DNA from: Daejeonella oryzae DSM 19973
GTDB lineage: Bacteria; Bacteroidota; Bacteroidia; Sphingobacteriales; Sphingobacteriaceae
NCBI RefSeq assembly: GCF_000422945.1
Contig: NZ_AUHA01000003.1
Span: forward strand, 496,001 to 560,000
Length of the DNA: 64,000 nucleotides
Direction of reading: 5' to 3'
The translations under genes and the position numbers were made by a program. Positions 1 to 64,000 of this stretch are shown one piece after another. The notes under the pieces were generated by a model that was given only the letters and a program-made list of their open reading frames with translations, was not told the DNA's origin and made no database searches. Position 1 is the first letter of the stretch; each line of letters opens with the position of its first letter.

Positions 1-2
1 TT

Positions 3-1367
3 TCAGCGGGCAGAAAAATGGAAATAATTTACGCCCTGAAATTATTAGAAAACGCCGAATATGCTCTTATTGATGAACTTCTGGAAGAACAATTATCAAA
101 TTCGTCAAATGAGGTTAAATTATATGCATTAGAAAGGCTGGATACACGGCAAACAATTAATACAACTTTTTTAAAATCACTTTTGAAAGATGAAACCATT
201 GAATTAATTAAAGAGAAGATGGTTTCAATTCTTTGTCGTTATGATTCCCAATACCTAAAAGAGCTCTCTGAAAATATCTCTGAGCAGGAAGATTCCATTA
301 AAAAAGTTGTCATTATTAGTTTGTTAAATCAACGTGAGTTTAAGTATTTGCTTACAGCCGGGAATGAAATAAACAGCCTGATTTATTCTTCTGAGAGCCG
401 CCAAAGAGAACTTGCCCTGTCCATTATATCAGAATTAAAACATTTACAATTTACAGATGTAATAGAAAATCTGATCAACGATCCGGATCAATCGGTTAAA
501 AAAAATGCGATTTTGATCGCATGCAAGCTTAATATTAGTAATTTATTACCTTACATAATAAGTCTTCTTGATAGCCCTTCGAGCAGATATTTAGCCCTAC
601 AAGGTCTGCAGCAATATGAAGATGTATTATTCAGAGATATAATTAAGCTTGATCCGGCATATATTCAAAAATATTTATCGGATTTAATAAAGGTAGCGGC
701 CAAGGTGAACGGTGCGCATTCCATTTCATTTTTAATTTCGGTATTGAATGATCCGCAAATAAGGCAGGACAAAATTATTCATGCCTTGTGGATTAAGCAA
801 TTCGAATCAAATGCCAGCAAAATAACCAATCGATTTAAAGAACTTCTTACAATTTATCTTAAGAATGCAAAGGCCAAATTAAGTAATTACTATGAAGTTC
901 CAGAACACAGTGAAGCTTTATTAATCAAAAACTCTTTGTTCAACGAAGTTAAAAATGACCTCATTACTTCATTAAAAATCTGCTTTATATTACATCAAAG
1001 AGTTGAAATAAACAGATTAATAGAATTGCTTGATATTGAAAAAAGAGACAAGATATTTAATGCGATGGAAATGTTAGAGATGGTCTTACCTAAAAAAACT
1101 GCCGGTGAAATAAATTATCTTCTTGACTTTATTCTGGATCCTGCCGGCATAAACAAAATATTTATGAAGTCAGATCTTAATGAACTCTTTAACAGAATAA
1201 TAACTAAGCCACAAATGTTTAATTCTTGGACTGAAGCTATTGCCATATATAGTTCCTGGAAAACTAATCAAACCTCTGTTCTTAAAAATATATCTGATGT
1301 TAAAATTGAAACCGGGGATTTAATTATTTCCGAAACGAGAAGCTATGTTTTATCACGACTAAAATAA
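3..1367 (+). CDS. HEAT-repeat protein, C-terminal part (gene enters from left edge)
   Basis: The reading frame is open from the window edge (codons SAGRK precede the first ATG at 18), so this is probably the C-terminal portion of a longer gene. The visible 450 residues are almost entirely alpha-helical repeats of HEAT/ARM character (for example ALSIISELKHLQF and VKKNAILIACKLN). There is no signal peptide or membrane segment in the visible part. In Bacteroidota, long proteins with an N-terminal nucleotide-transporter-like (Npt/MFS) membrane domain and C-terminal HEAT repeats commonly precede a cyclic-nucleotide-binding protein, as happens here 7 bp downstream. That the missing N-terminus is such a transporter is inference. 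The two genes probably form one operon. Alternatively it could start at 18 as a soluble HEAT scaffold. Confidence 0.75.
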   Translation, partial: SAGRKMEIIYALKLLENAEYALIDELLEEQLSNSSNEVKLYALERLDTRQTINTTFLKSLLKDETIELIKEKMVSILCRYDSQYLKELSENISEQEDSIKKVVIISLLNQREFKYLLTAGNEINSLIYSSESRQRELALSIISELKHLQFTDVIENLINDPDQSVKKNAILIACKLNISNLLPYIISLLDSPSSRYLALQGLQQYEDVLFRDIIKLDPAYIQKYLSDLIKVAAKVNGAHSISFLISVLNDPQIRQDKIIHALWIKQFESNASKITNRFKELLTIYLKNAKAKLSNYYEVPEHSEALLIKNSLFNEVKNDLITSLKICFILHQRVEINRLIELLDIEKRDKIFNAMEMLEMVLPKKTAGEINYLLDFILDPAGINKIFMKSDLNELFNRIITKPQMFNSWTEAIAIYSSWKTNQTSVLKNISDVKIETGDLIISETRSYVLSRLK

Positions 1368-1374
1368 TTATATA

Positions 1375-1824
1375 ATGCTTATTATAGAAAAAGTACTGCT
1401 GTTAAAAAATTCTGATATCTTCAAAAACTGTAAAGAAGTAGATCTGATAGAAATTGCTTCCATCAGTTTTGAAGAAAGTGTTGATCAAAAGGCGCTAATA
1501 TTTAATAAGGGCGAACAGGGGAATTGTATGTACTTCATTTATTCCGGTCAGGTAATTATACATGATAACAACCATCAGCTGGCTGTTCTTTCTGAAAATG
1601 AAATTTTTGGTGAACTTTCATTACTAGATTCAGAAACTCGGTCAGCAAGCGCCACAGCTTTATCAGATTGCATTCTTTTGAGGATAGAACAAGATCTGTT
1701 TTATGATGTGGTTGCTACGAATACAGACATTTTAAAGGGAATTATGAGAACGCTTTGCAAACGTTTAAGGGAGCAGGACAGGGTGAATGTAGAGTTTAAA
1801 ACTTTACAGGCTTCAAATTCTTAA
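1375..1824 (+). CDS. Cyclic-nucleotide-binding domain protein (no HTH)
   Basis: This 149-residue protein is a stand-alone CRP-type effector domain. The beta-roll runs from about residue 15 to 120. The phosphate-binding cassette is at residues 78-95 (FGELSLLDSETRSASATA), with the Arg89-Ser90 pair that normally contacts the cyclic phosphate. A helix resembling the CRP C-helix follows (about 120-145). There is no DNA-binding helix-turn-helix, so it is unlikely to be a transcription factor by itself. It starts 7 bp after the HEAT-repeat gene and is probably co-transcribed with it, so it may be a regulatory subunit for that protein (inference). Its stop overlaps the stop of the convergent HD gene by 4 bp. 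Confidence 0.85.
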   Translation: MLIIEKVLLLKNSDIFKNCKEVDLIEIASISFEESVDQKALIFNKGEQGNCMYFIYSGQVIIHDNNHQLAVLSENEIFGELSLLDSETRSASATALSDCILLRIEQDLFYDVVATNTDILKGIMRTLCKRLREQDRVNVEFKTLQASNS

Positions 1825-2411
1825 AGTAGCTTATTGAAATTTAGTTGCTTTTTAGGCTCTCTTAATTTTTGAGAGGAGGGAGTATGATAATTGTGATTTT
1901 GGAGAAAATATATTTGAAGTTTATTCCATTCATCATCATTATTTACAATTTTATAGCTTAGAAATTCTTTTCGGAGGGATTCTCCGATACTAAAAAAATC
2001 ATTTCTGCCTAAATAATCCAGATCGGCATCGCATATAATACGCTCTAATAAAGTTTTAGGCATTTGTGGTATTTGTGTGGCCATTATCAGATTGACTATA
2101 ATATCTTTTTGGGCTCCACTCAATTTATACTGATCTGCATCGGCGAGAAAAAGTTCGCAGCTATTTTTTTCATGCAATGCGTACGTATTCAAAAATCCTG
2201 TATCATGATATAGAGCAGCTATTTTCAATAAAAAAAGTTCCTCATCATTATCAATACCTTCTTCAGATGCTATTCTTAAAGATTGTTCAAGAACATCTAA
2301 AGTATGTTCTACACAATGATAAGTTAAGTTTGGATTTAACTTTTCGAGCATAGCCAATACATTCTGTTTTACAGGTTCAAAAGCATTCACAGATACAGAG
2401 CTTAATAACAT
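1821..2411 (-). CDS. HD-domain phosphohydrolase
   Basis: A 196-residue soluble protein with an HD metal-dependent phosphohydrolase fold. His32/His36 lie near the N-terminus, the His69-Asp70 pair is in the segment ALYHDTGF, and a later Asp is in IICDADLDYLG. Proteins of this kind hydrolyse phosphate esters or nucleotides, often second messengers, but nothing here fixes the substrate. It converges with the cNMP-binding gene, with a 4-bp overlap of the ends. A signalling link between the two (for example cyclic-nucleotide turnover) is only suggested by proximity. The first ATG was chosen; the N-terminal 10 residues are mildly hydrophobic but not a convincing signal peptide. Confidence 0.8.
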   Translation of the reverse strand: MLLSSVSVNAFEPVKQNVLAMLEKLNPNLTYHCVEHTLDVLEQSLRIASEEGIDNDEELFLLKIAALYHDTGFLNTYALHEKNSCELFLADADQYKLSGAQKDIIVNLIMATQIPQMPKTLLERIICDADLDYLGRNDFFSIGESLRKEFLSYKIVNNDDEWNKLQIYFLQNHNYHTPSSQKLREPKKQLNFNKLL

Positions 2412-2773
2412 ACAATGTTGTATTTATATAAATTTAAAATAAATTTCCAAAGAATAACTACACAACAAGTTTTACATTTTACAAGGTAATCTACGTAACA
2501 ACTTACAATAAGTTCAAAAAAATTATACAAGTAAAATGTCCTATAATTAATATTATGTTAAATAGAAGTTTTTTAGTTGTACTCTAAGACTCGAGGGCAT
2601 TAATAAATAAAATAGTTATGATATTTAATTTTAACCATTAATTGATTGATTTTGGAATAATGATTGCTTACAATAAACTACTTAAGTTTTTGATCGTTTT
2701 TCACTACGCCAAAATCTTAATCAACTAATAGTCAAATTTGGCTGCTGTAACTTCTATTAAAAATAAAGCCTAT
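2412..2773. other. AT-rich intergenic region between divergent HD and response-regulator genes
   Basis: About 360 bp without a credible gene. It must carry the promoters of the HD gene (minus) and the response regulator (plus). I see no exact TAnnTTTG box on the plus strand and no strong hairpin. A TTG codon at 2738 in frame with the response regulator is not a convincing start. Confidence 0.5.
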
Positions 2774-3142
2774 ATGTCTAAACGTGTACTGATTTGTGAT
2801 GATGATCCTGATATACTTTCTATTTGTAAATATATTTTAGAAGAATCGGGACTTGAAGTACATACCCGCATGACCTGTAATGATATTTTAGAAGTTATTG
2901 ATGAAGTTTGTCCAGATGTTATTTTGATGGATAATTGGATTCCGGATACTGGCGGTATAATAGCCACCCGAATTATTAAAAAACATCCTGTATACAGTAA
3001 GATTCCTGTAATATACTTTTCTGCAAATACTGATATTAAATTACTGGCTAAAGATGCTGGAGCTGATTCTTATCTTGCCAAGCCATTTGATATAAATCAA
3101 CTTACCACAGCTGTTTTTACAGCAAGTAATCAAAAACTATAA
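2774..3142 (+). CDS. Single-domain response regulator (CheY-like)
   Basis: A 122-residue receiver domain with no output domain. The acidic pocket is Asp9-Asp10-Asp11, the phospho-acceptor is Asp53 (ILMDNW), the switch Ser is Ser83 and the conserved Lys is Lys103 (LAKP). I chose the ATG at 2774 rather than the in-frame TTG at 2738, because the receiver fold begins immediately after it (MSKRVLICDDD). It probably works as a phosphorelay intermediate or by protein-protein contact with a kinase. The large hybrid kinase at 22-26 kb is a possible but unproven partner. It lies alone between the HD gene and ku, with 95 bp before ku. Confidence 0.9.
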   Translation: MSKRVLICDDDPDILSICKYILEESGLEVHTRMTCNDILEVIDEVCPDVILMDNWIPDTGGIIATRIIKKHPVYSKIPVIYFSANTDIKLLAKDAGADSYLAKPFDINQLTTAVFTASNQKL

Positions 3143-3237
3143 ATCTGGCATCGGCCTTAAAAACCATTTCTTTAAGATTTTGTTTTTATGATACATTATT
3201 TAAATAACGCTTTTATACAAAGCAATTAATACGTATC

Positions 3238-4011
3238 ATGAGATCTATTTGGAAAGGTTCTATTGGCTTTGGTCTGGTAAATATTCCCGTTAAGTTATAT
3301 TCTGCTGTACAAAATAGCCGACTTGATTTAGATATGCTTGACAGCAGAGATCATGCTCATATAAAATTTCAGAGAATTAACGAAAACACAAGAAAAGAAG
3401 TTCCTTTTGACAAGATTGTAAAAGGTTATCATCTTGATGATGATTATATAATTCTTGAAGATCAGGATTTTGAAGATGCCAGCCCGGAGAAAACCAAAGT
3501 TATCGAAATAGAGAATTTTGTTAATCTGGATGCTATTAATCCCATGTATTATGAGACCTCCTATTATTCAGAACCCGAAACTCAGGGAAGGAAGGCCTAT
3601 GCCCTACTCCTTCAGGCCTTAAAAAAATCTAAACAGGCTGGTGTAGCACGATTTGTTTTACGGAGTTCAGAAAATCTTTGTGTTATCCATCCTGTAGAGA
3701 ATGTCATTGTCATTACTAAAATTCGCTTTGCGCAAGAAATCCGATCATCGGAAGATATTTTGAGCCCTACGGATATAAATATCAGCAAAAAAGAACTTGA
3801 TGTTGGGCTTGCCCTTATTAAACAATATACTTCGGAATTTAAAATTGATCAGTTTAAAGATGAGTATACAGATGAACTTCTGAAGATTATTAAAGCCAAA
3901 TCTAAAGGTAAGCGCCCTACAATTAAAAAGATGAAAGTAGAGAAGCCAAAAGGTGATGATCTTTATGACCAGCTCAGGGAAAGTTTAACCAAAACCAGAA
4001 AGGGAGCTTAA
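3238..4011 (+). CDS. ku: Ku protein, non-homologous end joining
   Basis: A 257-residue bacterial Ku homodimer subunit, typical family length. It begins with the family hallmark MRSIWKGSIGFGLVNIPVKL, has the beta-barrel DNA-ring core through about residue 210, and ends in a Lys-rich C-terminal extension (KSKGKRPTIKKMKVEKPKG). In the two-component bacterial NHEJ pathway, Ku binds double-strand DNA ends and recruits LigD. No ligD gene lies in this window, which is unusual since the two are often adjacent. A bidirectional terminator follows directly, so it is probably monocistronic. Confidence 0.95.
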   Translation: MRSIWKGSIGFGLVNIPVKLYSAVQNSRLDLDMLDSRDHAHIKFQRINENTRKEVPFDKIVKGYHLDDDYIILEDQDFEDASPEKTKVIEIENFVNLDAINPMYYETSYYSEPETQGRKAYALLLQALKKSKQAGVARFVLRSSENLCVIHPVENVIVITKIRFAQEIRSSEDILSPTDINISKKELDVGLALIKQYTSEFKIDQFKDEYTDELLKIIKAKSKGKRPTIKKMKVEKPKGDDLYDQLRESLTKTRKGA

Positions 4012-4030
4012 TCAAATTTTTGCGTAACAT

Positions 4031-4065
4031 AAAAAGGCCTTATTCTATAAAGAATAAGGCCTTTT
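4031..4065. terminator. Bidirectional intrinsic terminator
   Basis: Perfect inverted repeat with arms AAAAGGCCTTATTCT (4032-4046) and its complement (4051-4065) around a 4-nt loop ATAA, giving A/T tracts on both sides. It sits between convergent ku and the TPR gene, so it can end transcripts from both. Confidence 0.9.
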
Positions 4066-4085
4066 GGCATTTGTCAACATTTAAA

Positions 4086-5264
4086 TTATTGCAACGCTGT
4101 TATTTTTTTACTGATTTCATCAACTTTAGCCTGATTCTTCTTAATTATATAATAAGTTTTAAGGTTGTCTAAAGCTATTCTTGATTTTGGATTTAAATCA
4201 GCGGCTTTCTGAAGATAAGGTAACGCATTATCAAATTCTGAATTTGCCTTCTTCATCATTGCATCATATTCTTTTTGTTTGCTTTGGGGTAATTTGTTAG
4301 CAGAATTATATAACTCAATTCCGCTGTTTAAAATCAAACCACCAAGATTTAAATTAGCATCAGCATAGTCAGGATCTATAGCTAGAGCACGCTTGTATGC
4401 GTCCATAGATTTTGCATTATCATTGGCAGCATTGTAAGCAATACCCAAATAAAACGGGAATAATTTATTTTTAGGTTCTTTTTGCTCCTGTGCAGAAATT
4501 TTGGTAATAACTTGATTCTGCTTTCCGCTAATTAAACTTAACTCAATCTCCTGAGTTGCCAAAGCTGAGTTCTGAGAATATTTTTTAGCTCCTTCAGCAG
4601 CAATTTGAATGGCTTTAGCAGTATCTCCCTGCATCGAATATAATCTTGAAAGATCAAGATAAATTTGTGGATTAGAAGAGAAATTAGTTTTTGTTAAAGC
4701 TTCATAATTTGCAATTCCAGCTTTGTAATTCTTAGCATTAATAGCAGAAAGACCAGCATAGTAAGTAATAGTTGTATCGCCTGGACGGTAATTTAAAGAA
4801 TTGCTGAAGGATTTATAGGCATCCTCAAAACGATTGCTTTGATAAGCCTTTACTCCCATATTTAACTCGTATTGAGCTAAAATAGCATTGGCAGCATCAA
4901 TTTGTACCTTGGAAGAACCAGCTTTATCTAGTTCTTTCGCTTTGTTTACAGCTGCAAGTGCCTCAGTAATAATTGGTGCAGCTGTCTCTGGAACAGTATC
5001 CAAAACTGCCATGTCTGCATAAATAAGTGCTTTATAAGCCCAAGCGGATGCATCACTCATTGTTTTCTCATGAGCAACAGCTTTATCGATAGATGCTTTA
5101 GCATTTTTTAAACTTGTAGCTCCTAAAACTGCAGATCCGGCATCTCTAAGCTGAACATATTTGTCATAATTAGTCTTAGCACTTGATAATTCACCTTTTT
5201 GAGCAAACACCATCAGACTAGAGCCGGAAAAGATGATTGCTAAAGCCAAAGATTTAATTTTCAT
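4086..5264 (-). CDS. Secreted/periplasmic TPR-repeat protein
   Basis: A 392-residue protein with an N-terminal signal peptide (hydrophobic MKIKSLALAIIFSGSSL, cleavage after VFAQ). Tandem tetratricopeptide-like helical repeats follow, such as AYQSNRFEDAYKSF, AGLSAINAKNYKAG, GIAYNAANDNAKSM and DPDYADANLNLGGL, for most of its length. TPR arrays mediate protein-protein contacts; no catalytic domain is present. It is the second gene of a two-gene unit with a paralogous TPR protein 3 bp upstream. The pair follows gyrA but is separated from it by a terminator. The substrate or partner is unknown; a scaffold role in the envelope is inference. Confidence 0.85.
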   Translation of the reverse strand: MKIKSLALAIIFSGSSLMVFAQKGELSSAKTNYDKYVQLRDAGSAVLGATSLKNAKASIDKAVAHEKTMSDASAWAYKALIYADMAVLDTVPETAAPIITEALAAVNKAKELDKAGSSKVQIDAANAILAQYELNMGVKAYQSNRFEDAYKSFSNSLNYRPGDTTITYYAGLSAINAKNYKAGIANYEALTKTNFSSNPQIYLDLSRLYSMQGDTAKAIQIAAEGAKKYSQNSALATQEIELSLISGKQNQVITKISAQEQKEPKNKLFPFYLGIAYNAANDNAKSMDAYKRALAIDPDYADANLNLGGLILNSGIELYNSANKLPQSKQKEYDAMMKKANSEFDNALPYLQKAADLNPKSRIALDNLKTYYIIKKNQAKVDEISKKITALQ

Positions 5265-5267
5265 AAT

Positions 5268-6374
5268 TTAATTTAATTTAAGTTGGTTAATCTTGTTATT
5301 GATTTTTCTTAACTGATTTTCATCAGCAGTATAATTATATAATACTGCTAATGACTGTAATGTTTTTAATTGGTTTGGATCTATTTCCATGGCAGTCAGT
5401 AAAAATTGTTTTGCCTTGAAAAGCAAATCTATCTTATTAGAATCCATAGCATAGGATGTTAAATAAAGTAAACCTAACGCATAATTGGCGTCATAATTAT
5501 TAGGCTTAATATTTAATACTTTTTCATAAAATTCTTCAGCCCGTGCAGAATTACCCAATACTTCAAACGAAAACCCTGCCAAATAATTTATATCTGTATT
5601 ATACTCATCTAACTTTAAGGCTTTTGGGATTAATTCCGATACTTTATCAAATAGTTTTTTCTCTGCAAAGTAATTCAATTCATAAAAAATCATATCCTTA
5701 TTATCCGGAAATTTCAACCGTCCTTTTTGCATGATGTTGAGTGCAAGCTGATCTTCACCGCTCAATTCATAGAGGTAGCTTAACATTAAAAAATAATCAG
5801 CATTGGGAGAATCTTTAATCAAATCTTTGTAATACTCAATTGCCTGGGTTGTATTGCCTATTCTCTGATGCAATAATGCAATATTGTGATTTATTGAATT
5901 ATTTTTCCCTGTTAATGAATCTATTTTTTTAAAAGCGGTCACCGCACCTGAATAATCATAGTATGATAAATGCTTTTTAGACTGGTATAAATATGATTTG
6001 GAAAGCCGGGATTTAATATAACTAATCTCTTCCTTAAAATCAGAACTTAGTTTATTGTCATTAAGCTTATTTAAACAATCTAAGGCCTGTATTGCAGGAT
6101 CCTGGGTGTACTCATATTTTCTATTTGAATCTAAATGAGCAAGAGTAGAATAGATAAGACCTTTGGTAAGATTGTTTTTAAATGAAAGAGAATCTTTCGG
6201 AGTTTTATAGGCCTCATCAATTTTTTTCCTTGATAATTCCAGATCTTTAATATCATGAGATCTGTTAAACCGGGCAAAGGAATTCATGGCCTCCTTAATC
6301 AAAGACTGTGCTTCAACATTCGAAGTTAAAATACTTAAGAATAGAAAAACAACTATCGATAAGACTTTATGCAT
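5268..6374 (-). CDS. TPR-repeat protein with signal sequence
   Basis: A 368-residue TPR protein. The frame extends upstream to a TTG at 6410, but that codon lies inside the gyrA terminator hairpin. The ATG at 6374 immediately precedes a good signal peptide (MHKVLSIVVFLFLSIL, cleavage near VEAQS), so that start is preferred. Repeats resembling TPRs include HNIALLHQRIGNTTQA, FSFEVLGNSARAEEFY and YALGLLYLTSYAMDS. It is followed after 3 bp by a second TPR gene, so the two are almost certainly co-transcribed and may form a complex or have arisen by duplication. No enzymatic motif is seen. Confidence 0.85.
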   Translation of the reverse strand: MHKVLSIVVFLFLSILTSNVEAQSLIKEAMNSFARFNRSHDIKDLELSRKKIDEAYKTPKDSLSFKNNLTKGLIYSTLAHLDSNRKYEYTQDPAIQALDCLNKLNDNKLSSDFKEEISYIKSRLSKSYLYQSKKHLSYYDYSGAVTAFKKIDSLTGKNNSINHNIALLHQRIGNTTQAIEYYKDLIKDSPNADYFLMLSYLYELSGEDQLALNIMQKGRLKFPDNKDMIFYELNYFAEKKLFDKVSELIPKALKLDEYNTDINYLAGFSFEVLGNSARAEEFYEKVLNIKPNNYDANYALGLLYLTSYAMDSNKIDLLFKAKQFLLTAMEIDPNQLKTLQSLAVLYNYTADENQLRKINNKINQLKLN

Positions 6375-6389
6375 TATAATTAATTGAAC

Positions 6390-6427
6390 AAAAAAACTGC
6401 CTGGATACAAATTTCTTATATCCAGGC
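6390..6427 (-). terminator. gyrA intrinsic terminator
   Basis: On the minus strand the arms GCCTGGATA and TATCCAGGC (plus-strand positions 6419-6427 and 6399-6407) flank an 11-nt loop and are followed by a T-run (complement of 6390-6396). It lies between gyrA and the TPR gene, and makes an upstream TTG start for the TPR gene implausible. Confidence 0.9.
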
Positions 6428-6455
6428 AAGTTTACTGTAATTTTAATAATACTAA

Positions 6456-9032
6456 TTATTCGTTTTCAGGTTCAGAAGATGTTGAATCATTTCCTTCATC
6501 AGAAAGTGGTGAATCGTTATCCTTCTCAGGAGTTTCAGTTCCATCATTTTCTTCCTCTTCTTCATCTTCATGCGTAACCTTTGCAACCGAAGCAATAGAA
6601 TCTTCACCTTTGAGTGTGATCAATCTAACACCCTGAGTTGCACGGCCCATTACACGAAGCCCGCTCACACCTATTCTAATTACAATACCTGATTTATTAA
6701 TAATCATCAGATCATCAGAATCGGTAACGTCTTTAATGGCAATCAATTCACCGGTTTTATCTGTGATATTAATGGTTTTAACACCTTTTCCTCCACGATT
6801 TGTAACGCGATAATCATCAATGTCGGTACGTTTTCCATATCCTTTTTCAGAAACAACTAATACGGTCGTCTCCGGATTATTGATGCTGATCATCCCTATA
6901 ACTTCGTCTTTCTCACTGGCTAAAGTAACACCGCGTACCCCGGTTGCTGTACGTCCCATAGGCCTAACAGTTGATTCGTTAAATCGTATAGCTCTGCCTG
7001 AACGAAGTGCCATTACAATTTCACTTTGACCGTTTGTCATACAAGCTTCCAGTAACTGGTCGCCTTCATTAATATTAATGGCGTTTATACCATTTGAACG
7101 CGGACGAGAATAAGCTTCTAACGAGGTTTTCTTAATTGTACCTTTCTTGGTACACATAATTATAAAGTTGTTTTCCAGGTAATCCTGATCTTTAAGATTG
7201 ACAACTTTAATGTAAGCTTTAATATTTTCCTCTTTCGGGATGTTGATCACGTTTTGGATAGCACGACCTTTACTGGTACGTGTTCCTTCCGGGATTTCAA
7301 AAACTCTTAACCAGAAACAACGTCCAGACTCGGTAAAGAACAACATGTAATTGTGATTAGACGCAATAATCATGTGTTCAATAAAATCTTTATCGCGGGA
7401 TTGTGATCCCATCGACCCTTTTCCGCCTCTGCCTTGCTTACGATATTCGGTTAATGCAGTACGTTTTATATATCCTTCGTGAGAAATTGTGATTACTACT
7501 TCTTCATCCACAATAAAATCTTCCATGCGCATGTCTTCTGCAGAATGGGTAATGGAAGTTCTGCGTTCATCACCAAACTTCGTAAGAATTTCAAGTAACT
7601 CATCCTTGATGATTTTCATCCGTAAGCTTTCATCAGCAAGAATTGATTTTAAATAATCAATTGTCTTCATCAGTTCAGCATACTCTTCTTTAATCTTATC
7701 TCTTTCCAGACCTGTTAAACGACGTAAGGTCATATCCAGAATCGCTCTGGCTTGGATATCGGATAAGCCAAAGCTTTCCATCAAACCGGTACGAGCATCT
7801 TCAGGAGTATCTGAAGCACGGATTAATTTTATTACCTCATCTAAATGATCCAGAGCAATGAGTAATCCTTCTAATATGTGAGCACGTTTTTCTGCTTCGG
7901 CCAAATCATATTTAGTACGACGAATTACCACCTCATGACGATGATCAACGAAATGACGAATCATATCCTTCAGATTCAGCATCATCGGGCGACCGTGAAC
8001 CAAAGCAATGTTATTAACGCTGAATGAAGTTTGCAGCGCAGTATATTTAAACAGATTGTTTAATACGATGGATGCATTTGAATCACGCTTAATTTCGTAA
8101 ACAATGCGCATTCCATCCCTGTCAGATTCATCTCTTATTTCTGAAATACCTTCCAGCTTTTTATCATTAACCAGGCCAGCAGTTTGCTCGATCATGTTAG
8201 CCTTGTTCACCTGGTAAGGAATTTCATTTACAATTATTCTCTCACGGTCATTACCATAACTTTCGATTTCTGCTTTGGCACGCATAACGATTCGGCCACG
8301 ACCAGTTTCAAAAGCATCCTGAACTCCTGAATAACCATAAATGATACCACCTGTCGGGAAATCTGGAGCTTTAATGTGCTGCATTAATCCCGGGATATCT
8401 ATTTCATTATCATCTATGTAAGCAACTGTTGCATTGATTACTTCTGTAAGATTATGCGGCGGCATATTCGTAGCCATACCTACTGCAATTCCGGAAGCTC
8501 CGTTAACCAGTAAGTTTGGAATACGGGTTGGAAGCACTGTTGGCTCGTGAAGTGTATCATCAAAATTAAGCTGGAAATCAACTGTCTCTTTGTTAATATC
8601 TGCTAGCATTTCCTCCGCAAATTTCTTTAAACGAGCTTCAGTATAACGCATGGCTGCCGGGCTGTCTCCATCCACAGAACCAAAGTTTCCCTGACCGTCA
8701 ACCATGGGATAACGCAAACTCCAGGGTTGGGCCATACGAACCATTGCAAAATATACAGAAGAATCACCGTGCGGGTGATACTTACCTAATACATCACCCA
8801 CAATACGGGCTGACTTTTTATGAGCTTTGGTACTTGTTACACCAAGATCAAGCATTCCATATAAAACCCTGCGATGAACTGGCTTTAATCCATCACGTAC
8901 ATCTGGTAAGGCACGCGAAACAATTACCGACATCGAATAATCGATGTATGCGGCTTTCATTTCTTCTTCTATGTTTATAGGAATTATTCGGTCGTTAGGT
9001 ATTAGATCTTCGTTTTCTATATCTTCAGCCAT
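6456..9032 (-). CDS. gyrA: DNA gyrase subunit A
   Basis: An 858-residue type IIA topoisomerase A subunit, normal length. The N-terminal winged-helix/tower region carries the catalytic Tyr130 in [10 protein letters not shown], next to the region equivalent to the E. coli quinolone-resistance determinant ([16 protein letters not shown], residues 86-101). The GyrA box of the C-terminal beta-pinwheel is QGRGGKG, close to the E. coli QRRGGKG, which argues for gyrase rather than topoisomerase IV. An acidic tail (EDEEEEEN onward) ends the protein. Residue Ser91 equals E. coli Ser83; Phe95 falls where E. coli has Asp87. With GyrB it introduces negative supercoils using ATP. It is monocistronic, with its own promoter at 9099-9106 and terminator at 6390-6427. 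Confidence 0.97.
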
Positions 9033-9098
9033 TTTGTAGTTAGGTTCTGATTGAAAGTGTAAATTGCATTATGCCGCATTTGGCGAATGCGAAGTTAG

Positions 9099-9106
9099 CA
9101 AAATTA
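9099..9106 (-). promoter_or_regulatory. Candidate -7 promoter box for gyrA
   Basis: The minus strand reads TAATTTTG, an exact match to the Bacteroidetes sigma-A -7 consensus TAnnTTTG, about 67 bp upstream of the gyrA ATG. No clear TTG -33 element is visible. Confidence 0.5.
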
Positions 9107-9188
9107 GTGATTTTTGAAGCCGCTGTTGAAAAAATTAAGGTTTAGAAACAGCTATATTATTCATAATCAAGGTGGGTTTAAACCTGAA

Positions 9189-9593
9189 CTATTTTACTTT
9201 TTTCCAATACTCTTCTACATTCATCCCGTTAGGTAAAATTCCATTGATAGTTAGCTTATCTTTTTCCAGTTTATATTTATAGGAAATGGTTTTACCAATT
9301 AACTGAGAAGGCTGGCTGCTGAATTCGCTGGTAACTAAAAACTCGTTTCCTTTAATTTCATAACGACCGGTTGCATATTTTTCAGGCTCTTCTGTACCTT
9401 CTATAATATAAGCTTCATACTTACCTTCTGTGTAAGTCCTTTGCATTTTAAAATCAGCTGATGCGTTTTGTACTTTACCATCGTAAATTCCACCATCATA
9501 CTGCCAGGTTCCTTTAAGAGTATTGGATGAGCAAGCTACCTGGATCATTATAAAAATACCGAAAATGCCTTTGGTTATAACTTGAGTTTTCAT
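9189..9593 (-). CDS. Small exported protein, putative lipocalin-like
   Basis: A 134-residue protein with an N-terminal hydrophobic export segment (MKTQVITKGIFGIFIMIQVAC). The Cys after QVA could be lipidated, but the residue at -3 is Gln, which is not ideal for a lipobox. The mature part is rich in beta strands (GTWQYDGGIYDG, ATGRYEIKGNEFLV, YKYKLEKDKLTING), resembling the small lipocalin-like lipoproteins common in Bacteroidota. This resemblance is by pattern only. It lies 47 bp downstream of hemF on the same strand and might be co-transcribed. No function can be assigned. Confidence 0.65.
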   Translation of the reverse strand: MKTQVITKGIFGIFIMIQVACSSNTLKGTWQYDGGIYDGKVQNASADFKMQRTYTEGKYEAYIIEGTEEPEKYATGRYEIKGNEFLVTSEFSSQPSQLIGKTISYKYKLEKDKLTINGILPNGMNVEEYWKKVK

Positions 9594-9640
9594 TTGAAAT
9601 TAATATTGAGGTTGTTTTTTAAATTAGATATCCGGATAAT

Positions 9641-10537
9641 TTATATCCAGCTGATTCCTTTTTTTAAGAACTGTAACGTTTTTTCTTCTTCGCTATTGGG
9701 TGTTGCTTTAAAATCATATACCCAATTTGCCTGCGGTGGCAAACTCATTAGTATGGATTCAATCCTGCCATTTGTTTCCAGACCAAACTTTGTCCCGGCA
9801 TCGTAAACCAGGTTAAATTCGGCGTAACGACTGCGACGTTGGAATTGCCACAATTTTTGCTCTTCAGAATAATCCCTGTTTCTATTATTTTGGATTAGAG
9901 AAGAATAAATTGGTAAAAACGAGCGTCCCAATGATTTAGAAAATTCAAAAATTTCTTCCCATCCTATTCCGGCAGTTTCAGGATTCAAACGGTCATAGAA
10001 TATACCTCCAATGCCGCGTGTTTCGTGTCGATGCTTAATATAAAAATAATCATCAGCCCAGGTTTTAAATTTGCTGTAGAAATTGGCGTTGAAATGATCA
10101 CACACATTTTGAAGGCTTTGATGAAAAAATTTTGCATCCTCTGGAATAACGTAATGAGGCGTTAGATCAATGCCCCCACCAAACCAGCGAATTTCATCTG
10201 ACATTTCAAAATAACGGATGTTCATATGGATAATTGGAATCCATGGATGATTCGGATGGATTACAATTGAAACTCCTGTGGCAAAAAAATCATTCTGTTC
10301 AACAGCAAAGGTTTTTTTTACAGCGTCGGGCAGCTGACCATATACAGCCGAAAAATTAACACCGGCTTTTTCAAGGATGGAACCGTTTTGCATAATTCGC
10401 GTACGGCCTCCTCCACCTCCATCACGTTCCCATAATTCTTCCTGAAATTTGCCTTGTCCGTCAGCTTGCTCTAATCCAATACATATTTCATCTTGCAATT
10501 GCTTATATGCATCTGCAATTTGTTCTTTAGTAATCAT
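9641..10537 (-). CDS. hemF: Oxygen-dependent coproporphyrinogen III oxidase
   Basis: A 298-residue cytosolic enzyme of haem biosynthesis that converts coproporphyrinogen III to protoporphyrinogen IX using O2. Family signatures are clear: GGGGRTRIMQNGSILEKAGV near residue 40, HPNHPWIPIIHMNIRYFE, WFGGGIDLTPHYV, KHRHETRGIGGIFYD, and SRYAEFNLVYDAGTKFGL near the C-terminus. Length matches E. coli HemF (299). A near-consensus -7 box (CATTTTTG at 10542-10549) lies 5 bp before the ATG, suggesting a leaderless transcript. The presence of HemF rather than HemN here fits an aerobic lifestyle. Confidence 0.96.
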   Translation of the reverse strand: MITKEQIADAYKQLQDEICIGLEQADGQGKFQEELWERDGGGGGRTRIMQNGSILEKAGVNFSAVYGQLPDAVKKTFAVEQNDFFATGVSIVIHPNHPWIPIIHMNIRYFEMSDEIRWFGGGIDLTPHYVIPEDAKFFHQSLQNVCDHFNANFYSKFKTWADDYFYIKHRHETRGIGGIFYDRLNPETAGIGWEEIFEFSKSLGRSFLPIYSSLIQNNRNRDYSEEQKLWQFQRRSRYAEFNLVYDAGTKFGLETNGRIESILMSLPPQANWVYDFKATPNSEEEKTLQFLKKGISWI

Positions 10538-10602
10538 GCTGCAAAAATGAGAATTTTAAGAAAAAACTTGACCCTATTTATTGAATTAAAAAATTATGAC
10601 AA

Positions 10603-11847
10603 TTAAATTCCCGTTCTCCCGGATGGCTCAATATAGTCCAGATCCTTCCCAAAAGTTTCATCCAGCTGATATAAAGCTAAATAGGCAATTATAACAGTAA
10701 CACTGCCAACAATTAATGCCGAATTTATTATCCCAACATGATACCGTAAACTGGTAAATAAGAAAGTAACGATAATTAATGATCCTCTAACAAAATTCGG
10801 AGCGGTAGTGGTTACAGTTGCTCTTAAATTTGTTCCAAACTGCTCGGATGCCATGGTTACAAATACAACCCAATAACCGGTAGCTACGCCAAAATACACG
10901 CAAAGCATATAAAATGCTGTGGCCGACAATCCATTTGAAAACAGGAAAAACAGAATTCCGGCATAGGTTAATGTAATGAAAATGAATACGATCTTTTTAC
11001 GGGTTCTAAATAACTGACTCAGAGTTCCGCTTAGAAAATCGCCAAGAGAAATACCGATATAGGTAAACATTATTCCCCGGCCTGTATTAATTGGTTCATT
11101 AATTCCAAGTTCTTTGGCAAATTCAGGAGCTATTCCTACCAGGATACCCACTACAAACCACACCGGCACGGCAATTAAAATACTGTTGATATATTTTTTG
11201 AACCTCAATCTATTATTAAAAAGCATCATAAAATTACCTTTTTCAACTGTATTGTTTTTCAGCTTTGCAAACATTCCCGATTCAAAAACCCCGATCCTCA
11301 GGATAAGTAATAGCATTCCCATGGCCCCGCCAACAAAAAAAGCAACCCGCCAGTCGAATTTATCTCCCACATAATAAGCCGCTACGGCACCCATTAATCC
11401 TATTGTAGCTACTATCATTGTTCCATAACCGCGTTTTTCTTTACTCATGCTTTCGCTGATGAGTGTAATGCCAGCTCCCAGCGCACCTGCTAAACCAACT
11501 CCGGCAATAAATCGAAGTACAGCATATGTATTTATATCCTGTATAAAACCATTTGCAATATTAGCCAGCGAATACATAATAATAGATCCGAATAAAACTG
11601 ATAGCCGGCCTTTTTTATCTCCAATTATGCCCCATAAAATACCTCCGGTAAGCAAACCTGCCATCTGCCAGTTCATAAGCCAAAGACCTGTATCCGTAAT
11701 TGCATCAGGCATCACGCCAAGGCTTTCCAGGCTTTTATTTTTGATGATCAGAAAAAGAAGGAGGTCATAAATATCTACAAAATAACCAAGTGCAGCCACC
11801 AGGATTAATAAGGTTATATTTCTATTCGGAAGATTTTTTTTAGTCAT
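10603..11847 (-). CDS. MFS transporter, metabolite:H+ symporter-like
   Basis: A 414-residue inner-membrane protein with about 12 predicted membrane helices. It contains the major-facilitator loop 2-3 signature GDKKGRLSVL near residue 75 and a charged central loop (KNNTVEKGNFMMLFNNRLRFKKY). The N-terminal ALGYFVDIYDLLLF and the overall layout resemble the sugar-phosphate/metabolite:H+ symporter branch. Substrate cannot be read from the sequence. It is divergent from the flavin reductase gene and follows hemF's upstream side without overlap. A role in haem or iron metabolism would be speculation. Confidence 0.85.
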   Translation of the reverse strand: MTKKNLPNRNITLLILVAALGYFVDIYDLLLFLIIKNKSLESLGVMPDAITDTGLWLMNWQMAGLLTGGILWGIIGDKKGRLSVLFGSIIMYSLANIANGFIQDINTYAVLRFIAGVGLAGALGAGITLISESMSKEKRGYGTMIVATIGLMGAVAAYYVGDKFDWRVAFFVGGAMGMLLLILRIGVFESGMFAKLKNNTVEKGNFMMLFNNRLRFKKYINSILIAVPVWFVVGILVGIAPEFAKELGINEPINTGRGIMFTYIGISLGDFLSGTLSQLFRTRKKIVFIFITLTYAGILFFLFSNGLSATAFYMLCVYFGVATGYWVVFVTMASEQFGTNLRATVTTTAPNFVRGSLIIVTFLFTSLRYHVGIINSALIVGSVTVIIAYLALYQLDETFGKDLDYIEPSGRTGI

Positions 11848-11989
11848 TTACAGGTTTTTTGGCTGCTTAATCTACAAACATTTTAGAATTTTAATTCTAA
11901 CTGGTGTATGGTTTTTTAAATAAATATTCACCATCATAATTAATAAAAAAAAATCTTGCTAATTAACCTTCCAATGATGACTTTTAAGA

Positions 11990-12700
11990 ATGAATAAACA
12001 CGTTGTAAGTATAGTTGACAGTCATTACCTTAATAAAGACTTTAAACAATTTGTACTGACAAAGCCTAAAGGCTATAAATTTATTCCCGGTCAATCAGTT
12101 TATGTTTCAATTAATACTCAGGGGCAACAAAATGACATCAGGCCTTTTACTTTTACAGGGTTAAACAATTGGGATACCCTTGAATTAATTATTAAAATAC
12201 ATTCCGGGTACGATGGTCTGACTAATAAACTTGATAAATTACCTGTAGGATCAGAATTATTGATTACGGACGCTTGGGGAACTTTTAGCTATAAAGGAGA
12301 TGGTGTTTTCATTGCCGCCGGATCTGGAATAACTCCTTTCATTGCCATTTTAAGAGATTTAAAAGAAAAAAATCAGATAAGTGGCGATACACTGATCTAC
12401 TCTAATCAGATGAAGGATGATGTTATAATGGAGAATGAGCTGAGTTATTTGCTGGGACCTAATTTACATTTTGTTTTTACCCGTCAAAATGTTATTGGCT
12501 TCAGAGAAAATCGAATTGATGAAATTTATTTGAAAGAAACCATCAAAAATTTTAACCAGCATTTTTATGTTTGCGGTCCGGCAGAATTTGTGCAAAATAT
12601 TATTAGTATGCTCTCAAATCTGGGAATAGAACCCCAGACAATTATATTCGAGAAAAAAGGAACAGGAATTAAACTTCCGGATGTAAAGCCTAAAACTTAA
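11990..12700 (+). CDS. FAD-binding oxidoreductase, ferredoxin-NADP reductase family
   Basis: A 236-residue flavoprotein of the FNR/flavohaemoglobin-reductase type. The N-terminal FAD-binding barrel has RPFTFT (the R-x-Y/F-T/S flavin motif) around residue 50. The C-terminal nucleotide-binding domain has AAGSGITPFIAIL near residue 106 and YVCGPAEFVQNII near residue 187. There is no ferredoxin or globin domain, so it probably reduces a separate flavodoxin, ferredoxin or small-molecule acceptor with NAD(P)H. It converges with the DUF3817 gene, 10 bp away, with no obvious terminator between them. Length is typical of the short single-module members. Confidence 0.85.
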   Translation: MNKHVVSIVDSHYLNKDFKQFVLTKPKGYKFIPGQSVYVSINTQGQQNDIRPFTFTGLNNWDTLELIIKIHSGYDGLTNKLDKLPVGSELLITDAWGTFSYKGDGVFIAAGSGITPFIAILRDLKEKNQISGDTLIYSNQMKDDVIMENELSYLLGPNLHFVFTRQNVIGFRENRIDEIYLKETIKNFNQHFYVCGPAEFVQNIISMLSNLGIEPQTIIFEKKGTGIKLPDVKPKT

Positions 12701-12710
12701 AATTTACCAA

Positions 12711-13034
12711 TTAGCTTAATTTTTCCATAACAAGCTGATCCTGATCTTTTTTCAAACTTCGATCTAAAACAAAGGTTGCCAGAGGAATTAAGGAAGCAAT
12801 TAGAGCAACTGCAATTTTTGTGAGATTCCATTTTAGGTAATAAGCAGTTTTTAAAACTGCCAGAATGTATGCTATAAATAAAATCCCGTGAATCCATCCG
12901 TTAACTTTTACGGCCATAGGATATTGGAAATAATACTTCAAAGGCATGGATATCAGCAACAACACCAAAAAGCTAATGCCCTCTACATTCCCTATCCATC
13001 TTAATTGCTGTAAAGTACTAATTTTCTTTTCCAT
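12711..13034 (-). CDS. DUF3817 small integral membrane protein
   Basis: A 107-residue protein with three predicted membrane helices (GISFLVLLLISMPLKY, GWIHGILFIAYILAVL, KIAVALIASLIPLATFVL). The arrangement and the motif KVNGWIHGILF match the DUF3817/YdzA family, whose function is unknown. A TAnnTTTG -7 box with a TTG -33 element ends 7 bp before the ATG, implying a leaderless or nearly leaderless mRNA. It is divergent from the 75-residue gene at 13141, which has the same type of leaderless promoter. Confidence 0.85.
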   Translation of the reverse strand: MEKKISTLQQLRWIGNVEGISFLVLLLISMPLKYYFQYPMAVKVNGWIHGILFIAYILAVLKTAYYLKWNLTKIAVALIASLIPLATFVLDRSLKKDQDQLVMEKLS

Positions 13035-13041
13035 ATTGGCA

Positions 13042-13070
13042 CAAAGATAACCCGCTAAATTTCAGAACAA
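13042..13070 (-). promoter_or_regulatory. Promoter of the DUF3817 gene (TTG-N18-TATCTTTG)
   Basis: The minus strand carries TTG at 13070-13068 and TATCTTTG at 13049-13042, an 18-bp spacer. Both elements match the Bacteroidetes sigma-A consensus. The start of transcription should fall about 3 bp before the ATG at 13034. Confidence 0.65.
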
Positions 13071-13128
13071 AATTCATTTCCAATTCTTTACCTTAAAGGA
13101 ACATTATCCAATCAATTTAATAAAATAG

Positions 13129-13136
13129 TACCTTTG
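13129..13136 (+). promoter_or_regulatory. -7 promoter box TACCTTTG, leaderless start
   Basis: Exact TAnnTTTG match ending 4 bp before the ATG at 13141, so the predicted transcription start is essentially the A of the ATG. No clear -33 TTG is seen. Confidence 0.55.
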
Positions 13137-13140
13137 ACGC

Positions 13141-13368
13141 ATGCAAGAGCCTTTTGATATAGAAATTAATGGAATGATTTATTCTGTATTCCCCGAAGAA
13201 GATGGTATATATACTATTTTTAAAGAAGGTGTAGAATATCTTAAAATTCAGAAAGATGCAGAAAATCACTGGTTAAAACTAGATGAGATTACCGAGATTC
13301 CTTTGTTTGATGCTGATCCTGAAGTTGATCTGCTTGGCAAGGAAATTTTACTTTATCAGGAAGAATAA
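13141..13368 (+). CDS. Small acidic protein of unknown function
   Basis: A 75-residue, strongly acidic cytosolic protein (beginning MQEPFDIEINGMIYSV, ending EILLYQEE) with predicted beta strands and no signal peptide. I do not recognise a named family, though small proteins of this style occur widely in Sphingobacteriales. Evidence that it is real: a good -7 box directly before the ATG, normal codon use, and clean spacing (12 bp to the next gene's end). It converges with the metallophosphoesterase gene. No function is proposed. Confidence 0.65.
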   Translation: MQEPFDIEINGMIYSVFPEEDGIYTIFKEGVEYLKIQKDAENHWLKLDEITEIPLFDADPEVDLLGKEILLYQEE

Positions 13369-13380
13369 AAATCTACAAAC

Positions 13381-14613
13381 TTATTTTTTACGAAGTGTAA
13401 TATGAGTGATTTCCGGCCAGATTCCGATTCTTCCTGCAAATCCTAAAAAGCCGAAACCACGGTTCACATACAAATATCTGTCATTTTCTTCTGCTAGTCC
13501 GGCCCAGTTGGGATACCGGTATTTAACCGGACTCCATTTGAATTTGCCAATTTCGATTCCAAACTGCATTCCGTGGGTATGACCAGAAAGTGTCAAATGT
13601 ATTTTAGAAGGATGTTTTTTAATCTGGGCATCCCAATGAGATGGATCGTGAGATAACAAAATTTTAAAATCATCAGCATTTACATTGTTTAATGCTTTCC
13701 TTAAGTCTCCTCTTTCACCGAAACCCTTCCCCCAATTCTCCACTCCCAGCAAGGTAATCTGATCTTCTCCTTTTTTAATCAACGAGTGTTGATCCAACAG
13801 TAACCTAAAGCCAAGTTGTTGATGATACTCTTTTAATAGCTTTAAATTATTGATTTTTTCATGAGAATCTGGCCAGCTTATATAATCCCCGTAATCATGA
13901 TTGCCTAAAATAGAAAATTTGCCGAATGGAGCTTGTATGAGCTTGAAAATTTCCAGGTAGGGAATTATTTCTGTGGCTTTATTATTTACAAGATCTCCGG
14001 TGAATACAAACAGGTCGGGATTTAATGAGTTGATTAAATCAATTCCTTTTTTCACGGCTTTAGGGTTATCAAAACTACCGGCATGGATATCAGAAATTTG
14101 AACCAGTGTAAAATTGTTGAATTCCTCGGGAAGATCTTTATGAAATAAAACAACCTTCCTGACTTTGTAGTTATATTTTCCGAAAGTTACGCCAAAAATA
14201 AATGAACAGAAAGGTATAGCACATAGGATTAGTGCAAATTCGCTGATCAACAGAGACCTTTCAGGAATAGAATAACCATCTAAAAATGAATGATATAGTG
14301 CTGTTAGAAACCGGAAAATATCCTCCAGAAACAAAACCAGTATAAATGCCAGTTTGCTTACAAAGAGTGTTAAAAATGAATTAAAAGAGAAATTGAAAAG
14401 TTTTGTAAACTCCCGTGAGGGAAATACTTTAGAAAGTAAATATACAAATGAAGTAAGTACTGTAATTGAAATAATCCAATAAAGAAACCTAATTATGAGG
14501 CTATAATCAAGGTTTTCTGTAAGTTTTTGAATTCCCTGGTAAACATAAAGATCAATTAAAAATGAGACCAGGATCAATATGAGTAGTGGAAAATAATTTC
14601 TTTGACGCATCAT
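13381..14613 (-). CDS. Membrane-anchored metallophosphoesterase
   Basis: A roughly 410-residue protein with about four or five N-terminal membrane helices (to residue ~140) and a C-terminal cytosolic calcineurin-like phosphoesterase domain. Metal-binding motifs are in order: QISDIHAGSF, FTGDLVNN, LGNHDYG, LLSHDP and SGHTHGMQFG. Relatives act on UDP-diacylglucosamine, nucleotides or unknown phosphoesters; the substrate is not evident here. The frame could begin at an ATG at 14652, but that codon lies inside the terminator of the upstream fasciclin gene. The ATG pair at 14613/14610 (MMRQRNYFP) is therefore preferred. Confidence 0.88.
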   Translation of the reverse strand: MMRQRNYFPLLILILVSFLIDLYVYQGIQKLTENLDYSLIIRFLYWIISITVLTSFVYLLSKVFPSREFTKLFNFSFNSFLTLFVSKLAFILVLFLEDIFRFLTALYHSFLDGYSIPERSLLISEFALILCAIPFCSFIFGVTFGKYNYKVRKVVLFHKDLPEEFNNFTLVQISDIHAGSFDNPKAVKKGIDLINSLNPDLFVFTGDLVNNKATEIIPYLEIFKLIQAPFGKFSILGNHDYGDYISWPDSHEKINNLKLLKEYHQQLGFRLLLDQHSLIKKGEDQITLLGVENWGKGFGERGDLRKALNNVNADDFKILLSHDPSHWDAQIKKHPSKIHLTLSGHTHGMQFGIEIGKFKWSPVKYRYPNWAGLAEENDRYLYVNRGFGFLGFAGRIGIWPEITHITLRKK

Positions 14614-14630
14614 TACTATCAAATTGCTTC

Positions 14631-14671
14631 TAAACAAAGAAAGCCTTTCCATTTAAAAATGAAAAGGCTTT
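14631..14671 (-). terminator. Intrinsic terminator of the fasciclin gene
   Basis: The minus strand forms a 15-bp stem (AAAGCCTTTTCATTT with AAATGGAAAGGCTTT, one G-U pair; plus positions 14657-14671 and 14640-14654) followed by CTTTGTTTA. The right arm contains an ATG (14652) in frame with the next gene. Confidence 0.85.
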
Positions 14672-14692
14672 GAATAATAAATTACGGAGATA

Positions 14693-15277
14693 TTATTTTG
14701 GCAATAATACTGCATCAACCACATGAGTAACTCCATTGCTTGAAATTACATCAGCAATAGTTACTAATGCATTGTTGATCATTACTTTTCCGTCTTTAAC
14801 AGATACCTTTAATTTTTGACCCTGAACAGTGGTTAATTCCATTCCGTCTGTTAAATCAGCAGCACGTAATGAACCGGAAACCACATGATAAGTTAATACT
14901 CCCTGAAGATCTTTTTTCATTTCGGGCTTCAACAAATTATCAACCGTTCCTGCCGGAAGTTTATTAAATGCATCATTGGTTGGAGCAAATACTGTGAAAG
15001 GGCCGGCAGAACTAAGTGTTTCTACTAATTCACCTGCTTTTACTGCGGCAACTAAAGTGGTGTGATCACTTGATCCCATTGCATTCTCTACAATATTTTT
15101 TGATGGAACCATCATTGCGCCACCTACTTCAACTCCTTCTTCTGTGGTCATGGAATCAGTCATGGTGCTGTCCATCATTGAAGAATCAGAATCAGTATCT
15201 GCAGTGTTAGATGAATTACAGGCGCTGAACGCTAAAAAGCTAACACCTAAAGCGATAGTTAAAAATTGTTTTTTCAT
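14693..15277 (-). CDS. Fasciclin-domain lipoprotein
   Basis: A 194-residue surface or periplasmic protein. The lipoprotein signal ends at Cys20 (LAFSAC). A low-complexity linker of Ser, Thr, Asp and Met (DSSMMDSTMTDSMTT) follows, then one FAS1/fasciclin domain from about residue 58 to the end. The hallmarks are GPFTVFAPTNDAFNKLP and the later YHVVSG...LTTVQGQKLKV and THVVDAVLLPK. Single-FAS1 lipoproteins are thought to mediate adhesion or protein contacts in the envelope. It is monocistronic, followed by its own terminator at 14631-14671. Confidence 0.95.
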   Translation of the reverse strand: MKKQFLTIALGVSFLAFSACNSSNTADTDSDSSMMDSTMTDSMTTEEGVEVGGAMMVPSKNIVENAMGSSDHTTLVAAVKAGELVETLSSAGPFTVFAPTNDAFNKLPAGTVDNLLKPEMKKDLQGVLTYHVVSGSLRAADLTDGMELTTVQGQKLKVSVKDGKVMINNALVTIADVISSNGVTHVVDAVLLPK

Positions 15278-15534
15278 TTGATTAAGTTTTGTTTGGTTTT
15301 AAGCAGTCACATACGAAACTTTTTTAAGCTTGGATTTTAAAAAATGAAAAATATTTTAAGCACCTTTTTTTAGTGCCTCTATATTAAATTTTAGAGATAT
15401 ATTTAATATTCTTGCTTTTTACAAAGCGTTTAGATTAATTGAATATAAAAGGTGTATTGAATTAAACATTGCTAATTTTAGAGAATTACTGACTAGAAGA
15501 GATTTAATCCTTCATTAATATTTTATTACACCTG

Positions 15535-16686
15535 ATGGAAAATTTTGAGTTAAATAATCCCACGAAAATTATTTTTGGAAAAAACTGTATTGATCAAATA
15601 CCGAATGAGATACATTGGAAAAAAGCCTTGGTAATTATTGGACAGGCATCTGTTAAAAAGAATGGCTTTTACGCCAGGGTTATTTCATTATTAAACATGT
15701 CAGGAATGCATCATGTAACTTTTGAAGGTGTTCCATCAAACCCAACATCCGAACTTGCAGATAAAGCTATTTCGATTGCCAAAAAATTTCAGGCTGAAGT
15801 GATTATAGCTATTGGCGGAGGATCTGTAATTGATACGGCAAAGGCAGTAAGTGTTGGATTTTATGCCGAACATCCGGTTTGGGATTTTTATACTAAAAAA
15901 GCAATTCCAACAAAAGCATTGCCGGTTGTATGCATTTTAACTCTGGCCGCTTGCGGTACTGAAAATAACAGTTTCAGCTATCTGCAAAATAATTCCCAGG
16001 GTTTAAAAATGGGCTTTTCATCACTATTGTTATACCCACATTCTTCCTATCTCGATCCAACAATAACTTTTTCAGTGGATACTGACTGCACAGCGTATGG
16101 TATATCTAATTTAATAGCTCATACTTTAGAACAATATTTTGCAGAAGGCGACTCTCCGCTTTCTGATTATTATGCCACGTCAATCATAAAACTTGCCATT
16201 AAATATGGTAAAAGGGCTTTGGAAAATCCCGATGATTATGAGGCAAGAGCGAACATCATGTGGTTATCTGCTAATGCTCTTAACGGCTCATTATTAGCCG
16301 GTAAATTAAAAGCAGATTGGGGTTGTCACGGTATTGAGCAAACCCTTAATGTTCTTTACAATACCCAGCATGGGCGGGGTTTATCAATTATTTATCCTGC
16401 ATGGTTAAAATATTTTAAGTTGAAAATTTCTGATAAAACATCCTTTCTGGCCAGAGAAGTGTTTGAAATTGCAGAACCTGATCCGGTTAAAGCTTCCGAG
16501 CTTTTCATTTTGAAACTCGAAGATTTCTTCAGATCCATAAACTGCCCTACCCGATTATCTGATTTAAATATTGCTCCATCACAAAATGAAATAATCATTG
16601 AAAACTTAATTGCTAATAAGGTTTCGGGTAAAGCTTTTCGTTTAGGGAAAGCAGATTACGAAGGTATTCTGGAATATATGTCTTAA
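15535..16686 (+). CDS. Iron-containing alcohol dehydrogenase, butanol-dehydrogenase type
   Basis: A 383-residue group III dehydrogenase. The NAD(P)-binding GGGSVIDTAKAVSVG is near residue 98. Metal ligands are expected in the segments AHTLEQYF, WGCHGIEQTL and TQHGRGLSIIYP. The layout matches BdhA/YqhD-like enzymes that reduce aldehydes to alcohols in the cytosol, often in aldehyde detoxification. Length is typical. It may be the first gene of a loose run (41 bp, then 9 bp gaps) with a DUF4442 protein and an AlbA_2 protein, although no functional connection between them is evident. The substrate is not determinable from sequence. Confidence 0.9.
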   Translation: MENFELNNPTKIIFGKNCIDQIPNEIHWKKALVIIGQASVKKNGFYARVISLLNMSGMHHVTFEGVPSNPTSELADKAISIAKKFQAEVIIAIGGGSVIDTAKAVSVGFYAEHPVWDFYTKKAIPTKALPVVCILTLAACGTENNSFSYLQNNSQGLKMGFSSLLLYPHSSYLDPTITFSVDTDCTAYGISNLIAHTLEQYFAEGDSPLSDYYATSIIKLAIKYGKRALENPDDYEARANIMWLSANALNGSLLAGKLKADWGCHGIEQTLNVLYNTQHGRGLSIIYPAWLKYFKLKISDKTSFLAREVFEIAEPDPVKASELFILKLEDFFRSINCPTRLSDLNIAPSQNEIIIENLIANKVSGKAFRLGKADYEGILEYMS

Positions 16687-16727
16687 TGCTTTTATTCTTG
16701 AAGAGAGTTTTGCATATTTAACCAGAT

Positions 16728-17213
16728 ATGCTTATTTCAGAAAACACCCTTAAGTGGGCCATGCGCTTTTATCCTCCCCTTTTTTTTCAACGTATTTGGG
16801 TTAAACAGTTCGATGCTGGTTTTACCGGTGTAGAAGTTAAGATAGCCAAAAGCATATTAAACAGTAATTACAATCGTTCTATTTTCGGAGGAACTATTTT
16901 TAGCGCTTCAGATCCTTTTTACGCCTTACTGTTTGATCAGCTATTGCAGAGAAGAGGATTTAAAACCAGAGTATGGCTAAAAAGTGCAGAAATTAAATAT
17001 TTAAGGCCTGGCCGGTCGCATCTTTATTTTAGAATTCAATTAAGTGAAGACCAAATTGAGGAAGCGGTAACTACTCTGAAAACTGCTGGTAAATTTGTAA
17101 AAGCTTTTCCGATGGAAATTAAGAATGGAGACGGAGAAGTTTGTGCCACAGTCATGAACGAGGTTTACATCAGAAATTTATTTAAAGGCGAAGAAGATAC
17201 TGTTGCATATTAG
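16728..17213 (+). CDS. DUF4442 hotdog-fold protein
   Basis: A 161-residue protein resembling the DUF4442 branch of the hotdog thioesterase superfamily. It opens with a helix (MRFYPPLFFQRIWVKQFD), then GGTIFSASDPFYALLFDQLL, where the family has a helix packed in the hotdog, followed by strands such as RVWLKSAEIKYLRPG and CATVMNEVYIRN. DUF4442 proteins are often called PaaI-like or YiiD-like putative thioesterases, but catalysis has not been established for most. It lies between the alcohol dehydrogenase and the AlbA_2 gene, 9 bp before the latter, so the last two are probably co-transcribed. Confidence 0.8.
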   Translation: MLISENTLKWAMRFYPPLFFQRIWVKQFDAGFTGVEVKIAKSILNSNYNRSIFGGTIFSASDPFYALLFDQLLQRRGFKTRVWLKSAEIKYLRPGRSHLYFRIQLSEDQIEEAVTTLKTAGKFVKAFPMEIKNGDGEVCATVMNEVYIRNLFKGEEDTVAY

Positions 17214-17222
17214 GTAAGAGGT

Positions 17223-17852
17223 ATGGTTACGAATATCAGGAAGTTAATTTTAGAGGGTGAAGGCACCTCTCTGGATTTTAAAAATACTATTACAAGCTGT
17301 GAAAAAATAGCCAGAACTTTAGTTGCCTACGCAAATAATAAAGGCGGAAAACTGTTAATCGGAGTTGCTGATGATGGCAGAATTGTTGGCGTAAAATCTG
17401 AAGATGAAGAAAAATATATGATCCTGAAAGCCGCTCATTTTTATTGTCGGCCGGCTCTGGAACCTTCTTTTGAAGAAGTTTACATCGATGATAAAATTGT
17501 ACTGGTTGTAGATATCCGCCCCAGCGATATGAAACCTCATTCATCATTATCGGAAGATAAAAAATGGTGGGTCTATATCCGGGTTAAGGATAAAAGTGTT
17601 TTAGCAAGCAAAATTGTTATAGATGTTTTAAGACGCAGTAATAATCAGGAAGGAGTTTTTTTGGAATATTCTTCTAACGAAGAAGCTCTGTTAAAATACC
17701 TCGATGAAAATCAACGCATTACTGCCCGTGAATTTAGCAGTATGCAAAAACTTTCACGCCGCCGTTCTTATCGTATTATAGTCAACCTGGTTCTTTCAGG
17801 CCTGATTAGAATTCATACAACAGAAAAAGAAGAATTTTACACGGCTTCTTAA
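17223..17852 (+). CDS. AlbA_2 (Schlafen-type) domain protein with C-terminal winged helix
   Basis: A 209-residue protein. Residues ~10-125 form an AlbA_2 domain, recognised by SLDFKNTI, ARTLVAYANNKGGKLLIGVADDGRIVG and VDIRPSDMKPH. Residues ~140-209 look like a winged helix (TAREFSSMQKLSRRRSYRIIVNLVLSGLI). AlbA_2 domains occur in predicted nucleic-acid-binding or ATP-binding regulators, including proteins annotated as putative transcriptional regulators and some defence genes. Here it lacks the large C-terminal ATPase or HATPase extension seen in many relatives. It starts 9 bp after the DUF4442 gene. Function is unknown. Confidence 0.8.
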   Translation: MVTNIRKLILEGEGTSLDFKNTITSCEKIARTLVAYANNKGGKLLIGVADDGRIVGVKSEDEEKYMILKAAHFYCRPALEPSFEEVYIDDKIVLVVDIRPSDMKPHSSLSEDKKWWVYIRVKDKSVLASKIVIDVLRRSNNQEGVFLEYSSNEEALLKYLDENQRITAREFSSMQKLSRRRSYRIIVNLVLSGLIRIHTTEKEEFYTAS

Positions 17853-17918
17853 TTAATTATATCGTTCTATTTTTTTAGCGTAAGTCAGAAAATAAGTGAC
17901 CTTTGCACAAAGCAAAAC

Positions 17919-19289
17919 ATGAAAGAATTTTACGCTAAATATAGTCTGCATTACAGGAGCAATTTAAAACTGGCTATTCCTGTTGTAATATCTCAACTCG
18001 GTCATACTTTAGTTCATACTGCTGACAGCGTGATAGTTGGTCATTTTGCCGGAACTATTTCTTTAGCTGCGGTTTCTGTGGTAAATAGCATATTTACTAT
18101 TGTATTAGTTATTGGAATTGGTTTGTCTTTTGGTTTGACACCCTTAATTGCCCAGGTAAGTGCAAAAAAACAATATGACGAATGCGGAAAGTTGTTATCA
18201 AACAGTCTTGCCATAAATGCCATAGCAGGAGTAATTTTATACATACTCGTTTATTTCGGTTCATTGGCCGTCATAGATAATCTCAATCAGTCGGCAGAAG
18301 TTGTAAGGGAAGCAAAGCCTTATCTTAATTTACTGGGTTTTTCCATCATTCCCCTGATGATATTTATGACTTTTAAGCAATTTGCAGAAGGGTTGGGATT
18401 TACCAGGCAGGCTATGGTTATATCAATTTGGGGCAATGTTTTAAATATTTTTCTAGGAATTACATTTGTAAAAGGGCTTTTCGGCATCGAGCCTATGGGT
18501 GTAAGTGGTGTGGGCTGGAGTACATTAATAGATCGAACCATTATGGCCTTCGTTATGGGTATTTATATTTTAAAGTCTAAATACTTTAAGCACTATCTTC
18601 AAAATTTCGGTCTAAAATCCATTGATCGAATTCGTTCATTTAAAATCTTAAAGATTGGAACTCCGGTTGCAATGCAATATACTTTTGAAATAAGTGCTTT
18701 TAGCGGAGCTGCATTATTAATAGGCACGATGGGTGCCGTGCAGCTCGCTTCTCATCAGGTGGCAATAAGTTTAGCTTCAATGACCTACATGATGGCAAGC
18801 GGTATTTCTGCTGCCGCTACTATTAAGACCGGCAATAACTTTGGTATAAAAGATTTTACTCAGCTCCGTCTTTCTGCCATATCAAGTTATCATATTGTTT
18901 TAGTATTCATGTCTATAACCGCTCTGATATTTGTTGCTTTGAATCAATATTTACCATTTATTTATACTTCAGATACAGCTGTCATTTCTATTGCTGCTCA
19001 ATTACTTATAATAGCAGGATTTTTTCAATTGTTTGATGGAGCTCAGGTAGTTGGACTTGGAGTTTTAAGAGGAATGGGTGACGTGAATATTCCTACCATA
19101 ATTACTTTTATAGCTTATTGGGTGATCGGTTTGCCTGTAGGTTATTTGTTAGGAATAAAATTAGACATAGGAGTTTATGGCATTTGGTTCGGTTTAACTT
19201 TGGGACTTTTTGTATCCGCCGCTCTTTTATTTATCCGGTTTCAATTTTTTAGTAAAAAATTACAGCTTTCTACTCATCATAAAGTATAA
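17919..19289 (+). CDS. MATE family multidrug efflux pump
   Basis: A 456-residue inner-membrane protein with 12 predicted helices in two homologous halves, the size of NorM-type MATE transporters. Recognisable features are IPVVISQLGHTLVHTADSVIVG at the start of the first half, FAEGLGFTRQAMVISIWGN, and the second-half counterparts FELSAFSGAALLIG-like and GVLRGMGDVNIPTIITF. These pumps export cationic drugs or metabolites in exchange for Na+ or H+. It is 66 bp downstream of the AlbA_2 gene and converges with the NmrA gene 14 bp away; a short weak inverted repeat (TAGATC/GATCTA) lies between them. Confidence 0.93.
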   Translation: MKEFYAKYSLHYRSNLKLAIPVVISQLGHTLVHTADSVIVGHFAGTISLAAVSVVNSIFTIVLVIGIGLSFGLTPLIAQVSAKKQYDECGKLLSNSLAINAIAGVILYILVYFGSLAVIDNLNQSAEVVREAKPYLNLLGFSIIPLMIFMTFKQFAEGLGFTRQAMVISIWGNVLNIFLGITFVKGLFGIEPMGVSGVGWSTLIDRTIMAFVMGIYILKSKYFKHYLQNFGLKSIDRIRSFKILKIGTPVAMQYTFEISAFSGAALLIGTMGAVQLASHQVAISLASMTYMMASGISAAATIKTGNNFGIKDFTQLRLSAISSYHIVLVFMSITALIFVALNQYLPFIYTSDTAVISIAAQLLIIAGFFQLFDGAQVVGLGVLRGMGDVNIPTIITFIAYWVIGLPVGYLLGIKLDIGVYGIWFGLTLGLFVSAALLFIRFQFFSKKLQLSTHHKV

Positions 19290-19303
19290 GATAGCTAGAT
19301 CTA

Positions 19304-20257
19304 TTATTGATCTAAAGGAATTTGTTTCTTGTGTTCAACTAACCAGCTTTTGAAGCTTTTCAATTCGGGATTCAGTTTTTTTGAAAAATCAATATTGCGT
19401 GACTCACAACAAACTTGCTCAAAGTCGCGGTTAAACTGGAACATGTTTCCTAAATCATCGGCTCCGGGAAATCCAAATTGTCGGTAAGCTTCGGGAGTAA
19501 CTTCGTTGTAAATAATCTCTTCGCCAAATACATCGGACATCTCCGAGGCCATCTCTGCTCCTGTTAATTGCTCACCACAAATTCCTACAGTTTTACCGAT
19601 GTATTCATTGCTGTTTTTAAATATGCCGTAAGCGCATTTACCAATATCTTCTGAAGCCATGCTGCACAATTTTTTATTTCCAATAGGCAACGTTATTCCC
19701 AGCTTCCCATCCTTACCCTTTTTAGGACCCATGCCGAAATAAATAAAGTTCTCCCAGTAAAAACTTGTCAATAAAAAAGTTGTGGGTACTCCGGCTTCTG
19801 TGAAAAATTTGTTTGATTCACCTTTAGCATCAAAATGCGGAACTTTATATTTATCCATTAAGGTAGGCATGCGGTCATCGTTGAGCGGAATCCAGTTGCG
19901 TGTATCCTCTAAGGTAGACCATATAACGTGTTTTAAACCAGTTTTTTTGGCTGCATTCGCCATCGTTTCAGCTTCTTTTAATTCTTTTTCCGGAGAAAAA
20001 TGCTCCCAGAAAAAAGTAACAAAATATGCCCCATAACAGCCATCCAAGCCTTTTTTTAAGTTTTCCGGATCGTCTATATTAACCTCAAAAATTTCGGCAC
20101 CCAATTTTTCCAACTCTAAAGCTTTTTCTGAGCTCCTGTTCCTGGTAAATGCCCTAACCGTAAACTCCGAATTCGGGTCATTCAAAATAGCCCTTGCAAG
20201 TCCTCCGCCCTGAGCACCTGTTGCTCCTGTGACGGCAATTATCTTTTTATCAGCCAT
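19304..20257 (-). CDS. NmrA-family NAD(P)-binding protein
   Basis: A 317-residue atypical short-chain dehydrogenase-like protein. The dinucleotide-binding motif is at the N-terminus (AVTGATGAQGGGLARAIL, the GxxGxxG pattern). Later segments KHVIWSTLEDTRN, TSFYWENF and TVGICGEQLTGAEMA follow the HSCARG/NmrA-like arrangement. The catalytic Tyr-x-x-x-Lys of true SDR enzymes is not evident, so it may sense NAD(P) rather than catalyse, as NmrA and HSCARG do. It is alone on its strand between the MATE pump and asnB, and a target is not apparent. Confidence 0.85.
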   Translation of the reverse strand: MADKKIIAVTGATGAQGGGLARAILNDPNSEFTVRAFTRNRSSEKALELEKLGAEIFEVNIDDPENLKKGLDGCYGAYFVTFFWEHFSPEKELKEAETMANAAKKTGLKHVIWSTLEDTRNWIPLNDDRMPTLMDKYKVPHFDAKGESNKFFTEAGVPTTFLLTSFYWENFIYFGMGPKKGKDGKLGITLPIGNKKLCSMASEDIGKCAYGIFKNSNEYIGKTVGICGEQLTGAEMASEMSDVFGEEIIYNEVTPEAYRQFGFPGADDLGNMFQFNRDFEQVCCESRNIDFSKKLNPELKSFKSWLVEHKKQIPLDQ

Positions 20258-20433
20258 GATAGTTTTTCTTATAAATTTAATTAAAAAATAAAAGTGATTT
20301 CTTAATTAAAAGTATGATTTACTGATCTTTGGAAATTTAAAGTATTAATTTTTATCAGCAGGACAATTTGGAGGGTTTTACTGTATTATTTTTATTTATG
20401 ATCCTGTCAGAAAACTGAGAAATATAAATGACA

Positions 20434-20461
20434 TAAAAAAAGCGGGCTATTATGCCCGCTT
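20434..20461 (-). terminator. asnB intrinsic terminator
   Basis: Arms AAGCGGGC and GCCCGCTT (20440-20447 and 20454-20461) around a 6-nt loop, with the A-run at 20434-20440 giving a T-run on the minus strand just after asnB. Confidence 0.9.
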
Positions 20462-20469
20462 AATATAGA

Positions 20470-22137
20470 TTATTTATAAGCTTCATTATGAACACTCTTA
20501 ATGGCTCTGCCTGAAGGATCGTTCATTGTTTGAAATGAGGCATCCCATGCTAAAGCTTCGGGCGTACTGCATGCAACTGATTTAACAGAGGGTACGCATG
20601 CTGCTGCAGAATCAGATGGAAACAGTTCACTAAAGATTGACCTGTAGTGATATTCTTCCTTTGACATTGGAGGATGGATTGGAAATCGAAACTTAGCATT
20701 CGCAAGATCCTCATCACTTACTTTTTGCATGGCCGTTTCTTTTAATGTGTCAATCCATCCATATCCCACACCATCAGAAAATTGCTCTTTCTGACGCCAA
20801 ACAATGCTTTCCGGAAGGTAATCTTCAAAGGCTTTTCTTAATATCCATTTTTCCATTTTACCATCCCCGGCCATTTTATCTGCCGGATTTAAACGCATGG
20901 CTACATCCATAAATTCTTTATCAAGGAAAGGCACCCTACCTTCTATTCCCCATGCAGCAAGGGATTTATTGGCTCGCAAGCAATCATAAAGATGAAGTTT
21001 GCTCAACTTACGAACAGTTTCTTCATGGAATGATTTCGCATCGGGAGCTTTGTGGAAATATAAATATCCGCCGAATAATTCATCGGCACCCTCTCCTGAC
21101 AATACCATTTTTATACCCATTGATTTTATTACACGGGCTAGCAGATACATGGGAGTTGAAGCTCTGATGGTAGTAACATCATAAGTTTCGAGGTGATAAA
21201 TTACATCGCGTATAGCGTCTAAACCTTCCTGGACGGTGAAATTAATTTCATGATGTACCGAACCGATATGATCTGCAACTTTACGGGCCGCAATAAGGTC
21301 GGGAGAACCAACCAAGCCTACTGCAAAAGAATGTAATTGCGGATACCAGGCAGTTTGTGTGTCATTACTTTCTACTCGTTTCGACGCATATTTTTTGGTA
21401 ATGGCAGAAATTATAGATGAATCTAATCCACCCGAGAGTAGAACGCCGTAAGGCACGTCAGACATTAACTGGCGGTGTACAGCAGCTTCTAGAGCGCTTC
21501 TTAATTCATTTATATCCGATTTGTTATTTTTAACATTTTCAAAGTCGGTCCAGTCCCTGGTATACCATTTTTTAAGTTCATGCCCCTCTTTACTATATAA
21601 GTAATGGCCAGGCAAAAACTCCTCTATTTTATTACAAACTCCTTCCAGAGCTTTTAATTCTGACGATACATAAAATTGTCCAAATTTATCCCAGCCCATG
21701 TAAAGCGGAATAATACCCATATGATCTCTTGCAATCAGATAACAATCATTCTCTTTATCATATAAGGCAAAAGCAAATATGCCGTTCAGATCTTCAATAA
21801 ATGAAGCTCCTTTTTTGCGATATAATGCAAGAATTACCTCGCAATCTGAATGCGTAAGAAATGTATAATCTGAAAGGTCTTTACGAAGATCCATGTGATT
21901 ATAAATCTCGCCGTTAACTGCTAAAATTAAATTTTGATCCTCACTGTACAATGGCTGCCCGCCCGACTGAGGATCTACAATTGCTAAACGCTCATGCGCC
22001 AGCAAAACATTGGTATCACAAAAAATACCTGACCAGTCTGGCCCTCGATGCCTGATTTTCTTAGACATCTCCAAAACTTGAGGACGAAGTTTTTGTGAAT
22101 CATTCTTAATATCAAATACGCCTATTATCCCGCACAT
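20470..22137 (-). CDS. asnB: Asparagine synthase B (glutamine-hydrolysing)
   Basis: A 555-residue cytosolic enzyme that makes asparagine from aspartate, ATP and glutamine. The N-terminal class II glutaminase domain starts MCGIIGVFD with the catalytic Cys exposed after Met removal, and contains RHRGPDWSG and LAVNGEIYNH. The C-terminal synthetase domain has the PP-loop LLSGGLDSSIISAI near residue 231 and SGEGADELFGGYLYFHKAP. The end of the protein (DPSGRAIKSVHNEAYK) resembles E. coli AsnB. It is a single gene with its own terminator. Confidence 0.96.
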   Translation of the reverse strand: MCGIIGVFDIKNDSQKLRPQVLEMSKKIRHRGPDWSGIFCDTNVLLAHERLAIVDPQSGGQPLYSEDQNLILAVNGEIYNHMDLRKDLSDYTFLTHSDCEVILALYRKKGASFIEDLNGIFAFALYDKENDCYLIARDHMGIIPLYMGWDKFGQFYVSSELKALEGVCNKIEEFLPGHYLYSKEGHELKKWYTRDWTDFENVKNNKSDINELRSALEAAVHRQLMSDVPYGVLLSGGLDSSIISAITKKYASKRVESNDTQTAWYPQLHSFAVGLVGSPDLIAARKVADHIGSVHHEINFTVQEGLDAIRDVIYHLETYDVTTIRASTPMYLLARVIKSMGIKMVLSGEGADELFGGYLYFHKAPDAKSFHEETVRKLSKLHLYDCLRANKSLAAWGIEGRVPFLDKEFMDVAMRLNPADKMAGDGKMEKWILRKAFEDYLPESIVWRQKEQFSDGVGYGWIDTLKETAMQKVSDEDLANAKFRFPIHPPMSKEEYHYRSIFSELFPSDSAAACVPSVKSVACSTPEALAWDASFQTMNDPSGRAIKSVHNEAYK

Positions 22138-22257
22138 TATTTTATGAATTTATAATTTTCGCTAAATTATCATAATAATAGTATGTTTTTATCAAAAAAT
22201 CATTTTAATTTTTATTTAAATGTCAATTTTTACATTGATATATTAAATATATATTTA

Positions 22258-25200
22258 TCAATCATCGATTAAAGACAGGATTAATTGAATTTCTTTTTGA
22301 GCTGCGGAGACGATAGATCTCACTTCTTCATCATTAAATTCAATAAGCTGTTCGAGCATATTAGAGATTCTGGCAAGTTCATTCAAACCTGCTGCCACCG
22401 ATGTTCCATATAATTTATGACCATTTGATTTTAAAGCTTCCAGGTCTTTGTCTTTATAATTATTTTCCAGCGTTTCTGAAGCTACAATCAGCTCCTGAGC
22501 TGTCAGCTTCATCATCTGGGTTAATACATCCGAGTCATTTCCAATAAACTGAATAATTTTATCGGGATTAAAATGAACGGTAATGTCTTTTTTATCTGAT
22601 CCGGCTTCCAGGTCTGATGGATTCATTAAGTGCCCAACCCATTTGTTAAAAACTTTAAGAAGGATTTCTTCATTAATAGGTTTTGGAATAAATTCATCCA
22701 TTCCCAAAGACAAACACTTTTCCTTTTCGCCGCTTACATTTCCAGCCGTTAATGCTATGATCGGGATGTTTCCGTTTTTCATTTTTCGGATTGAGGTGGT
22801 TGCTTCATAACCATTCATTTCAGGCATCTGAATGTCCATCAAAACAATATCGGGCATTCTTGTTTCGCATAAAATTACTGCTTCACTTCCATTTATAGCT
22901 TCCTGAATGATCGCATTGGGTACGATTCTTTTAATAATAATTTTAACAAGAAGCATGTTAACGGCATTATCCTCAGCAATTAAAATTCTGAAAATAGAAG
23001 ATTTTACTTCAGGAAACTGGATTTCACTTACAGTGTTATTCAGGCTTTCTTTCTGATTAATTCTGGATAATGATTTGAAGAAATCCTGAGGCTTAACAGG
23101 CTTTACAAGGCGTTGTTTAATGCCTAATTGACGGCAAACATCAATTACCTTTTCTTCATCTGAAGAGCTAAAAAGTAATAATACCGGTATCTCGCTCTGC
23201 GTTGGATAATCTGTTTTTATCTTGATAATGGTTTCAGCACCTGTCATATCGGGCATATGATAATCCATGATGATGGCATCATAATTTTGACTGGCAGAAA
23301 AATATTGAAGAGCCTGATCACCGCTTTCTGCTTCGTTAGATTGAATTCCCTGAGATTGAAGCATTTGTTTAATGATTAAACGGCTCCTGCTGTTATTATC
23401 AACAATTAATACTTTTTTAATCTTTTCAATGGTATCCCACTTAACTTCTTCAGACCTTTCAGTATCTAGTTCAAGGTCAAAGTAAAATGTACTTCCGATG
23501 CCGGGAGTGCTGATTAATTGCAAGCGGCTTCCCATTAACGCAAGCAATTTATTGGATATGGTTAATCCTAAACCTGTTCCTCCAAATTTTTTGGTAGTAG
23601 ATCCATCTTCCTGCGAAAATTCATTAAAAATTTCCTCCTGTTTATCAGCTTTTATTCCAATGCCTGTATCTCTGACTTCAAAACGGTATTTGGTTTTGCC
23701 ATCCGGAATTATTTCAAGTGATTCTATTTTGAGCTCAACCTCTCCCTTTTCAGTAAATTTAACCGCATTACCTATCAGGTTAATTAGTACTTGCTTTAAT
23801 CTTACGTCATCTGCGTAAATATATGGTGGAAGTTCTGAAGAAACATTGTAGAGCATCTCCAGTCCTTTCATTTGAGATTGATAGGTTAATATATCTATCG
23901 CCTGACTGCTTATTTCAAAAAGATCACATTTAACAACGTTCAGTTCCAGTTTACCTGCTTCAATTTTAGAAAAATCTAAAATATCATTAATGATACCCAT
24001 CAAGGCATTACCTGATTGATTTATAATCGACAAGTATTGCTTCTGTGTTTCATCCAGGTTTGTTTTTAATACCAGATCAGTAAATCCAATAATTCCATTT
24101 AAAGGAGTTCTGATTTCATGGCTCATGTTGGCTATGAATTCAGATTTGGCCAGATTGGCTTCCTCGGCGTAAAATTTTGCTTTTTCTAATGCAATTTTGG
24201 TTTTTATTGCAAGATCGATATCCTGAAAGGTTCCATATACATGAGTACACTGGCCATTTTTAAATTTACAATTCCCTAAAGCCCTCACCCAAATTTCATT
24301 CCCTTTAGCAGTTATTATTTGAAGATTTACATCAAAGGATTTCCCTTGGGTAATAGCTAAATCTATTAATTCCTTAATTTTCTGTCGATTTTCCCCTTCT
24401 TTATAAAATTCAATGCCTAGATCAATATTTGGCTCGTAAGTTGAAGAAACTTCATGAATTTCTTTGGTTACATCGGACCAATAGATTTTATTAGTTATCA
24501 GATCCCACTCCCAACCACCTACACGAGCAATGCTGTTTGTTTGTTCCAGAATACTTTTTGTTCTTAGAAGGTCTTTTTCAAGTCGAAGACTTTCTGTAAC
24601 ATCCACAGCATTACCTATGATATACTCCTGACCTGATTCTCCAGAATCAAATATATTATTGTACCTCCAAGTTTTATGAGATCCATCTTTGCAAACCGTG
24701 GTCATCAATCCTTCGGCATATTTGTTATTATGGATGTCTTCTAAATAAATTCGCAAATCTGGCTGATATTTATCAGGAACTATATCGAAGAGACTCATTT
24801 TCAGCAATTCATCTTTGCTGTATCCAAGTGAATTTAAACCAGACTTATTTATGGTTAAAAATTTACCTTCCGGACTATGTGTACACATTAAGCCCTGAGA
24901 ATTTTCAAAAAACGACCGGAAACGATTTTCGTTTACTTCAATTTGAATTTCCTTAAGCTTTTCATCCGTTACGTCTCTCGCAACAGCAAAAATATTTCCT
25001 GTTTCAGGTTCCAGGCTTGCTACCCACTGAAGTGTTTTGTAGCTATTGTCAGTGCTTTTAAACTGCTGTGTGAAATTGGCAGTAATTTTTTCTCCGGATG
25101 ATAATTTTGAAAATTCAGATCTGGTTACTTCAATATCTTCTGGATGTACCAAATCAAACAAAGGTGTTTTCAGTAAGAAATCATTTTCCCATCCTAATAA

Positions 25201-25809
25201 TTTATTGAATGCAGGATTTACTTTCTTAAAGCTGCCATCTGATCCAATTATGCAGATAAGATCATCTGAAAGTTTAAATATTTTTTCGAAATTTTTAAGC
25301 TCATCCCTTTTTTGTCGCTCTACTATTAAGCATATAGCTTCCTGGGCAAGTAATTCGAGAATTGAAATTTGAGTATCAGAAAGTTTATTAGGTTTGGTAT
25401 CAATAACACAAATGCTACCAAGGGCGTAACCATTTGGATCTATTATTGGCACCCCCGCATAAAAACCAATGTTTGGATCGCCGTTTACCAATAAATTATT
25501 TTCAAATCTTACATCCTTCCTGGCATCTTCTACTTCAAATAACCCGGGCTGCATAATGGTATACTGGCAAAAAGAAGCTTCTCTTGAAGTTTCTGAAGCA
25601 GTTAACCCATGCCTGGATTTAAACCATTGTCTGTTTTCGTCTAATAAGGTAATTAATGAAATTGGCACATTGCAACTAAGAGATGCTAGTTGTGTAAGCC
25701 TTTCAAATTCTTGTTCTAAATGAGAATCTAATATATAATAACTTTTAAGGGCCTCAATCCTATTTATTTCATTTTCAGGAACAGGAAATTTTGTATTTGT
25801 AGATGGCAT
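22258..25809 (-). CDS. Hybrid sensor histidine kinase: GAF-PAS-PAS-PAS-HisKA-HATPase-REC-REC-Hpt
   Basis: A 1183-residue cytosolic phosphorelay protein with no membrane segment. Rough domain order: GAF about 25-170 ([15 protein letters not shown]), three PAS domains about 175-290, 295-410 and 430-545, HisKA with the phosphorylated His near 564 ([12 protein letters not shown]), HATPase about 670-790 ([20 protein letters not shown]), receiver 1 with Asp near 847 (IIMDYHMPD), receiver 2 with Asp near 990 (VLMDIQMPE), and an Hpt domain with His near 1129 ([13 protein letters not shown]). All relay residues are present, so it can in principle pass phosphate to a separate response regulator. The ligand is unknown. 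It stands alone, with no regulator next to it. Confidence 0.93.
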
Positions 25810-26002
25810 ATATTAATTGTGATGCTAATTTAGATTACATGAATAGATAAATGACTATGGTTACAGATGAAGCATATCAAAGTAATAATTACAATATAAG
25901 TGATACGTTTTTTTGGGTCGTAGGTTACTATTAATTGTTGCCCGATGATAAAATTAAAACGCTGTAAGAGAGCCACATCAATAAATAAAAAATCAGGGCA
26001 AA

Positions 26003-26032
26003 AAAAAACCAGTCATTTCTGACTGGTTTTTT
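26003..26032. terminator. Intrinsic terminator
   Basis: Arms AAAAAACCAGTC (26003-26014) and GACTGGTTTTTT (26021-26032) around the 6-nt loop ATTTCT. It follows the small gene at 26054-26251 on the minus strand. Confidence 0.9.
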
Positions 26033-26053
26033 AAACTTTTATCTTAAAGCTAT

Positions 26054-26251
26054 CTAAGATTCAATTTCCTGATTAACCAACTCATAGGTTATAGAAGTTA
26101 CAGGTATTTTAATTTCATTGTAGATTTGGACAGCCATTTTTTTTAATCGATCGTTATGGTCAGTAAGTCTATCATTAATATCCATGTACCTAATTAAATC
26201 TCCGGTTCTGATATCAATGAAACGGTACTTTACAAAATTTTGCTTTTCCAT
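26054..26251 (-). CDS. Small protein of unknown function
   Basis: A 65-residue soluble protein, MEKQNFVKYRFIDIRTG at the start, with mixed beta strand and helix and no recognisable domain. Support for it being a real gene: a strong terminator 22 bp after the stop, an ATG with a near-consensus -7 element (TATTTTTA) just before it, and good coding character. It lies between the hybrid kinase and a TspO-like gene, on the same strand as both, but its terminator separates it from the kinase. No function is proposed. Confidence 0.6.
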   Translation of the reverse strand: MEKQNFVKYRFIDIRTGDLIRYMDINDRLTDHNDRLKKMAVQIYNEIKIPVTSITYELVNQEIES

Positions 26252-26343
26252 TTTGTAAAAATACTATTAAAAATGCGTAAACTACGCATTTGCAAGTAAT
26301 TTGATTTTCACTATACATATAAGCATTAAAAAGAAATGAAAGA

Positions 26344-27165
26344 TCAGCTTATGTACGGTGTTTTTGCATTGATGCGGGCTAACTTTATATTGTTAACGCT
26401 TTGAATAATTATTGACAGAGCGATTACTGCCATGGCAGTAATTATTGCCTGATTAATATTTTGATAAAACTCAGGTTGAGTACTTGTGTTTTTGTCCATT
26501 ATTCCATATAGTGCCCACATGATAACCATTGCAAAAAACAGATTTCGTCGAACAAAAACTAAGAATAAAGTTAGCAGCACAGATAATCCGATTAATATAA
26601 TAAGCCAGTAAGAATCAGAAATTCCTGCCCCATCCCAATTTACTGAAACCAGAAAGGCCGAAATATTAGCAATTGTGGCAACACAAATCCACCCAAAATA
26701 AATGCTGAATGGCATTTGAGTCACTATTTTAACAGACCAATTTGTATGAGGATTATAGATGTGAAGGCGGATATTAATTAATAAAAGCGTAATTAACTGA
26801 ACAAGCATTAAAATAACAGAAAGCCCTAACTGCTCATTTATCCAGGCAAATACCCATGCCGAAGCTGCTATATTATTAATGATAAAGTAAATATCAATTG
26901 ATCTAGTATATTCATTAAACTCATTTTTCTCTGAAGCTGTGAATGCTTTATTAAGATGGTAAAAATTAAATGCAAACAAGCTTAAATATATCAGGCCCCA
27001 AATTCCAAAAGTAAATCCTGCCGGAGCAAATAAGGTTTGGTATTTATCAGAAACTTCTCCAATGTTCTGAGTGCCGAAATATTTAAACTGGCTTAGATTA
27101 GAAATCAGGAAAGCAATTATAAAAACAATACTGTTAAGTATACTCAGGATCTTCACTTTTTTCAT
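26344..27165 (-). CDS. TspO/MBR-like (tryptophan-rich sensory) membrane protein
   Basis: A 273-residue integral membrane protein with about eight hydrophobic segments. The segment APAGFTFGIWGLIYLSLF resembles the proline/tryptophan signature of TspO proteins (PPGWVF..W), and AWVFAWINEQLGLS matches another TspO region. It is nearly twice the length of E. coli-type TspO (about 160), so it belongs to the longer bacterial TspO-related group often annotated as tryptophan-rich sensory protein or PQ-loop-like. The start at 27165 is the first ATG; the frame could begin two codons earlier at a TTG. The ligand is unknown. Confidence 0.75.
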   Translation of the reverse strand: MKKVKILSILNSIVFIIAFLISNLSQFKYFGTQNIGEVSDKYQTLFAPAGFTFGIWGLIYLSLFAFNFYHLNKAFTASEKNEFNEYTRSIDIYFIINNIAASAWVFAWINEQLGLSVILMLVQLITLLLINIRLHIYNPHTNWSVKIVTQMPFSIYFGWICVATIANISAFLVSVNWDGAGISDSYWLIILIGLSVLLTLFLVFVRRNLFFAMVIMWALYGIMDKNTSTQPEFYQNINQAIITAMAVIALSIIIQSVNNIKLARINAKTPYIS

Positions 27166-27265
27166 TATCAAAATATAAATGTCTCCTAAATTACAAATTA
27201 ATATTGTTTGGAACTGCTTTCAACTCCTTCCATAGCCGATTAAAACAATATAGAAATTAAAATAT

Positions 27266-28543
27266 TTAAATAATCGAATTCTCCAGAACGCTGCCGAACT
27301 TGTAGACGTCTTCAAAAGTGTTATAAAAGGGAACCGGACTAATACGAATTACGTTGGGCTCACGCCAGTCGCCAATTATATTCTGATTAACTAATTTGTC
27401 AAAAATCTGCTTTCCGTTTTTAGCTGCTATGATAGATAGTTGTGCGCCTCTTTCCTTATAATTGGAGGGTGTTATAATTTTAAATAGCTCAGATCCCGCT
27501 TTTTTATTGACTTCGTGAAGAATAAATTCCAAATAAGCTGTAAGATTTATACTTTTTTGACGAAGGTTTTCAATGCCTCCGGCTTCTTCAAACAATACCA
27601 ATGAAGCTTTATGGGCCGCCATCATCAACACAGGACTACAGCTTAGTTGCCAACCCTCGGCACCTGCCTGAGGAATAAATCCTTTGGCCATTTTAAACCT
27701 TGTTTTTTCATCATAGCCCCACCAGCCGGCAAATCTGTTAAGCTCATTATTTTCAAAATGCTTTTCATGAATAAAGACGCCGCTAATACCACCGGGACTG
27801 CTATTCATATATTTATAGGTACACCAGCAGGCAAAATCAACATTCCAGTCATGTAAACTCATAGGAACATTTCCGGCTGCGTGGGCCAGATCAAAGCCTA
27901 CATACGCACCGGCTTTGTGTCCGGCTTCAGTGATTGACTTCATATCAAAAAACTGCCCCGTGTAATAATTAATTCCCGCGAACATAATCAATGCAAGTTC
28001 ATTGGAATGCTCCTCTATTGATGCTAAAATATCTTCAGTTCTCAAGGTCTCCTCGCCCATTCGAGGATTTATTTCTATAATAACTTTGTCGGGATTTAAA
28101 CCATGAAAACGCACCTGGCTTTCAACAATGTATTGATCAGAAGGGAAAGCTCCGCCTTCCATGATGATTTTAAATTTTTTCTGATCAGGGCGATAGAAAC
28201 TCACCATCATCAGATGCAGATTTACAGAAAGATTATTCATTGGAACAACTTCAGATGGCAAAGCACCCACTAATGGCGCCATCAATTTTTGCATTTCCTT
28301 ATGATAAAACATCCATGGACTATCGCCTTCAAACCAGCCTTCTACTGCCAGATTCTCCCAATTGTCTAATTGTTCATTTATAAAAAGCCTGGTATTTTTT
28401 GGCTGAAGCCCAAGAGAATTTCCACATAAATAAATTATTTCCTTCCCATCTATCTTTGGAATTAAAAAATCATTTCGGAATTTGTTTAATGGATCTGCCT
28501 GGTCTAAAGCATGTGCAAAGGCTAAGTTATTTTCAAAATGCAT
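27266..28543 (-). CDS. kynU: Kynureninase
   Basis: A 425-residue PLP enzyme that cleaves kynurenine or 3-hydroxykynurenine to anthranilate or 3-hydroxyanthranilate plus alanine. Signatures include YLCGNSLGLQPKNTR near residue 38, DFACWCTYKYMNSSPGG with the PLP-binding Lys, and FAGWWGYDEKTRFKM. Length fits the family. The ATG at 28543 is preferred over the in-frame TTG at 28549. A near-consensus -7 element (CATTTTTG) is 12 bp upstream. Other kynurenine-pathway genes (TDO, formamidase, kmo) are not in the window. It lies 66 bp downstream of the glycosylase gene on the same strand and may be weakly co-transcribed. Confidence 0.95.
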   Translation of the reverse strand: MHFENNLAFAHALDQADPLNKFRNDFLIPKIDGKEIIYLCGNSLGLQPKNTRLFINEQLDNWENLAVEGWFEGDSPWMFYHKEMQKLMAPLVGALPSEVVPMNNLSVNLHLMMVSFYRPDQKKFKIIMEGGAFPSDQYIVESQVRFHGLNPDKVIIEINPRMGEETLRTEDILASIEEHSNELALIMFAGINYYTGQFFDMKSITEAGHKAGAYVGFDLAHAAGNVPMSLHDWNVDFACWCTYKYMNSSPGGISGVFIHEKHFENNELNRFAGWWGYDEKTRFKMAKGFIPQAGAEGWQLSCSPVLMMAAHKASLVLFEEAGGIENLRQKSINLTAYLEFILHEVNKKAGSELFKIITPSNYKERGAQLSIIAAKNGKQIFDKLVNQNIIGDWREPNVIRISPVPFYNTFEDVYKFGSVLENSII

Positions 28544-28609
28544 ATTCAATGATACAAAAATGATTGAGTAATATTATGTGAGAGATTGTCAGTCGAGACT
28601 AGAAATTGC

Positions 28610-29239
28610 TTATTTCTGAACTTCAGATTTTATATTTCCATAATTAGGTCGGCTTACAAACTTGTTGTTTTTAACAAGAAAGCGCCAGGGAACAGTTTTA
28701 AACTCGCCTTCAAAATTCATCCCTACACGGGGAGCAGCAATAATATCGTCGTCTTTAAAAGAAATTCCATGATCTTCTATCCAAATTGTATTCCCTTTCA
28801 GATCAATCCCATTATGTAGTTTTGTTAAACCTAAAGCTTTAGCTAAAGAGCCAGGGCCCTGGCATAGTTTAAAACTCTGCTTACAGTTTTCTCTGCGCAT
28901 TTTAATAATTTCTAAACCTACCGTAGGTTCTATGGCTCTTATTAAAATTGCATGAGGGATATCCTTTTTGCCTGTTACAATATTTAGCATGTCATGAATG
29001 CCATAACATATATACATATAAACAAATCCTCCCGAATGGAACATCATTTCGTTTCGTCCGGTACGTTTGTTATTAAAAGCATGCGACCCGCGATCTTCGG
29101 GTCCAAGATAGGCCTCTGTTTCTACTATTATCCCGCCTGTTAATTCATTTTCTACATTAGTTAACAACACTTTACCAATCAAATCCTTGGCTATAGCAAG
29201 AGCATCTTCCCGCTCGTAAAAACTAAGTGGAAGTTTCAT
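28610..29239 (-). CDS. DNA-3-methyladenine glycosylase (AAG/MPG type)
   Basis: A 209-residue base-excision repair glycosylase of the Aag/MPG fold, which removes alkylated and deaminated purines. Characteristic motifs are GGIIVETEAYLGPEDRGSHAFNNKRTGRN-like (residues ~35-62; the Glu in VETEAY is catalytic in this family), GGFVYMYICYGIHDMLNIV and CQGPGSLAKALGLT. Length is typical. It starts 16 bp after the end of the free-methionine-sulfoxide reductase gene, so the two form an operon concerned with repair of chemical damage (inference from gene content). Confidence 0.94.
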   Translation of the reverse strand: MKLPLSFYEREDALAIAKDLIGKVLLTNVENELTGGIIVETEAYLGPEDRGSHAFNNKRTGRNEMMFHSGGFVYMYICYGIHDMLNIVTGKKDIPHAILIRAIEPTVGLEIIKMRRENCKQSFKLCQGPGSLAKALGLTKLHNGIDLKGNTIWIEDHGISFKDDDIIAAPRVGMNFEGEFKTVPWRFLVKNNKFVSRPNYGNIKSEVQK

Positions 29240-29255
29240 AAAATGTGATTTTCAT

Positions 29256-29729
29256 TTAAAATTTAATAAGTTTTACAATTTGCCCCAGAAAGATCGAGTC
29301 AGTTTCATCAAAATCATTGAGTTCTGAACTGTCAACATCCAAAATGGCAACTACCTCATTATTATTGAAAATGGGAAGAACAATTTCTGATTTAGAGAGT
29401 GAACTGCATGCAATATGACCCGGGAATGCGTCAACATCTGCAACAATTAATGTTTTACCCTGCTCCCATGCAGATCCGCAAACACCTTTGCCTTTAGAAA
29501 TTCGGGTACATGCCACCGGTCCCTGGAAGGGACCTAAAACCAATACATCCTCTTTTATTATATAAAATCCCACCCAAAAGAAATTAAACTGTTCTTTTAG
29601 CGCCGCTGCTACATTAGCCATGTTTGCCGTGATATCCGTTTCGCCTTCTAATAAAGCCTTTATCTGCGGTATTAATGAATTGTATTGCTCCGTTTTTCCG
29701 GCCGCAATTATTTTAAGATCTTCTGCCAT
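29256..29729 (-). CDS. msrC: Free methionine-(R)-sulfoxide reductase (GAF domain, fRMsr)
   Basis: A 157-residue single-GAF-domain enzyme. All three cysteines of the fRMsr family are in place: Cys74 (VACTRI), Cys84 (GVCGSAW) and Cys108 (GHIACSS), with WVGFYI and LGPFQG typical of the pocket. It reduces free methionine-R-sulfoxide in the cytosol with thioredoxin-linked recycling. A -7 box TATTTTTG at 29736-29743 puts the transcription start at about 29731, so the in-frame TTG at 29738 cannot be the start and ATG 29729 is chosen. The transcript is then nearly leaderless. It is co-oriented and close-spaced with the DNA glycosylase. Confidence 0.92.
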   Translation of the reverse strand: MAEDLKIIAAGKTEQYNSLIPQIKALLEGETDITANMANVAAALKEQFNFFWVGFYIIKEDVLVLGPFQGPVACTRISKGKGVCGSAWEQGKTLIVADVDAFPGHIACSSLSKSEIVLPIFNNNEVVAILDVDSSELNDFDETDSIFLGQIVKLIKF

Positions 29730-29735
29730 ACGCTG

Positions 29736-29743
29736 CAAAAATA
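29736..29743 (-). promoter_or_regulatory. -7 promoter box TATTTTTG for msrC
   Basis: Exact TAnnTTTG on the minus strand, 7 bp before the ATG at 29729. It decides the start codon and implies a 5' leader of only a few bases. Confidence 0.6.
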
Positions 29744-29896
29744 GTATTGCTAATAGAATTATACAGTAATATTAGTGTACGTTTTTAAATGGTACGAATA
29801 CTTAAATGCCATATTTTATATTAAATATGTACTGTTTTGTATGGATAAAAATACAAAATGGTGGCTTAATCCAAATTAATAACATGTTTTCATTCG

Positions 29897-29912
29897 TGGC
29901 ACAGAATTTTCA
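29897..29912 (+). promoter_or_regulatory. Sigma-54-like promoter element (weak)
   Basis: TGGCACAGAATTTTCA resembles the -24/-12 consensus TGGCACrnnnnTTGCa. The -24 half is perfect and spacing is right, but the -12 GC is replaced by TC. The predicted start would fall near 29923, 13 bp before the ATG at 29936. Confidence 0.3.
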
Positions 29913-29935
29913 TATAGATTATAAATACAAAGAAA

Positions 29936-30436
29936 ATGAGGAAGATTATATTTATGGTAGCCCTCTTTGTAGCATTGGGAGCAACCACAGTTAGTGCACA
30001 AATTTCCAGCAGGAATCAAACAGATAGAAGAGTAACTGAACCAGGAGTTTATCAGGATGAACGTGGTGAATACCAATGGCAAACTGTAGAACGCAGAGTT
30101 TGGATACCTGAAAGAAAAACCGGTGGTATTTTTGGAATTGGTTCCCGGACAATTCCCGGACATTATGAAATGCGTACTGACCGCGTAAAGGTATATCGTG
30201 GTCAAAACAACAATTATTCTAATAAAAGAAAAGGCTGGGAAGGAAAGCATCCGCATGGAATGCCTCCGGGACAGCGTAAAAAATTAGAGAATCGTAAAAA
30301 TGACAGATATGATGATCGCCGGTATGAAGAGAGAAGAGATGACAGAAATGATGACCGCAGATACGAAGATCGTAATGATGACCGTCATAAATCCAATAAG
30401 AAAAATAAGAATCGAGGTAATCGTGACAATGATTAA
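29936..30436 (+). CDS. Exported basic protein with charged low-complexity tail
   Basis: A 166-residue protein. It has a signal peptide (MRKIIFMVALFVALGATTVSAQ), then a middle part (residues ~25-85) with WQTVERRVWIPERK and RTIPGHYEMRTDRVKVY, a pattern like the YXWV-type repeats of small periplasmic proteins. The C-terminal ~65 residues are low-complexity Arg/Asp/Asn/Lys (RYEERRDDRNDDRRYEDRN), encoded by a run of imperfect repeats at about 30300-30420. Such tails suggest binding to polyanions or the cell surface, but this is inference. A sigma-54-like element precedes it and a strong terminator follows. Confidence 0.75.
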   Translation: MRKIIFMVALFVALGATTVSAQISSRNQTDRRVTEPGVYQDERGEYQWQTVERRVWIPERKTGGIFGIGSRTIPGHYEMRTDRVKVYRGQNNNYSNKRKGWEGKHPHGMPPGQRKKLENRKNDRYDDRRYEERRDDRNDDRRYEDRNDDRHKSNKKNKNRGNRDND

Positions 30437-30461
30437 TTGTTAGGTTAATTTCCTATATATT

Positions 30462-30493
30462 AAGTCCCCTGGTTTTGCTGGGGGACTTTTTTT
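30462..30493 (+). terminator. Intrinsic terminator
   Basis: Arms AAGTCCCC (30462-30469) and GGGGACTT (30481-30488), loop of 11 nt, followed by a T-run to 30493, just after the basic exported protein. Confidence 0.85.
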
Positions 30494-30500
30494 ATTTATG

Positions 30501-30508
30501 TACTTTTG
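30501..30508 (+). promoter_or_regulatory. -7 promoter box TACTTTTG for the CrtA-like gene
   Basis: Exact TAnnTTTG match directly after the terminator, with a TTG at 30475-30477 that is slightly far (23 bp) for a -33 element. It supports the ATG at 30535 and excludes an upstream TTG start at 30475. Confidence 0.55.
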
Positions 30509-30534
30509 CACAAATAACTTCCATTTTAATTTTA

Positions 30535-31260
30535 ATGATCCTCTCTCTCACGATTGTACGCTACCGTCCCTTATTTGTTCCTTTAGCCCTGTTGGCAATG
30601 GCTTTACACCGAATACCCCTTACGTTTACCAAGAATTGCAGCTTCTGGAAGTTGGTGGGATGTGGTAAAAATGGGTCCTTTGATCTGAATCCCGATTGGC
30701 AGCAGTGGGGATTATTGGCTGTATGGAATTCTATGGATGATTATGAAAAATTTAATAAATTATCTTTCATTTCTGGCTGGTGGAAAATCTTCTGCAAAGA
30801 ACAATGGACTATATTAGGAGAACCTTTACATAGCCATGGAAAATGGTCTGGTAAAGAACCTTTTAAGTCATTTAAAAATGATGTGACTGCAAAACGGAAA
30901 ACAGATTATCAAGGGCCTGTAGCTATACTAACAAGAGCAACCATTCGGATAAATAAGTTAAGAAATTTTTGGAATAATGTAGATTCCGTTGCTTCCATTA
31001 TGGCAAAAGCCCCCGGCTATATTCATTCATTTGGTATTGGCGAAGCCCCGGTTTTTATGCAGGCGACCTTTTCTATCTGGAACAGCGTGGAAGACGTAAA
31101 AAACTTTGCATATAAATCTAAAGAACATGCAGAAGTAATAGCGAAGACCAGAAAAGAAAATTGGTACAGTGAAGAGCTGTTTGCACGATTTATACCCTTA
31201 TCCATCTCAGGAACGCTAAACGGTGTCGATCCATTGGAGGGTTTACTTTCAAAGGGATAA
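30535..31260 (+). CDS. Spheroidene monooxygenase (CrtA)-like protein
   Basis: A 241-residue protein related to CrtA of purple bacteria. CrtA-like signatures are TKNCSFWKLVGCGKNGSF, LLAVWNSMDDYEKF, VAILTRATIRINKL, FGIGEAPVFMQATFSIW and NWYSEELFARFIPL. CrtA is a haem-containing oxygenase that ketolates acyclic carotenoids. Homologues are common in non-phototrophic Bacteroidota, where the substrate is unproven. No other carotenoid gene is in the window, so the role is uncertain. The start at 30535 is chosen because of the promoter at 30501. The gene is 49 bp upstream of a small unknown gene. Confidence 0.8.
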   Translation: MILSLTIVRYRPLFVPLALLAMALHRIPLTFTKNCSFWKLVGCGKNGSFDLNPDWQQWGLLAVWNSMDDYEKFNKLSFISGWWKIFCKEQWTILGEPLHSHGKWSGKEPFKSFKNDVTAKRKTDYQGPVAILTRATIRINKLRNFWNNVDSVASIMAKAPGYIHSFGIGEAPVFMQATFSIWNSVEDVKNFAYKSKEHAEVIAKTRKENWYSEELFARFIPLSISGTLNGVDPLEGLLSKG

Positions 31261-31309
31261 AGCGTTACTTAAAAATCTGAAAACATCGATAAACTAAATA
31301 CTACAAAGA

Positions 31310-31561
31310 ATGAGAATAATTGCAGAATTGCCACATCCGGAATGTAAGATTACTATTTTTTCAATGAACCAGAAATACCTTATCAAGCTTGAAAAAGGTG
31401 CTTATGAGCAAACTTATAAATTATCGGAAATAGATATAACTGATGGAGTAAATGGTGTCTTTAAAATTCTGGATGATGAATTTATGAAAACAGCAGGCGA
31501 GCGTTTTGCGCAAATGCGTTCTGATTTTAATAATGCATTTAATCGCTATGAGAATCAATAG
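31310..31561 (+). CDS. Small protein of unknown function
   Basis: An 83-residue soluble protein. The N-terminal half is predicted beta (MRIIAELPHPECKITIFSMNQKYLIKLE), followed by ISEIDITDGV-like turns and a C-terminal amphipathic helix (KTAGERFAQMRSDFNNAFN). The pattern resembles small conserved Sphingobacteriales proteins, but I cannot name a family. It is 49 bp after the CrtA-like gene in the same direction with no terminator between, so co-transcription is likely. Confidence 0.65.
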   Translation: MRIIAELPHPECKITIFSMNQKYLIKLEKGAYEQTYKLSEIDITDGVNGVFKILDDEFMKTAGERFAQMRSDFNNAFNRYENQ

Positions 31562-31615
31562 TATCCCACTTTGTTTTGGCTAAACATTTGATATAGTGTT
31601 ACTTAAGTAATGATT

Positions 31616-31765
31616 CCAAATTTAATTTGGCAATTTAAGCATTTTTTGGACATAAAAAATATGATTATATAAATTAATAAGCGAAAGTGAGTTAGTTAAA
31701 ATGCTGATTATCAAATAATTAAATTATTTTAAAATATATAATTTGGTTGCTTTTAATACCAAATT
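31616..31765. repeat. Two inverted repeats with the shared half-site AATTTGG
   Basis: CCAAATTTAATTTGG (31616-31630) is a 6-bp inverted repeat with a 3-bp centre. AATTTGG (31740-31746) and CCAAATT (31759-31765) form a second one with a 12-bp gap. Both are upstream of the DUF6580 gene in an AT-rich 278-bp gap that holds no gene. They may be operator sites; chance is possible in such AT-rich DNA. Confidence 0.35.
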
Positions 31766-31827
31766 AATGCAAATTATCAAAGAATCATCATGTGAATTTT
31801 ACTTTTTACAGGAAGCAAAATTTTTTC

Positions 31828-31835
31828 TACTTTTG
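31828..31835 (+). promoter_or_regulatory. -7 promoter box TACTTTTG, leaderless start
   Basis: Exact TAnnTTTG ending 4 bp before the ATG at 31840, so transcription should begin at or next to the start codon. Confidence 0.6.
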
Positions 31836-31839
31836 ACAT

Positions 31840-32373
31840 ATGACACAATATATAAGATCACCACGCTTTATAGCTTTAACCCTCTTAATTATTTTAGCGG
31901 CATTTAGCAGAGCTCTTCCCTTGCTCATTCCTCACATTTGGAATTTCACAGCAGTTGGAGCTTTAGCAATATTTTCGGGTGCGCAATTCCGTAACAAAAG
32001 TTTAGCTTTTATAATGCCCTTAGCTACTATGGCTTTATCTGATCTTTTTATCGGAAACGGATTTAGTCTGATTGTTTATACAGCTTTTATTGCGATGGTT
32101 ATTTGTGGTTTTTTAATCCGGAATCGAATTAATGTATCCAATATTGTGCTTTCATCTGTTGCCGGTGCACTGGTATTTTTTCTGATTACAAATTTTGCCT
32201 TTTTATATTCTCCTTCACTTTATCCGCATAATTTATCAGGCATTATCGCATCATATGTTGCAGCCTTACCATTCCTTAATAATATGGTTTTAGGAAACCT
32301 GGCATATGGGTCAGTATTATTTGGATCTTTCTACTTTATTTCTAAACGCTTTCCTGCTTTATCAGTTAGATAA
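31840..32373 (+). CDS. DUF6580 integral membrane protein
   Basis: A 177-residue protein with five or six predicted membrane helices. The segments AFSRALPLLIPHIWNFTAVGALAIFSG and LPLATMALSDLFIGN are characteristic of the DUF6580 family. The arrangement of helices is reminiscent of small substrate-binding (ECF S-component-like) proteins, but that is only a resemblance. It converges on the Dph6-like gene of a cobalamin-riboswitch operon. A connection to vitamin uptake is possible but not shown. The promoter is leaderless. Confidence 0.75.
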   Translation: MTQYIRSPRFIALTLLIILAAFSRALPLLIPHIWNFTAVGALAIFSGAQFRNKSLAFIMPLATMALSDLFIGNGFSLIVYTAFIAMVICGFLIRNRINVSNIVLSSVAGALVFFLITNFAFLYSPSLYPHNLSGIIASYVAALPFLNNMVLGNLAYGSVLFGSFYFISKRFPALSVR

Positions 32374-32389
32374 GCAAGTATTTTATAGT

Positions 32390-32423
32390 AAAAGCCCGAT
32401 TGGTTATCCTATCGGGCTTTTTT
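32390..32423. terminator. Bidirectional intrinsic terminator
   Basis: Arms AAAAGCCCGAT (32390-32400) and ATCGGGCTTTT (32411-32421), 10-nt loop, with A and T tracts on both sides, between the convergent DUF6580 and Dph6-like genes. Confidence 0.9.
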
Positions 32424-32444
32424 GTTGAAAGAATATTTACTTAA

Positions 32445-33137
32445 TCAGTAAATATCTATATACCAGAATCCGGCTTCAAATTGCTCATTTGCTGATTTAA
32501 CATTTAAAGGGGCATAATCCCTTTCTCCGGTTTCAAAACTAATCTCCTGACTGAAGACCGGACCTGCATAACAAAAAGTATGGAATTCTCCATTTTCTCC
32601 GCAGGGATCTACTATTACAGGTAAGTCATTTAAGAATTGCTGATCTAATTGTGCACCTATGGTGCTTTCATCTAAAAAACCAGTGTGTATACAGCATAAG
32701 ATAGCTTTAAACTCCAATTTTATAAATTCTTCCATTAGTTCGGCAGTATTTCTCTCCCATAATGGAAAATATCCCTTTAATCCATTTTTGTTTAAAAGAT
32801 GATTCCGGTACCAGCGAATATCCTCCAAAAAAATGTCTCCATAAATTATAATCTCAATGCCTTCTTCTTTAAGATTTTGATAGGTTGACGTTAAAACTTT
32901 CTCATACGATAAGTTATCGGGTTGATTGGGTACCCACATTTTAATTAAAGGTAATCCGGTTTGAGCTACCTGCCTTTCTATAACGCTTTCGCGAATTCCA
33001 TGCATAGAAACTCTTTTAAATTCCTCGTTAATGGTACATATTAAGGCCACCACTTCAATATCCTTATTTTGCCTGGCGTAATATAATGCCATTGCAGAAT
33101 CTTTACCTCCGCTCCAAAATAAAACAGCCTTTTTCAT
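32445..33137 (-). CDS. Dph6-like PP-loop ATPase (diphthine-ammonia-ligase family)
   Basis: A 230-residue ATP pyrophosphatase-fold enzyme. The PP-loop is SGGKDSA at residues 9-15. Later family motifs are IIIYGDIFLEDIRWYRN, FPLWERNT, and the C-terminal DPCGENGEFHTF, which corresponds to the Dph6 signature. Eukaryotic Dph6 amidates diphthine on EF2, a modification absent from bacteria, so the bacterial substrate must differ. It lies 104 bp downstream of the BtuB-like receptor, itself behind a cobalamin riboswitch, so the two are plausibly one B12-regulated unit. A role in corrinoid handling is inference. Confidence 0.85.
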   Translation of the reverse strand: MKKAVLFWSGGKDSAMALYYARQNKDIEVVALICTINEEFKRVSMHGIRESVIERQVAQTGLPLIKMWVPNQPDNLSYEKVLTSTYQNLKEEGIEIIIYGDIFLEDIRWYRNHLLNKNGLKGYFPLWERNTAELMEEFIKLEFKAILCCIHTGFLDESTIGAQLDQQFLNDLPVIVDPCGENGEFHTFCYAGPVFSQEISFETGERDYAPLNVKSANEQFEAGFWYIDIY

Positions 33138-33241
33138 ACAACCGGTGATTTAAGCATTTTGAATTAATTTTGGAAATCTCACAATAAAAAATTGCTGCAT
33201 TTAAGTCCGTGATGATAATATAAAATAATGAATGGTTGTTT

Positions 33242-35140
33242 TTAAAAGTCAAGCTTCAAGCCAGTCTGATAGTTTAAGCCAGCGGTTGTATAACCGGCAA
33301 ACTCTGTATAGTCTTCATTTAAAATATTTTTTACATCTGTAAAAAAAGTAAGTTTCTTAGAGGGCTTGTACTGAAGATAAGCATTTACCATATTGTAAGA
33401 TTTCAGAGGAATTTCAACAACTTCAAATGTTGTTCCATCAAAATATCGGTCTGCCCGGTCTCCAGTATATTTGTAAGATATATTAAAATCAAAAGATCTA
33501 TTGAAGATAATATATACATTCGCACCAAAAGAATTTGTTGGTCTTCTCAATAAATTAAAAGATGTTCCCGCTGGGCTTATTTGTTTTCCATTAACATAAG
33601 CGAAAAAAGCATTTACATTTATAAAATTGGACGGTTTAAAGAATATCTCTGCCTCATAGCCATTGTCTTGCTGCAAATTTTGGTTTGTAAACACGTATTT
33701 GCCGGATGATGATTGGCCAAAATCTATAACATCATTTATATTCCTTTTAAAATAGTTGAAGTTTAGATTTACTTTTCCGGGCAATAAATCCAAATCGAAT
33801 CCGGCCTCATAACTTTTTGAAGTTTCGGCTTTCAAATCCAGGTTTCCGTATTCAGAAAAAAGCTGATATAAAGATGGAACCTTATATGCCGATGAAACAT
33901 TAACATATATTTTATATTGTTTATCTATAACAAATGATGGATTAAGGGTGTAGGTAAAATTGCTTCCATACTGGCTATGCTTATTTATCCGCCCTCCAAT
34001 TTCAAAATTAAAGCCTGATTTTAAGGTTAATAATGCAGAAGTATACAAACTGGAGATATGATTATCGGCTATAAGTGTTGCACTATACGAACTAATCTGT
34101 TTAGTATCCGAATATTTATAGCTCGCTCCGCTGTTTATATTTAAGAAGTTCGTTAACGAATAATTAATTGAACCTTCTGCATTCGTAATATTTCCCTGAT
34201 TATTGGTAATGGAGGCTTGATTATCAAATAAATTTTTAACCTGATTTCTGCTCAAATTAAAATCTAATCGGCTTTTGCCGATTTCATAAATCCCTGTAAA
34301 ACCTGCCAGCAAGAATGATTTTTTATAATCGTAATCTAATCCATCCGTAAAAGCCCCATTATCCAAATCCGCTTCATTAACGCCTGCCTGCAGAAGAGAT
34401 CTTAATAAAAGACGGTCAGTTATTTGCTGTCCGATATTTAAACTTATGGATTTTTGATGTGAAGCATCTTTTTCAAACTCAACATCCTGTAAAGCAGATT
34501 TTGCAGTAGAGAAATTTCTGGAATCAGCATTTGAAATATTAATAGCAACGGAGGTTTTATCTATTTGACCATTTAAACCCAAAACCTGCTTGTATGAATC
34601 GTAACTTCCTGCGGAAGCCAGTAAATTCGTACTCAGCTTACCCCTTCCTTTCTTGGTGATTATATTTATAACTCCAGCAACAGCATCTGAACCGTACAAA
34701 GTACTATTCCCTCCTTTTAAAATTTCAACCCGTTCCACCTGGTCAATAGGGACTGAAGAAATATTAATTTCGCCGCTTATACCGGAAGCATCATTGACAG
34801 GAATCCCATCGATTAAAATAAGCGTATACCCGGGTGATGAACCTCTAAGATAAACTGCATTAATTTCCCCCGGATTCCCTCCGCTTCCGCCAATAGTTAT
34901 CCCGGCAATCTCATTCAGGACTTGCGAGAGAGTTCTACCCTGACTGCGGTTTAGCGTTTCGGATGTGATGACACGAACCACTTTTCCGGTTTCTGATTGT
35001 TTTTTGGGAGTTCGTGAAGCAGTAACAACCACATCGTCGAGTTTGCGCACAGGATTTTCCTGAGCCTTACTACTGTTTGGAAACAGCAATGTAGATGCAA
35101 GTCCAAAACTTGCGTAAGCAATTAAATTTTTTCTTTTCAT
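33242..35140 (-). CDS. btuB: TonB-dependent outer-membrane receptor, BtuB-like (cobalamin)
   Basis: A 632-residue outer-membrane receptor. The signal peptide is MKRKNLIAYASFGLASTLLF, cut near SKAQE. A TonB box-like segment follows (DDVVVTASRTP), then the plug domain (VLNEIAGITIGG, VYLRGSSPGYTLILIDGIPV, VERVEILKGG, GSDAVAGVINIITK) and a 22-strand barrel. Length is close to E. coli BtuB (about 600). The cobalamin riboswitch 120 bp upstream is the main reason to call it BtuB. The in-frame TTG at 35224 is too far upstream and would add 28 non-signal residues, so ATG 35140 is chosen. It should import B12 with TonB-ExbBD energy. Confidence 0.9.
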   Translation of the reverse strand: MKRKNLIAYASFGLASTLLFPNSSKAQENPVRKLDDVVVTASRTPKKQSETGKVVRVITSETLNRSQGRTLSQVLNEIAGITIGGSGGNPGEINAVYLRGSSPGYTLILIDGIPVNDASGISGEINISSVPIDQVERVEILKGGNSTLYGSDAVAGVINIITKKGRGKLSTNLLASAGSYDSYKQVLGLNGQIDKTSVAINISNADSRNFSTAKSALQDVEFEKDASHQKSISLNIGQQITDRLLLRSLLQAGVNEADLDNGAFTDGLDYDYKKSFLLAGFTGIYEIGKSRLDFNLSRNQVKNLFDNQASITNNQGNITNAEGSINYSLTNFLNINSGASYKYSDTKQISSYSATLIADNHISSLYTSALLTLKSGFNFEIGGRINKHSQYGSNFTYTLNPSFVIDKQYKIYVNVSSAYKVPSLYQLFSEYGNLDLKAETSKSYEAGFDLDLLPGKVNLNFNYFKRNINDVIDFGQSSSGKYVFTNQNLQQDNGYEAEIFFKPSNFINVNAFFAYVNGKQISPAGTSFNLLRRPTNSFGANVYIIFNRSFDFNISYKYTGDRADRYFDGTTFEVVEIPLKSYNMVNAYLQYKPSKKLTFFTDVKNILNEDYTEFAGYTTAGLNYQTGLKLDF

Positions 35141-35257
35141 TTTGTTGTGAGATATAAATTCCCCACAGCAAACAGTAATAAAGGATTCCAGAAATGCCCC
35201 CGATTTAAAATCGGATTCATTCAAGCCTCAGTCCCCGAAAGCTATGAATTATAATGG

Positions 35258-35423
35258 CCTGGGCAGGTATTCTGACTTACTCCCTTAGCTCCTGCCTTCC
35301 CATCTCTGTTAAGAAAAAGTGGCTTAAAACGGAATTCAGTATCTGGAGCTTACAGCTGCGGGACAGTTACGGATTTGCACCGTATTCCCTTTTAATCCTG
35401 ATTATTAAATCAGGAACCTAAAG
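35258..35423 (-). promoter_or_regulatory. Cobalamin (B12) riboswitch
   Basis: On the minus strand the leader contains the conserved core GGTGCAAATCCGTAACTG then TCCCGCAGCTGTAAGC (complement of 35348-35381), the side-domain pieces GCCACT and GGGAAGGC, and the 3' B12 box AGTCAGAATACCTGCC (complement of 35262-35277). This order is diagnostic of the RF00174 aptamer, placed ahead of a BtuB-like receptor. Adenosylcobalamin binding would lower expression. Downstream (35141-35257) lies an expression platform with possible hairpins such as CCGATTT/AAATCGG (35203-35217). Confidence 0.95.
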
Positions 35424-35502
35424 CGAAGCAAATGTACTATAAGATCAAAGATTTACAAACGATTGCTCATTCATAATTCCATTCAATTTTTATCTTTAGC
35501 TC

Positions 35503-36750
35503 ATGAAATTTAGTATCACTCTTATCCTGATTCTTATGTCTTTGCCCGGATTTACTCAAAAAACCGATCAGAAATTTCTTAAAGATCTATTAAGTTCTCA
35601 TCCTGAACTATTTAAAAATATACTCAATCATCCGAATCAAAACGAAATACAAATTTTATATACGAGAATCGATCGTGACAAAAACAACATTCCCCGCTTT
35701 AAACAATACAGCTATCGCCTTAATCCGGAATGGTATTTTTATCCGGCCAGTACTGTAAAATTACCGGCAGCCATCTTTGCCCTTGAAAAAATAAATGAGC
35801 TAAATATTAAAGGGCTCACAAAAGAGTCTTCGATGTTTACTGATAGTTCGTTCGCTGGTCAAACACAGGTTTTGTCAGATTCAAGTTCTAAAAGCAAATT
35901 CCCTTCAGTTTCTCATTATATTAAAAAGATTTTGCTGGTAAGTGATAATGATGCTTTTAACCGACTATATGAATTTATTGGCAGGAATGAATTTAACAGA
36001 AAGCTAAAAGAATATGGTTTAAATCACAGCCGGATTATTAACAGACTTGCTATTGGAGATTCCGGCGAAGCAGCAAAAAATACCAATCCGGTTTATTTTA
36101 AAAATGCCGAAGGCAAAATAATTTATTCTCAGGGTGCTCAATATGATGTTGAAAACTATCCTTTAAAACTCAGTAACCTGGTAAGAGGTAAAGGTTATTT
36201 AAATGCAAAAGATGAACTTGTAAATAAGCCTTTTGATTTTTCTGGCAAAAATGTGTTAACAATCTCCGATCAACAGAAAATCTTAAAAAAACTCATGTTT
36301 CCGGAAATTTATCCAATTAATGAGCGGTTTAATTTGCTGTCAGAAGATTATAAATTTTTATATCAATACATGTCAATGTATCCAACGGAAAGTGATTATC
36401 CGGCTTATGATTCAAAAGAATATTGGGCAACTTATTGCAAGTTTTTATTTTATGGTTCAGAGAAACAGGCTAAGCCTGCTCCCAATATTCGTATTTTTAA
36501 TAAAGTGGGAGATTCTTACGGCTACTTAATCGATAACTCCTATTTTGTAGATTTCGATAATAAAGTAGAGTTTATGCTGTCTGCGGTTGTGCAGTCAAAT
36601 AAGAATGAAATTTACAACGATAATAAATATGAATACGAAACGATTTGTCTTCCATTTATGAAAAATCTGGGCAGGTTGATTTATGAACATGAATTAAAGA
36701 GGGAAAAGAAAAATTTACCTGACTTATCTAAATTCAATGTTTTACAATGA
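35503..36750 (+). CDS. Class A beta-lactamase-fold serine hydrolase
   Basis: A 415-residue exported enzyme with signal peptide MKFSITLILILMSLPGFTQ. The serine-active-site motif STVK is at residues 83-86, and SDN is at 147-149 (LLVSDNDAF). The third motif, usually KTG, appears only as KVGD in FNKVGDSYGY, so it is not a standard penicillinase. The extra inserted segments make it larger than beta-lactamases (about 290). Related proteins are annotated as beta-lactamase-related serine hydrolases or peptidases in Bacteroidota; cleavage of beta-lactams is not predicted. It is divergent from the B12 operon. Confidence 0.8.
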   Translation: MKFSITLILILMSLPGFTQKTDQKFLKDLLSSHPELFKNILNHPNQNEIQILYTRIDRDKNNIPRFKQYSYRLNPEWYFYPASTVKLPAAIFALEKINELNIKGLTKESSMFTDSSFAGQTQVLSDSSSKSKFPSVSHYIKKILLVSDNDAFNRLYEFIGRNEFNRKLKEYGLNHSRIINRLAIGDSGEAAKNTNPVYFKNAEGKIIYSQGAQYDVENYPLKLSNLVRGKGYLNAKDELVNKPFDFSGKNVLTISDQQKILKKLMFPEIYPINERFNLLSEDYKFLYQYMSMYPTESDYPAYDSKEYWATYCKFLFYGSEKQAKPAPNIRIFNKVGDSYGYLIDNSYFVDFDNKVEFMLSAVVQSNKNEIYNDNKYEYETICLPFMKNLGRLIYEHELKREKKNLPDLSKFNVLQ

Positions 36751-36863
36751 TATAAATCTCCTTTTAACAGTCGGTTTAAGACTTTCTACTTCTTTGCTAA
36801 AAATCTGCTCAAACACTCAAGCGTTATCGCTGTTGTGTATTTTAGACTAAAGAAACACACCGT

Positions 36864-37628
36864 ATGTTAGAAACAATAAAACACAAGTTTTCGGATACTT
36901 TAAAAGGTCCAATACTTCAAGACAATCCAAATGCTAATGTGAATATGCCTGAAAGAGTTTTATCGATTCTGGCAGGAACAGTAATGACTTACAAAGGAAT
37001 TAAGCAAATTCTTACACATCCGATTATTGGTATCCAGGAAGCAATGGTTGGTGGAGTTTTGCTCTACCGTGGTGCAACCGGCATTTGCCCTATTTATTCC
37101 CGTTTAGGAAAAGATAGTACAGATACTCTCGCCATAAGTATTACCGAAAGATTTATCGTAAACAAGCCACGCAAGGAAGTGTATGCATTTTGGAGAAATC
37201 TAGAAAATTTACCCCGCTTTATGAAACATCTTGCTTCTGTGGAGGAAACTGACCAAACCCGGTCTAAGTGGAAAGCCAACCTTCCGGGAGAAATTGCAAA
37301 ATTAAGCTGGAATGCGGAAATTACCCGTGAGGAACAGGATTATTATATCGGTTGGAACTCTGTAGAAGGATCAATGGTTGATAATGCCGGTAAAGTAGAA
37401 TTTACAGATGCCTTAAATGGATCTGGAACAGAATTAAATGTAGAGATCAGTTATTTCCCGCCTGCCGGAAGTTTGGGACAAGGAGTTGCTAAATTACTTA
37501 ATGGTGTTTTTGAGAAAATGATTCGCGAAGATATTACCAATTTTAAACATTACGTAGAAGGTGAAGAATACAACACGTATCTGGAATCCAATAGTCTTGT
37601 AGAAAAAGTACAGAATACTTTTAAATAA
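36864..37628 (+). CDS. DUF2892 membrane anchor plus SRPBCC (cyclase/dehydrase-like) domain
   Basis: A 254-residue protein of two parts. Residues ~28-90 form a short membrane-associated DUF2892-like domain (NMPERVLSILAGTVMTYKGIK, GGVLLYRGATGICPIYS). Residues ~95-235 form a START/Bet v1-like SRPBCC domain (FIVNKPRKEVYAFWRNLENLPRFMKHL, and WNSVEGSMVDNAGKVEF). Fusions of this kind are common in stress-linked loci and bind hydrophobic ligands, but the ligand is unknown. It is followed by a strong terminator and converges with the lysoplasmalogenase gene. Confidence 0.85.
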   Translation: MLETIKHKFSDTLKGPILQDNPNANVNMPERVLSILAGTVMTYKGIKQILTHPIIGIQEAMVGGVLLYRGATGICPIYSRLGKDSTDTLAISITERFIVNKPRKEVYAFWRNLENLPRFMKHLASVEETDQTRSKWKANLPGEIAKLSWNAEITREEQDYYIGWNSVEGSMVDNAGKVEFTDALNGSGTELNVEISYFPPAGSLGQGVAKLLNGVFEKMIREDITNFKHYVEGEEYNTYLESNSLVEKVQNTFK

Positions 37629-37648
37629 GTTAATAGTTTTCTAATAAG

Positions 37649-37690
37649 AGCCATTCATTACGATATTTATATCAGGATGAATGGCTTTTT
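37649..37690. terminator. Intrinsic terminator
   Basis: Arms AGCCATTCAT (37649-37658) and ATGAATGGCT (37677-37686), followed by a T-run, after the SRPBCC gene and just before the convergent YhhN gene's end. Confidence 0.85.
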
Positions 37691-37694
37691 CTAT

Positions 37695-38402
37695 TTAATA
37701 CAATTCAGTTTTCTTAGGCATTCCTACAACCTTTCGTTCTATTGAACCAATTGTAATCAGGTATTGTGCTATCATGTACGTTCCCATAATAATTACGCCT
37801 GCAAATGGATAAGGAGAAACGAATTTGTTGTAAGCCAGGGCGGAATCAGAAATAATAAAAAATACGGCTCCAGTGATTATCAGTCTGAAACTTAAAAGAT
37901 TCACCCGTTTATATCTGTAGGCTGCAAGAATAGCCATCATAGAGATGATGAATATATATACCATTACAGGAAGTTTCAGATCACCAAGATATGGTCGGAT
38001 GTAAGTGTAATAACTGAGTGAAAATATTCCTAAAACAAACAACATCACATGGCCAAATTTTTTGGAAGCCATAGGATCATTTTTAAAATCGCGATAGAAA
38101 GCTACAGAATAAAATATGTGAGCTATTAGAAATGAAACCAATCCTGCTAAGAAAAAGATGGCTGCCCTATTAGCAAATAGCAATGCACAGTCTCCCAGAA
38201 ATGAAAAAATCAAACCTGCAAAAATCAGCTTCCTGAATCCTCCGGTTAATTTAGTAGTGGTTATTAAATACGTAAATAAAAAAATGCAGATAAGCGGCTT
38301 AACCACCAACCTAAGTTCAGGACTTTGGATGGATTCTGAAAGTATGTTCAGAAAGGCAATAATTCCAAAACTTATACTAAAGGCCAGATGTCGTTTCCAC
38401 AT
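37695..38402 (-). CDS. Lysoplasmalogenase, YhhN/TMEM86 family
   Basis: A 235-residue integral membrane protein with about eight predicted helices, containing FLGDCALLFANRAAIFFLAGLVSFLIAHIFYSVAFYR-like segments and the family signature VMVYIFIISMMAILA and IISDSALAYNKF. The YhhN/TMEM86 family hydrolyses the vinyl-ether bond of lysoplasmalogens. Its first codons overlap the last 26 bp of the alkylglycerol-monooxygenase-like gene in the same direction, so translation is probably coupled. With its partner it suggests an ether-lipid degradation unit. Confidence 0.88.
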   Translation of the reverse strand: MWKRHLAFSISFGIIAFLNILSESIQSPELRLVVKPLICIFLFTYLITTTKLTGGFRKLIFAGLIFSFLGDCALLFANRAAIFFLAGLVSFLIAHIFYSVAFYRDFKNDPMASKKFGHVMLFVLGIFSLSYYTYIRPYLGDLKLPVMVYIFIISMMAILAAYRYKRVNLLSFRLIITGAVFFIISDSALAYNKFVSPYPFAGVIIMGTYMIAQYLITIGSIERKVVGMPKKTELY

Positions 38403-39612
38403 ATATTGTTTTGCTCTTAAGTGTATAAAACCAAATTACTGAAAAAATAATCATGATGGCATTTATGATTATTATGGAAAGAAAGTATGGATTATTCCAA
38501 TAAAAAATCAAGCTAACCAGCCAGAAAATCAGCCTGAAATACTCGAACTTTATTAACCACACCTTTTGTTCTAATAAAGCACCACAAGTAACTAATGTTA
38601 AGATAACTAAAGTTGTTGAGGTAATCAGTTGAATAAGCAACATTTTGCTGTTAAAGAACAAAAGTATAGTGGCTAAAACCAAAGCAAAAATAAACTGAAC
38701 CAACACATATTTATTAAACTTAATATTATAATCAGGACTAAACTTGCGATATGTTTTTATATCAATTTCCTGAGGATATTGCATCCCTCCTAAACTTGCC
38801 GGAAACCATCCTGGAGATTTTATGAAAACGTTTAACTTATCTCTAAAGCCTGAAGTTTTTCTGGCAGTCTGATATAAATCAATCCAATAGTGAAAATTAG
38901 CCCACACCGGATTCCAGCTTTGCAATGGCTTGGTTATACCATACACAACTTCTTCTTCCTCTGCCTGAAAAGTGCCAAACATTCGGTCCCAGATTATTAA
39001 TGAGCCTGCGTGATTTTTATCAATATATTTCGGATTGGATCCATGATGAACACGGTGATGTGATGGAGTATTCATGAACCATTCTAAAGGGCCCATTTTA
39101 CCTATTGAACGTGTATGAATCCAAAATTGGTACAGCGTATTAAACGAACTTACTGTTAGAAACATAATAGGATCAAATCCTGCGAAAGCAAGAGGCAAAT
39201 AAAATATCCAGGAAAATCCTCCCTGAAACCAAGATTGCCGAAGGGCAACAGTTAAGTTATATTCCTCAGACTGATGATGTACAATATGAGCAGCCCAGAG
39301 GGCATTTATCTGGTGACTCATCCGATGAAACCAGTAGTAGAAAAAGTCCACACCCAGAAATAGCAGAAGCCATGTCCAAATTGTATTAGGAAATGTATAA
39401 AACCTTAAATGGTCGAAAACAGTTAAGTAAGCCCAGAAAGTGGCCGTTTTTAAAAAGAGGCCAATAAGCTGAGATCCTATTCCCTGACTTAAATTAGCTA
39501 ATGAATCATTTAAACGGTAGTAATCTAATTTTTTATAAAGCGCATACGCAAGCTCAATTCCTATAAGTATAAAAAAAACCGGAACGGATAATGCTATATA
39601 ATCTACTTTCAT
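38377..39612 (-). CDS. Alkylglycerol monooxygenase (AGMO)-like sterol-desaturase-family protein
   Basis: A 411-residue membrane di-iron enzyme. The histidine clusters are HRMSH (96-100), HIVHH (109-113) and HHRVHH (185-190), with conserved His/Trp/Glu around QFWIHT and LEWFMNTPS. The stretch after the third cluster (NPKYIDKNHAGSLIIWDRMFGTF) is strikingly like human AGMO/TMEM195, a tetrahydropterin-dependent enzyme that cleaves ether lipids. Several C-terminal helices extend it beyond shorter bacterial sterol desaturases. It overlaps by 26 bp a lysoplasmalogenase gene. Ether-lipid cleavage is inferred from similarity and neighbour. Confidence 0.85.
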   Translation of the reverse strand: MKVDYIALSVPVFFILIGIELAYALYKKLDYYRLNDSLANLSQGIGSQLIGLFLKTATFWAYLTVFDHLRFYTFPNTIWTWLLLFLGVDFFYYWFHRMSHQINALWAAHIVHHQSEEYNLTVALRQSWFQGGFSWIFYLPLAFAGFDPIMFLTVSSFNTLYQFWIHTRSIGKMGPLEWFMNTPSHHRVHHGSNPKYIDKNHAGSLIIWDRMFGTFQAEEEEVVYGITKPLQSWNPVWANFHYWIDLYQTARKTSGFRDKLNVFIKSPGWFPASLGGMQYPQEIDIKTYRKFSPDYNIKFNKYVLVQFIFALVLATILLFFNSKMLLIQLITSTTLVILTLVTCGALLEQKVWLIKFEYFRLIFWLVSLIFYWNNPYFLSIIIINAIMIIFSVIWFYTLKSKTIYVETTSGL

Positions 39613-39731
39613 ACCTATTATAAAATAACGGTTAAATTTTTGATTGTAAAAACTTCTTAAAATAAATCAGATTAAGGGAAATATATAGCATTCAGTAAAG
39701 TTTTATATATTCAGCCATAAAATTAAAGTAA

Positions 39732-40433
39732 ATGAAACTAATTAAATATACATTAATAAGCACTTTTCTACCTATAGCATTATTCGCTCAGAATGTAAAT
39801 GCTCAGGAATCTAAAAATACAATCTTAGCTTCAGAACTTAAATCATCGGTGGATTCTGCTAGTTATGCTTTGGGAATGAGTATCGCAACAGATCTTAAAA
39901 AACGTGGCGTAACTGAATTAAACTATTCCTTATTTGCGAAAGCTTTAGCTAATGGGTTTTCCGGAGCTAACAAATTATTAAGTCAGGAAGATGGGCAACG
40001 GGCTATTTCAAATTATTTAACAGCGGCTTCAAAAAGGAGTGAAAACTTAGTTTTGGATGAAGGGAACCAATTTTTGAAAGCGAATAAAACGAAAGCCGGG
40101 GTTGTTACGCTGCCCAGTGGTTTACAATATCTTATTCTTAAGTCAGGATCAGGTCCTAAACCTAAAGCAACGGATCAAGTGACCGTTCATTATACCGGCA
40201 CACTTATAAATGGGAAAAAATTTGATAGCTCGTTTGATCGGAATCAGCCTCTTTCTCTATCTCTTTCTGAGGTCATCCCCGGATGGACGGAAGGTCTGAA
40301 ACAAATGCCCACGGGTTCAAAATATCGGCTTTTTATTCCCTGGGAATTAGGCTATGGTGAAAATGGTGCAGGCGAGATTCCTCCTTACAGTGTTTTAATA
40401 TTTGAAATTGAATTAATCAGCATCGGAAAATAA
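39732..40433 (+). CDS. FKBP-type peptidyl-prolyl isomerase, Mip/FkpA-like
   Basis: A 233-residue exported chaperone. The signal peptide is MKLIKYTLISTFLPIALFA (cleavage near VNAQE). An N-terminal dimerisation domain (residues ~35-115: SSVDSASYALGMSIATDL) precedes the FKBP catalytic domain (residues ~125-233), with VTVHYTGTLINGKKFDSSF, PGWTEGLKQMPTGSKY and IPWELGYGENGAG. This layout equals Mip/FkpA, periplasmic or outer-membrane proline isomerases. A hairpin follows, and the gene converges with the VF530 gene. Confidence 0.93.
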   Translation: MKLIKYTLISTFLPIALFAQNVNAQESKNTILASELKSSVDSASYALGMSIATDLKKRGVTELNYSLFAKALANGFSGANKLLSQEDGQRAISNYLTAASKRSENLVLDEGNQFLKANKTKAGVVTLPSGLQYLILKSGSGPKPKATDQVTVHYTGTLINGKKFDSSFDRNQPLSLSLSEVIPGWTEGLKQMPTGSKYRLFIPWELGYGENGAGEIPPYSVLIFEIELISIGK

Positions 40434-40441
40434 TTTCAAAC

Positions 40442-40473
40442 TTGTCATTCCAAATCTACTTTTGGGATGACAA
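40442..40473. terminator. 13-bp hairpin between fkpA-like and VF530 genes
   Basis: TTGTCATTCCAAA (40442-40454) pairs with TTTGGGATGACAA (40461-40473), one G-U pair, loop of 6. There is no strong T-run, and the right arm lies inside the last codons of the VF530 gene. It probably terminates the fkpA-like transcript; it could also be a dispersed palindrome. Confidence 0.55.
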
Positions 40474-40683
40474 ATCATTTGTTTGAAGATAGAGGTTTTC
40501 AACTTTCAACCGGGCCCATGGAGTCTTTCTTAAAAATTTTAAACTCGACTTCACTCCCGGATTATTATTAAAACACGCAATGTTAATCCTTTTACCAAGC
40601 TCTTCCCAACCATAATACTCAACCAGTTTCAAAACTATATTTTCCAGGGTAATTCCGTGTAATGGATTATTGGCTTGATTCAT
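40456..40683 (-). CDS. VF530 (DUF2132) DNA-binding-like small protein
   Basis: A 75-residue protein of the VF530/DUF2132 family, recognised by [51 protein letters not shown]. The structural family is compact and thought to be DNA-binding. The open frame extends to a GTG at 40734, but this lies in a perfect hairpin (40706-40734); the ATG at 40683 gives the normal family N-terminus. Hairpins flank it on both sides. Function in the cell is unknown. Confidence 0.85.
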
Positions 40684-40705
40684 ATTCAAAATTAAATAAA
40701 AAGCA

Positions 40706-40734
40706 GTGCCCAAATGAAATAAACATTTGGGCAC
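40706..40734 (-). repeat. Perfect 11-bp hairpin in the VF530 leader
   Basis: Arms GTGCCCAAATG (40706-40716) and CATTTGGGCAC (40724-40734) with a 7-nt loop. On the minus strand it is followed by TGCTTTTTATTT, so it resembles an intrinsic terminator or attenuator, yet no gene lies upstream of it in that direction; the start codon is 23 bp further on. Confidence 0.6.
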
Positions 40735-40760
40735 GAAAAAAACCGCCGGTTTCTATTTAT

Positions 40761-40768
40761 TAACTTTG
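40761..40768 (+). promoter_or_regulatory. Candidate -7 promoter box TAACTTTG for the Smr gene
   Basis: Exact TAnnTTTG, 46 bp upstream of the ATG at 40814. No convincing TTG -33 element. Confidence 0.45.
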
Positions 40769-40813
40769 AGCAATAATTAACTCATATTTTACCCGCTCCA
40801 TATAAAGCATATC

Positions 40814-41758
40814 ATGAAATTTAAATTAGGAGATTTTGTTCGTTTTGTAGATGAACGAAGAGAAGGTCATATTACACGTATAATTGATGATAAAACCGTA
40901 GCCGTTACGGATCAGGATGATTTTGAAATTCCTGTTTTGGCAAGTCAGGTAACCTGGGTTCACGGAAAAATGGATGATACCAGTGAATCAGGAGGTAATG
41001 ATTCATTAGAACAAAAACATGAAAATTTTATCAGTAAAGGAATATTTTTGGCTGTAGCTGATGATCAGCGGGCGTCTGCTGTAGTACATTTCTGGCTTAT
41101 TAATAAGACTGATTTTCAGCTTTTGGCCACTTTAAAAACAGAAAAGCTACAGCGATTTAAAGGTGAGTTTTCCGGAATACTTCAAGCCAAAGAATCTGTC
41201 AAAATTTATTCAGCTTCGTTAACAGAAATGGACAGATGGCCCGAATTTCATTTTCAATTATTGTTATACAGTAAATCTGATAATCCTCCTGAAAAGCCAA
41301 TATCCCGCAAGGAGAAGTTTAAAGCAAAAGATTTTAGCGGAGTAAAAAAAAGAATCGAGGAATTGAAAACGCAAGGCTGGTTGATTCAATTGGACGAGCC
41401 AGAATTAGTGATTGACGCACAAAAGTTAAAAGAAAGCTTTCATAAACCTGTTGACGAAAACCCGATCGTTAAAAAGCCTTTGTCAGAAATAGATCTGCAT
41501 ATTGAAAAATTACGTGATGACCATCAGTTTTTAAATAGCAACGAGAAGCTTGATATACAACTGGAGCAATTTCAAAAAAATCTGGATGCCGCTTTGGTTC
41601 ACAAACTAGGCTCCATCATATTTATTCACGGAGTTGGCAACGGAACTCTTAGAATTGAAATTCACAAAATGATCAGTAAACATCCGCAGGTAAAAACATT
41701 TATGGATGCACGTAAAGAGAAATTTGGTTACGGCGCCACCGAAATCATTTTTAAATAA
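40814..41758 (+). CDS. DUF2027/Smr-domain protein
   Basis: A 314-residue protein of the Bacteroidota type combining DUF2027 with a C-terminal Smr domain. The N-terminus (FKLGDFVRFVDERREGHITRI) resembles an SH3-like MutS2 segment, the middle (DFQLLATLKTEKL, FSGILQAKESVKIYSASL) is a beta-rich DUF2027 region, and the Smr part (from about 225) has IDLHIEKL and the HGVGNGTLRIEIH motif. Smr domains of MutS2 are endonucleases acting on nucleic acids; whether this one cuts is not known, and no MutS ATPase is attached. It ends in a perfect palindromic terminator. Confidence 0.88.
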   Translation: MKFKLGDFVRFVDERREGHITRIIDDKTVAVTDQDDFEIPVLASQVTWVHGKMDDTSESGGNDSLEQKHENFISKGIFLAVADDQRASAVVHFWLINKTDFQLLATLKTEKLQRFKGEFSGILQAKESVKIYSASLTEMDRWPEFHFQLLLYSKSDNPPEKPISRKEKFKAKDFSGVKKRIEELKTQGWLIQLDEPELVIDAQKLKESFHKPVDENPIVKKPLSEIDLHIEKLRDDHQFLNSNEKLDIQLEQFQKNLDAALVHKLGSIIFIHGVGNGTLRIEIHKMISKHPQVKTFMDARKEKFGYGATEIIFK

Positions 41759-41786
41759 GAAAAAGCACTCTTAAGAGTGCTTTTTC
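41759..41786. terminator. Perfect palindromic bidirectional terminator
   Basis: GAAAAAGCACTCTT (41759-41772) is followed immediately by its exact complement AAGAGTGCTTTTTC (41773-41786). It carries the stop codon of the minus-strand helicase gene (41771-41773) and ends both convergent genes. Confidence 0.9.
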
Positions 41787-43066
41787 TTTCTGGTCATTTT
41801 GGCTTTTTCGCCCGAGCCAAAATTATAAGTCTTGGAATTACTCTCTTTTTTCTCATGAAAAGCAGCGCCTGCCAATGGGTCTGCAGAATCCTGAGATTTA
41901 ATTACTTTTTTCTTTTTGGGCTCTGTTTGGATGATTAAATCTGAAGGCAGCTCTGCGGCAATCATTTGCTGACCTGTAGCAAGTTCAATCTTTTTTACAA
42001 TACTTAATTCAATATCGGTTGAAAAGGTAATCGCTATTACTTCATCATTATCAATATTGGAAGGTTTAACAATCCGGCTGATTAAAATTTCCTTTTCTTC
42101 GGGTACATCAAAATGAATAATTGTTTGAATACCTTTCAGGTCGATACTTCCTAATCCTTCGGTGGCAATAATTATAATCCTTGCTGCAGATTCACCTTTA
42201 AACTCTTCTAAAGAATTAAATCCGGCATCATCAAAAAATAACGGGTTCAATACTCCAGCTTCTTTTTCAAGCGAGGGAATGAGGCTTTTATAAATTTTTT
42301 GAGCAGTTAACCTGGTATTTACAAAAACGGCTACTTTTCTAAATTCCTCAGAATCCTGCAAAATATTATTCAGCAAATTAATTTTAGTTCTAAAATTCGG
42401 AACCCTGAAAAGTAACTGCGGATAAGTCTCCATTTTGTTTTGAGCCTCTCCGCTAACTTCAATAGTTGTGGGAAAACTCATGAACGGATCAATCATCATA
42501 TTCAATTTTTCATGAACTACTTCAGTAAAAACTAAATGCTGACATTTTATGATACTCCGGGCCAGTTCCACAACCGGGAGTTGCAGACCTTTTTTTATGA
42601 TAGTTTCGGCATCATCAACAATAAACATGATGATCTTATTCAGGTTAAGGCCTAATTTTAAATATAAGGCACGGGCTCTGTCGGGTGTAGCAATTACAAT
42701 ATCGGTCCCGTCTGCAAGCGCATCCATCTGACTTTCAATACCCGGCGCAGAATATAATCCAACTGTACGAATGCTTTTATTTTTGTTCAGCAATTCGAAC
42801 TTTTCCATTACAGCTAATACCCGTTCCTTATCAGGAACAAGAATAATTGCCCTGGGTGCTTCTTCAACCCCGTATTTTAATCGCATGAGAACACCCAGAA
42901 CATACGAGGTAGTTTTGCCGCTTCCTTCCGGAGCTACTGCGATGATATCCTGACCGCCAATAATACGGGACATTGTTTTGGCCTGAATTTCAAGAGCTCC
43001 AAGGTAGCCGGCTTCGGTCATGGCTCTGACCAATGGTTTACTAAGCTTTAATTTTTCTAACAGCAC
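41771..43066 (-). CDS. Degenerate DEAD-box helicase-like protein
   Basis: A 431-residue protein with the two-RecA layout of DEAD-box helicases, beginning at a GTG. Motif Q-like GALEIQAKTMSRI and motif I APEGSGKTT (45-53) are present. However motif II is DDAE (151-154) instead of DEAD, motif III SAT is not visible (LVFTEVVHEKL), motif Ib is TPDR, and the usual HRxGRxxR of motif VI is replaced by ISRIVKPSN. A Lys-rich tail follows. It is probably a conserved Sphingobacteriales protein that has lost normal unwinding, perhaps binding RNA. The GTG was chosen because a stop lies two codons upstream. Confidence 0.8.
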   Translation of the reverse strand: MLLEKLKLSKPLVRAMTEAGYLGALEIQAKTMSRIIGGQDIIAVAPEGSGKTTSYVLGVLMRLKYGVEEAPRAIILVPDKERVLAVMEKFELLNKNKSIRTVGLYSAPGIESQMDALADGTDIVIATPDRARALYLKLGLNLNKIIMFIVDDAETIIKKGLQLPVVELARSIIKCQHLVFTEVVHEKLNMMIDPFMSFPTTIEVSGEAQNKMETYPQLLFRVPNFRTKINLLNNILQDSEEFRKVAVFVNTRLTAQKIYKSLIPSLEKEAGVLNPLFFDDAGFNSLEEFKGESAARIIIIATEGLGSIDLKGIQTIIHFDVPEEKEILISRIVKPSNIDNDEVIAITFSTDIELSIVKKIELATGQQMIAAELPSDLIIQTEPKKKKVIKSQDSADPLAGAAFHEKKESNSKTYNFGSGEKAKMTRKKKHS

Positions 43067-43097
43067 TACTTATTTACTTAATTAATAATGTTTGCTG

Positions 43098-43105
43098 CAA
43101 AAGTA
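43098..43105 (-). promoter_or_regulatory. -7 promoter box TACTTTTG for the DEAD-box-like gene
   Basis: Exact TAnnTTTG on the minus strand, about 32 bp before the GTG at 43066, predicting a short 5' leader of about 27 nt. Confidence 0.5.
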
Positions 43106-43227
43106 AAGAAAAGCAATTCAGGATTTTTTTTAAGTTTAGGAATTTAATTTTCCCTTCGGATCAATCTTCAGCTGTAGCTCAGGAGGCAGAAATAGTAAAA
43201 AGAGATTTAATCATTACATTAGCCTTA

Positions 43228-44373
43228 ATGATTCCACTAATTTCAAAACTTCCAAATGTTGGAACAACCATTTTTTCGGTTATGTCTCAACTGGCTTCAG
43301 AATCAAACGCAATAAACTTATCTCAGGGTTTTCCTGATTTTGAATCATCGCCCCTGCTAATCAATCTGGTTAATCAGCAGATGATAGAAGGCAATAATCA
43401 ATATGCGCCAATGCCGGGCTTACTTGCTCTGCGCCAATCAATCGCCGCGAAAGTAAATCAGCTTCATTTATCTGATTATAACCCCGAAACGGAAGTAACC
43501 GTAACAGCTGGTGGTACTCAGGCAATATTTACTGCACTTTCTGCAGTTATTCAGCCTAATGATGAAGTAATAATATTTGAGCCTGCTTATGATTGTTACT
43601 CTCCTACCATTAAATTACTTGGCGGAATTGTAAAAGCTTTTGAATTGTCGCCACCGGATTATAAAATAGACTGGGAAATGGTGAAAAAGCTGATTAATAA
43701 CAGAACCAGAATGATTATTCTGAATTCCCCGCATAATCCAAGCGGCGTTATTCTGGATGAAGAAGATATCCGCCAGTTAATTCATATTACCGCTCATTCT
43801 GATCTTTTGATTTTAAGTGATGAGGTTTATGAACATATAATTTTTGATGGCAATAAGCATTTGAGTATTGCCCGGTATCCGGAGTTAAGAGATCGTTCTT
43901 TTATTATAGCTTCATTCGGTAAACTTTTTCATAATACGGGCTGGAAAGTTGGGTACTGTATTGCGCCTCAATGGCTAATGAATGAGTTCAGAAAAATTCA
44001 TCAGTTTATTGTGTTCAGTGTTAACACACCTATGCAACATGCTTTAGCTTCATTTTTATCAGACAAAAATAATTATCAGGGATTAAGTGAATTTTATCAG
44101 CAGAAAAGGAATTTTTTTACCGGTCTCATGAAAGAAACCCGTTTTGATTTGCTTCCATGCAAAGGTTCGTACTTTCAGTCGGTTACCTATAAACAGATCA
44201 CCGATGAAAAAGATATTGATTTTGCAAAACGCCTGACTACTGAATTTGGGGTGGCTTCAATTCCCGTTTCTGCATTTTACAGCAGAGCAAATGATCACCA
44301 CGTTTTGCGCTTTTGTTTTGCGAAAAAACAAGAAACTTTAGAGAAAGCCGTTGAAAGATTAAGGAAAGTTTAG
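43228..44373 (+). CDS. Methionine aminotransferase (KAT/YbdL-like, class I)
   Basis: A 381-residue class I PLP aminotransferase. Signatures: NLSQGFPDFESSP, YAPMPGLLALRQSIA, VTAGGTQAIFTALSA, NSPHNPSGVILDEEDI, LSDEVYEHIIFDG, and SFGKLFHNTGWKVGYC with the PLP Lys, plus HVLRFCFAKK at the end with the carboxylate-binding Arg. These fit the kynurenine aminotransferase/methionine aminotransferase (YbdL) group. The next gene, 38 bp on, is an omega-amidase that removes ketoglutaramate formed when glutamine is the amino donor. The pair therefore fits methionine salvage (KMTB to methionine). Confidence 0.9.
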   Translation: MIPLISKLPNVGTTIFSVMSQLASESNAINLSQGFPDFESSPLLINLVNQQMIEGNNQYAPMPGLLALRQSIAAKVNQLHLSDYNPETEVTVTAGGTQAIFTALSAVIQPNDEVIIFEPAYDCYSPTIKLLGGIVKAFELSPPDYKIDWEMVKKLINNRTRMIILNSPHNPSGVILDEEDIRQLIHITAHSDLLILSDEVYEHIIFDGNKHLSIARYPELRDRSFIIASFGKLFHNTGWKVGYCIAPQWLMNEFRKIHQFIVFSVNTPMQHALASFLSDKNNYQGLSEFYQQKRNFFTGLMKETRFDLLPCKGSYFQSVTYKQITDEKDIDFAKRLTTEFGVASIPVSAFYSRANDHHVLRFCFAKKQETLEKAVERLRKV

Positions 44374-44411
44374 AAATTACACGAGATTTAAAATCCGAAT
44401 AGATCAATTTA

Positions 44412-45188
44412 ATGAATACGCTAAAAATAACCACATTTCAGGCTTACCTTTTTTGGGAAAATATTGATAAAAATTTGCAGAATTTGGGTTTGCGATTATC
44501 TTCCATTCGCGAAAAAACAGATCTGATTGTATTACCAGAAATGTTCAGTACCGGATTTTCTATGAACAGTGAAAGACTGGCCGAAAAAATGGAAGGTAAA
44601 ACCATGCAGTGGATGGAAGTTCAGGCAAAAAAATTCAGTTGCGTTGTTACAGGAAGCATAATTATTACCGAAAACGAACATTATTACAACCGACTAATCT
44701 GGATGCGCCCTGACGGAACGTATGAGTATTATGATAAACGTCATTTGTTTGGCCTTGGCAATGAAGATCAGCATTATACTCCCGGTACTAAAAAGCTTTT
44801 TGTGGAACTAAACGGATGGAAAATCTGTCCGGTAATCTGCTATGATTTGCGCTTTCCGGTTTGGCTTCGCAATACGAACGAGGATTATGACATGCTTCTG
44901 GTTTTGGCTAACTGGCCCGAACGCAGATCCCTGCACTGGAGAACATTAATACCTGCGAGAGCTCTTGAAAATCAGGCTTACGTTGTAGCTGTAAATCGTG
45001 TTGGACATGATGGAAATGAGGTTTATCATTCAGGTGATTCGATGTGCATTGATCCCAATGGGAAAGTTGTTTACTACAAACCCAACGATGAAGATCTGTA
45101 TACGTTTTCTATTGTTAAAGAAGAAGTTGAAAACGCCAGGCGCTTATTTCCATTTTTAAAAGATGGAGATAATTTTAAAATCCTATAA
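44412..45188 (+). CDS. Omega-amidase (nitrilase family, YafV/Nit2-like)
   Basis: A 258-residue cytosolic C-N hydrolase. The Glu-Lys-Cys triad is in VLPEMFSTGFSM (Glu), YDKRHLF (Lys) and PVICYDLRFPVW (Cys). Family length and motifs match E. coli YafV, which hydrolyses alpha-ketoglutaramate and related omega-amides. It directly follows a methionine aminotransferase and probably acts on the amide product of glutamine transamination. A strong bidirectional terminator follows. Confidence 0.92.
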   Translation: MNTLKITTFQAYLFWENIDKNLQNLGLRLSSIREKTDLIVLPEMFSTGFSMNSERLAEKMEGKTMQWMEVQAKKFSCVVTGSIIITENEHYYNRLIWMRPDGTYEYYDKRHLFGLGNEDQHYTPGTKKLFVELNGWKICPVICYDLRFPVWLRNTNEDYDMLLVLANWPERRSLHWRTLIPARALENQAYVVAVNRVGHDGNEVYHSGDSMCIDPNGKVVYYKPNDEDLYTFSIVKEEVENARRLFPFLKDGDNFKIL

Positions 45189-45210
45189 GTAAACTCAGAA
45201 TTTATCCCAT

Positions 45211-45245
45211 AAAAAAAGCCTTCTTTTTACAGAAGGCTTTTTTTT
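45211..45245. terminator. Bidirectional intrinsic terminator
   Basis: Arms AAAAAAAGCCTTCT (45211-45224) and AGAAGGCTTTTTTT (45231-45244), 6-nt loop, between the convergent omega-amidase and M57 protease genes. Confidence 0.92.
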
Positions 45246-45258
45246 ACACCATAAGGTT

Positions 45259-46080
45259 TTAATACAGGTAATTTAAGGCAATAACATCATTTGCATTGAA
45301 CAAACGGTTTCCACCATTTGAACAAGCTAACATCCATGATTCAGCATCAGGTGTGCTCGGAGTTCCCGGAATAAGGATTGCTCCTACACCTGCAGTACCC
45401 TCATTCACTTTACGTTTTCCTCCACAGCTGTACTGGCGAGCCATATAATCTGTGTGACGGAAACCGATACAATGTCCGATTTCATGAGTTAAAACAGATG
45501 CAACATAGTTCACATCCGGGTTAGATCCATAAGCCTGAACATTTGTGTTCATTTTAATTTGGTTAAAAGGATCTCCTGATGAAGTTGGAAAACCTGCAGA
45601 ACCTAAAGTAATATACCCTCCGCTTGCTGCTTCGTTAAATCCTACGATATCAATATTTCCACCGCTAGCAACACGCTGAAAAGTAATACGCAGATTTTGA
45701 GCATTATAACGTGAAATGGCCAAATCAGCTGCCTGAGAGAAAGCAGTTGTTAAGTTAGTTACAGAAACAGTTATAACTCTTGGTAAAGCATTTACCAGGT
45801 TAGTGGTTCGGTATTGCTCATCTTGTGCAATACGTAAATTAGGACTCTGACTTTGAGATGTAAAATTCTCATTAGTTAATAGAATATCCCCTTCAACCAA
45901 ATAACCCCCATCTCTGGCAATTACATTTTCAGTACTGAAACCTAATTTGCTGATATTAGATAACACTTCTTTTGATACCAGATTTGATTGGTCAGAAGTT
46001 GATTCTGACTTTTTACATGATACTACTCCTACTGAAACAGCCCCGGCCAGTACGAAAATTTGCAGTTTTTTAAAGTTCAT
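45259..46080 (-). CDS. M57 (dual-action HEIGH) metallopeptidase lipoprotein
   Basis: A 273-residue exported protease. The lipoprotein signal ends at Cys22 (GVVSCKKS). The zinc site is HEIGHCIGFRHTD (the HExxH helix with a third His/Asp, the M57 hallmark) after a beta domain with SRYNAQNLRITFQRV and ITVSVTN. The lipid anchor places it on the envelope, probably the outer surface. Its target is unknown. It is divergent from the S8 peptidase gene, with 170 bp between. Confidence 0.9.
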   Translation of the reverse strand: MNFKKLQIFVLAGAVSVGVVSCKKSESTSDQSNLVSKEVLSNISKLGFSTENVIARDGGYLVEGDILLTNENFTSQSQSPNLRIAQDEQYRTTNLVNALPRVITVSVTNLTTAFSQAADLAISRYNAQNLRITFQRVASGGNIDIVGFNEAASGGYITLGSAGFPTSSGDPFNQIKMNTNVQAYGSNPDVNYVASVLTHEIGHCIGFRHTDYMARQYSCGGKRKVNEGTAGVGAILIPGTPSTPDAESWMLACSNGGNRLFNANDVIALNYLY

Positions 46081-46250
46081 AAAATTTGTTTTAGATTGAT
46101 TAATTAGGTGATTTTATCTAAGGTGTAAAGTTTTTATTAAATTTTATGAGAGCGGGCTTTTTTAAATTTTGAAAATTGAAAGTATCAAAATGCAAAGTAT
46201 ATCCTTTTAGTTACATTGCAAATTATTTCTAGAAAAAAGTTCCTAACATA

Positions 46251-49052
46251 ATGCGCTGCGTAATTATTTTAATATTCCTATCTATTATTAGTTTAAACAG
46301 CTCAGCACAAAAAAAAATAGCTGAAGATCCCTATTTTAAAATATATAAAAAAAATATTCCAGGTCAGAAGCTTAACCAAACATATCTGATAAAGCTTCCT
46401 GCTGATTTTAAGATTAATCAGAACCAGGATCTGAAAATAATCCGCCGCTTATCTCCTGATCATTATATCTTATTTTCAAAAAATGATCCCGCCGAATTGG
46501 GGCTTAAGGATTTTACAACTGCAAATAATCTCTGGAAAGCGAGTGATAATCTGATAAAAAAAATCGGAGAACCCGGAGTAGATGTCATACGTGTTCAACT
46601 GGTTTTCACATCAGAAAATGAGGCCTTCAATATAAAACAACTATCATCATACGCTAAACTGATTTCGGTAAATGGAAAATTTGCCGTAATCGAAATTAAT
46701 AGTAATAAGCTTTCTGAATTATTAGATATAGATGAAATAGAATTTGCTGATTTAATTAGAAGAGCACATGATGAACTCGTAATCAATAATCTTGATCTGT
46801 CTGTTAATGAAATAAAAGCGGTACAACATTTATATCCTTCTTTAAAAGGGAATGGAATTAATGCATCGCTCAAAGAAGGATTTTACGATAAAAATGATCT
46901 GGATTTATTAGGCAGATCTTTTATCTCCTTACCCCCCTCATTATTTAAATCCACTCATGCAACTACCATGGCTACTTTAATCGGTGGAAATGGGAATAGT
47001 TTTATAAATGGTTTAGGGGTGGCTCCTGAAGTTAAATTCACTTCATCTGATTATAAAAACTTAATGCCGGATGATTTATCTGTTTTTATAAACAGTAAAA
47101 TAAGTGTGCAGAACCATTCTTATGGAACGGGAATTGAAAATTATTATGGAGCCGAGGCGTATGAGTACGATCGTCAGATTTATCAGAATGACAGTCTAAT
47201 ACATGTATTTTCATCAGGGAACAGCGGAGCTTCTACGCCATCTACCGGGGTATATGCCGGAATTTTAAATCGTGCTAATTTAACCGGAACCTTTAAGCAG
47301 GCAAAAAACGTTCTCGTTGTTGGTGGCACAAACCGTGAAAATATTACAGAATTTTTAAGTTCCAAAGGACCGGCATTTGATGGACGCATCAAACCAGAAA
47401 TAGTTTCTGCAGGAGAAGATGGAACATCGGGTGCGGCTGCTTTATCCACAGGGGTAGTAAGCCTGCTGCAGCAGCAATATAAAATGCAAATCGGTTCGCT
47501 CCCCTCATCCGCTTTACTAAAAAGTATTCTGATAAATTCGGCTGATGATATTGGAGCTCTGAACGTAGATTTTGAAAATGGATACGGAAAATTAAATGCT
47601 TTGGAAGCTATCAAAACCATAGATGAGCGTCGTTACCAGAGCGGAATAGTAACTTCTTTACAGGATTATATTTTGCCTTTAGAGATTTCTCCTTCAACAT
47701 CCCAGGTTAAGATTTCCCTGGCATGGAATGATCTGGCTGCGCCAATAAATTCGGCACAGGCATTAGTAAATAATCTGGACCTATGGCTTGAAGATTCATC
47801 CGGAAATATAATACTTCCATGGGTTTTAAGCTCCTTTCCAAATCCGGATTCCCTTTCTAAACCGGCTGTGAGAGGAAGAGATTCCATTAATAATATTGAA
47901 CAAGTTACTTTTGAAAATCCGGTTCCGGGAAATTATACAATACATGTAAAAGCAAAAAATCTCCAGCAAAATTCGCAACAATTCCATCTGAGTTACCAAA
48001 CTAATCAGGCAAACACATTTCAGTGGACTTATCCGCTACTCAATGAGAAATTATTTTCGGGTAAGGATAATCATCTTCGATGGAAAAGCACCTATAAAAA
48101 TGCCCCCGGAATTCTTTCAGTAAGTTATGATGATGGAATTTCATGGTCTGCTATCGGACTAAATAATGGCAACTCCAATTTTTTTAAATGGTCTGCTCCG
48201 CAGCTTTTTTCAAAAGCAATTTTAAAAATGTCTATAAATGGTTTGGAATACAGATCTCAATCCTTTTCCATTTCGAAACCTTTATCATTAAAGGTCGGGT
48301 TTAATTGTACAGACGGAGCATTACTGGTATGGCCGAAACAACCAAATGCGCAGAACTATACTATTTATACCATAAAAGATAATATTTTACAGGCATTGCA
48401 AAGTACGGAAGATACAGTCCTGAAGGTTTCAAATTCGAGATCTTCCGATTATTTTGCGGTAAGTGCGAACAGTGTTCAAGGATTTGAAGGCTTGAGAAGT
48501 TTTACAATTAACCTCAATTCGCAGGGCGTTGACTGCTATTTTAAAACCTTTTTGGCAAATAATGGATCAAATGATAATATCGTTTTAAATCTCAGCTTAG
48601 GGACAACGTCTGGTCTAAAAAATATTACCTGGGAAAAGCTTACAAGTAGGGCAACTTTTAGCTCCATTGGATTAAGCTTGATAAATACCGGTTCTTTAAT
48701 GTATTCATTTGATGACCTTAGTCCAAAAACCGGAATCCAATATTACAGAGCTGTTCTTGAAACAGAAAACGGCACTTTAATTTATTCGGATACAATCTCT
48801 GCGATTTATTTAAAAGAATATCAGTTTACTCTTTATCCTAACCCTGCAACCGAAAGTTTCTCAATACTTGCTGGTACAATAGACGATTTTGAACTCAGCC
48901 TTTATAATTCGGCCGGGCAAAAAATGAGCACTGAAATTTTAAATAATTTGACTCAATCTTTTTCAGTTGCGGATTTAAAGCCGGGAATTTATGTTTGCAT
49001 CATAACATTAAAGGGTAAGCCAGTTTACAGGAGTAAATTAATTAAAACCTGA
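46251..49052 (+). CDS. Secreted S8 (subtilisin-like) peptidase with T9SS sorting domain
   Basis: A 933-residue secreted protease. Signal peptide MRCVIILIFLSIISLNSSAQ, propeptide to about 170, S8 domain about 195-450, then beta-rich modules, and a C-terminal type IX sorting domain (YPNPATESFSI...GIYVCIITLKGKPVYRSKLIK-like). Catalytic His236 (THATTMATLIG) and Ser393 (DGTSGAAALS) are clear. The canonical Asp motif DTG is absent: the aligned segment reads LKEGFYDKNDLD. Either Asp213/Asp216 substitutes or activity is altered. It converges on the PPK2 gene with stops adjacent. Confidence 0.88.
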   Translation: MRCVIILIFLSIISLNSSAQKKIAEDPYFKIYKKNIPGQKLNQTYLIKLPADFKINQNQDLKIIRRLSPDHYILFSKNDPAELGLKDFTTANNLWKASDNLIKKIGEPGVDVIRVQLVFTSENEAFNIKQLSSYAKLISVNGKFAVIEINSNKLSELLDIDEIEFADLIRRAHDELVINNLDLSVNEIKAVQHLYPSLKGNGINASLKEGFYDKNDLDLLGRSFISLPPSLFKSTHATTMATLIGGNGNSFINGLGVAPEVKFTSSDYKNLMPDDLSVFINSKISVQNHSYGTGIENYYGAEAYEYDRQIYQNDSLIHVFSSGNSGASTPSTGVYAGILNRANLTGTFKQAKNVLVVGGTNRENITEFLSSKGPAFDGRIKPEIVSAGEDGTSGAAALSTGVVSLLQQQYKMQIGSLPSSALLKSILINSADDIGALNVDFENGYGKLNALEAIKTIDERRYQSGIVTSLQDYILPLEISPSTSQVKISLAWNDLAAPINSAQALVNNLDLWLEDSSGNIILPWVLSSFPNPDSLSKPAVRGRDSINNIEQVTFENPVPGNYTIHVKAKNLQQNSQQFHLSYQTNQANTFQWTYPLLNEKLFSGKDNHLRWKSTYKNAPGILSVSYDDGISWSAIGLNNGNSNFFKWSAPQLFSKAILKMSINGLEYRSQSFSISKPLSLKVGFNCTDGALLVWPKQPNAQNYTIYTIKDNILQALQSTEDTVLKVSNSRSSDYFAVSANSVQGFEGLRSFTINLNSQGVDCYFKTFLANNGSNDNIVLNLSLGTTSGLKNITWEKLTSRATFSSIGLSLINTGSLMYSFDDLSPKTGIQYYRAVLETENGTLIYSDTISAIYLKEYQFTLYPNPATESFSILAGTIDDFELSLYNSAGQKMSTEILNNLTQSFSVADLKPGIYVCIITLKGKPVYRSKLIKT

Positions 49053-49931
49053 TTATTCCTTCATTAACTGATTTTTGCTTTCTTCAAGTTTTCCCTTTTC
49101 ATCCTCAGATAGTTCAGGAAGCTGTAGATTTAGTGACTTTAAAGTTTCAACAATTATTTTACTGATAGCAATTCTTGTAAACCACTTTTTATCTGCCGGT
49201 ATAATATACCAGGGAGCATTTTCCGTTGATGTCGCTCTTATTGCCTCTTCATAAACTTTCATGTAATCATCCCATCTCTCTCTTTCTTTCACATCACCGG
49301 AAGAAAATTTCCAATTCTTCAAAGGGTCATTAATTCGTTCAAGGAAACGTTCTTTTTGCTCTTTTTTTGAAACATTTAAAAAGAATTTTAGGATAACCGT
49401 TCCATTTGCTGATAAATGCTTTTCGAAATTTATAATGCTTTCATATCTGCTCTTCCAGAATTTTTCATCCTCTTCGTCAGATTTAAAGGGATAGGAAAAA
49501 CCCTCATTTTTTAAATATTCCGGATGAACTTTACATACAAGTACATTTTCATAATGTGATCTGTTATGGATGCCGATACGTCCTTTTTCAGGTAAAGCTT
49601 TATTATGACGCCATAAAAAATCATGCTCATATTCTTCACTGTTTGGTTGCTTAAAGCTGAATACCTGGCAGCCCTGCGGATTGATACCGCTCATTACGTG
49701 TTCAATAGCGCTATCTTTGCCCGCAGCATCCATAGCCTGAAAAATTATAAGTAATGAATAGCGGTTAGTAGCATAAAGTTTCTCCTGTAATTCATCCATT
49801 TGATTTTTATAATCATTTAAGACGTTTTCAGATTCACTTTTTTTATGATCGCCGCTAAACTTTGGGTCGTGGTTCAGCAAAGCAAAATTTTCTTCATTTT
49901 GAATCCTGAAATGGTTTATAAACTCATCCAT
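49053..49931 (-). CDS. Polyphosphate kinase 2 family, class III
   Basis: A 292-residue polyphosphate-dependent nucleotide phosphotransferase. The Walker A is MDAAGKDSAIEHVMSG and the Walker B region is NRSHYENVLVCKVHP, matching class III PPK2 enzymes (which have NRSHYE rather than the DRSWY of class I). Other motifs are FLWRHNKALPEKGRIGI and WKFSSGDVKERERWDDY. Class III enzymes phosphorylate both AMP and ADP with polyphosphate. The ATG at 49931 (MDEFINHF) is preferred over the GTG at 50003. It ends directly against the S8 gene's stop. Confidence 0.92.
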   Translation of the reverse strand: MDEFINHFRIQNEENFALLNHDPKFSGDHKKSESENVLNDYKNQMDELQEKLYATNRYSLLIIFQAMDAAGKDSAIEHVMSGINPQGCQVFSFKQPNSEEYEHDFLWRHNKALPEKGRIGIHNRSHYENVLVCKVHPEYLKNEGFSYPFKSDEEDEKFWKSRYESIINFEKHLSANGTVILKFFLNVSKKEQKERFLERINDPLKNWKFSSGDVKERERWDDYMKVYEEAIRATSTENAPWYIIPADKKWFTRIAISKIIVETLKSLNLQLPELSEDEKGKLEESKNQLMKE

Positions 49932-50058
49932 ATATTTGGGGAATAATTTTTGAAGATAATTTAAAAATTTAAGGAAATGAATTGCGTTATTCCTCAGCGC
50001 CACGAAAAAAACGAATCCATCATATTATTAACCACAGTATTTTTCACATATTTACTCC

Positions 50059-52527
50059 ATGTTCAGAAGAATTAAATTTCAACCACTTCGCTACGCCGTA
50101 ATTTTCATCTATTTTATAATTCTGTTTTTCTGCGCCGTTGAGCTGAATTTTTTATGGTTATTTGGTTATTCACCCAATATAAATGACATAAAAACGCCTA
50201 ATATGCGAATTGCATCAGAGCTGTATACCTCTGACGGAAAATTAATTGGCAGATATTATAAAGAAAATCGTACACCCGTTGAGTATGATAAAATTGCAAA
50301 AAGTGTAGTGGATGCACTTGTGGCTACAGAAGATGTCCGTTTTTTTCAACACACCGGTATTGATGTCAGATCACTTATATCGAGTACCATTTCAACCGCA
50401 CAGGGTGACCGACGCGGAGCCAGTACAATTACTCAGCAATTAGCTAAAAACCTCTATCGTACAAGGAATCAAAAATCCGAAGGCGCTATAAAAATCATTC
50501 CCGGTTTCAGAACCATTATCTATAAAATTAAAGAATTGGTAACTGCAGTAAAGCTGGAAAGCTATTACTCTAAACAGGAAATATTAACACTTTATCTTAA
50601 TACCGTTCCCTTTGGGGGAAATACCTACGGCATAAAAACTGCTGCAAAGCATTTTTTTAATAAACAGCCTTCGCAACTTCAGGTTCAGGAATCAGCTACA
50701 TTAATAGGGATTTTAAAAGCCAATACTACTTATAATCCACTCCGCAACCCGGAGCAATCTTTAGAAAGACGTAATGTTGTTCTTTCTCAAATGCAGAAAT
50801 ACAATTTCCTCAGTTCTGATGAATTTAAAAAATACAGCAATTTGCCTTTGAAAACTATTCAGGGAGAATTTGATGATGGTAATGAAGGTGAGTCTTATCT
50901 TAAATCTGCAGTAGCAGAATGGATTGAACAATGGTGTGAAGACAATAATTATGATCTCTATGAAGGAGGTTTAAAAATCTACACCACTATTGATTCCCGG
51001 ATGCAAAATTATGCAGAAGAATCTGTGGCAAGCCAGATGAAGATTTTACAGCGAAGACTTTTAAATGAGTGGGGCAATCAAAACCCGTGGCAAAATTCAG
51101 AAAAAGAAGAAATTCCCAATTTTGCTGAAACCGCAGCCAAGCGTCTTCCTAAATATGAATATCTGCGTAAACGATTTAACAATAACCAGGATTCTATAGA
51201 TTATTACCTCAACAAGCCTAAAAAAATGAAGGTTTTCAGTTGGGATCCAAAACCTAAAGAAGTAACTTTTTCTACACTGGATTCATTGGAATATTATGCG
51301 AAAATTCTGAATACGGGTATGATGACACTCGATCCTTTTAACGGCCATATTAAAGTTTGGATTGGTGGAGTTGATAATAAATTTTTCAAATATGATCATG
51401 TTATACAGGCAAAAAGACAGGCCGGATCAACATTTAAACCTTTTGCATATTTAGCAGCTCTTGAATCAGGGATGAACCCCTGCGACCGTTTCGTGGATAA
51501 GCCTGTTAAAATTAAGTATCAGGAGGGAAATGAAACCGAGTATTGGGAACCAAAAAATGCCTCCTACTCATTTTCAGGACGTGAAATGACCTTAAGGCAT
51601 GCGATGGCGAGATCTATAAATTCAATTACTGCTCAAATTACAGAGCAGGTTGGAGCTTCTAAAGTGGTAGAGTATGCTCATTTATGTGGCATAGAAAGTA
51701 AATTGAAATCTGTTCCATCAGTTAGTTTAGGTCCAAATGACGTGAGTGTTTTTGAAATGGTGAAGGCATATGGTACTTTTCTGAATAAGGGTATGAAAAC
51801 CGATCCTATTCTGGTAGAAAAAATTACTGATAAGGATGGCAATATACTTGAAGAATTCAAAGCAAAAACTACAAGAGCCCTGAGTGAAGAAATTGCTTGG
51901 CTGATGACGTATATGTTACGTGGCGGAATGGAAGAACCGGGTGGTACTTCACAGGCACTTTGGGAATGGGATTTATTTAAAAAGGGAAATCAAATAGGCG
52001 GTAAAACAGGAACATCTTCTGACTATGTTGACGGTTGGTACATGGGATTAACCAAGGATTTTGTAACCGGAGTTTGGGTAGGTTGTGATGAAAGAAGTGT
52101 ACACTTTCGGAATTCAGAAACCGGAGAAGGATCCAAGACAGCGCTTCCTATTTTTGCAAAATTTATGGAGAAGGTATATCAGGATCCTTCGCTTGGAATA
52201 ACCTTCGGCCCTTTTCCTAAGCCGGGTGTTAACATTACAAGGGAATATAACTGCGTTACTCCACAGTATGAGCGTGAGCTGACTGATACGCTTCAAACAG
52301 ATAGTTTGTTTATGGATTCAATGAATGTGCCTGAAATTGAACCCCTAGATTCAGGTACTATTGAAACAGAACAGGACAAAAATCGGGAAGCATCAACCAA
52401 AGTTTTACCTAAGGGAAGGGAGAAGATCCCATCAGAAAATAAACAGGATTCGAAAGCTGATACGAGTAAATCTCAAAGAGAAATCCGTAAAGAAAACAGA
52501 AAGAAAAAAGGTGACGAAAACAATTAA
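50059..52527 (+). CDS. Penicillin-binding protein 1A (class A PBP)
   Basis: An 822-residue bifunctional cell-wall synthase. One N-terminal membrane anchor (FIYFIILFFCAVELNFLWLF). Glycosyltransferase domain with ATEDVRFFQHTGID, STITQQLAKNLYR and KQEILTLYLNTVPFGG. Transpeptidase domain with Ser457-x-x-Lys460 (AGSTFKPF), SINSITAQ and Lys649-Thr-Gly (GGKTGTSSDYVDGWY). It ends in a charged Lys/Glu tail. It polymerises glycan and cross-links peptides in the periplasm. It probably forms a separate unit from the following gene (87 bp gap, no terminator seen). Confidence 0.96.
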   Translation: MFRRIKFQPLRYAVIFIYFIILFFCAVELNFLWLFGYSPNINDIKTPNMRIASELYTSDGKLIGRYYKENRTPVEYDKIAKSVVDALVATEDVRFFQHTGIDVRSLISSTISTAQGDRRGASTITQQLAKNLYRTRNQKSEGAIKIIPGFRTIIYKIKELVTAVKLESYYSKQEILTLYLNTVPFGGNTYGIKTAAKHFFNKQPSQLQVQESATLIGILKANTTYNPLRNPEQSLERRNVVLSQMQKYNFLSSDEFKKYSNLPLKTIQGEFDDGNEGESYLKSAVAEWIEQWCEDNNYDLYEGGLKIYTTIDSRMQNYAEESVASQMKILQRRLLNEWGNQNPWQNSEKEEIPNFAETAAKRLPKYEYLRKRFNNNQDSIDYYLNKPKKMKVFSWDPKPKEVTFSTLDSLEYYAKILNTGMMTLDPFNGHIKVWIGGVDNKFFKYDHVIQAKRQAGSTFKPFAYLAALESGMNPCDRFVDKPVKIKYQEGNETEYWEPKNASYSFSGREMTLRHAMARSINSITAQITEQVGASKVVEYAHLCGIESKLKSVPSVSLGPNDVSVFEMVKAYGTFLNKGMKTDPILVEKITDKDGNILEEFKAKTTRALSEEIAWLMTYMLRGGMEEPGGTSQALWEWDLFKKGNQIGGKTGTSSDYVDGWYMGLTKDFVTGVWVGCDERSVHFRNSETGEGSKTALPIFAKFMEKVYQDPSLGITFGPFPKPGVNITREYNCVTPQYERELTDTLQTDSLFMDSMNVPEIEPLDSGTIETEQDKNREASTKVLPKGREKIPSENKQDSKADTSKSQREIRKENRKKKGDENN

Positions 52528-52614
52528 ACTAATTTCATCATTAATAAGTCTAATCTGAACAAAATCAAAGTCTTAAATTTTCCGTAAATTAGGTACACAG
52601 CTAAATATATAAAA

Positions 52615-55600
52615 ATGAGAAAAGTTGATCTCTTACGCAGTAAACTATCACTGCGATTATTTTACTCTCTTTTGCTTCTGTTATTTTTTGTATCGGTAAC
52701 TCCTGTTAACGCTCAATATTTCGGACAAAATAAGGTAAGATATAAAAACCTGAAATTTAAAGTTTACCAAACGCCGCATTTTGAATTGTACTATTATCTT
52801 AAAAATGATAGTCTGGTTAAGAGATTTGCTCAGGAAACAGAAATTTGGTATGATCTTCACCAGCAGGTTTTCCGAGATACTTTTACTAAAAAGAATCCAT
52901 TTATTTTATACTCAAATCACCCTGATTTTCAGCAAACAACTGCGCTTGGCGGAGAAATTGGAGTAGGTACCGGTGGTGTAACTGAAGGAATGAAAAACAG
53001 GGTAATTATGCCTGTAACCCAGTTAAACAATCAAACCCGTCACGTTCTGGGTCATGAGCTGGTACATGCTTTTCAATATCACTCATTAATAGAAGGCGAT
53101 TCTACTAATCTGGAAAATATTGGTAATCTGCCTTTATGGATGGTGGAAGGTATGGCCGAATATTTATCGATAGGAAAAGTTGATGCTTATACTTCTATGT
53201 GGATGCGTGATGCCTATTTGAACAAAGATATTCCCACATTAAAAGATCTTACAACCAGTAATAAATATTTCCCTTATCGCTATGGACAGGCTTTCTGGTC
53301 ATATATCGGTGCAACCTACGGCGATACGGTGATCGTTCCATTTTTTAAAGAAACCGCTAAGTACGGCTATGAAATGGCCATCAGAAGAACTTTCGGTTAT
53401 GATGAAAAAACACTTTCCAGTTTATGGAAAACTAGTATTGAAAATACTTATAAGCCATTTTTAAAAGATACTTCTCAAATACCAATCGGAAAGCGGATTA
53501 TAGACAGCAACAATGGCGGTGAAAGTTATAATGTGGCCCCTTCTATTTCGCCTGACGGAAAATATGTGGCCTTCTTATCAGAGAAAGATCTATTAAGTAT
53601 TGATTTGTTTCTTGCGGATGCCCAAACAGGCAAGATTCTCCGAAAACTTACAAGCAGAGCTAAAAATTCGCATATCGATGAATTTAATTTTATAGAATCT
53701 GCAGGCAGCTGGTCGCCGGATTCCAAAAGATTTGCTTTCAGTGTTTTCAGTGAAGGCCGAAATAAACTGATGGTGGTTGAGGTAGAACGTGGCAGAACCG
53801 TTTTAACTGCTTCTATTGATAAAGTAGAAGAATTCGGAAATCTGAGCTGGTCTCCCAACGGCAATGATATTGCTTTTTCTGGAATGATAGAAGGTCAGAG
53901 TGATTTATATATTTATAATATGAATTCCCGAAAATTAACGCAGTTAACAGATGATAAATACTCTGATTATTATCCTAACTATTCAAATGACGGAACAAAA
54001 TTAGTATTCAGCAGTGACCGTACAACCTTGGATAAATCAACATATAAAGTAAATATTCCATTTAATCTGGCGGTAATTGATTTAGCAACAAACCGGGTTA
54101 GCAATATTAATGTGTTTGACGGAGCTAATAATTTAAATCCACAATTTTCAGCTAATAATCAGGATATCTATTTTTTATCTAACCGTGATGGTTTCAGAAA
54201 TATGTATCGTTACAACTTAGCTTCCGGGTCTGTTGAACAATTAACGGATTACTTTACTGGAATCAGCGGAATAACGGAATTTAGTCCGGCTTTAAGTGTT
54301 TCACGTAATGATGATGTTTTATATTCTTATTATCGTACTCAGAAATATGCGATTTACAATGCAAAATCAACTGATTTTAAAGGTGTTCCTGTAGATCCCA
54401 AAGCGGTAAATTTTGATGCGGCAGTTCTTCCTCCTTCCAAATCGGTTGGAGTAGACATAATTAACGCCAACCTGAGTAATTTTGAGCGTTTTGAAACTAT
54501 TGAAACCGATTCTATAAAAACGATTGATTACAGGCCTCAGTTTAAACTTGATTATTTATCAAGCAATGGTGTTGGTGCTTCTGTAGGGCGTTTTGGAACG
54601 GGCTTATCCAGTGGAGTGCAGGGTGTATTTAGTGATATTTTGGGTCGTAACCAGATTTATGCTGCAGCTGCAGTTAACGGTGAAATTTATGATTTTGGTG
54701 GTCAGGTAGCTTACATTAATCAGCAAAGCAGGATAAACTGGGGAGCTGCAGCTTCACATATTCCTTATGTATCCGGATTGGTTTCAGCTTCTGTGGATGA
54801 CTTGCCCGCACAGGGTGGCGGCAGCATTCCTGCTTACAATGAACGCTACGATATCATCAGAACGTTTGAAGATCAGCTTCAAGTTTTTGCATCGTATCCA
54901 TTCTCTAAAATACATCGTTTTGAAGCCGGAACAGGTGTTTCATATTATAGCTATCGTATAGATCGTTATAATAATTATTATTCATTCGATCCAAATTCGG
55001 GGCAAATAGGTTTCCCTCTCGGTTCTAACCGGCAAAAACTATCTAAAGAAGAAGCTTCTCAGGATTATGGAGTGGATTTTAATTCATTCACAACCTATCA
55101 GTTAAACAGTGCTTTTGTAGGAGATAATTCCTTTTTTGGAGTCACCTCCCCTCTTAGCGGTTTCAGATATCGTTTAGGTATTGAAGGTTATCTTGGGGAT
55201 TATAGCTTAGGTGCAATAACAGCTGACTTACGTAAATATGTGCGTTTAAAGCCAGTAACTATAGCAGGAAGACTATACAGTTATTCCCGTTTTGGACGTG
55301 ATGAAGATCGTTTATATCCACTGTATGTTGGTTATAATTATCTTATCAGAGGATACGAAGCTAACTCATTTTATAAAAACGGTTCAGCAACTACCGGCGG
55401 ATTTGATATAAATCAGTTGGTAGGAACTAAAATTGCGGTTGCAAATTTTGAAGTCCGACTTCCTTTTACCGGCCCTAAAAAACTCTCAGCAATTGATTCT
55501 AAATTTCTTTTCTCAGACCTGAATGCATTTTTCGACATTGGTTTAGCCTATGAAAAAGGTTCTGAAATAGCTTTCAAGAGCGAACCTGCTTTCCTTCGGA

Positions 55601-55788
55601 CCGAAGTTAATCCTCGTACCGGACAAGTAGAAAATGTTTACGAACGAGTTCCGGCTATGAGTGCAGGAGTTTCAATGAGAGTAAATGTATTTGGATATTT
55701 CGTTCTGGAGCCATATTTCGCAATTCCGTTTCAGCGTAAAGATGTCTCCGGAGGTGTATTTGGATTAACATTTGCCCCTGGCTGGTAA
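52615..55788 (+). CDS. Peptidase-MA-like / PD40 beta-propeller / Omp85-type barrel fusion
   Basis: A 1057-residue exported protein of three parts. After a signal segment (SLRLFYSLLLLLFFVSVTPVNAQ) comes a gluzincin peptidase MA-like domain with HELVH (147-151) and Glu178/Glu182 in WMVEGMAEYLS. Residues ~290-600 are PD40/TolB-type propeller repeats (SPDGKYVAFLSEKD, SWSPDSKRFAFSV, WSPNGNDIAFSGM, SNDGTKLVFSSD). The last ~400 residues look like an outer-membrane beta-barrel of the BamA/surface-antigen kind (YLIRGYEANSF, ending FGLTFAPGW). It is probably anchored in the outer membrane; the peptidase activity is predicted, not proven. Confidence 0.85.
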   Translation: MRKVDLLRSKLSLRLFYSLLLLLFFVSVTPVNAQYFGQNKVRYKNLKFKVYQTPHFELYYYLKNDSLVKRFAQETEIWYDLHQQVFRDTFTKKNPFILYSNHPDFQQTTALGGEIGVGTGGVTEGMKNRVIMPVTQLNNQTRHVLGHELVHAFQYHSLIEGDSTNLENIGNLPLWMVEGMAEYLSIGKVDAYTSMWMRDAYLNKDIPTLKDLTTSNKYFPYRYGQAFWSYIGATYGDTVIVPFFKETAKYGYEMAIRRTFGYDEKTLSSLWKTSIENTYKPFLKDTSQIPIGKRIIDSNNGGESYNVAPSISPDGKYVAFLSEKDLLSIDLFLADAQTGKILRKLTSRAKNSHIDEFNFIESAGSWSPDSKRFAFSVFSEGRNKLMVVEVERGRTVLTASIDKVEEFGNLSWSPNGNDIAFSGMIEGQSDLYIYNMNSRKLTQLTDDKYSDYYPNYSNDGTKLVFSSDRTTLDKSTYKVNIPFNLAVIDLATNRVSNINVFDGANNLNPQFSANNQDIYFLSNRDGFRNMYRYNLASGSVEQLTDYFTGISGITEFSPALSVSRNDDVLYSYYRTQKYAIYNAKSTDFKGVPVDPKAVNFDAAVLPPSKSVGVDIINANLSNFERFETIETDSIKTIDYRPQFKLDYLSSNGVGASVGRFGTGLSSGVQGVFSDILGRNQIYAAAAVNGEIYDFGGQVAYINQQSRINWGAAASHIPYVSGLVSASVDDLPAQGGGSIPAYNERYDIIRTFEDQLQVFASYPFSKIHRFEAGTGVSYYSYRIDRYNNYYSFDPNSGQIGFPLGSNRQKLSKEEASQDYGVDFNSFTTYQLNSAFVGDNSFFGVTSPLSGFRYRLGIEGYLGDYSLGAITADLRKYVRLKPVTIAGRLYSYSRFGRDEDRLYPLYVGYNYLIRGYEANSFYKNGSATTGGFDINQLVGTKIAVANFEVRLPFTGPKKLSAIDSKFLFSDLNAFFDIGLAYEKGSEIAFKSEPAFLRTEVNPRTGQVENVYERVPAMSAGVSMRVNVFGYFVLEPYFAIPFQRKDVSGGVFGLTFAPGW

Positions 55789-55800
55789 AAAATACCACTT

Positions 55801-55838
55801 AACAAAAAAAGCGATCTCATCAGATCGCTTTTTTTGTT
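55801..55838. terminator. Bidirectional intrinsic terminator
   Basis: Arms AACAAAAAAAGCGATCT (55801-55817) and AGATCGCTTTTTTTGTT (55822-55838), 4-nt loop CATC, between the convergent fusion gene and lysA. Confidence 0.93.
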
Positions 55839-55858
55839 TAAAAACTAAAGGATGAAAA

Positions 55859-57025
55859 TCAGCATGAATACACTGATTTTACGTGTTCACGTAAGTTATA
55901 ACCCGAAGCCATAACTTCACCATAAGCACCGGCAGTTCTGATTATAATTAGATCTCCGCGTTCTGATTCCGGCAATTCTACTTCCTTACCAAAGCAATCA
56001 GTACTCTCACAAATCGGACCTACAACATCATATTTTATAGTATTCGAATTTTCTCTACGTGATAAATTTTCAATCTTATGAAATGCCTGATACAAAGCTG
56101 GGCGCATTAGTTCAGTCATACCGGCATCCAGAATTATAAAGTTTTTCTTCAGACCATTTTTAACATACAATATCCGGCTGATTAAGCTGCCGCATTGGGC
56201 AACTAAAGCTCTTCCAAGTTCAAAATGAATTTCCTGTCCGGGACGGCGTTCAAGAAACTGATCAAATATTTTAAAATATTGCTCAAAATCCACTATTTGA
56301 TTCTGATCCGGCTGATGATAATCAACTCCTAAACCTCCCCCAACGTTTAATACCCGAAGTTGAAAACCACGATCATTAAACCAGTTATGTATCTCATTTA
56401 CTTTAACACACAGACTTTTAAAAACATCAAGATCAGTTATTTGAGATCCGATATGAAAATGAATACCAATTAATTCTAAATGACTGGATTGCTTTAATAC
56501 TTCGGTACAGGTTGTCAATTCCCATTGATTGATTCCGAACTTATTTTCTTCAAGCCCGGTTGTAATATACTGATGGGTTAGTGCATCAACATTTGGATTT
56601 ATTCTCAAAGCAATTCTTGCTTTTTTGTTCTTCTTGCCTGCTAATTCATTAATAATTGAGAGTTCCTGAACAGATTCTACATTGAAACAAAAAATGTCAT
56701 TATCCAGGGCTTCATTAATTTCTTTATCTGATTTGCCAACTCCCGCAAATACTACTTTAGCCTTATCAAAACCGATTTCAATAGCTTTTTTTACTTCATT
56801 TCCGCTTACGCAATCGGCTCCGAAACCGGCATTTTTTACTGCATTTAAAATTTGCTCGTTAAAATTTGCTTTCAATGCATAATGAACATGAAAATCGTAC
56901 TTGTCACTGGCAGATTTACAAGCTAACAGCGTTTTATGTAATAAAGTCAGGTCGTAATAGTAAAATGGAGTTTCCTGCGAACTAAAACCGGAAATTGTAA
57001 CTGGATCAAAAATCATTTTTATCAT
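55859..57025 (-). CDS. lysA: Diaminopimelate decarboxylase
   Basis: A 388-residue PLP enzyme for the last step of lysine synthesis (meso-DAP to lysine). The PLP Lys52 is in HYALKANFN, and HFHIGSQI, NVGGGLGVDYH and the active-site Cys of CESTDCFGKE are present. Length is normal. It is 53 bp downstream of lysC on the same strand, so lysC-lysA form an operon. The start could also be the ATG at 57016; the first was used. Confidence 0.95.
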   Translation of the reverse strand: MIKMIFDPVTISGFSSQETPFYYYDLTLLHKTLLACKSASDKYDFHVHYALKANFNEQILNAVKNAGFGADCVSGNEVKKAIEIGFDKAKVVFAGVGKSDKEINEALDNDIFCFNVESVQELSIINELAGKKNKKARIALRINPNVDALTHQYITTGLEENKFGINQWELTTCTEVLKQSSHLELIGIHFHIGSQITDLDVFKSLCVKVNEIHNWFNDRGFQLRVLNVGGGLGVDYHQPDQNQIVDFEQYFKIFDQFLERRPGQEIHFELGRALVAQCGSLISRILYVKNGLKKNFIILDAGMTELMRPALYQAFHKIENLSRRENSNTIKYDVVGPICESTDCFGKEVELPESERGDLIIIRTAGAYGEVMASGYNLREHVKSVYSC

Positions 57026-57078
57026 ATAATATCCCTGTAAAGGAAATAAGTAAACTTAAGATTAAGTAATTGGGATGT

Positions 57079-58392
57079 TTATTCAAATAAACGGCTATGA
57101 AGTGAGCGTAATGCCTCTACTTTATAATCCGTTTTTAAAAGAAGTGAAATATTGTAGCTGCTTCCGCCATAAGAAATCATCCGTATGGGAATGTGTTTTA
57201 AAGCTTCGAAAACACGGGAAGCATATCCGTGGGTTTGAGCTGCAAAATCACCAACCACGCATATTATAGTTTGATCAGAATCTATTTCAACTGTTCCAAA
57301 TCTGTTCAACTCGGATAATATTTCCTCCAGATTACGTGTATCATCAATGGTTACTGAAACGGCCACTTCCGATGTTGTAATCATATCTATAGGAGTTTTA
57401 TAACGTTCAAAAACTTCAAAAACACGTCTTAAAAATCCATAAGCCAAAAGCATTCTGCTCGATTGAATTTTTATTGCGGTTATCCCGTCTTTGGCGGCAA
57501 TCGATTTAATTTTGCCACGCTCGCTGTCATCTGTTATCAATGTTCCCGGAGCCTTTGGATCCATTGTATTTAATAACCTAACCGGAATTTTATATTTCTG
57601 TGCCGGGAAAACACTTTGCGGATGTAAAATTTTAGCTCCAAAATAAGCTAATTCAGCTGCTTCATCGAAAGATAAGCGTGCAATAGGTTTAGTACCGCTT
57701 ACAATCCGTGGATCATTATTGTGCATGCCATCAATATCAGTCCAGATCTGAACCTCTTCGGCATTAATTGCCGCCCCAATTAATGATGCGGTATAGTCGC
57801 TTCCGCCTCTTCTCAGATTATCTATTTCACCGAAAGAATTTCTACAGATAAACCCTTGTGTGATGAATAAAGTATGATCCGGATAATCTGCCAGAATTGG
57901 TTTTAAATGCTCTGATATAAAAGCTACATCGGGTTCATTATCTTCATCAATCTTCATAAAATCAAGCGCAGAAAGGAGTTTCGATGAAACTCCGATCTCA
58001 TTAAGATAAAACTGATAAAGTGTGGTGGAAATTAATTCTCCCTGTGCCAGAATAATTTTTTCTTCTAAAGGAGTAAATAAATCATTTGCAAATGAATGAA
58101 TGAAACTGAAATGATAATTAACAAGATTAGCGCCCTGTTCTAAACCCTCGGGAGTGCTGAATAATTCAGAAATAAATTTCGTGTAAAAATGATGTAGATT
58201 ATTAATCAGCTTTGTCGCTTTGGATTTATCATTATTTAAAAATGCCTGAGATATTTCTACCAGCCTATTTGTAGTACCTGAAACAGCTGACAGAACTACA
58301 ATCTGTTTTTCTTTAGGATTTATAATATCTAAAAGACTTTTAATCCTCTCGGGACTTCCTACAGATGTTCCACCAAACTTTAATATTTTCAT
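57079..58392 (-). CDS. lysC: Aspartate kinase (monofunctional)
   Basis: A 437-residue aspartokinase, first step of the aspartate pathway to lysine, threonine and methionine. Kinase-domain motifs are MKILKFGGTSVGSPERI and LRRGGSDYTASLIGAA. From about residue 300 two ACT domains follow (ITAIKIQSSRMLLAYGFL, TIICVVGDFAAQTHGY). No homoserine dehydrogenase domain is fused. Its partner lysA suggests lysine-directed synthesis, with feedback through the ACT domains. A structured leader hairpin lies 22 nt before the start. Confidence 0.94.
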   Translation of the reverse strand: MKILKFGGTSVGSPERIKSLLDIINPKEKQIVVLSAVSGTTNRLVEISQAFLNNDKSKATKLINNLHHFYTKFISELFSTPEGLEQGANLVNYHFSFIHSFANDLFTPLEEKIILAQGELISTTLYQFYLNEIGVSSKLLSALDFMKIDEDNEPDVAFISEHLKPILADYPDHTLFITQGFICRNSFGEIDNLRRGGSDYTASLIGAAINAEEVQIWTDIDGMHNNDPRIVSGTKPIARLSFDEAAELAYFGAKILHPQSVFPAQKYKIPVRLLNTMDPKAPGTLITDDSERGKIKSIAAKDGITAIKIQSSRMLLAYGFLRRVFEVFERYKTPIDMITTSEVAVSVTIDDTRNLEEILSELNRFGTVEIDSDQTIICVVGDFAAQTHGYASRVFEALKHIPIRMISYGGSSYNISLLLKTDYKVEALRSLHSRLFE

Positions 58393-58414
58393 CAGAATAA
58401 TTATTTAGATTTTG

Positions 58415-58469
58415 GAGAACCTGTTTCTATTGATCGCTTTCCTCAATAGTTGACCGCATAATGGTTCTC
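58415..58469 (-). promoter_or_regulatory. Nested-stem RNA leader upstream of lysC (unassigned)
   Basis: On the minus strand GAGAACC (complement of 58463-58469) pairs with GGTTCTC (58415-58421). Inside, CTATTGA (58443-58449) pairs with TCAATAG (58427-58433) around the 9-nt loop GGAAAGCGA; a 13-nt and a 5-nt segment form the internal loop. It ends 22 nt before the lysC ATG and has no T-run, so it is not a terminator. It does not match the lysine, SAM-I or SAM-II riboswitch patterns I know. Confidence 0.5.
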
Positions 58470-58802
58470 GTTTGTTTTATTGGTTTTATTGTTAAATTTT
58501 ATGAACTTGGATAATGGGTTCATTTATTCTGAAGTCATACTATTAAATATATTTTCAGTAGCTGTCAAAGCTTCTATATTAAATCTTAATTTTAAATATC
58601 AGTAAAGGATATTTATACTTGTGAATAAATGGTTAATTATATGTTTTATTGACCTGTTATCATTTTAAAGGCTAAAATTAGTTAAAAGCAAATTATTTTC
58701 GGTCATAAAATTCTTCATAACTAAACTATTAGCATTCAATAAATATTATTGATAAGATTATTTACATTGTTTACATCTATTAAAAACTCTCAGGAAAATA
58801 TC
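58470..58802. other. AT-rich divergent intergenic region, lysC / phosphosugar mutase
   Basis: About 330 bp without a gene. It must hold the promoters of lysC (minus) and the mutase (plus). No exact TAnnTTTG box, hairpin or known RNA was recognised. A TTG at 58749 in frame with the mutase is not a likely start. Confidence 0.45.
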
Positions 58803-60539
58803 ATGCAGGAATTAGAATCAACAGTACACCAAAAAGTAAATACCTGGCTGGAGGGAAATTACGATCAGGAAACAAAGAAATCCATTCAGCAGATGCTGGA
58901 CGAAAACTTAGTTACCGAATTAACAGATTCTTTTTACAGAGACCTGGAATTTGGAACCGGTGGACTTAGAGGTTTAATGGGCCCCGGCTCAAACCGCATA
59001 AATAAATATACTATTGGATCTGCAACACAGGGTTTGTGTAATTATTTAAAAAATAAATATCCAGACGAAAAAGTTAAAGTAGCTGTAGCGCACGATAGCC
59101 GGAACAAATCTGATTATTTTGCCCGAATAACCGCTGAAGTATTTTCTGCAAACGGAATCCGGGTTTATTTTTTTAAAGAATTACGTCCTACTCCCGAACT
59201 GTCGTATGCCATCAGGAAATTAGGTTGTAGAAGTGGTGTTATGATCACCGCTTCACATAATCCCAAAGAATATAATGGCTACAAAGCGTATGGTGCAGAT
59301 GGCGGACAATTTACTTTTCCGGATGATGGATTAGTGATGGACGAAGTAGCTAAAATAAAGAGTATTGATGATGTAAATTTCAATTTCATTGATGAAAATA
59401 TAGAAATGATTGCTGAAGATATGGATCAGCAATATCTTGAAGATATCAGTAAACTATCTGTATCAAAAGAAGCCATTCAGCGCCAGCACGATCTAAAAAT
59501 TGTCTACTCACCTATTCATGGAACAGGCATTACACTGGTTCCCCAGGCCTTGGCCAAGTTTGGCTTTACCAATCTGATTCTTGTTGAAGAACAAATTAAG
59601 CCTGATGGAAATTTCCCTACTGTTATCTATCCGAATCCTGAGGAAAAAGAAGCATTGACCTTAGCCTTAAAAAAAGCACAGGAAACAGATGCTGACTTAG
59701 TTCTGGCAACTGACCCGGATGCTGACCGCGTGGGCATCGCTATTAAAAACAATGAAGGAGAATTTATTCTTTTAAACGGAAATCAAACCGGTAGCTTATT
59801 GATAAACTATATTTTAACTGCCTGGGAAAAAAGCGGAAAATTAACAGGAAATGAATATATAGTTTCTACCATAGTAACCACAAATTTGATTGATGAAATT
59901 GCTGCATCTAAAAATGTAACCTGTTATAATACCTTAACAGGATTTAAATGGATTGGTGCGGTGATGACTGAACTTCAAGGTAAAAAAACCTTTATTGCGG
60001 GCGGCGAAGAAAGTTACGGATACCTGGTAGGAGAATTAGTGCGGGATAAAGATGCCGTTATTTCATGTGCTTTCATTGCAGAAATGACCGCTTTTTATAA
60101 AGATCAGGGAAGCAGTTTATATGATACTATGCTGGATATGTATCATGAGTTTGGATTTTACAAAGAAAAACTTGTATCAATCACAAAAAAAGGAAAGAGC
60201 GGAGCCGAAGAGATTAAGGCAATGATGGAAAGATTCAGAACCAATACTCCTGTAACGTTAGATGGTTCTAAAGTTGTTTCCTTAAAAGATTATGAAAAAG
60301 GAATTGAAACCGACATTCTAACGGGCAATTCAAAAAAATTGGATTATCCAAAATCAAATGTTCTTCAATTTATTACAGAAGATGGAAGCATCATATCTGC
60401 ACGCCCTTCAGGTACTGAACCTAAAATTAAATTTTACTGCAGCGTTAAAACAGAACTTCCGGATATTCGGGCATTCAAAGAAACGGATAAGCAACTAGAA
60501 GAAAAAATCAGTTCTATAATGGAAGATTTGGCTGTTTAA
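58803..60539 (+). CDS. Phosphoglucomutase/phosphomannomutase (alpha-D-phosphohexomutase)
   Basis: A 578-residue cytosolic enzyme that shifts phosphate between C1 and C6 of hexose phosphates. The active serine Ser151 is in TASHNPKEYNGYKAYG, the metal-binding loop is DPDADRVGIA, the sugar loop is GGEESYGYL, and the phosphate loop is SGTEPKIKFY. The length and motif spacing fit the PgcA/Pgm-type subgroup. It feeds nucleotide-sugar, glycogen and cell-wall synthesis. The start at 58803 (MQELESTVHQ) is chosen over the TTG at 58749. A terminator follows. Confidence 0.94.
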   Translation: MQELESTVHQKVNTWLEGNYDQETKKSIQQMLDENLVTELTDSFYRDLEFGTGGLRGLMGPGSNRINKYTIGSATQGLCNYLKNKYPDEKVKVAVAHDSRNKSDYFARITAEVFSANGIRVYFFKELRPTPELSYAIRKLGCRSGVMITASHNPKEYNGYKAYGADGGQFTFPDDGLVMDEVAKIKSIDDVNFNFIDENIEMIAEDMDQQYLEDISKLSVSKEAIQRQHDLKIVYSPIHGTGITLVPQALAKFGFTNLILVEEQIKPDGNFPTVIYPNPEEKEALTLALKKAQETDADLVLATDPDADRVGIAIKNNEGEFILLNGNQTGSLLINYILTAWEKSGKLTGNEYIVSTIVTTNLIDEIAASKNVTCYNTLTGFKWIGAVMTELQGKKTFIAGGEESYGYLVGELVRDKDAVISCAFIAEMTAFYKDQGSSLYDTMLDMYHEFGFYKEKLVSITKKGKSGAEEIKAMMERFRTNTPVTLDGSKVVSLKDYEKGIETDILTGNSKKLDYPKSNVLQFITEDGSIISARPSGTEPKIKFYCSVKTELPDIRAFKETDKQLEEKISSIMEDLAV

Positions 60540-60554
60540 TTAAATATTAAGCAT

Positions 60555-60598
60555 AAAAAGGATTATTTAAAACCTGGTGTTTTTGGCTAATCCTTTTT
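60555..60598 (+). terminator. Intrinsic terminator after the phosphosugar mutase
   Basis: Arms AAAAAGGATTA (60555-60565) and TAATCCTTTTT (60588-60598), loop 22 nt, T-rich continuation. Confidence 0.75.
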
Positions 60599-60653
60599 TA
60601 TTTAAAAGGCTATCAGTTAATTCAATCAAATTATTATTTGATAAATTAGCGGC

Positions 60654-61304
60654 ATGAGAATATTCTTTATTTTTTTACTGGCCGGATTAACATTACAGGG
60701 CTGTAAAAACGAAACAAAAAGTGAATTACCCATTTTAGGCCACCGGGAACCGGTTGAACGGCAGGTAGAGGGCAAAACAGTAGTTGATACTATTTACCAA
60801 ACTATAGAGCCCTTCTCCTATTTAAATCAGGATAGCACTTTGGTAACGGAAAAAGATTTTAACGGTAAAATTTACGTAGCGGATTTCTTTTTTACGAGTT
60901 GCAATACAATTTGCCCTGTTATGCATCGAAATATGCTGAATGTATATGAGAAATTTAAGGGAAATCCAAAAGTAAAATTCCTGTCTCACAGCATTGATTC
61001 TAAATATGATGTACCTTCCAAATTAAAAAAGTACGCCGATAAATTAGGTATCGAAGGAACTCAATGGGAATTCGTTCATGGTTCAAGCGATTCGATTTAT
61101 AATGTATCAGCAAAAAATTATTTGGTTGCTGCGTACGAAGACAAAACAGATCCACAGGGATTTGTACACCAGGGATGGTTTATTTTGGTAGATGAAAACA
61201 AGCATATGCGTGGTGCCTATGACGGTACTAAAGATGATCAGGTAGAGCAAATGGTAGCTGATATGCAAATATTGCTGAATGAGAAGAAGACAAATGAGAA
61301 ATAG
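60654..61304 (+). CDS. SCO1/SenC copper chaperone lipoprotein
   Basis: A 216-residue thioredoxin-fold protein that helps copper insertion into cytochrome oxidase. Lipobox LQGC at Cys17, copper-binding Cys83 and Cys87 (TSCNTICPVM) and His172 (FVHQGWF) are all present. It is anchored to the membrane facing the periplasm. The next gene, a cytochrome c, overlaps its stop, so the two are translationally coupled. The oxidase subunits themselves are not in this window. Confidence 0.94.
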   Translation: MRIFFIFLLAGLTLQGCKNETKSELPILGHREPVERQVEGKTVVDTIYQTIEPFSYLNQDSTLVTEKDFNGKIYVADFFFTSCNTICPVMHRNMLNVYEKFKGNPKVKFLSHSIDSKYDVPSKLKKYADKLGIEGTQWEFVHGSSDSIYNVSAKNYLVAAYEDKTDPQGFVHQGWFILVDENKHMRGAYDGTKDDQVEQMVADMQILLNEKKTNEK

Positions 61305-61722
61305 AATATTGCTTATATCATTTTTCAGTTTCTCTTTATTTATACTTTTCGAATCATGCAGTAGCGAAGAGCAAATCAATTATCAACGCTATTATGTTAA
61401 TGGCAAAGGTCTTTATGAACAGCATTGCCAGAATTGTCATGCAAAAGATGGTACAGGATTAAAAAGTTTATATCCGCCATTAACAGATACAAGCTACATT
61501 CAATCTAATAAAAATCAATTAAGCTGTATTATAAAATATGGATTAAATACTAAAATTGAAATAGCAGGTAAAGAATATCATGCGGAGATGCCCGCAAACG
61601 CACAACTTTCTGATATTGATATTGCTCAGTTAATTGTATATATCGGCAACTCTTTTGGAAATAAGATCGGGTATTATGATGCATCCGAAGCGAATGCTGA
61701 TCTTAAAAATTGTAAATTTTAA
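61294..61722 (+). CDS. Class I c-type cytochrome, probably membrane-anchored
   Basis: A 142-residue monohaem protein. The N-terminal hydrophobic segment (MRNRILLISFFSFSLFILFESC) is a signal or anchor; the Cys22 lipobox is imperfect. The haem motif is CQNCH at 45-49, and the axial Met is in AEMPANAQL. The domain ends at DLKNCKF. It overlaps the stop of the SCO1 gene by 11 bp if started at 61294; an upstream ATG at 61279 adds five Arg-rich residues and is less likely. It probably passes electrons to an oxidase. Confidence 0.88.
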   Translation: MRNRILLISFFSFSLFILFESCSSEEQINYQRYYVNGKGLYEQHCQNCHAKDGTGLKSLYPPLTDTSYIQSNKNQLSCIIKYGLNTKIEIAGKEYHAEMPANAQLSDIDIAQLIVYIGNSFGNKIGYYDASEANADLKNCKF

Positions 61723-61748
61723 TTCAGTTATCAAATCAGGAATTATCC

Positions 61749-61756
61749 TAACTTTG
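61749..61756 (+). promoter_or_regulatory. -7 promoter box TAACTTTG for rnpB
   Basis: Exact TAnnTTTG match, 4 bp before the predicted 5' end of RNase P RNA at about 61761. No clear -33 TTG. It lies 26 bp after the end of the cytochrome gene. Confidence 0.7.
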
Positions 61757-61760
61757 CCAG

Positions 61761-62128
61761 GCAAGCCGTTCTATCGCTGTTCATCTTATGAAGAGAGGAA
61801 AGTCCGGGCAACACAGAGCATTCTGCTTCCTAACGGGAAGGATCCGGTTTGACCGGAGACGGAAAGTGCCACAGAAAATAAACTACCACGCCGATTAATC
61901 GGTGTGGAAAAGGTGAAAATGTGAGGTAAGAGCTCACGGTAGTATATGGCGACATATATTGCGGTAAACCCCAGGAGTTGAAAGACCAAATAGGCTAACG
62001 CACGTAGGGCTGCTCGTCCGATGTTAGTGGGTAGGTCGTTAGATCATATCAGCAATGATATGGCTAGATAAATGATAGAAATACTGCTTCGGCGGTAACA
62101 GAACCCGGCTTACAGGCTTGCTTTTTTT
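61761..62128 (+). ncRNA. rnpB: RNase P RNA (class A), tRNA 5' processing ribozyme
   Basis: Contains the universal bacterial RNase P core: AGAGGAAAGTCCGGGC at 61794-61809, GCCACAGAAA, GGTAAACCCC, AAATAGGCTAACGC-like J regions and ACAGAACCCGGCTTAC at the 3' end (62098-62113). Stem P1 forms between GCAAGCC (61761-61767) and GGCTTGC (62115-62121), followed by a T-run that serves as terminator. Boundaries are estimated from P1 and the promoter. With the protein subunit it cleaves pre-tRNA leaders. Confidence 0.95.
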
Positions 62129-62229
62129 GAATACTTCAACCTGATAAAGACTTAGGTTATATTTAAACAATCATTATATTCGCAAAAAAAATTATGCCTT
62201 CCCCTTGGGATGGCATACAAATTTAATGT

Positions 62230-63618
62230 ATGGCAAAAATCTTAATTATTGATGATGAGCGGGCAATTCGCAATACTTTACGTGAAATTCTGGAATACGA
62301 AGATTACCAGGTAGATGATATTGATAATGGAATTGAAGGATTAGAACTCATCAGGAAAAATGGTTATGATCTTGTTCTATGCGACATTAAAATGAATAAA
62401 ATGGATGGAATGGAAGTGCTTACAGAAAGCATGAACATTCATCCTGATTTGCCATTTATAATGATCTCCGGACATGGAACGGTAGAAACAGCCATTGAAG
62501 CCAGTAAAAAGGGCGCTTATGATTTTATATCAAAACCACCCGATCTAAACCGTTTATTAATTACTGTCCGCAACGCCCTGGAACGCGGAAACCTGGTAAC
62601 TGAAACTAAGGTTTTAAAAAGAAAAGTTAGCAAAACTCGCGAAATGCTGGGTCAATCCCCTGCGATTAGCCGCATTAAGGATACCATAGAACGTGTGGCA
62701 CCAACTGATGCACGTGTTTTAGTTACCGGAGCCAATGGTAGCGGTAAAGAATTGGTAGCCCGATGGCTTCATGAGAAATCAAATCGTTGCAATGCACCGT
62801 TAATAGAAGTCAATTGTGCTGCCATTCCTTCAGAATTAATTGAAAGTGAATTATTCGGACATGAAAAGGGATCTTTTACTTCAGCAGTAAAACAACGTTT
62901 AGGAAAATTCGAATTAGCTAACGGTGGAACTTTATTTCTTGATGAAATTGGAGATATGAGTCTTTCTGCGCAGGCAAAAGTATTACGTGCATTGCAGGAA
63001 AATAAGGTTACACGGGTTGGAGGCGAAAAAGAGATTGATGTGGATGTACGTGTAATAGCTGCAACCAATAAGGATCTTCAGAAGGAAATTGAAGCTGGTA
63101 ATTTCCGTATGGATTTGTACCACCGTTTAAGTGTAATTTTAATTCATGTCCCTCATTTAACTGAGCGACAGGATGATATTCCAATAATTGCACAAAGTTT
63201 TTGTAATGAAATTTGTGGTGATTACGGAATTCCGGTTAAGACCATCAGTGATTCTGCAATGGAAGCATTAAAAGCTATGCCATGGACCGGAAACATTCGT
63301 GAATTAAGAAATATGATTGAACGATTAATCATATTGAGTGAGAAAGTTATTACAGATGCTGATGTAAGAAATTTTGCAAATCCGGCTTCTCCTGCAACTC
63401 CTGTTGCTCCTACTAATGGAACAGCAAGTCCGCAAACAAACTTTGATCAGTTCACCAATTTTCAGGAATATAAAGATTCGGCAGAACGCGATTACATTAA
63501 ATATAAACTTGAAAAAAACAATTGGAATGTATCAAAAACGGCTGATGATATCGAAATTCAGCGTAGTCATTTATACAGTAAGATTGAAAAATACGGCTTG
63601 AAAAGAGCTGAATTATAA
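62230..63618 (+). CDS. NtrC-type sigma-54-dependent response regulator
   Basis: A 462-residue regulator. Receiver domain (1-120) with phospho-acceptor Asp52 (LCDIKM). Central AAA+ domain (about 145-375) with Walker A TGANGSGKELVARWL and the sigma-54 contact loop GSFTSA (214-219) where the consensus is GAFTGA. A Fis-type helix-turn-helix closes the protein (NNWNVSKTADDIEIQRSHLYSKI). It should activate sigma-54 promoters when phosphorylated. The cognate kinase is not adjacent. The GSFTSA version is common in this phylum, so it is probably functional. A terminator follows. Confidence 0.95.
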   Translation: MAKILIIDDERAIRNTLREILEYEDYQVDDIDNGIEGLELIRKNGYDLVLCDIKMNKMDGMEVLTESMNIHPDLPFIMISGHGTVETAIEASKKGAYDFISKPPDLNRLLITVRNALERGNLVTETKVLKRKVSKTREMLGQSPAISRIKDTIERVAPTDARVLVTGANGSGKELVARWLHEKSNRCNAPLIEVNCAAIPSELIESELFGHEKGSFTSAVKQRLGKFELANGGTLFLDEIGDMSLSAQAKVLRALQENKVTRVGGEKEIDVDVRVIAATNKDLQKEIEAGNFRMDLYHRLSVILIHVPHLTERQDDIPIIAQSFCNEICGDYGIPVKTISDSAMEALKAMPWTGNIRELRNMIERLIILSEKVITDADVRNFANPASPATPVAPTNGTASPQTNFDQFTNFQEYKDSAERDYIKYKLEKNNWNVSKTADDIEIQRSHLYSKIEKYGLKRAEL

Positions 63619-63643
63619 AAAAGCTATTTATACAAATAATTAC

Positions 63644-63681
63644 AAAAAATCCCGGTCACTTTAAGTGAACCGGGATTTTTT
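63644..63681. terminator. Bidirectional intrinsic terminator
   Basis: AAAAAATCCCGGT-CAC (63644-63659) pairs with GTG-A-ACCGGGATTTTTT (63665-63681) with a single bulged A, between the convergent regulator and pntB. Confidence 0.88.
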
Positions 63682-63725
63682 GTAATCCGTACCGATCAAA
63701 TTATTGAAGTGGCTATATAGTAAAT

Positions 63726-64000
63726 TTATACGCTCTTAATTTCTGCAACCAACTTTTGTAATACGTCTTTAGCATCGCCAAACAGCATAGAAGTTTTAGG
63801 ATCAAAAAATAGTGCATTCTCTATTCCGGCATAACCGGGCTTCATACTACGCTTATTAACTACTACCAATTTTGCAAGCTCAACATCTAATACGGGCATG
63901 CCATATATCGGAGATGAAGGATCTGATTTCGCGGCAGGGTTTACGACATCATTTGCGCCAAGAATTAGTACTACATCAGTTGAAGGAAATTGCTCGTTCG
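63726..64000 (-). CDS. pntB: NAD(P) transhydrogenase subunit beta, C-terminal end (cut by window edge)
   Basis: The minus-strand frame is open from the right edge and ends at a TAA complementary to 63726-63728. The 91 visible residues are the NADP(H)-binding domain [21 protein letters not shown] near the top, [32 protein letters not shown] and [13 protein letters not shown], all matching PntB. The proton-translocating enzyme moves hydride between NADH and NADP+. It has no start here, so it is partial. The N-terminal membrane part lies outside the window. Confidence 0.93.

Follow-up and report, generated by a model that had tools for sequence, protein, structure and literature searches.

A DUF71-B12 ATPase in a putative B12-riboswitch uptake operon of Daejeonella oryzae and its possible role in corrinoid amide repair

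The DUF71-B12 subfamily of ATPases was delineated in 2012 by de Crecy-Lagard et al., who predicted a role for it in B12 salvage (PMC3541065). In that survey, 75 of 102 members had the B12 transporter genes btuCDF as neighbors and 18 of 102 had cbiB; in bacteria, the subfamily was strictly anti-correlated with CbiZ (PMC3541065). Its signature is ENGEF/YH in place of the EGGE/DxE motif of Dph6, in which the glutamate E188 is the predicted catalytic residue; diphthamide itself is not present in bacteria (PMC3541065). The published model casts DUF71-B12 as a CbiZ-like enzyme: it would open the amide on the f side chain of (pseudo)cobamides, and the resulting cobyric acid would then be rebuilt by CbiB (PMC3541065). 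That paper never uses the word “riboswitch”, and a 2016 review still listed DUF71-B12 as being of unknown function.

A gene of this type lies in the window analyzed here, a 64,000-nucleotide stretch of the D. oryzae genome, downstream of a cobalamin riboswitch and a gene for a TonB-dependent receptor (Table 1). Its product is almost certainly a DUF71-B12 member of COG2102/PF01902, as it combines the PF01902 domain, the ENGEF/YH motif (within DPCGENGEFHT, read at residues 177-187), and clustering of its gene with B12 genes, namely the btuB-like neighbor and the riboswitch. Where the Dph6 protein PF0828 reads GEGGEFET, the window ATPase reads GENGEFHT, with H186 taking the place of Dph6 E188; histidine occupies this position in 41 of 41 aligned homologues, and all 59 complete homologues that were read carry GExGE[FY]H. 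Also invariant among the 41 aligned relatives are W8, G11, K12, D13, H46, Q56, G100, D101, P125, D177, G180, E181, G183, and E184, while C179, an alanine in PF0828, is conserved in 40 of them. The closest folds to an AlphaFold2 model of the ATPase (pLDDT 95.6) are those of the Dph6-type proteins PH1257 and PF0828 (Z of about 25), whereas other PP-loop enzymes do not exceed about 12; alignment with PF0828, an ATP-bound Dph6, gives a Z of 24.7 and an rmsd of 2.2 over 206 residues at 28% identity. A true Dph6 is ruled out by the histidine in the motif and by a score of 82.8 bits against the Dph6 equivalog TIGR03679, under its cut-off of 197.3. The original prediction that this Dph6-like protein is not a diphthamide enzyme is borne out by the loss of the predicted catalytic glutamate (PMC3541065). 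Homology-based annotation would label such proteins diphthamide ligases.

Table 1. Features in and around the riboswitch-receptor-ATPase locus (window positions).
Feature	Position	Strand	Evidence and remarks
DUF6580 putative membrane protein	31840-32373	+	PF20221, 175 bits; convergent with the ATPase gene
DUF71-B12 PP-loop ATPase, 230 aa	32445-33137	-	PF01902, 122.9 bits (cut-off 23.2); SGGKD loop, DPCGENGEFHT motif
Intergenic gap, 104 bp	33138-33241	-	Terminator, promoter, and fold scans
BtuB-like TonB-dependent receptor, 632 aa	33242-35140 (ATG at 35140)	-	PF07715 Plug and PF00593 TonB barrel
Leader, aptamer to receptor start	35141-35244	-	Terminator scan and sequence
Cobalamin riboswitch aptamer, RF00174	35245-35436	-	Rfam cmscan, 105 bits (gathering score 31.5), E 3e-25; first few bases overlap the promoter
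Bacteroidota-type promoter, TTG-N19-TACATTTG	35458-35429	-	Scripted pattern scan
RNase P RNA class A	61758-62128	+	RF00010, 271 bits

The riboswitch match is full length (model positions 1-189) and above the gathering threshold. A pattern scan of the minus strand from 28 to 38 kb turned up a single promoter of the Bacteroidota type, the one at the upstream edge of the riboswitch. Transcription likely starts near 35422, just after this promoter, in agreement with the end coordinate of 35423 in the original prediction. Since a scan of the leader found no intrinsic terminator, riboswitch control is probably translational. If so, B12 control of the ATPase gene would hang on translational coupling or polarity, a question absent from the original scheme. 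The receptor's best NCBIfam model is TIGR01779 (TonB-B12), and as its 252.3 bits fall under the curated equivalog cut-off of 599.7, the protein is referred to as BtuB-like. Between the receptor and ATPase genes, scans of the minus strand returned no terminator-like site and no TAnnTTTG element, and the RNA of the gap is less structured than shuffled sequences (z +1.23). A promoter belonging to the DUF71 gene itself was considered and rejected: none of the Bacteroidota type was found, and sigma-70-like matches near 33217-33252 are no more frequent than in shuffled sequence. Judged from these sequence features, riboswitch, receptor, and ATPase very likely form one transcription unit, and a single transcript that is repressed when B12 is plentiful is a well-supported reading. 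The predicted arrangement of riboswitch, BtuB-like receptor, and Dph6-family ATPase in one direction, with a 104-bp gap free of terminators, is upheld by the RF00174 and domain matches together with the scans, and no separate promoter for the ATPase gene is recognizable.

The ATPase gene ends just before a convergent gene for a DUF6580 protein. In relatives, DUF6580 genes are often found inside the btuB operon, whereas in the window the gene is inverted. Its recurrence beside B12 receptor and DUF71 genes (14 loci) makes DUF6580 a candidate B12-related transport protein. Beside the operon, genes read as kynureninase-like, DNA-glycosylase-like, and GAF-type (27266-29738) occur in the same order in another genome (G175, L080:2721-5725), and the position of the locus is therefore old. 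Elsewhere in the D. oryzae genome, a second cobalamin riboswitch (L002, G000:C1:1551024-1551173, 36.8 bits) immediately precedes a PF00268 gene encoding the small subunit of a class I ribonucleotide reductase; this placement suggests that B12 represses the B12-independent reductase.

The association of DUF71 with B12 loci extends well beyond the window. Among 80 DUF71 genomes of the same family, at least 62 carry a same-strand cobalamin riboswitch 2.3-8.5 kb upstream of the DUF71 gene (median 4.9 kb, distances verified with a script). When the class was sampled evenly (178 genomes), PF01902 was encoded in 60 genomes; the tabulated loci place a riboswitch upstream on the same strand and contig in 23 of 60 cases, and 7 more loci have B12 uptake genes adjoining DUF71; the chance expectation for riboswitch linkage is about 0.4%. 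On a quick protein tree, the linkage is clustered yet needs about 10 changes, and thus it has been lost or gained repeatedly. Linkage in other Bacteroidota genomes, on which the predicted corrinoid-related role under B12 control had been staked, is therefore strongly conserved. Together with the likely single riboswitch unit it favors that role; the idea is not new, however, since GENGEFH is the published DUF71-B12 signature and B12 salvage was already predicted in 2012.

The commonest DUF71 neighbors are btuB-like genes (22 loci), DUF6580 genes (14 loci), and genes for DUF5074 proteins (13 loci), which are taken to be BtuG-like; BtuF-like proteins (at several loci) and FecCD transport proteins also occur, and overlaps of a few bases between neighboring genes are frequent. 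One genome (G059, locus L036) has, in this order, riboswitch, btuB, DUF6580, cobU, DUF71, cobT, cobS, and a CobC-like histidine phosphatase gene. The arrangement cobU-DUF71-cobT recurs in five loci among 80 matches from a named genome collection, including Solitalea agri (L095) and Paraflavisolibacter caeni (L171), together with L096, L132, and L167. About half of the class-wide DUF71 loci have no B12 gene nearby, and most of the Flavobacterium and Chryseobacterium copies found have none of these neighbors within 4 kb. Four genomes of the window's family (L070, L076, L077, and L080) have a Sir2-family gene directly adjoining DUF71. Finally, a clade with GERGEFH or GEWGEFH motifs (L083, L086, L087, L088, L090, and L091) has no B12 genes close by and may have a different function; in most of its genomes, no B12 riboswitch was detected.

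The B12 pathway genes that accompany DUF71 bear directly on what the enzyme may do. In the window's genome, which is 99.5% complete, searches did not find CbiB (PF03186), CobS, or CbiZ. A missing adenosyltransferase is ruled out as the role of DUF71, because the PduO-type enzyme (PF01923) is present in this genome, as it is in 171 of 178 genomes. Among the DUF71 Bacteroidota genomes of the class sample and of an order sample of 201 genomes, CbiB is absent from 157 of 159 (present in 2) and CobS from 141 of 159 (present in 18), while CbiZ (PF01955) is found in 0 of the 178 class-sample genomes. This near-absence of CbiB and CobS from DUF71 genomes, with the absence of CbiZ, is new in this analysis. 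CbiB occurs in four of the 178 class genomes, none of which has DUF71, and in three of the 201 order genomes, two of which do; DUF71 and CbiB show no association in either direction (class p 0.30, order p 1.0). CobS is enriched with DUF71 in the order sample (15/104 versus 3/97, p 0.006, uncorrected for phylogeny) but not in the class sample (p 0.75). Being without CbiB and CobS, the bacterium is unable to assemble or restore the nucleotide loop, and organisms that lack CobS can use only complete cobamides.

Based on sequence and gene context, DUF71-B12 probably acts on corrinoids, presumably imported ones. Dph6 joins ammonia to a carboxylate at the expense of ATP to form an amide. In an analogous reaction, the PP-loop would adenylate a carboxylate with ATP and ammonia would displace AMP, as in Dph6 acting on diphthine, and hydrolyzed side-chain amides of salvaged cobamides would thereby be restored. 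Because opening the f-amide would destroy complete cobamides while restoring amides would help, and given the chemistry of Dph6, amide repair is tentatively placed first among the candidate reactions. It is tempting, though still rather doubtful, to regard DUF71-B12 as an ammonia-dependent, ATP-driven cobamide repair ligase of bacteria limited to complete cobamides, an enzyme of cofactor-damage repair that is kin by descent to the diphthamide ligase. The explanation as a whole, from a B12-riboswitch uptake operon pairing a BtuB-like receptor with a DUF71-B12 ATPase in a B12 user without CbiB and CobS to an enzyme that acts on imported corrinoids, most likely by amide repair, is considered a little short of an even chance. 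Should DUF71-B12 prove to be a repair enzyme, a means of reusing damaged vitamin would be widespread among B12-dependent bacteria.

Several explanations compete with amide repair. The published CbiZ-like route draws on the 2012 clustering with btuCDF and cbiB and on the anti-correlation with CbiZ (PMC3541065), an observation that amide repair leaves unexplained. In the present clade, however, this route appears improbable: the genomes missing CbiB and CobS include that of the window, and cobyric acid would be a dead end where CbiB is absent. The PP-loop enzymes known so far also spend ATP on making bonds, and the 2012 authors themselves saw no change pointing to a hydrolase (PMC3541065). In this clade, the DUF71 genomes without CbiB, CbiZ, or CobS thus speak against the hypothesis of 2012, and the absence of CbiB makes the data favor over it the still hypothetical side-chain amidation of the original prediction. 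The cobU- and cobT-flanked copies, hinting at nucleotide-loop work, raise another alternative, in which the enzyme would, for example, either stand in for CbiB, coupling a corrinoid carboxylate with aminopropanol or aminopropanol phosphate as the amine, or ready cobinamide for CobU. The six loci with cobU-DUF71-cobT order, L036 included, and the CobS enrichment of the order sample speak for such a role in cobinamide salvage or loop assembly, but cobinamide would lead nowhere in the majority of DUF71 genomes, which are without CobS, and the class sample does not repeat the enrichment; this alternative is therefore unlikely.

A function unrelated to corrinoids, with the ATPase merely co-transcribed with an uptake gene, is about equally unlikely. 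Many homologues are unlinked to B12 genes, and the GERGEFH clade (families f43 and f51) adjoins non-B12 genes; set against this, the association with B12 loci far exceeds the chance expectation and extends over several families, and hitch-hiking does not explain partners as varied as btuB, btuF, cobU, and cobT. The many copies with no B12 gene nearby do make another or broader role for the enzyme possible. For amide repair itself, the change from glutamate to histidine and the added, near-invariant C179 could reflect a chemistry other than that of Dph6. In the open-licence literature, no paper was found on a natural pool of deamidated cobamides, and none giving experimental follow-up on corrinoid amide repair, DUF6580, or later work on DUF71.

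The locus resembles several described systems. Like the BtuB/BtuG/BtuH loci of Bacteroides (PMC8941943, PMC10404256), it appears to encode riboswitch-controlled, outer-membrane cobamide uptake in a member of the Bacteroidota, whereas DUF71, diphthamide-type proteins, and ATPases go unmentioned in the main text of PMC8941943. The amidohydrolase CbiZ has been proposed for the same slot in cobamide salvage as DUF71-B12 but belongs to a different family; none of the 178 class genomes has it, and nearly all are also without its partner CbiB. With the diphthine-ammonia ligase Dph6 (PF0828, PDB 3RK1; YLR143W in yeast) the window ATPase shares its fold and ATP loop, and it differs in having ENGEFH for EGGEFE and a TIGR03679 score below the cut-off. 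The nearest relatives remain the DUF71-B12 proteins of PMC3541065, which are likewise bacterial, carry the same SGGKD PP-loop and ENGEF/YH motif, and are linked to genes for B12 transport and salvage. In the published set, those neighbors are mainly btuCDF and cbiB, whereas here a riboswitch precedes the partner, a btuB-like gene, and the genomes lack CbiB, CbiZ, and CobS.
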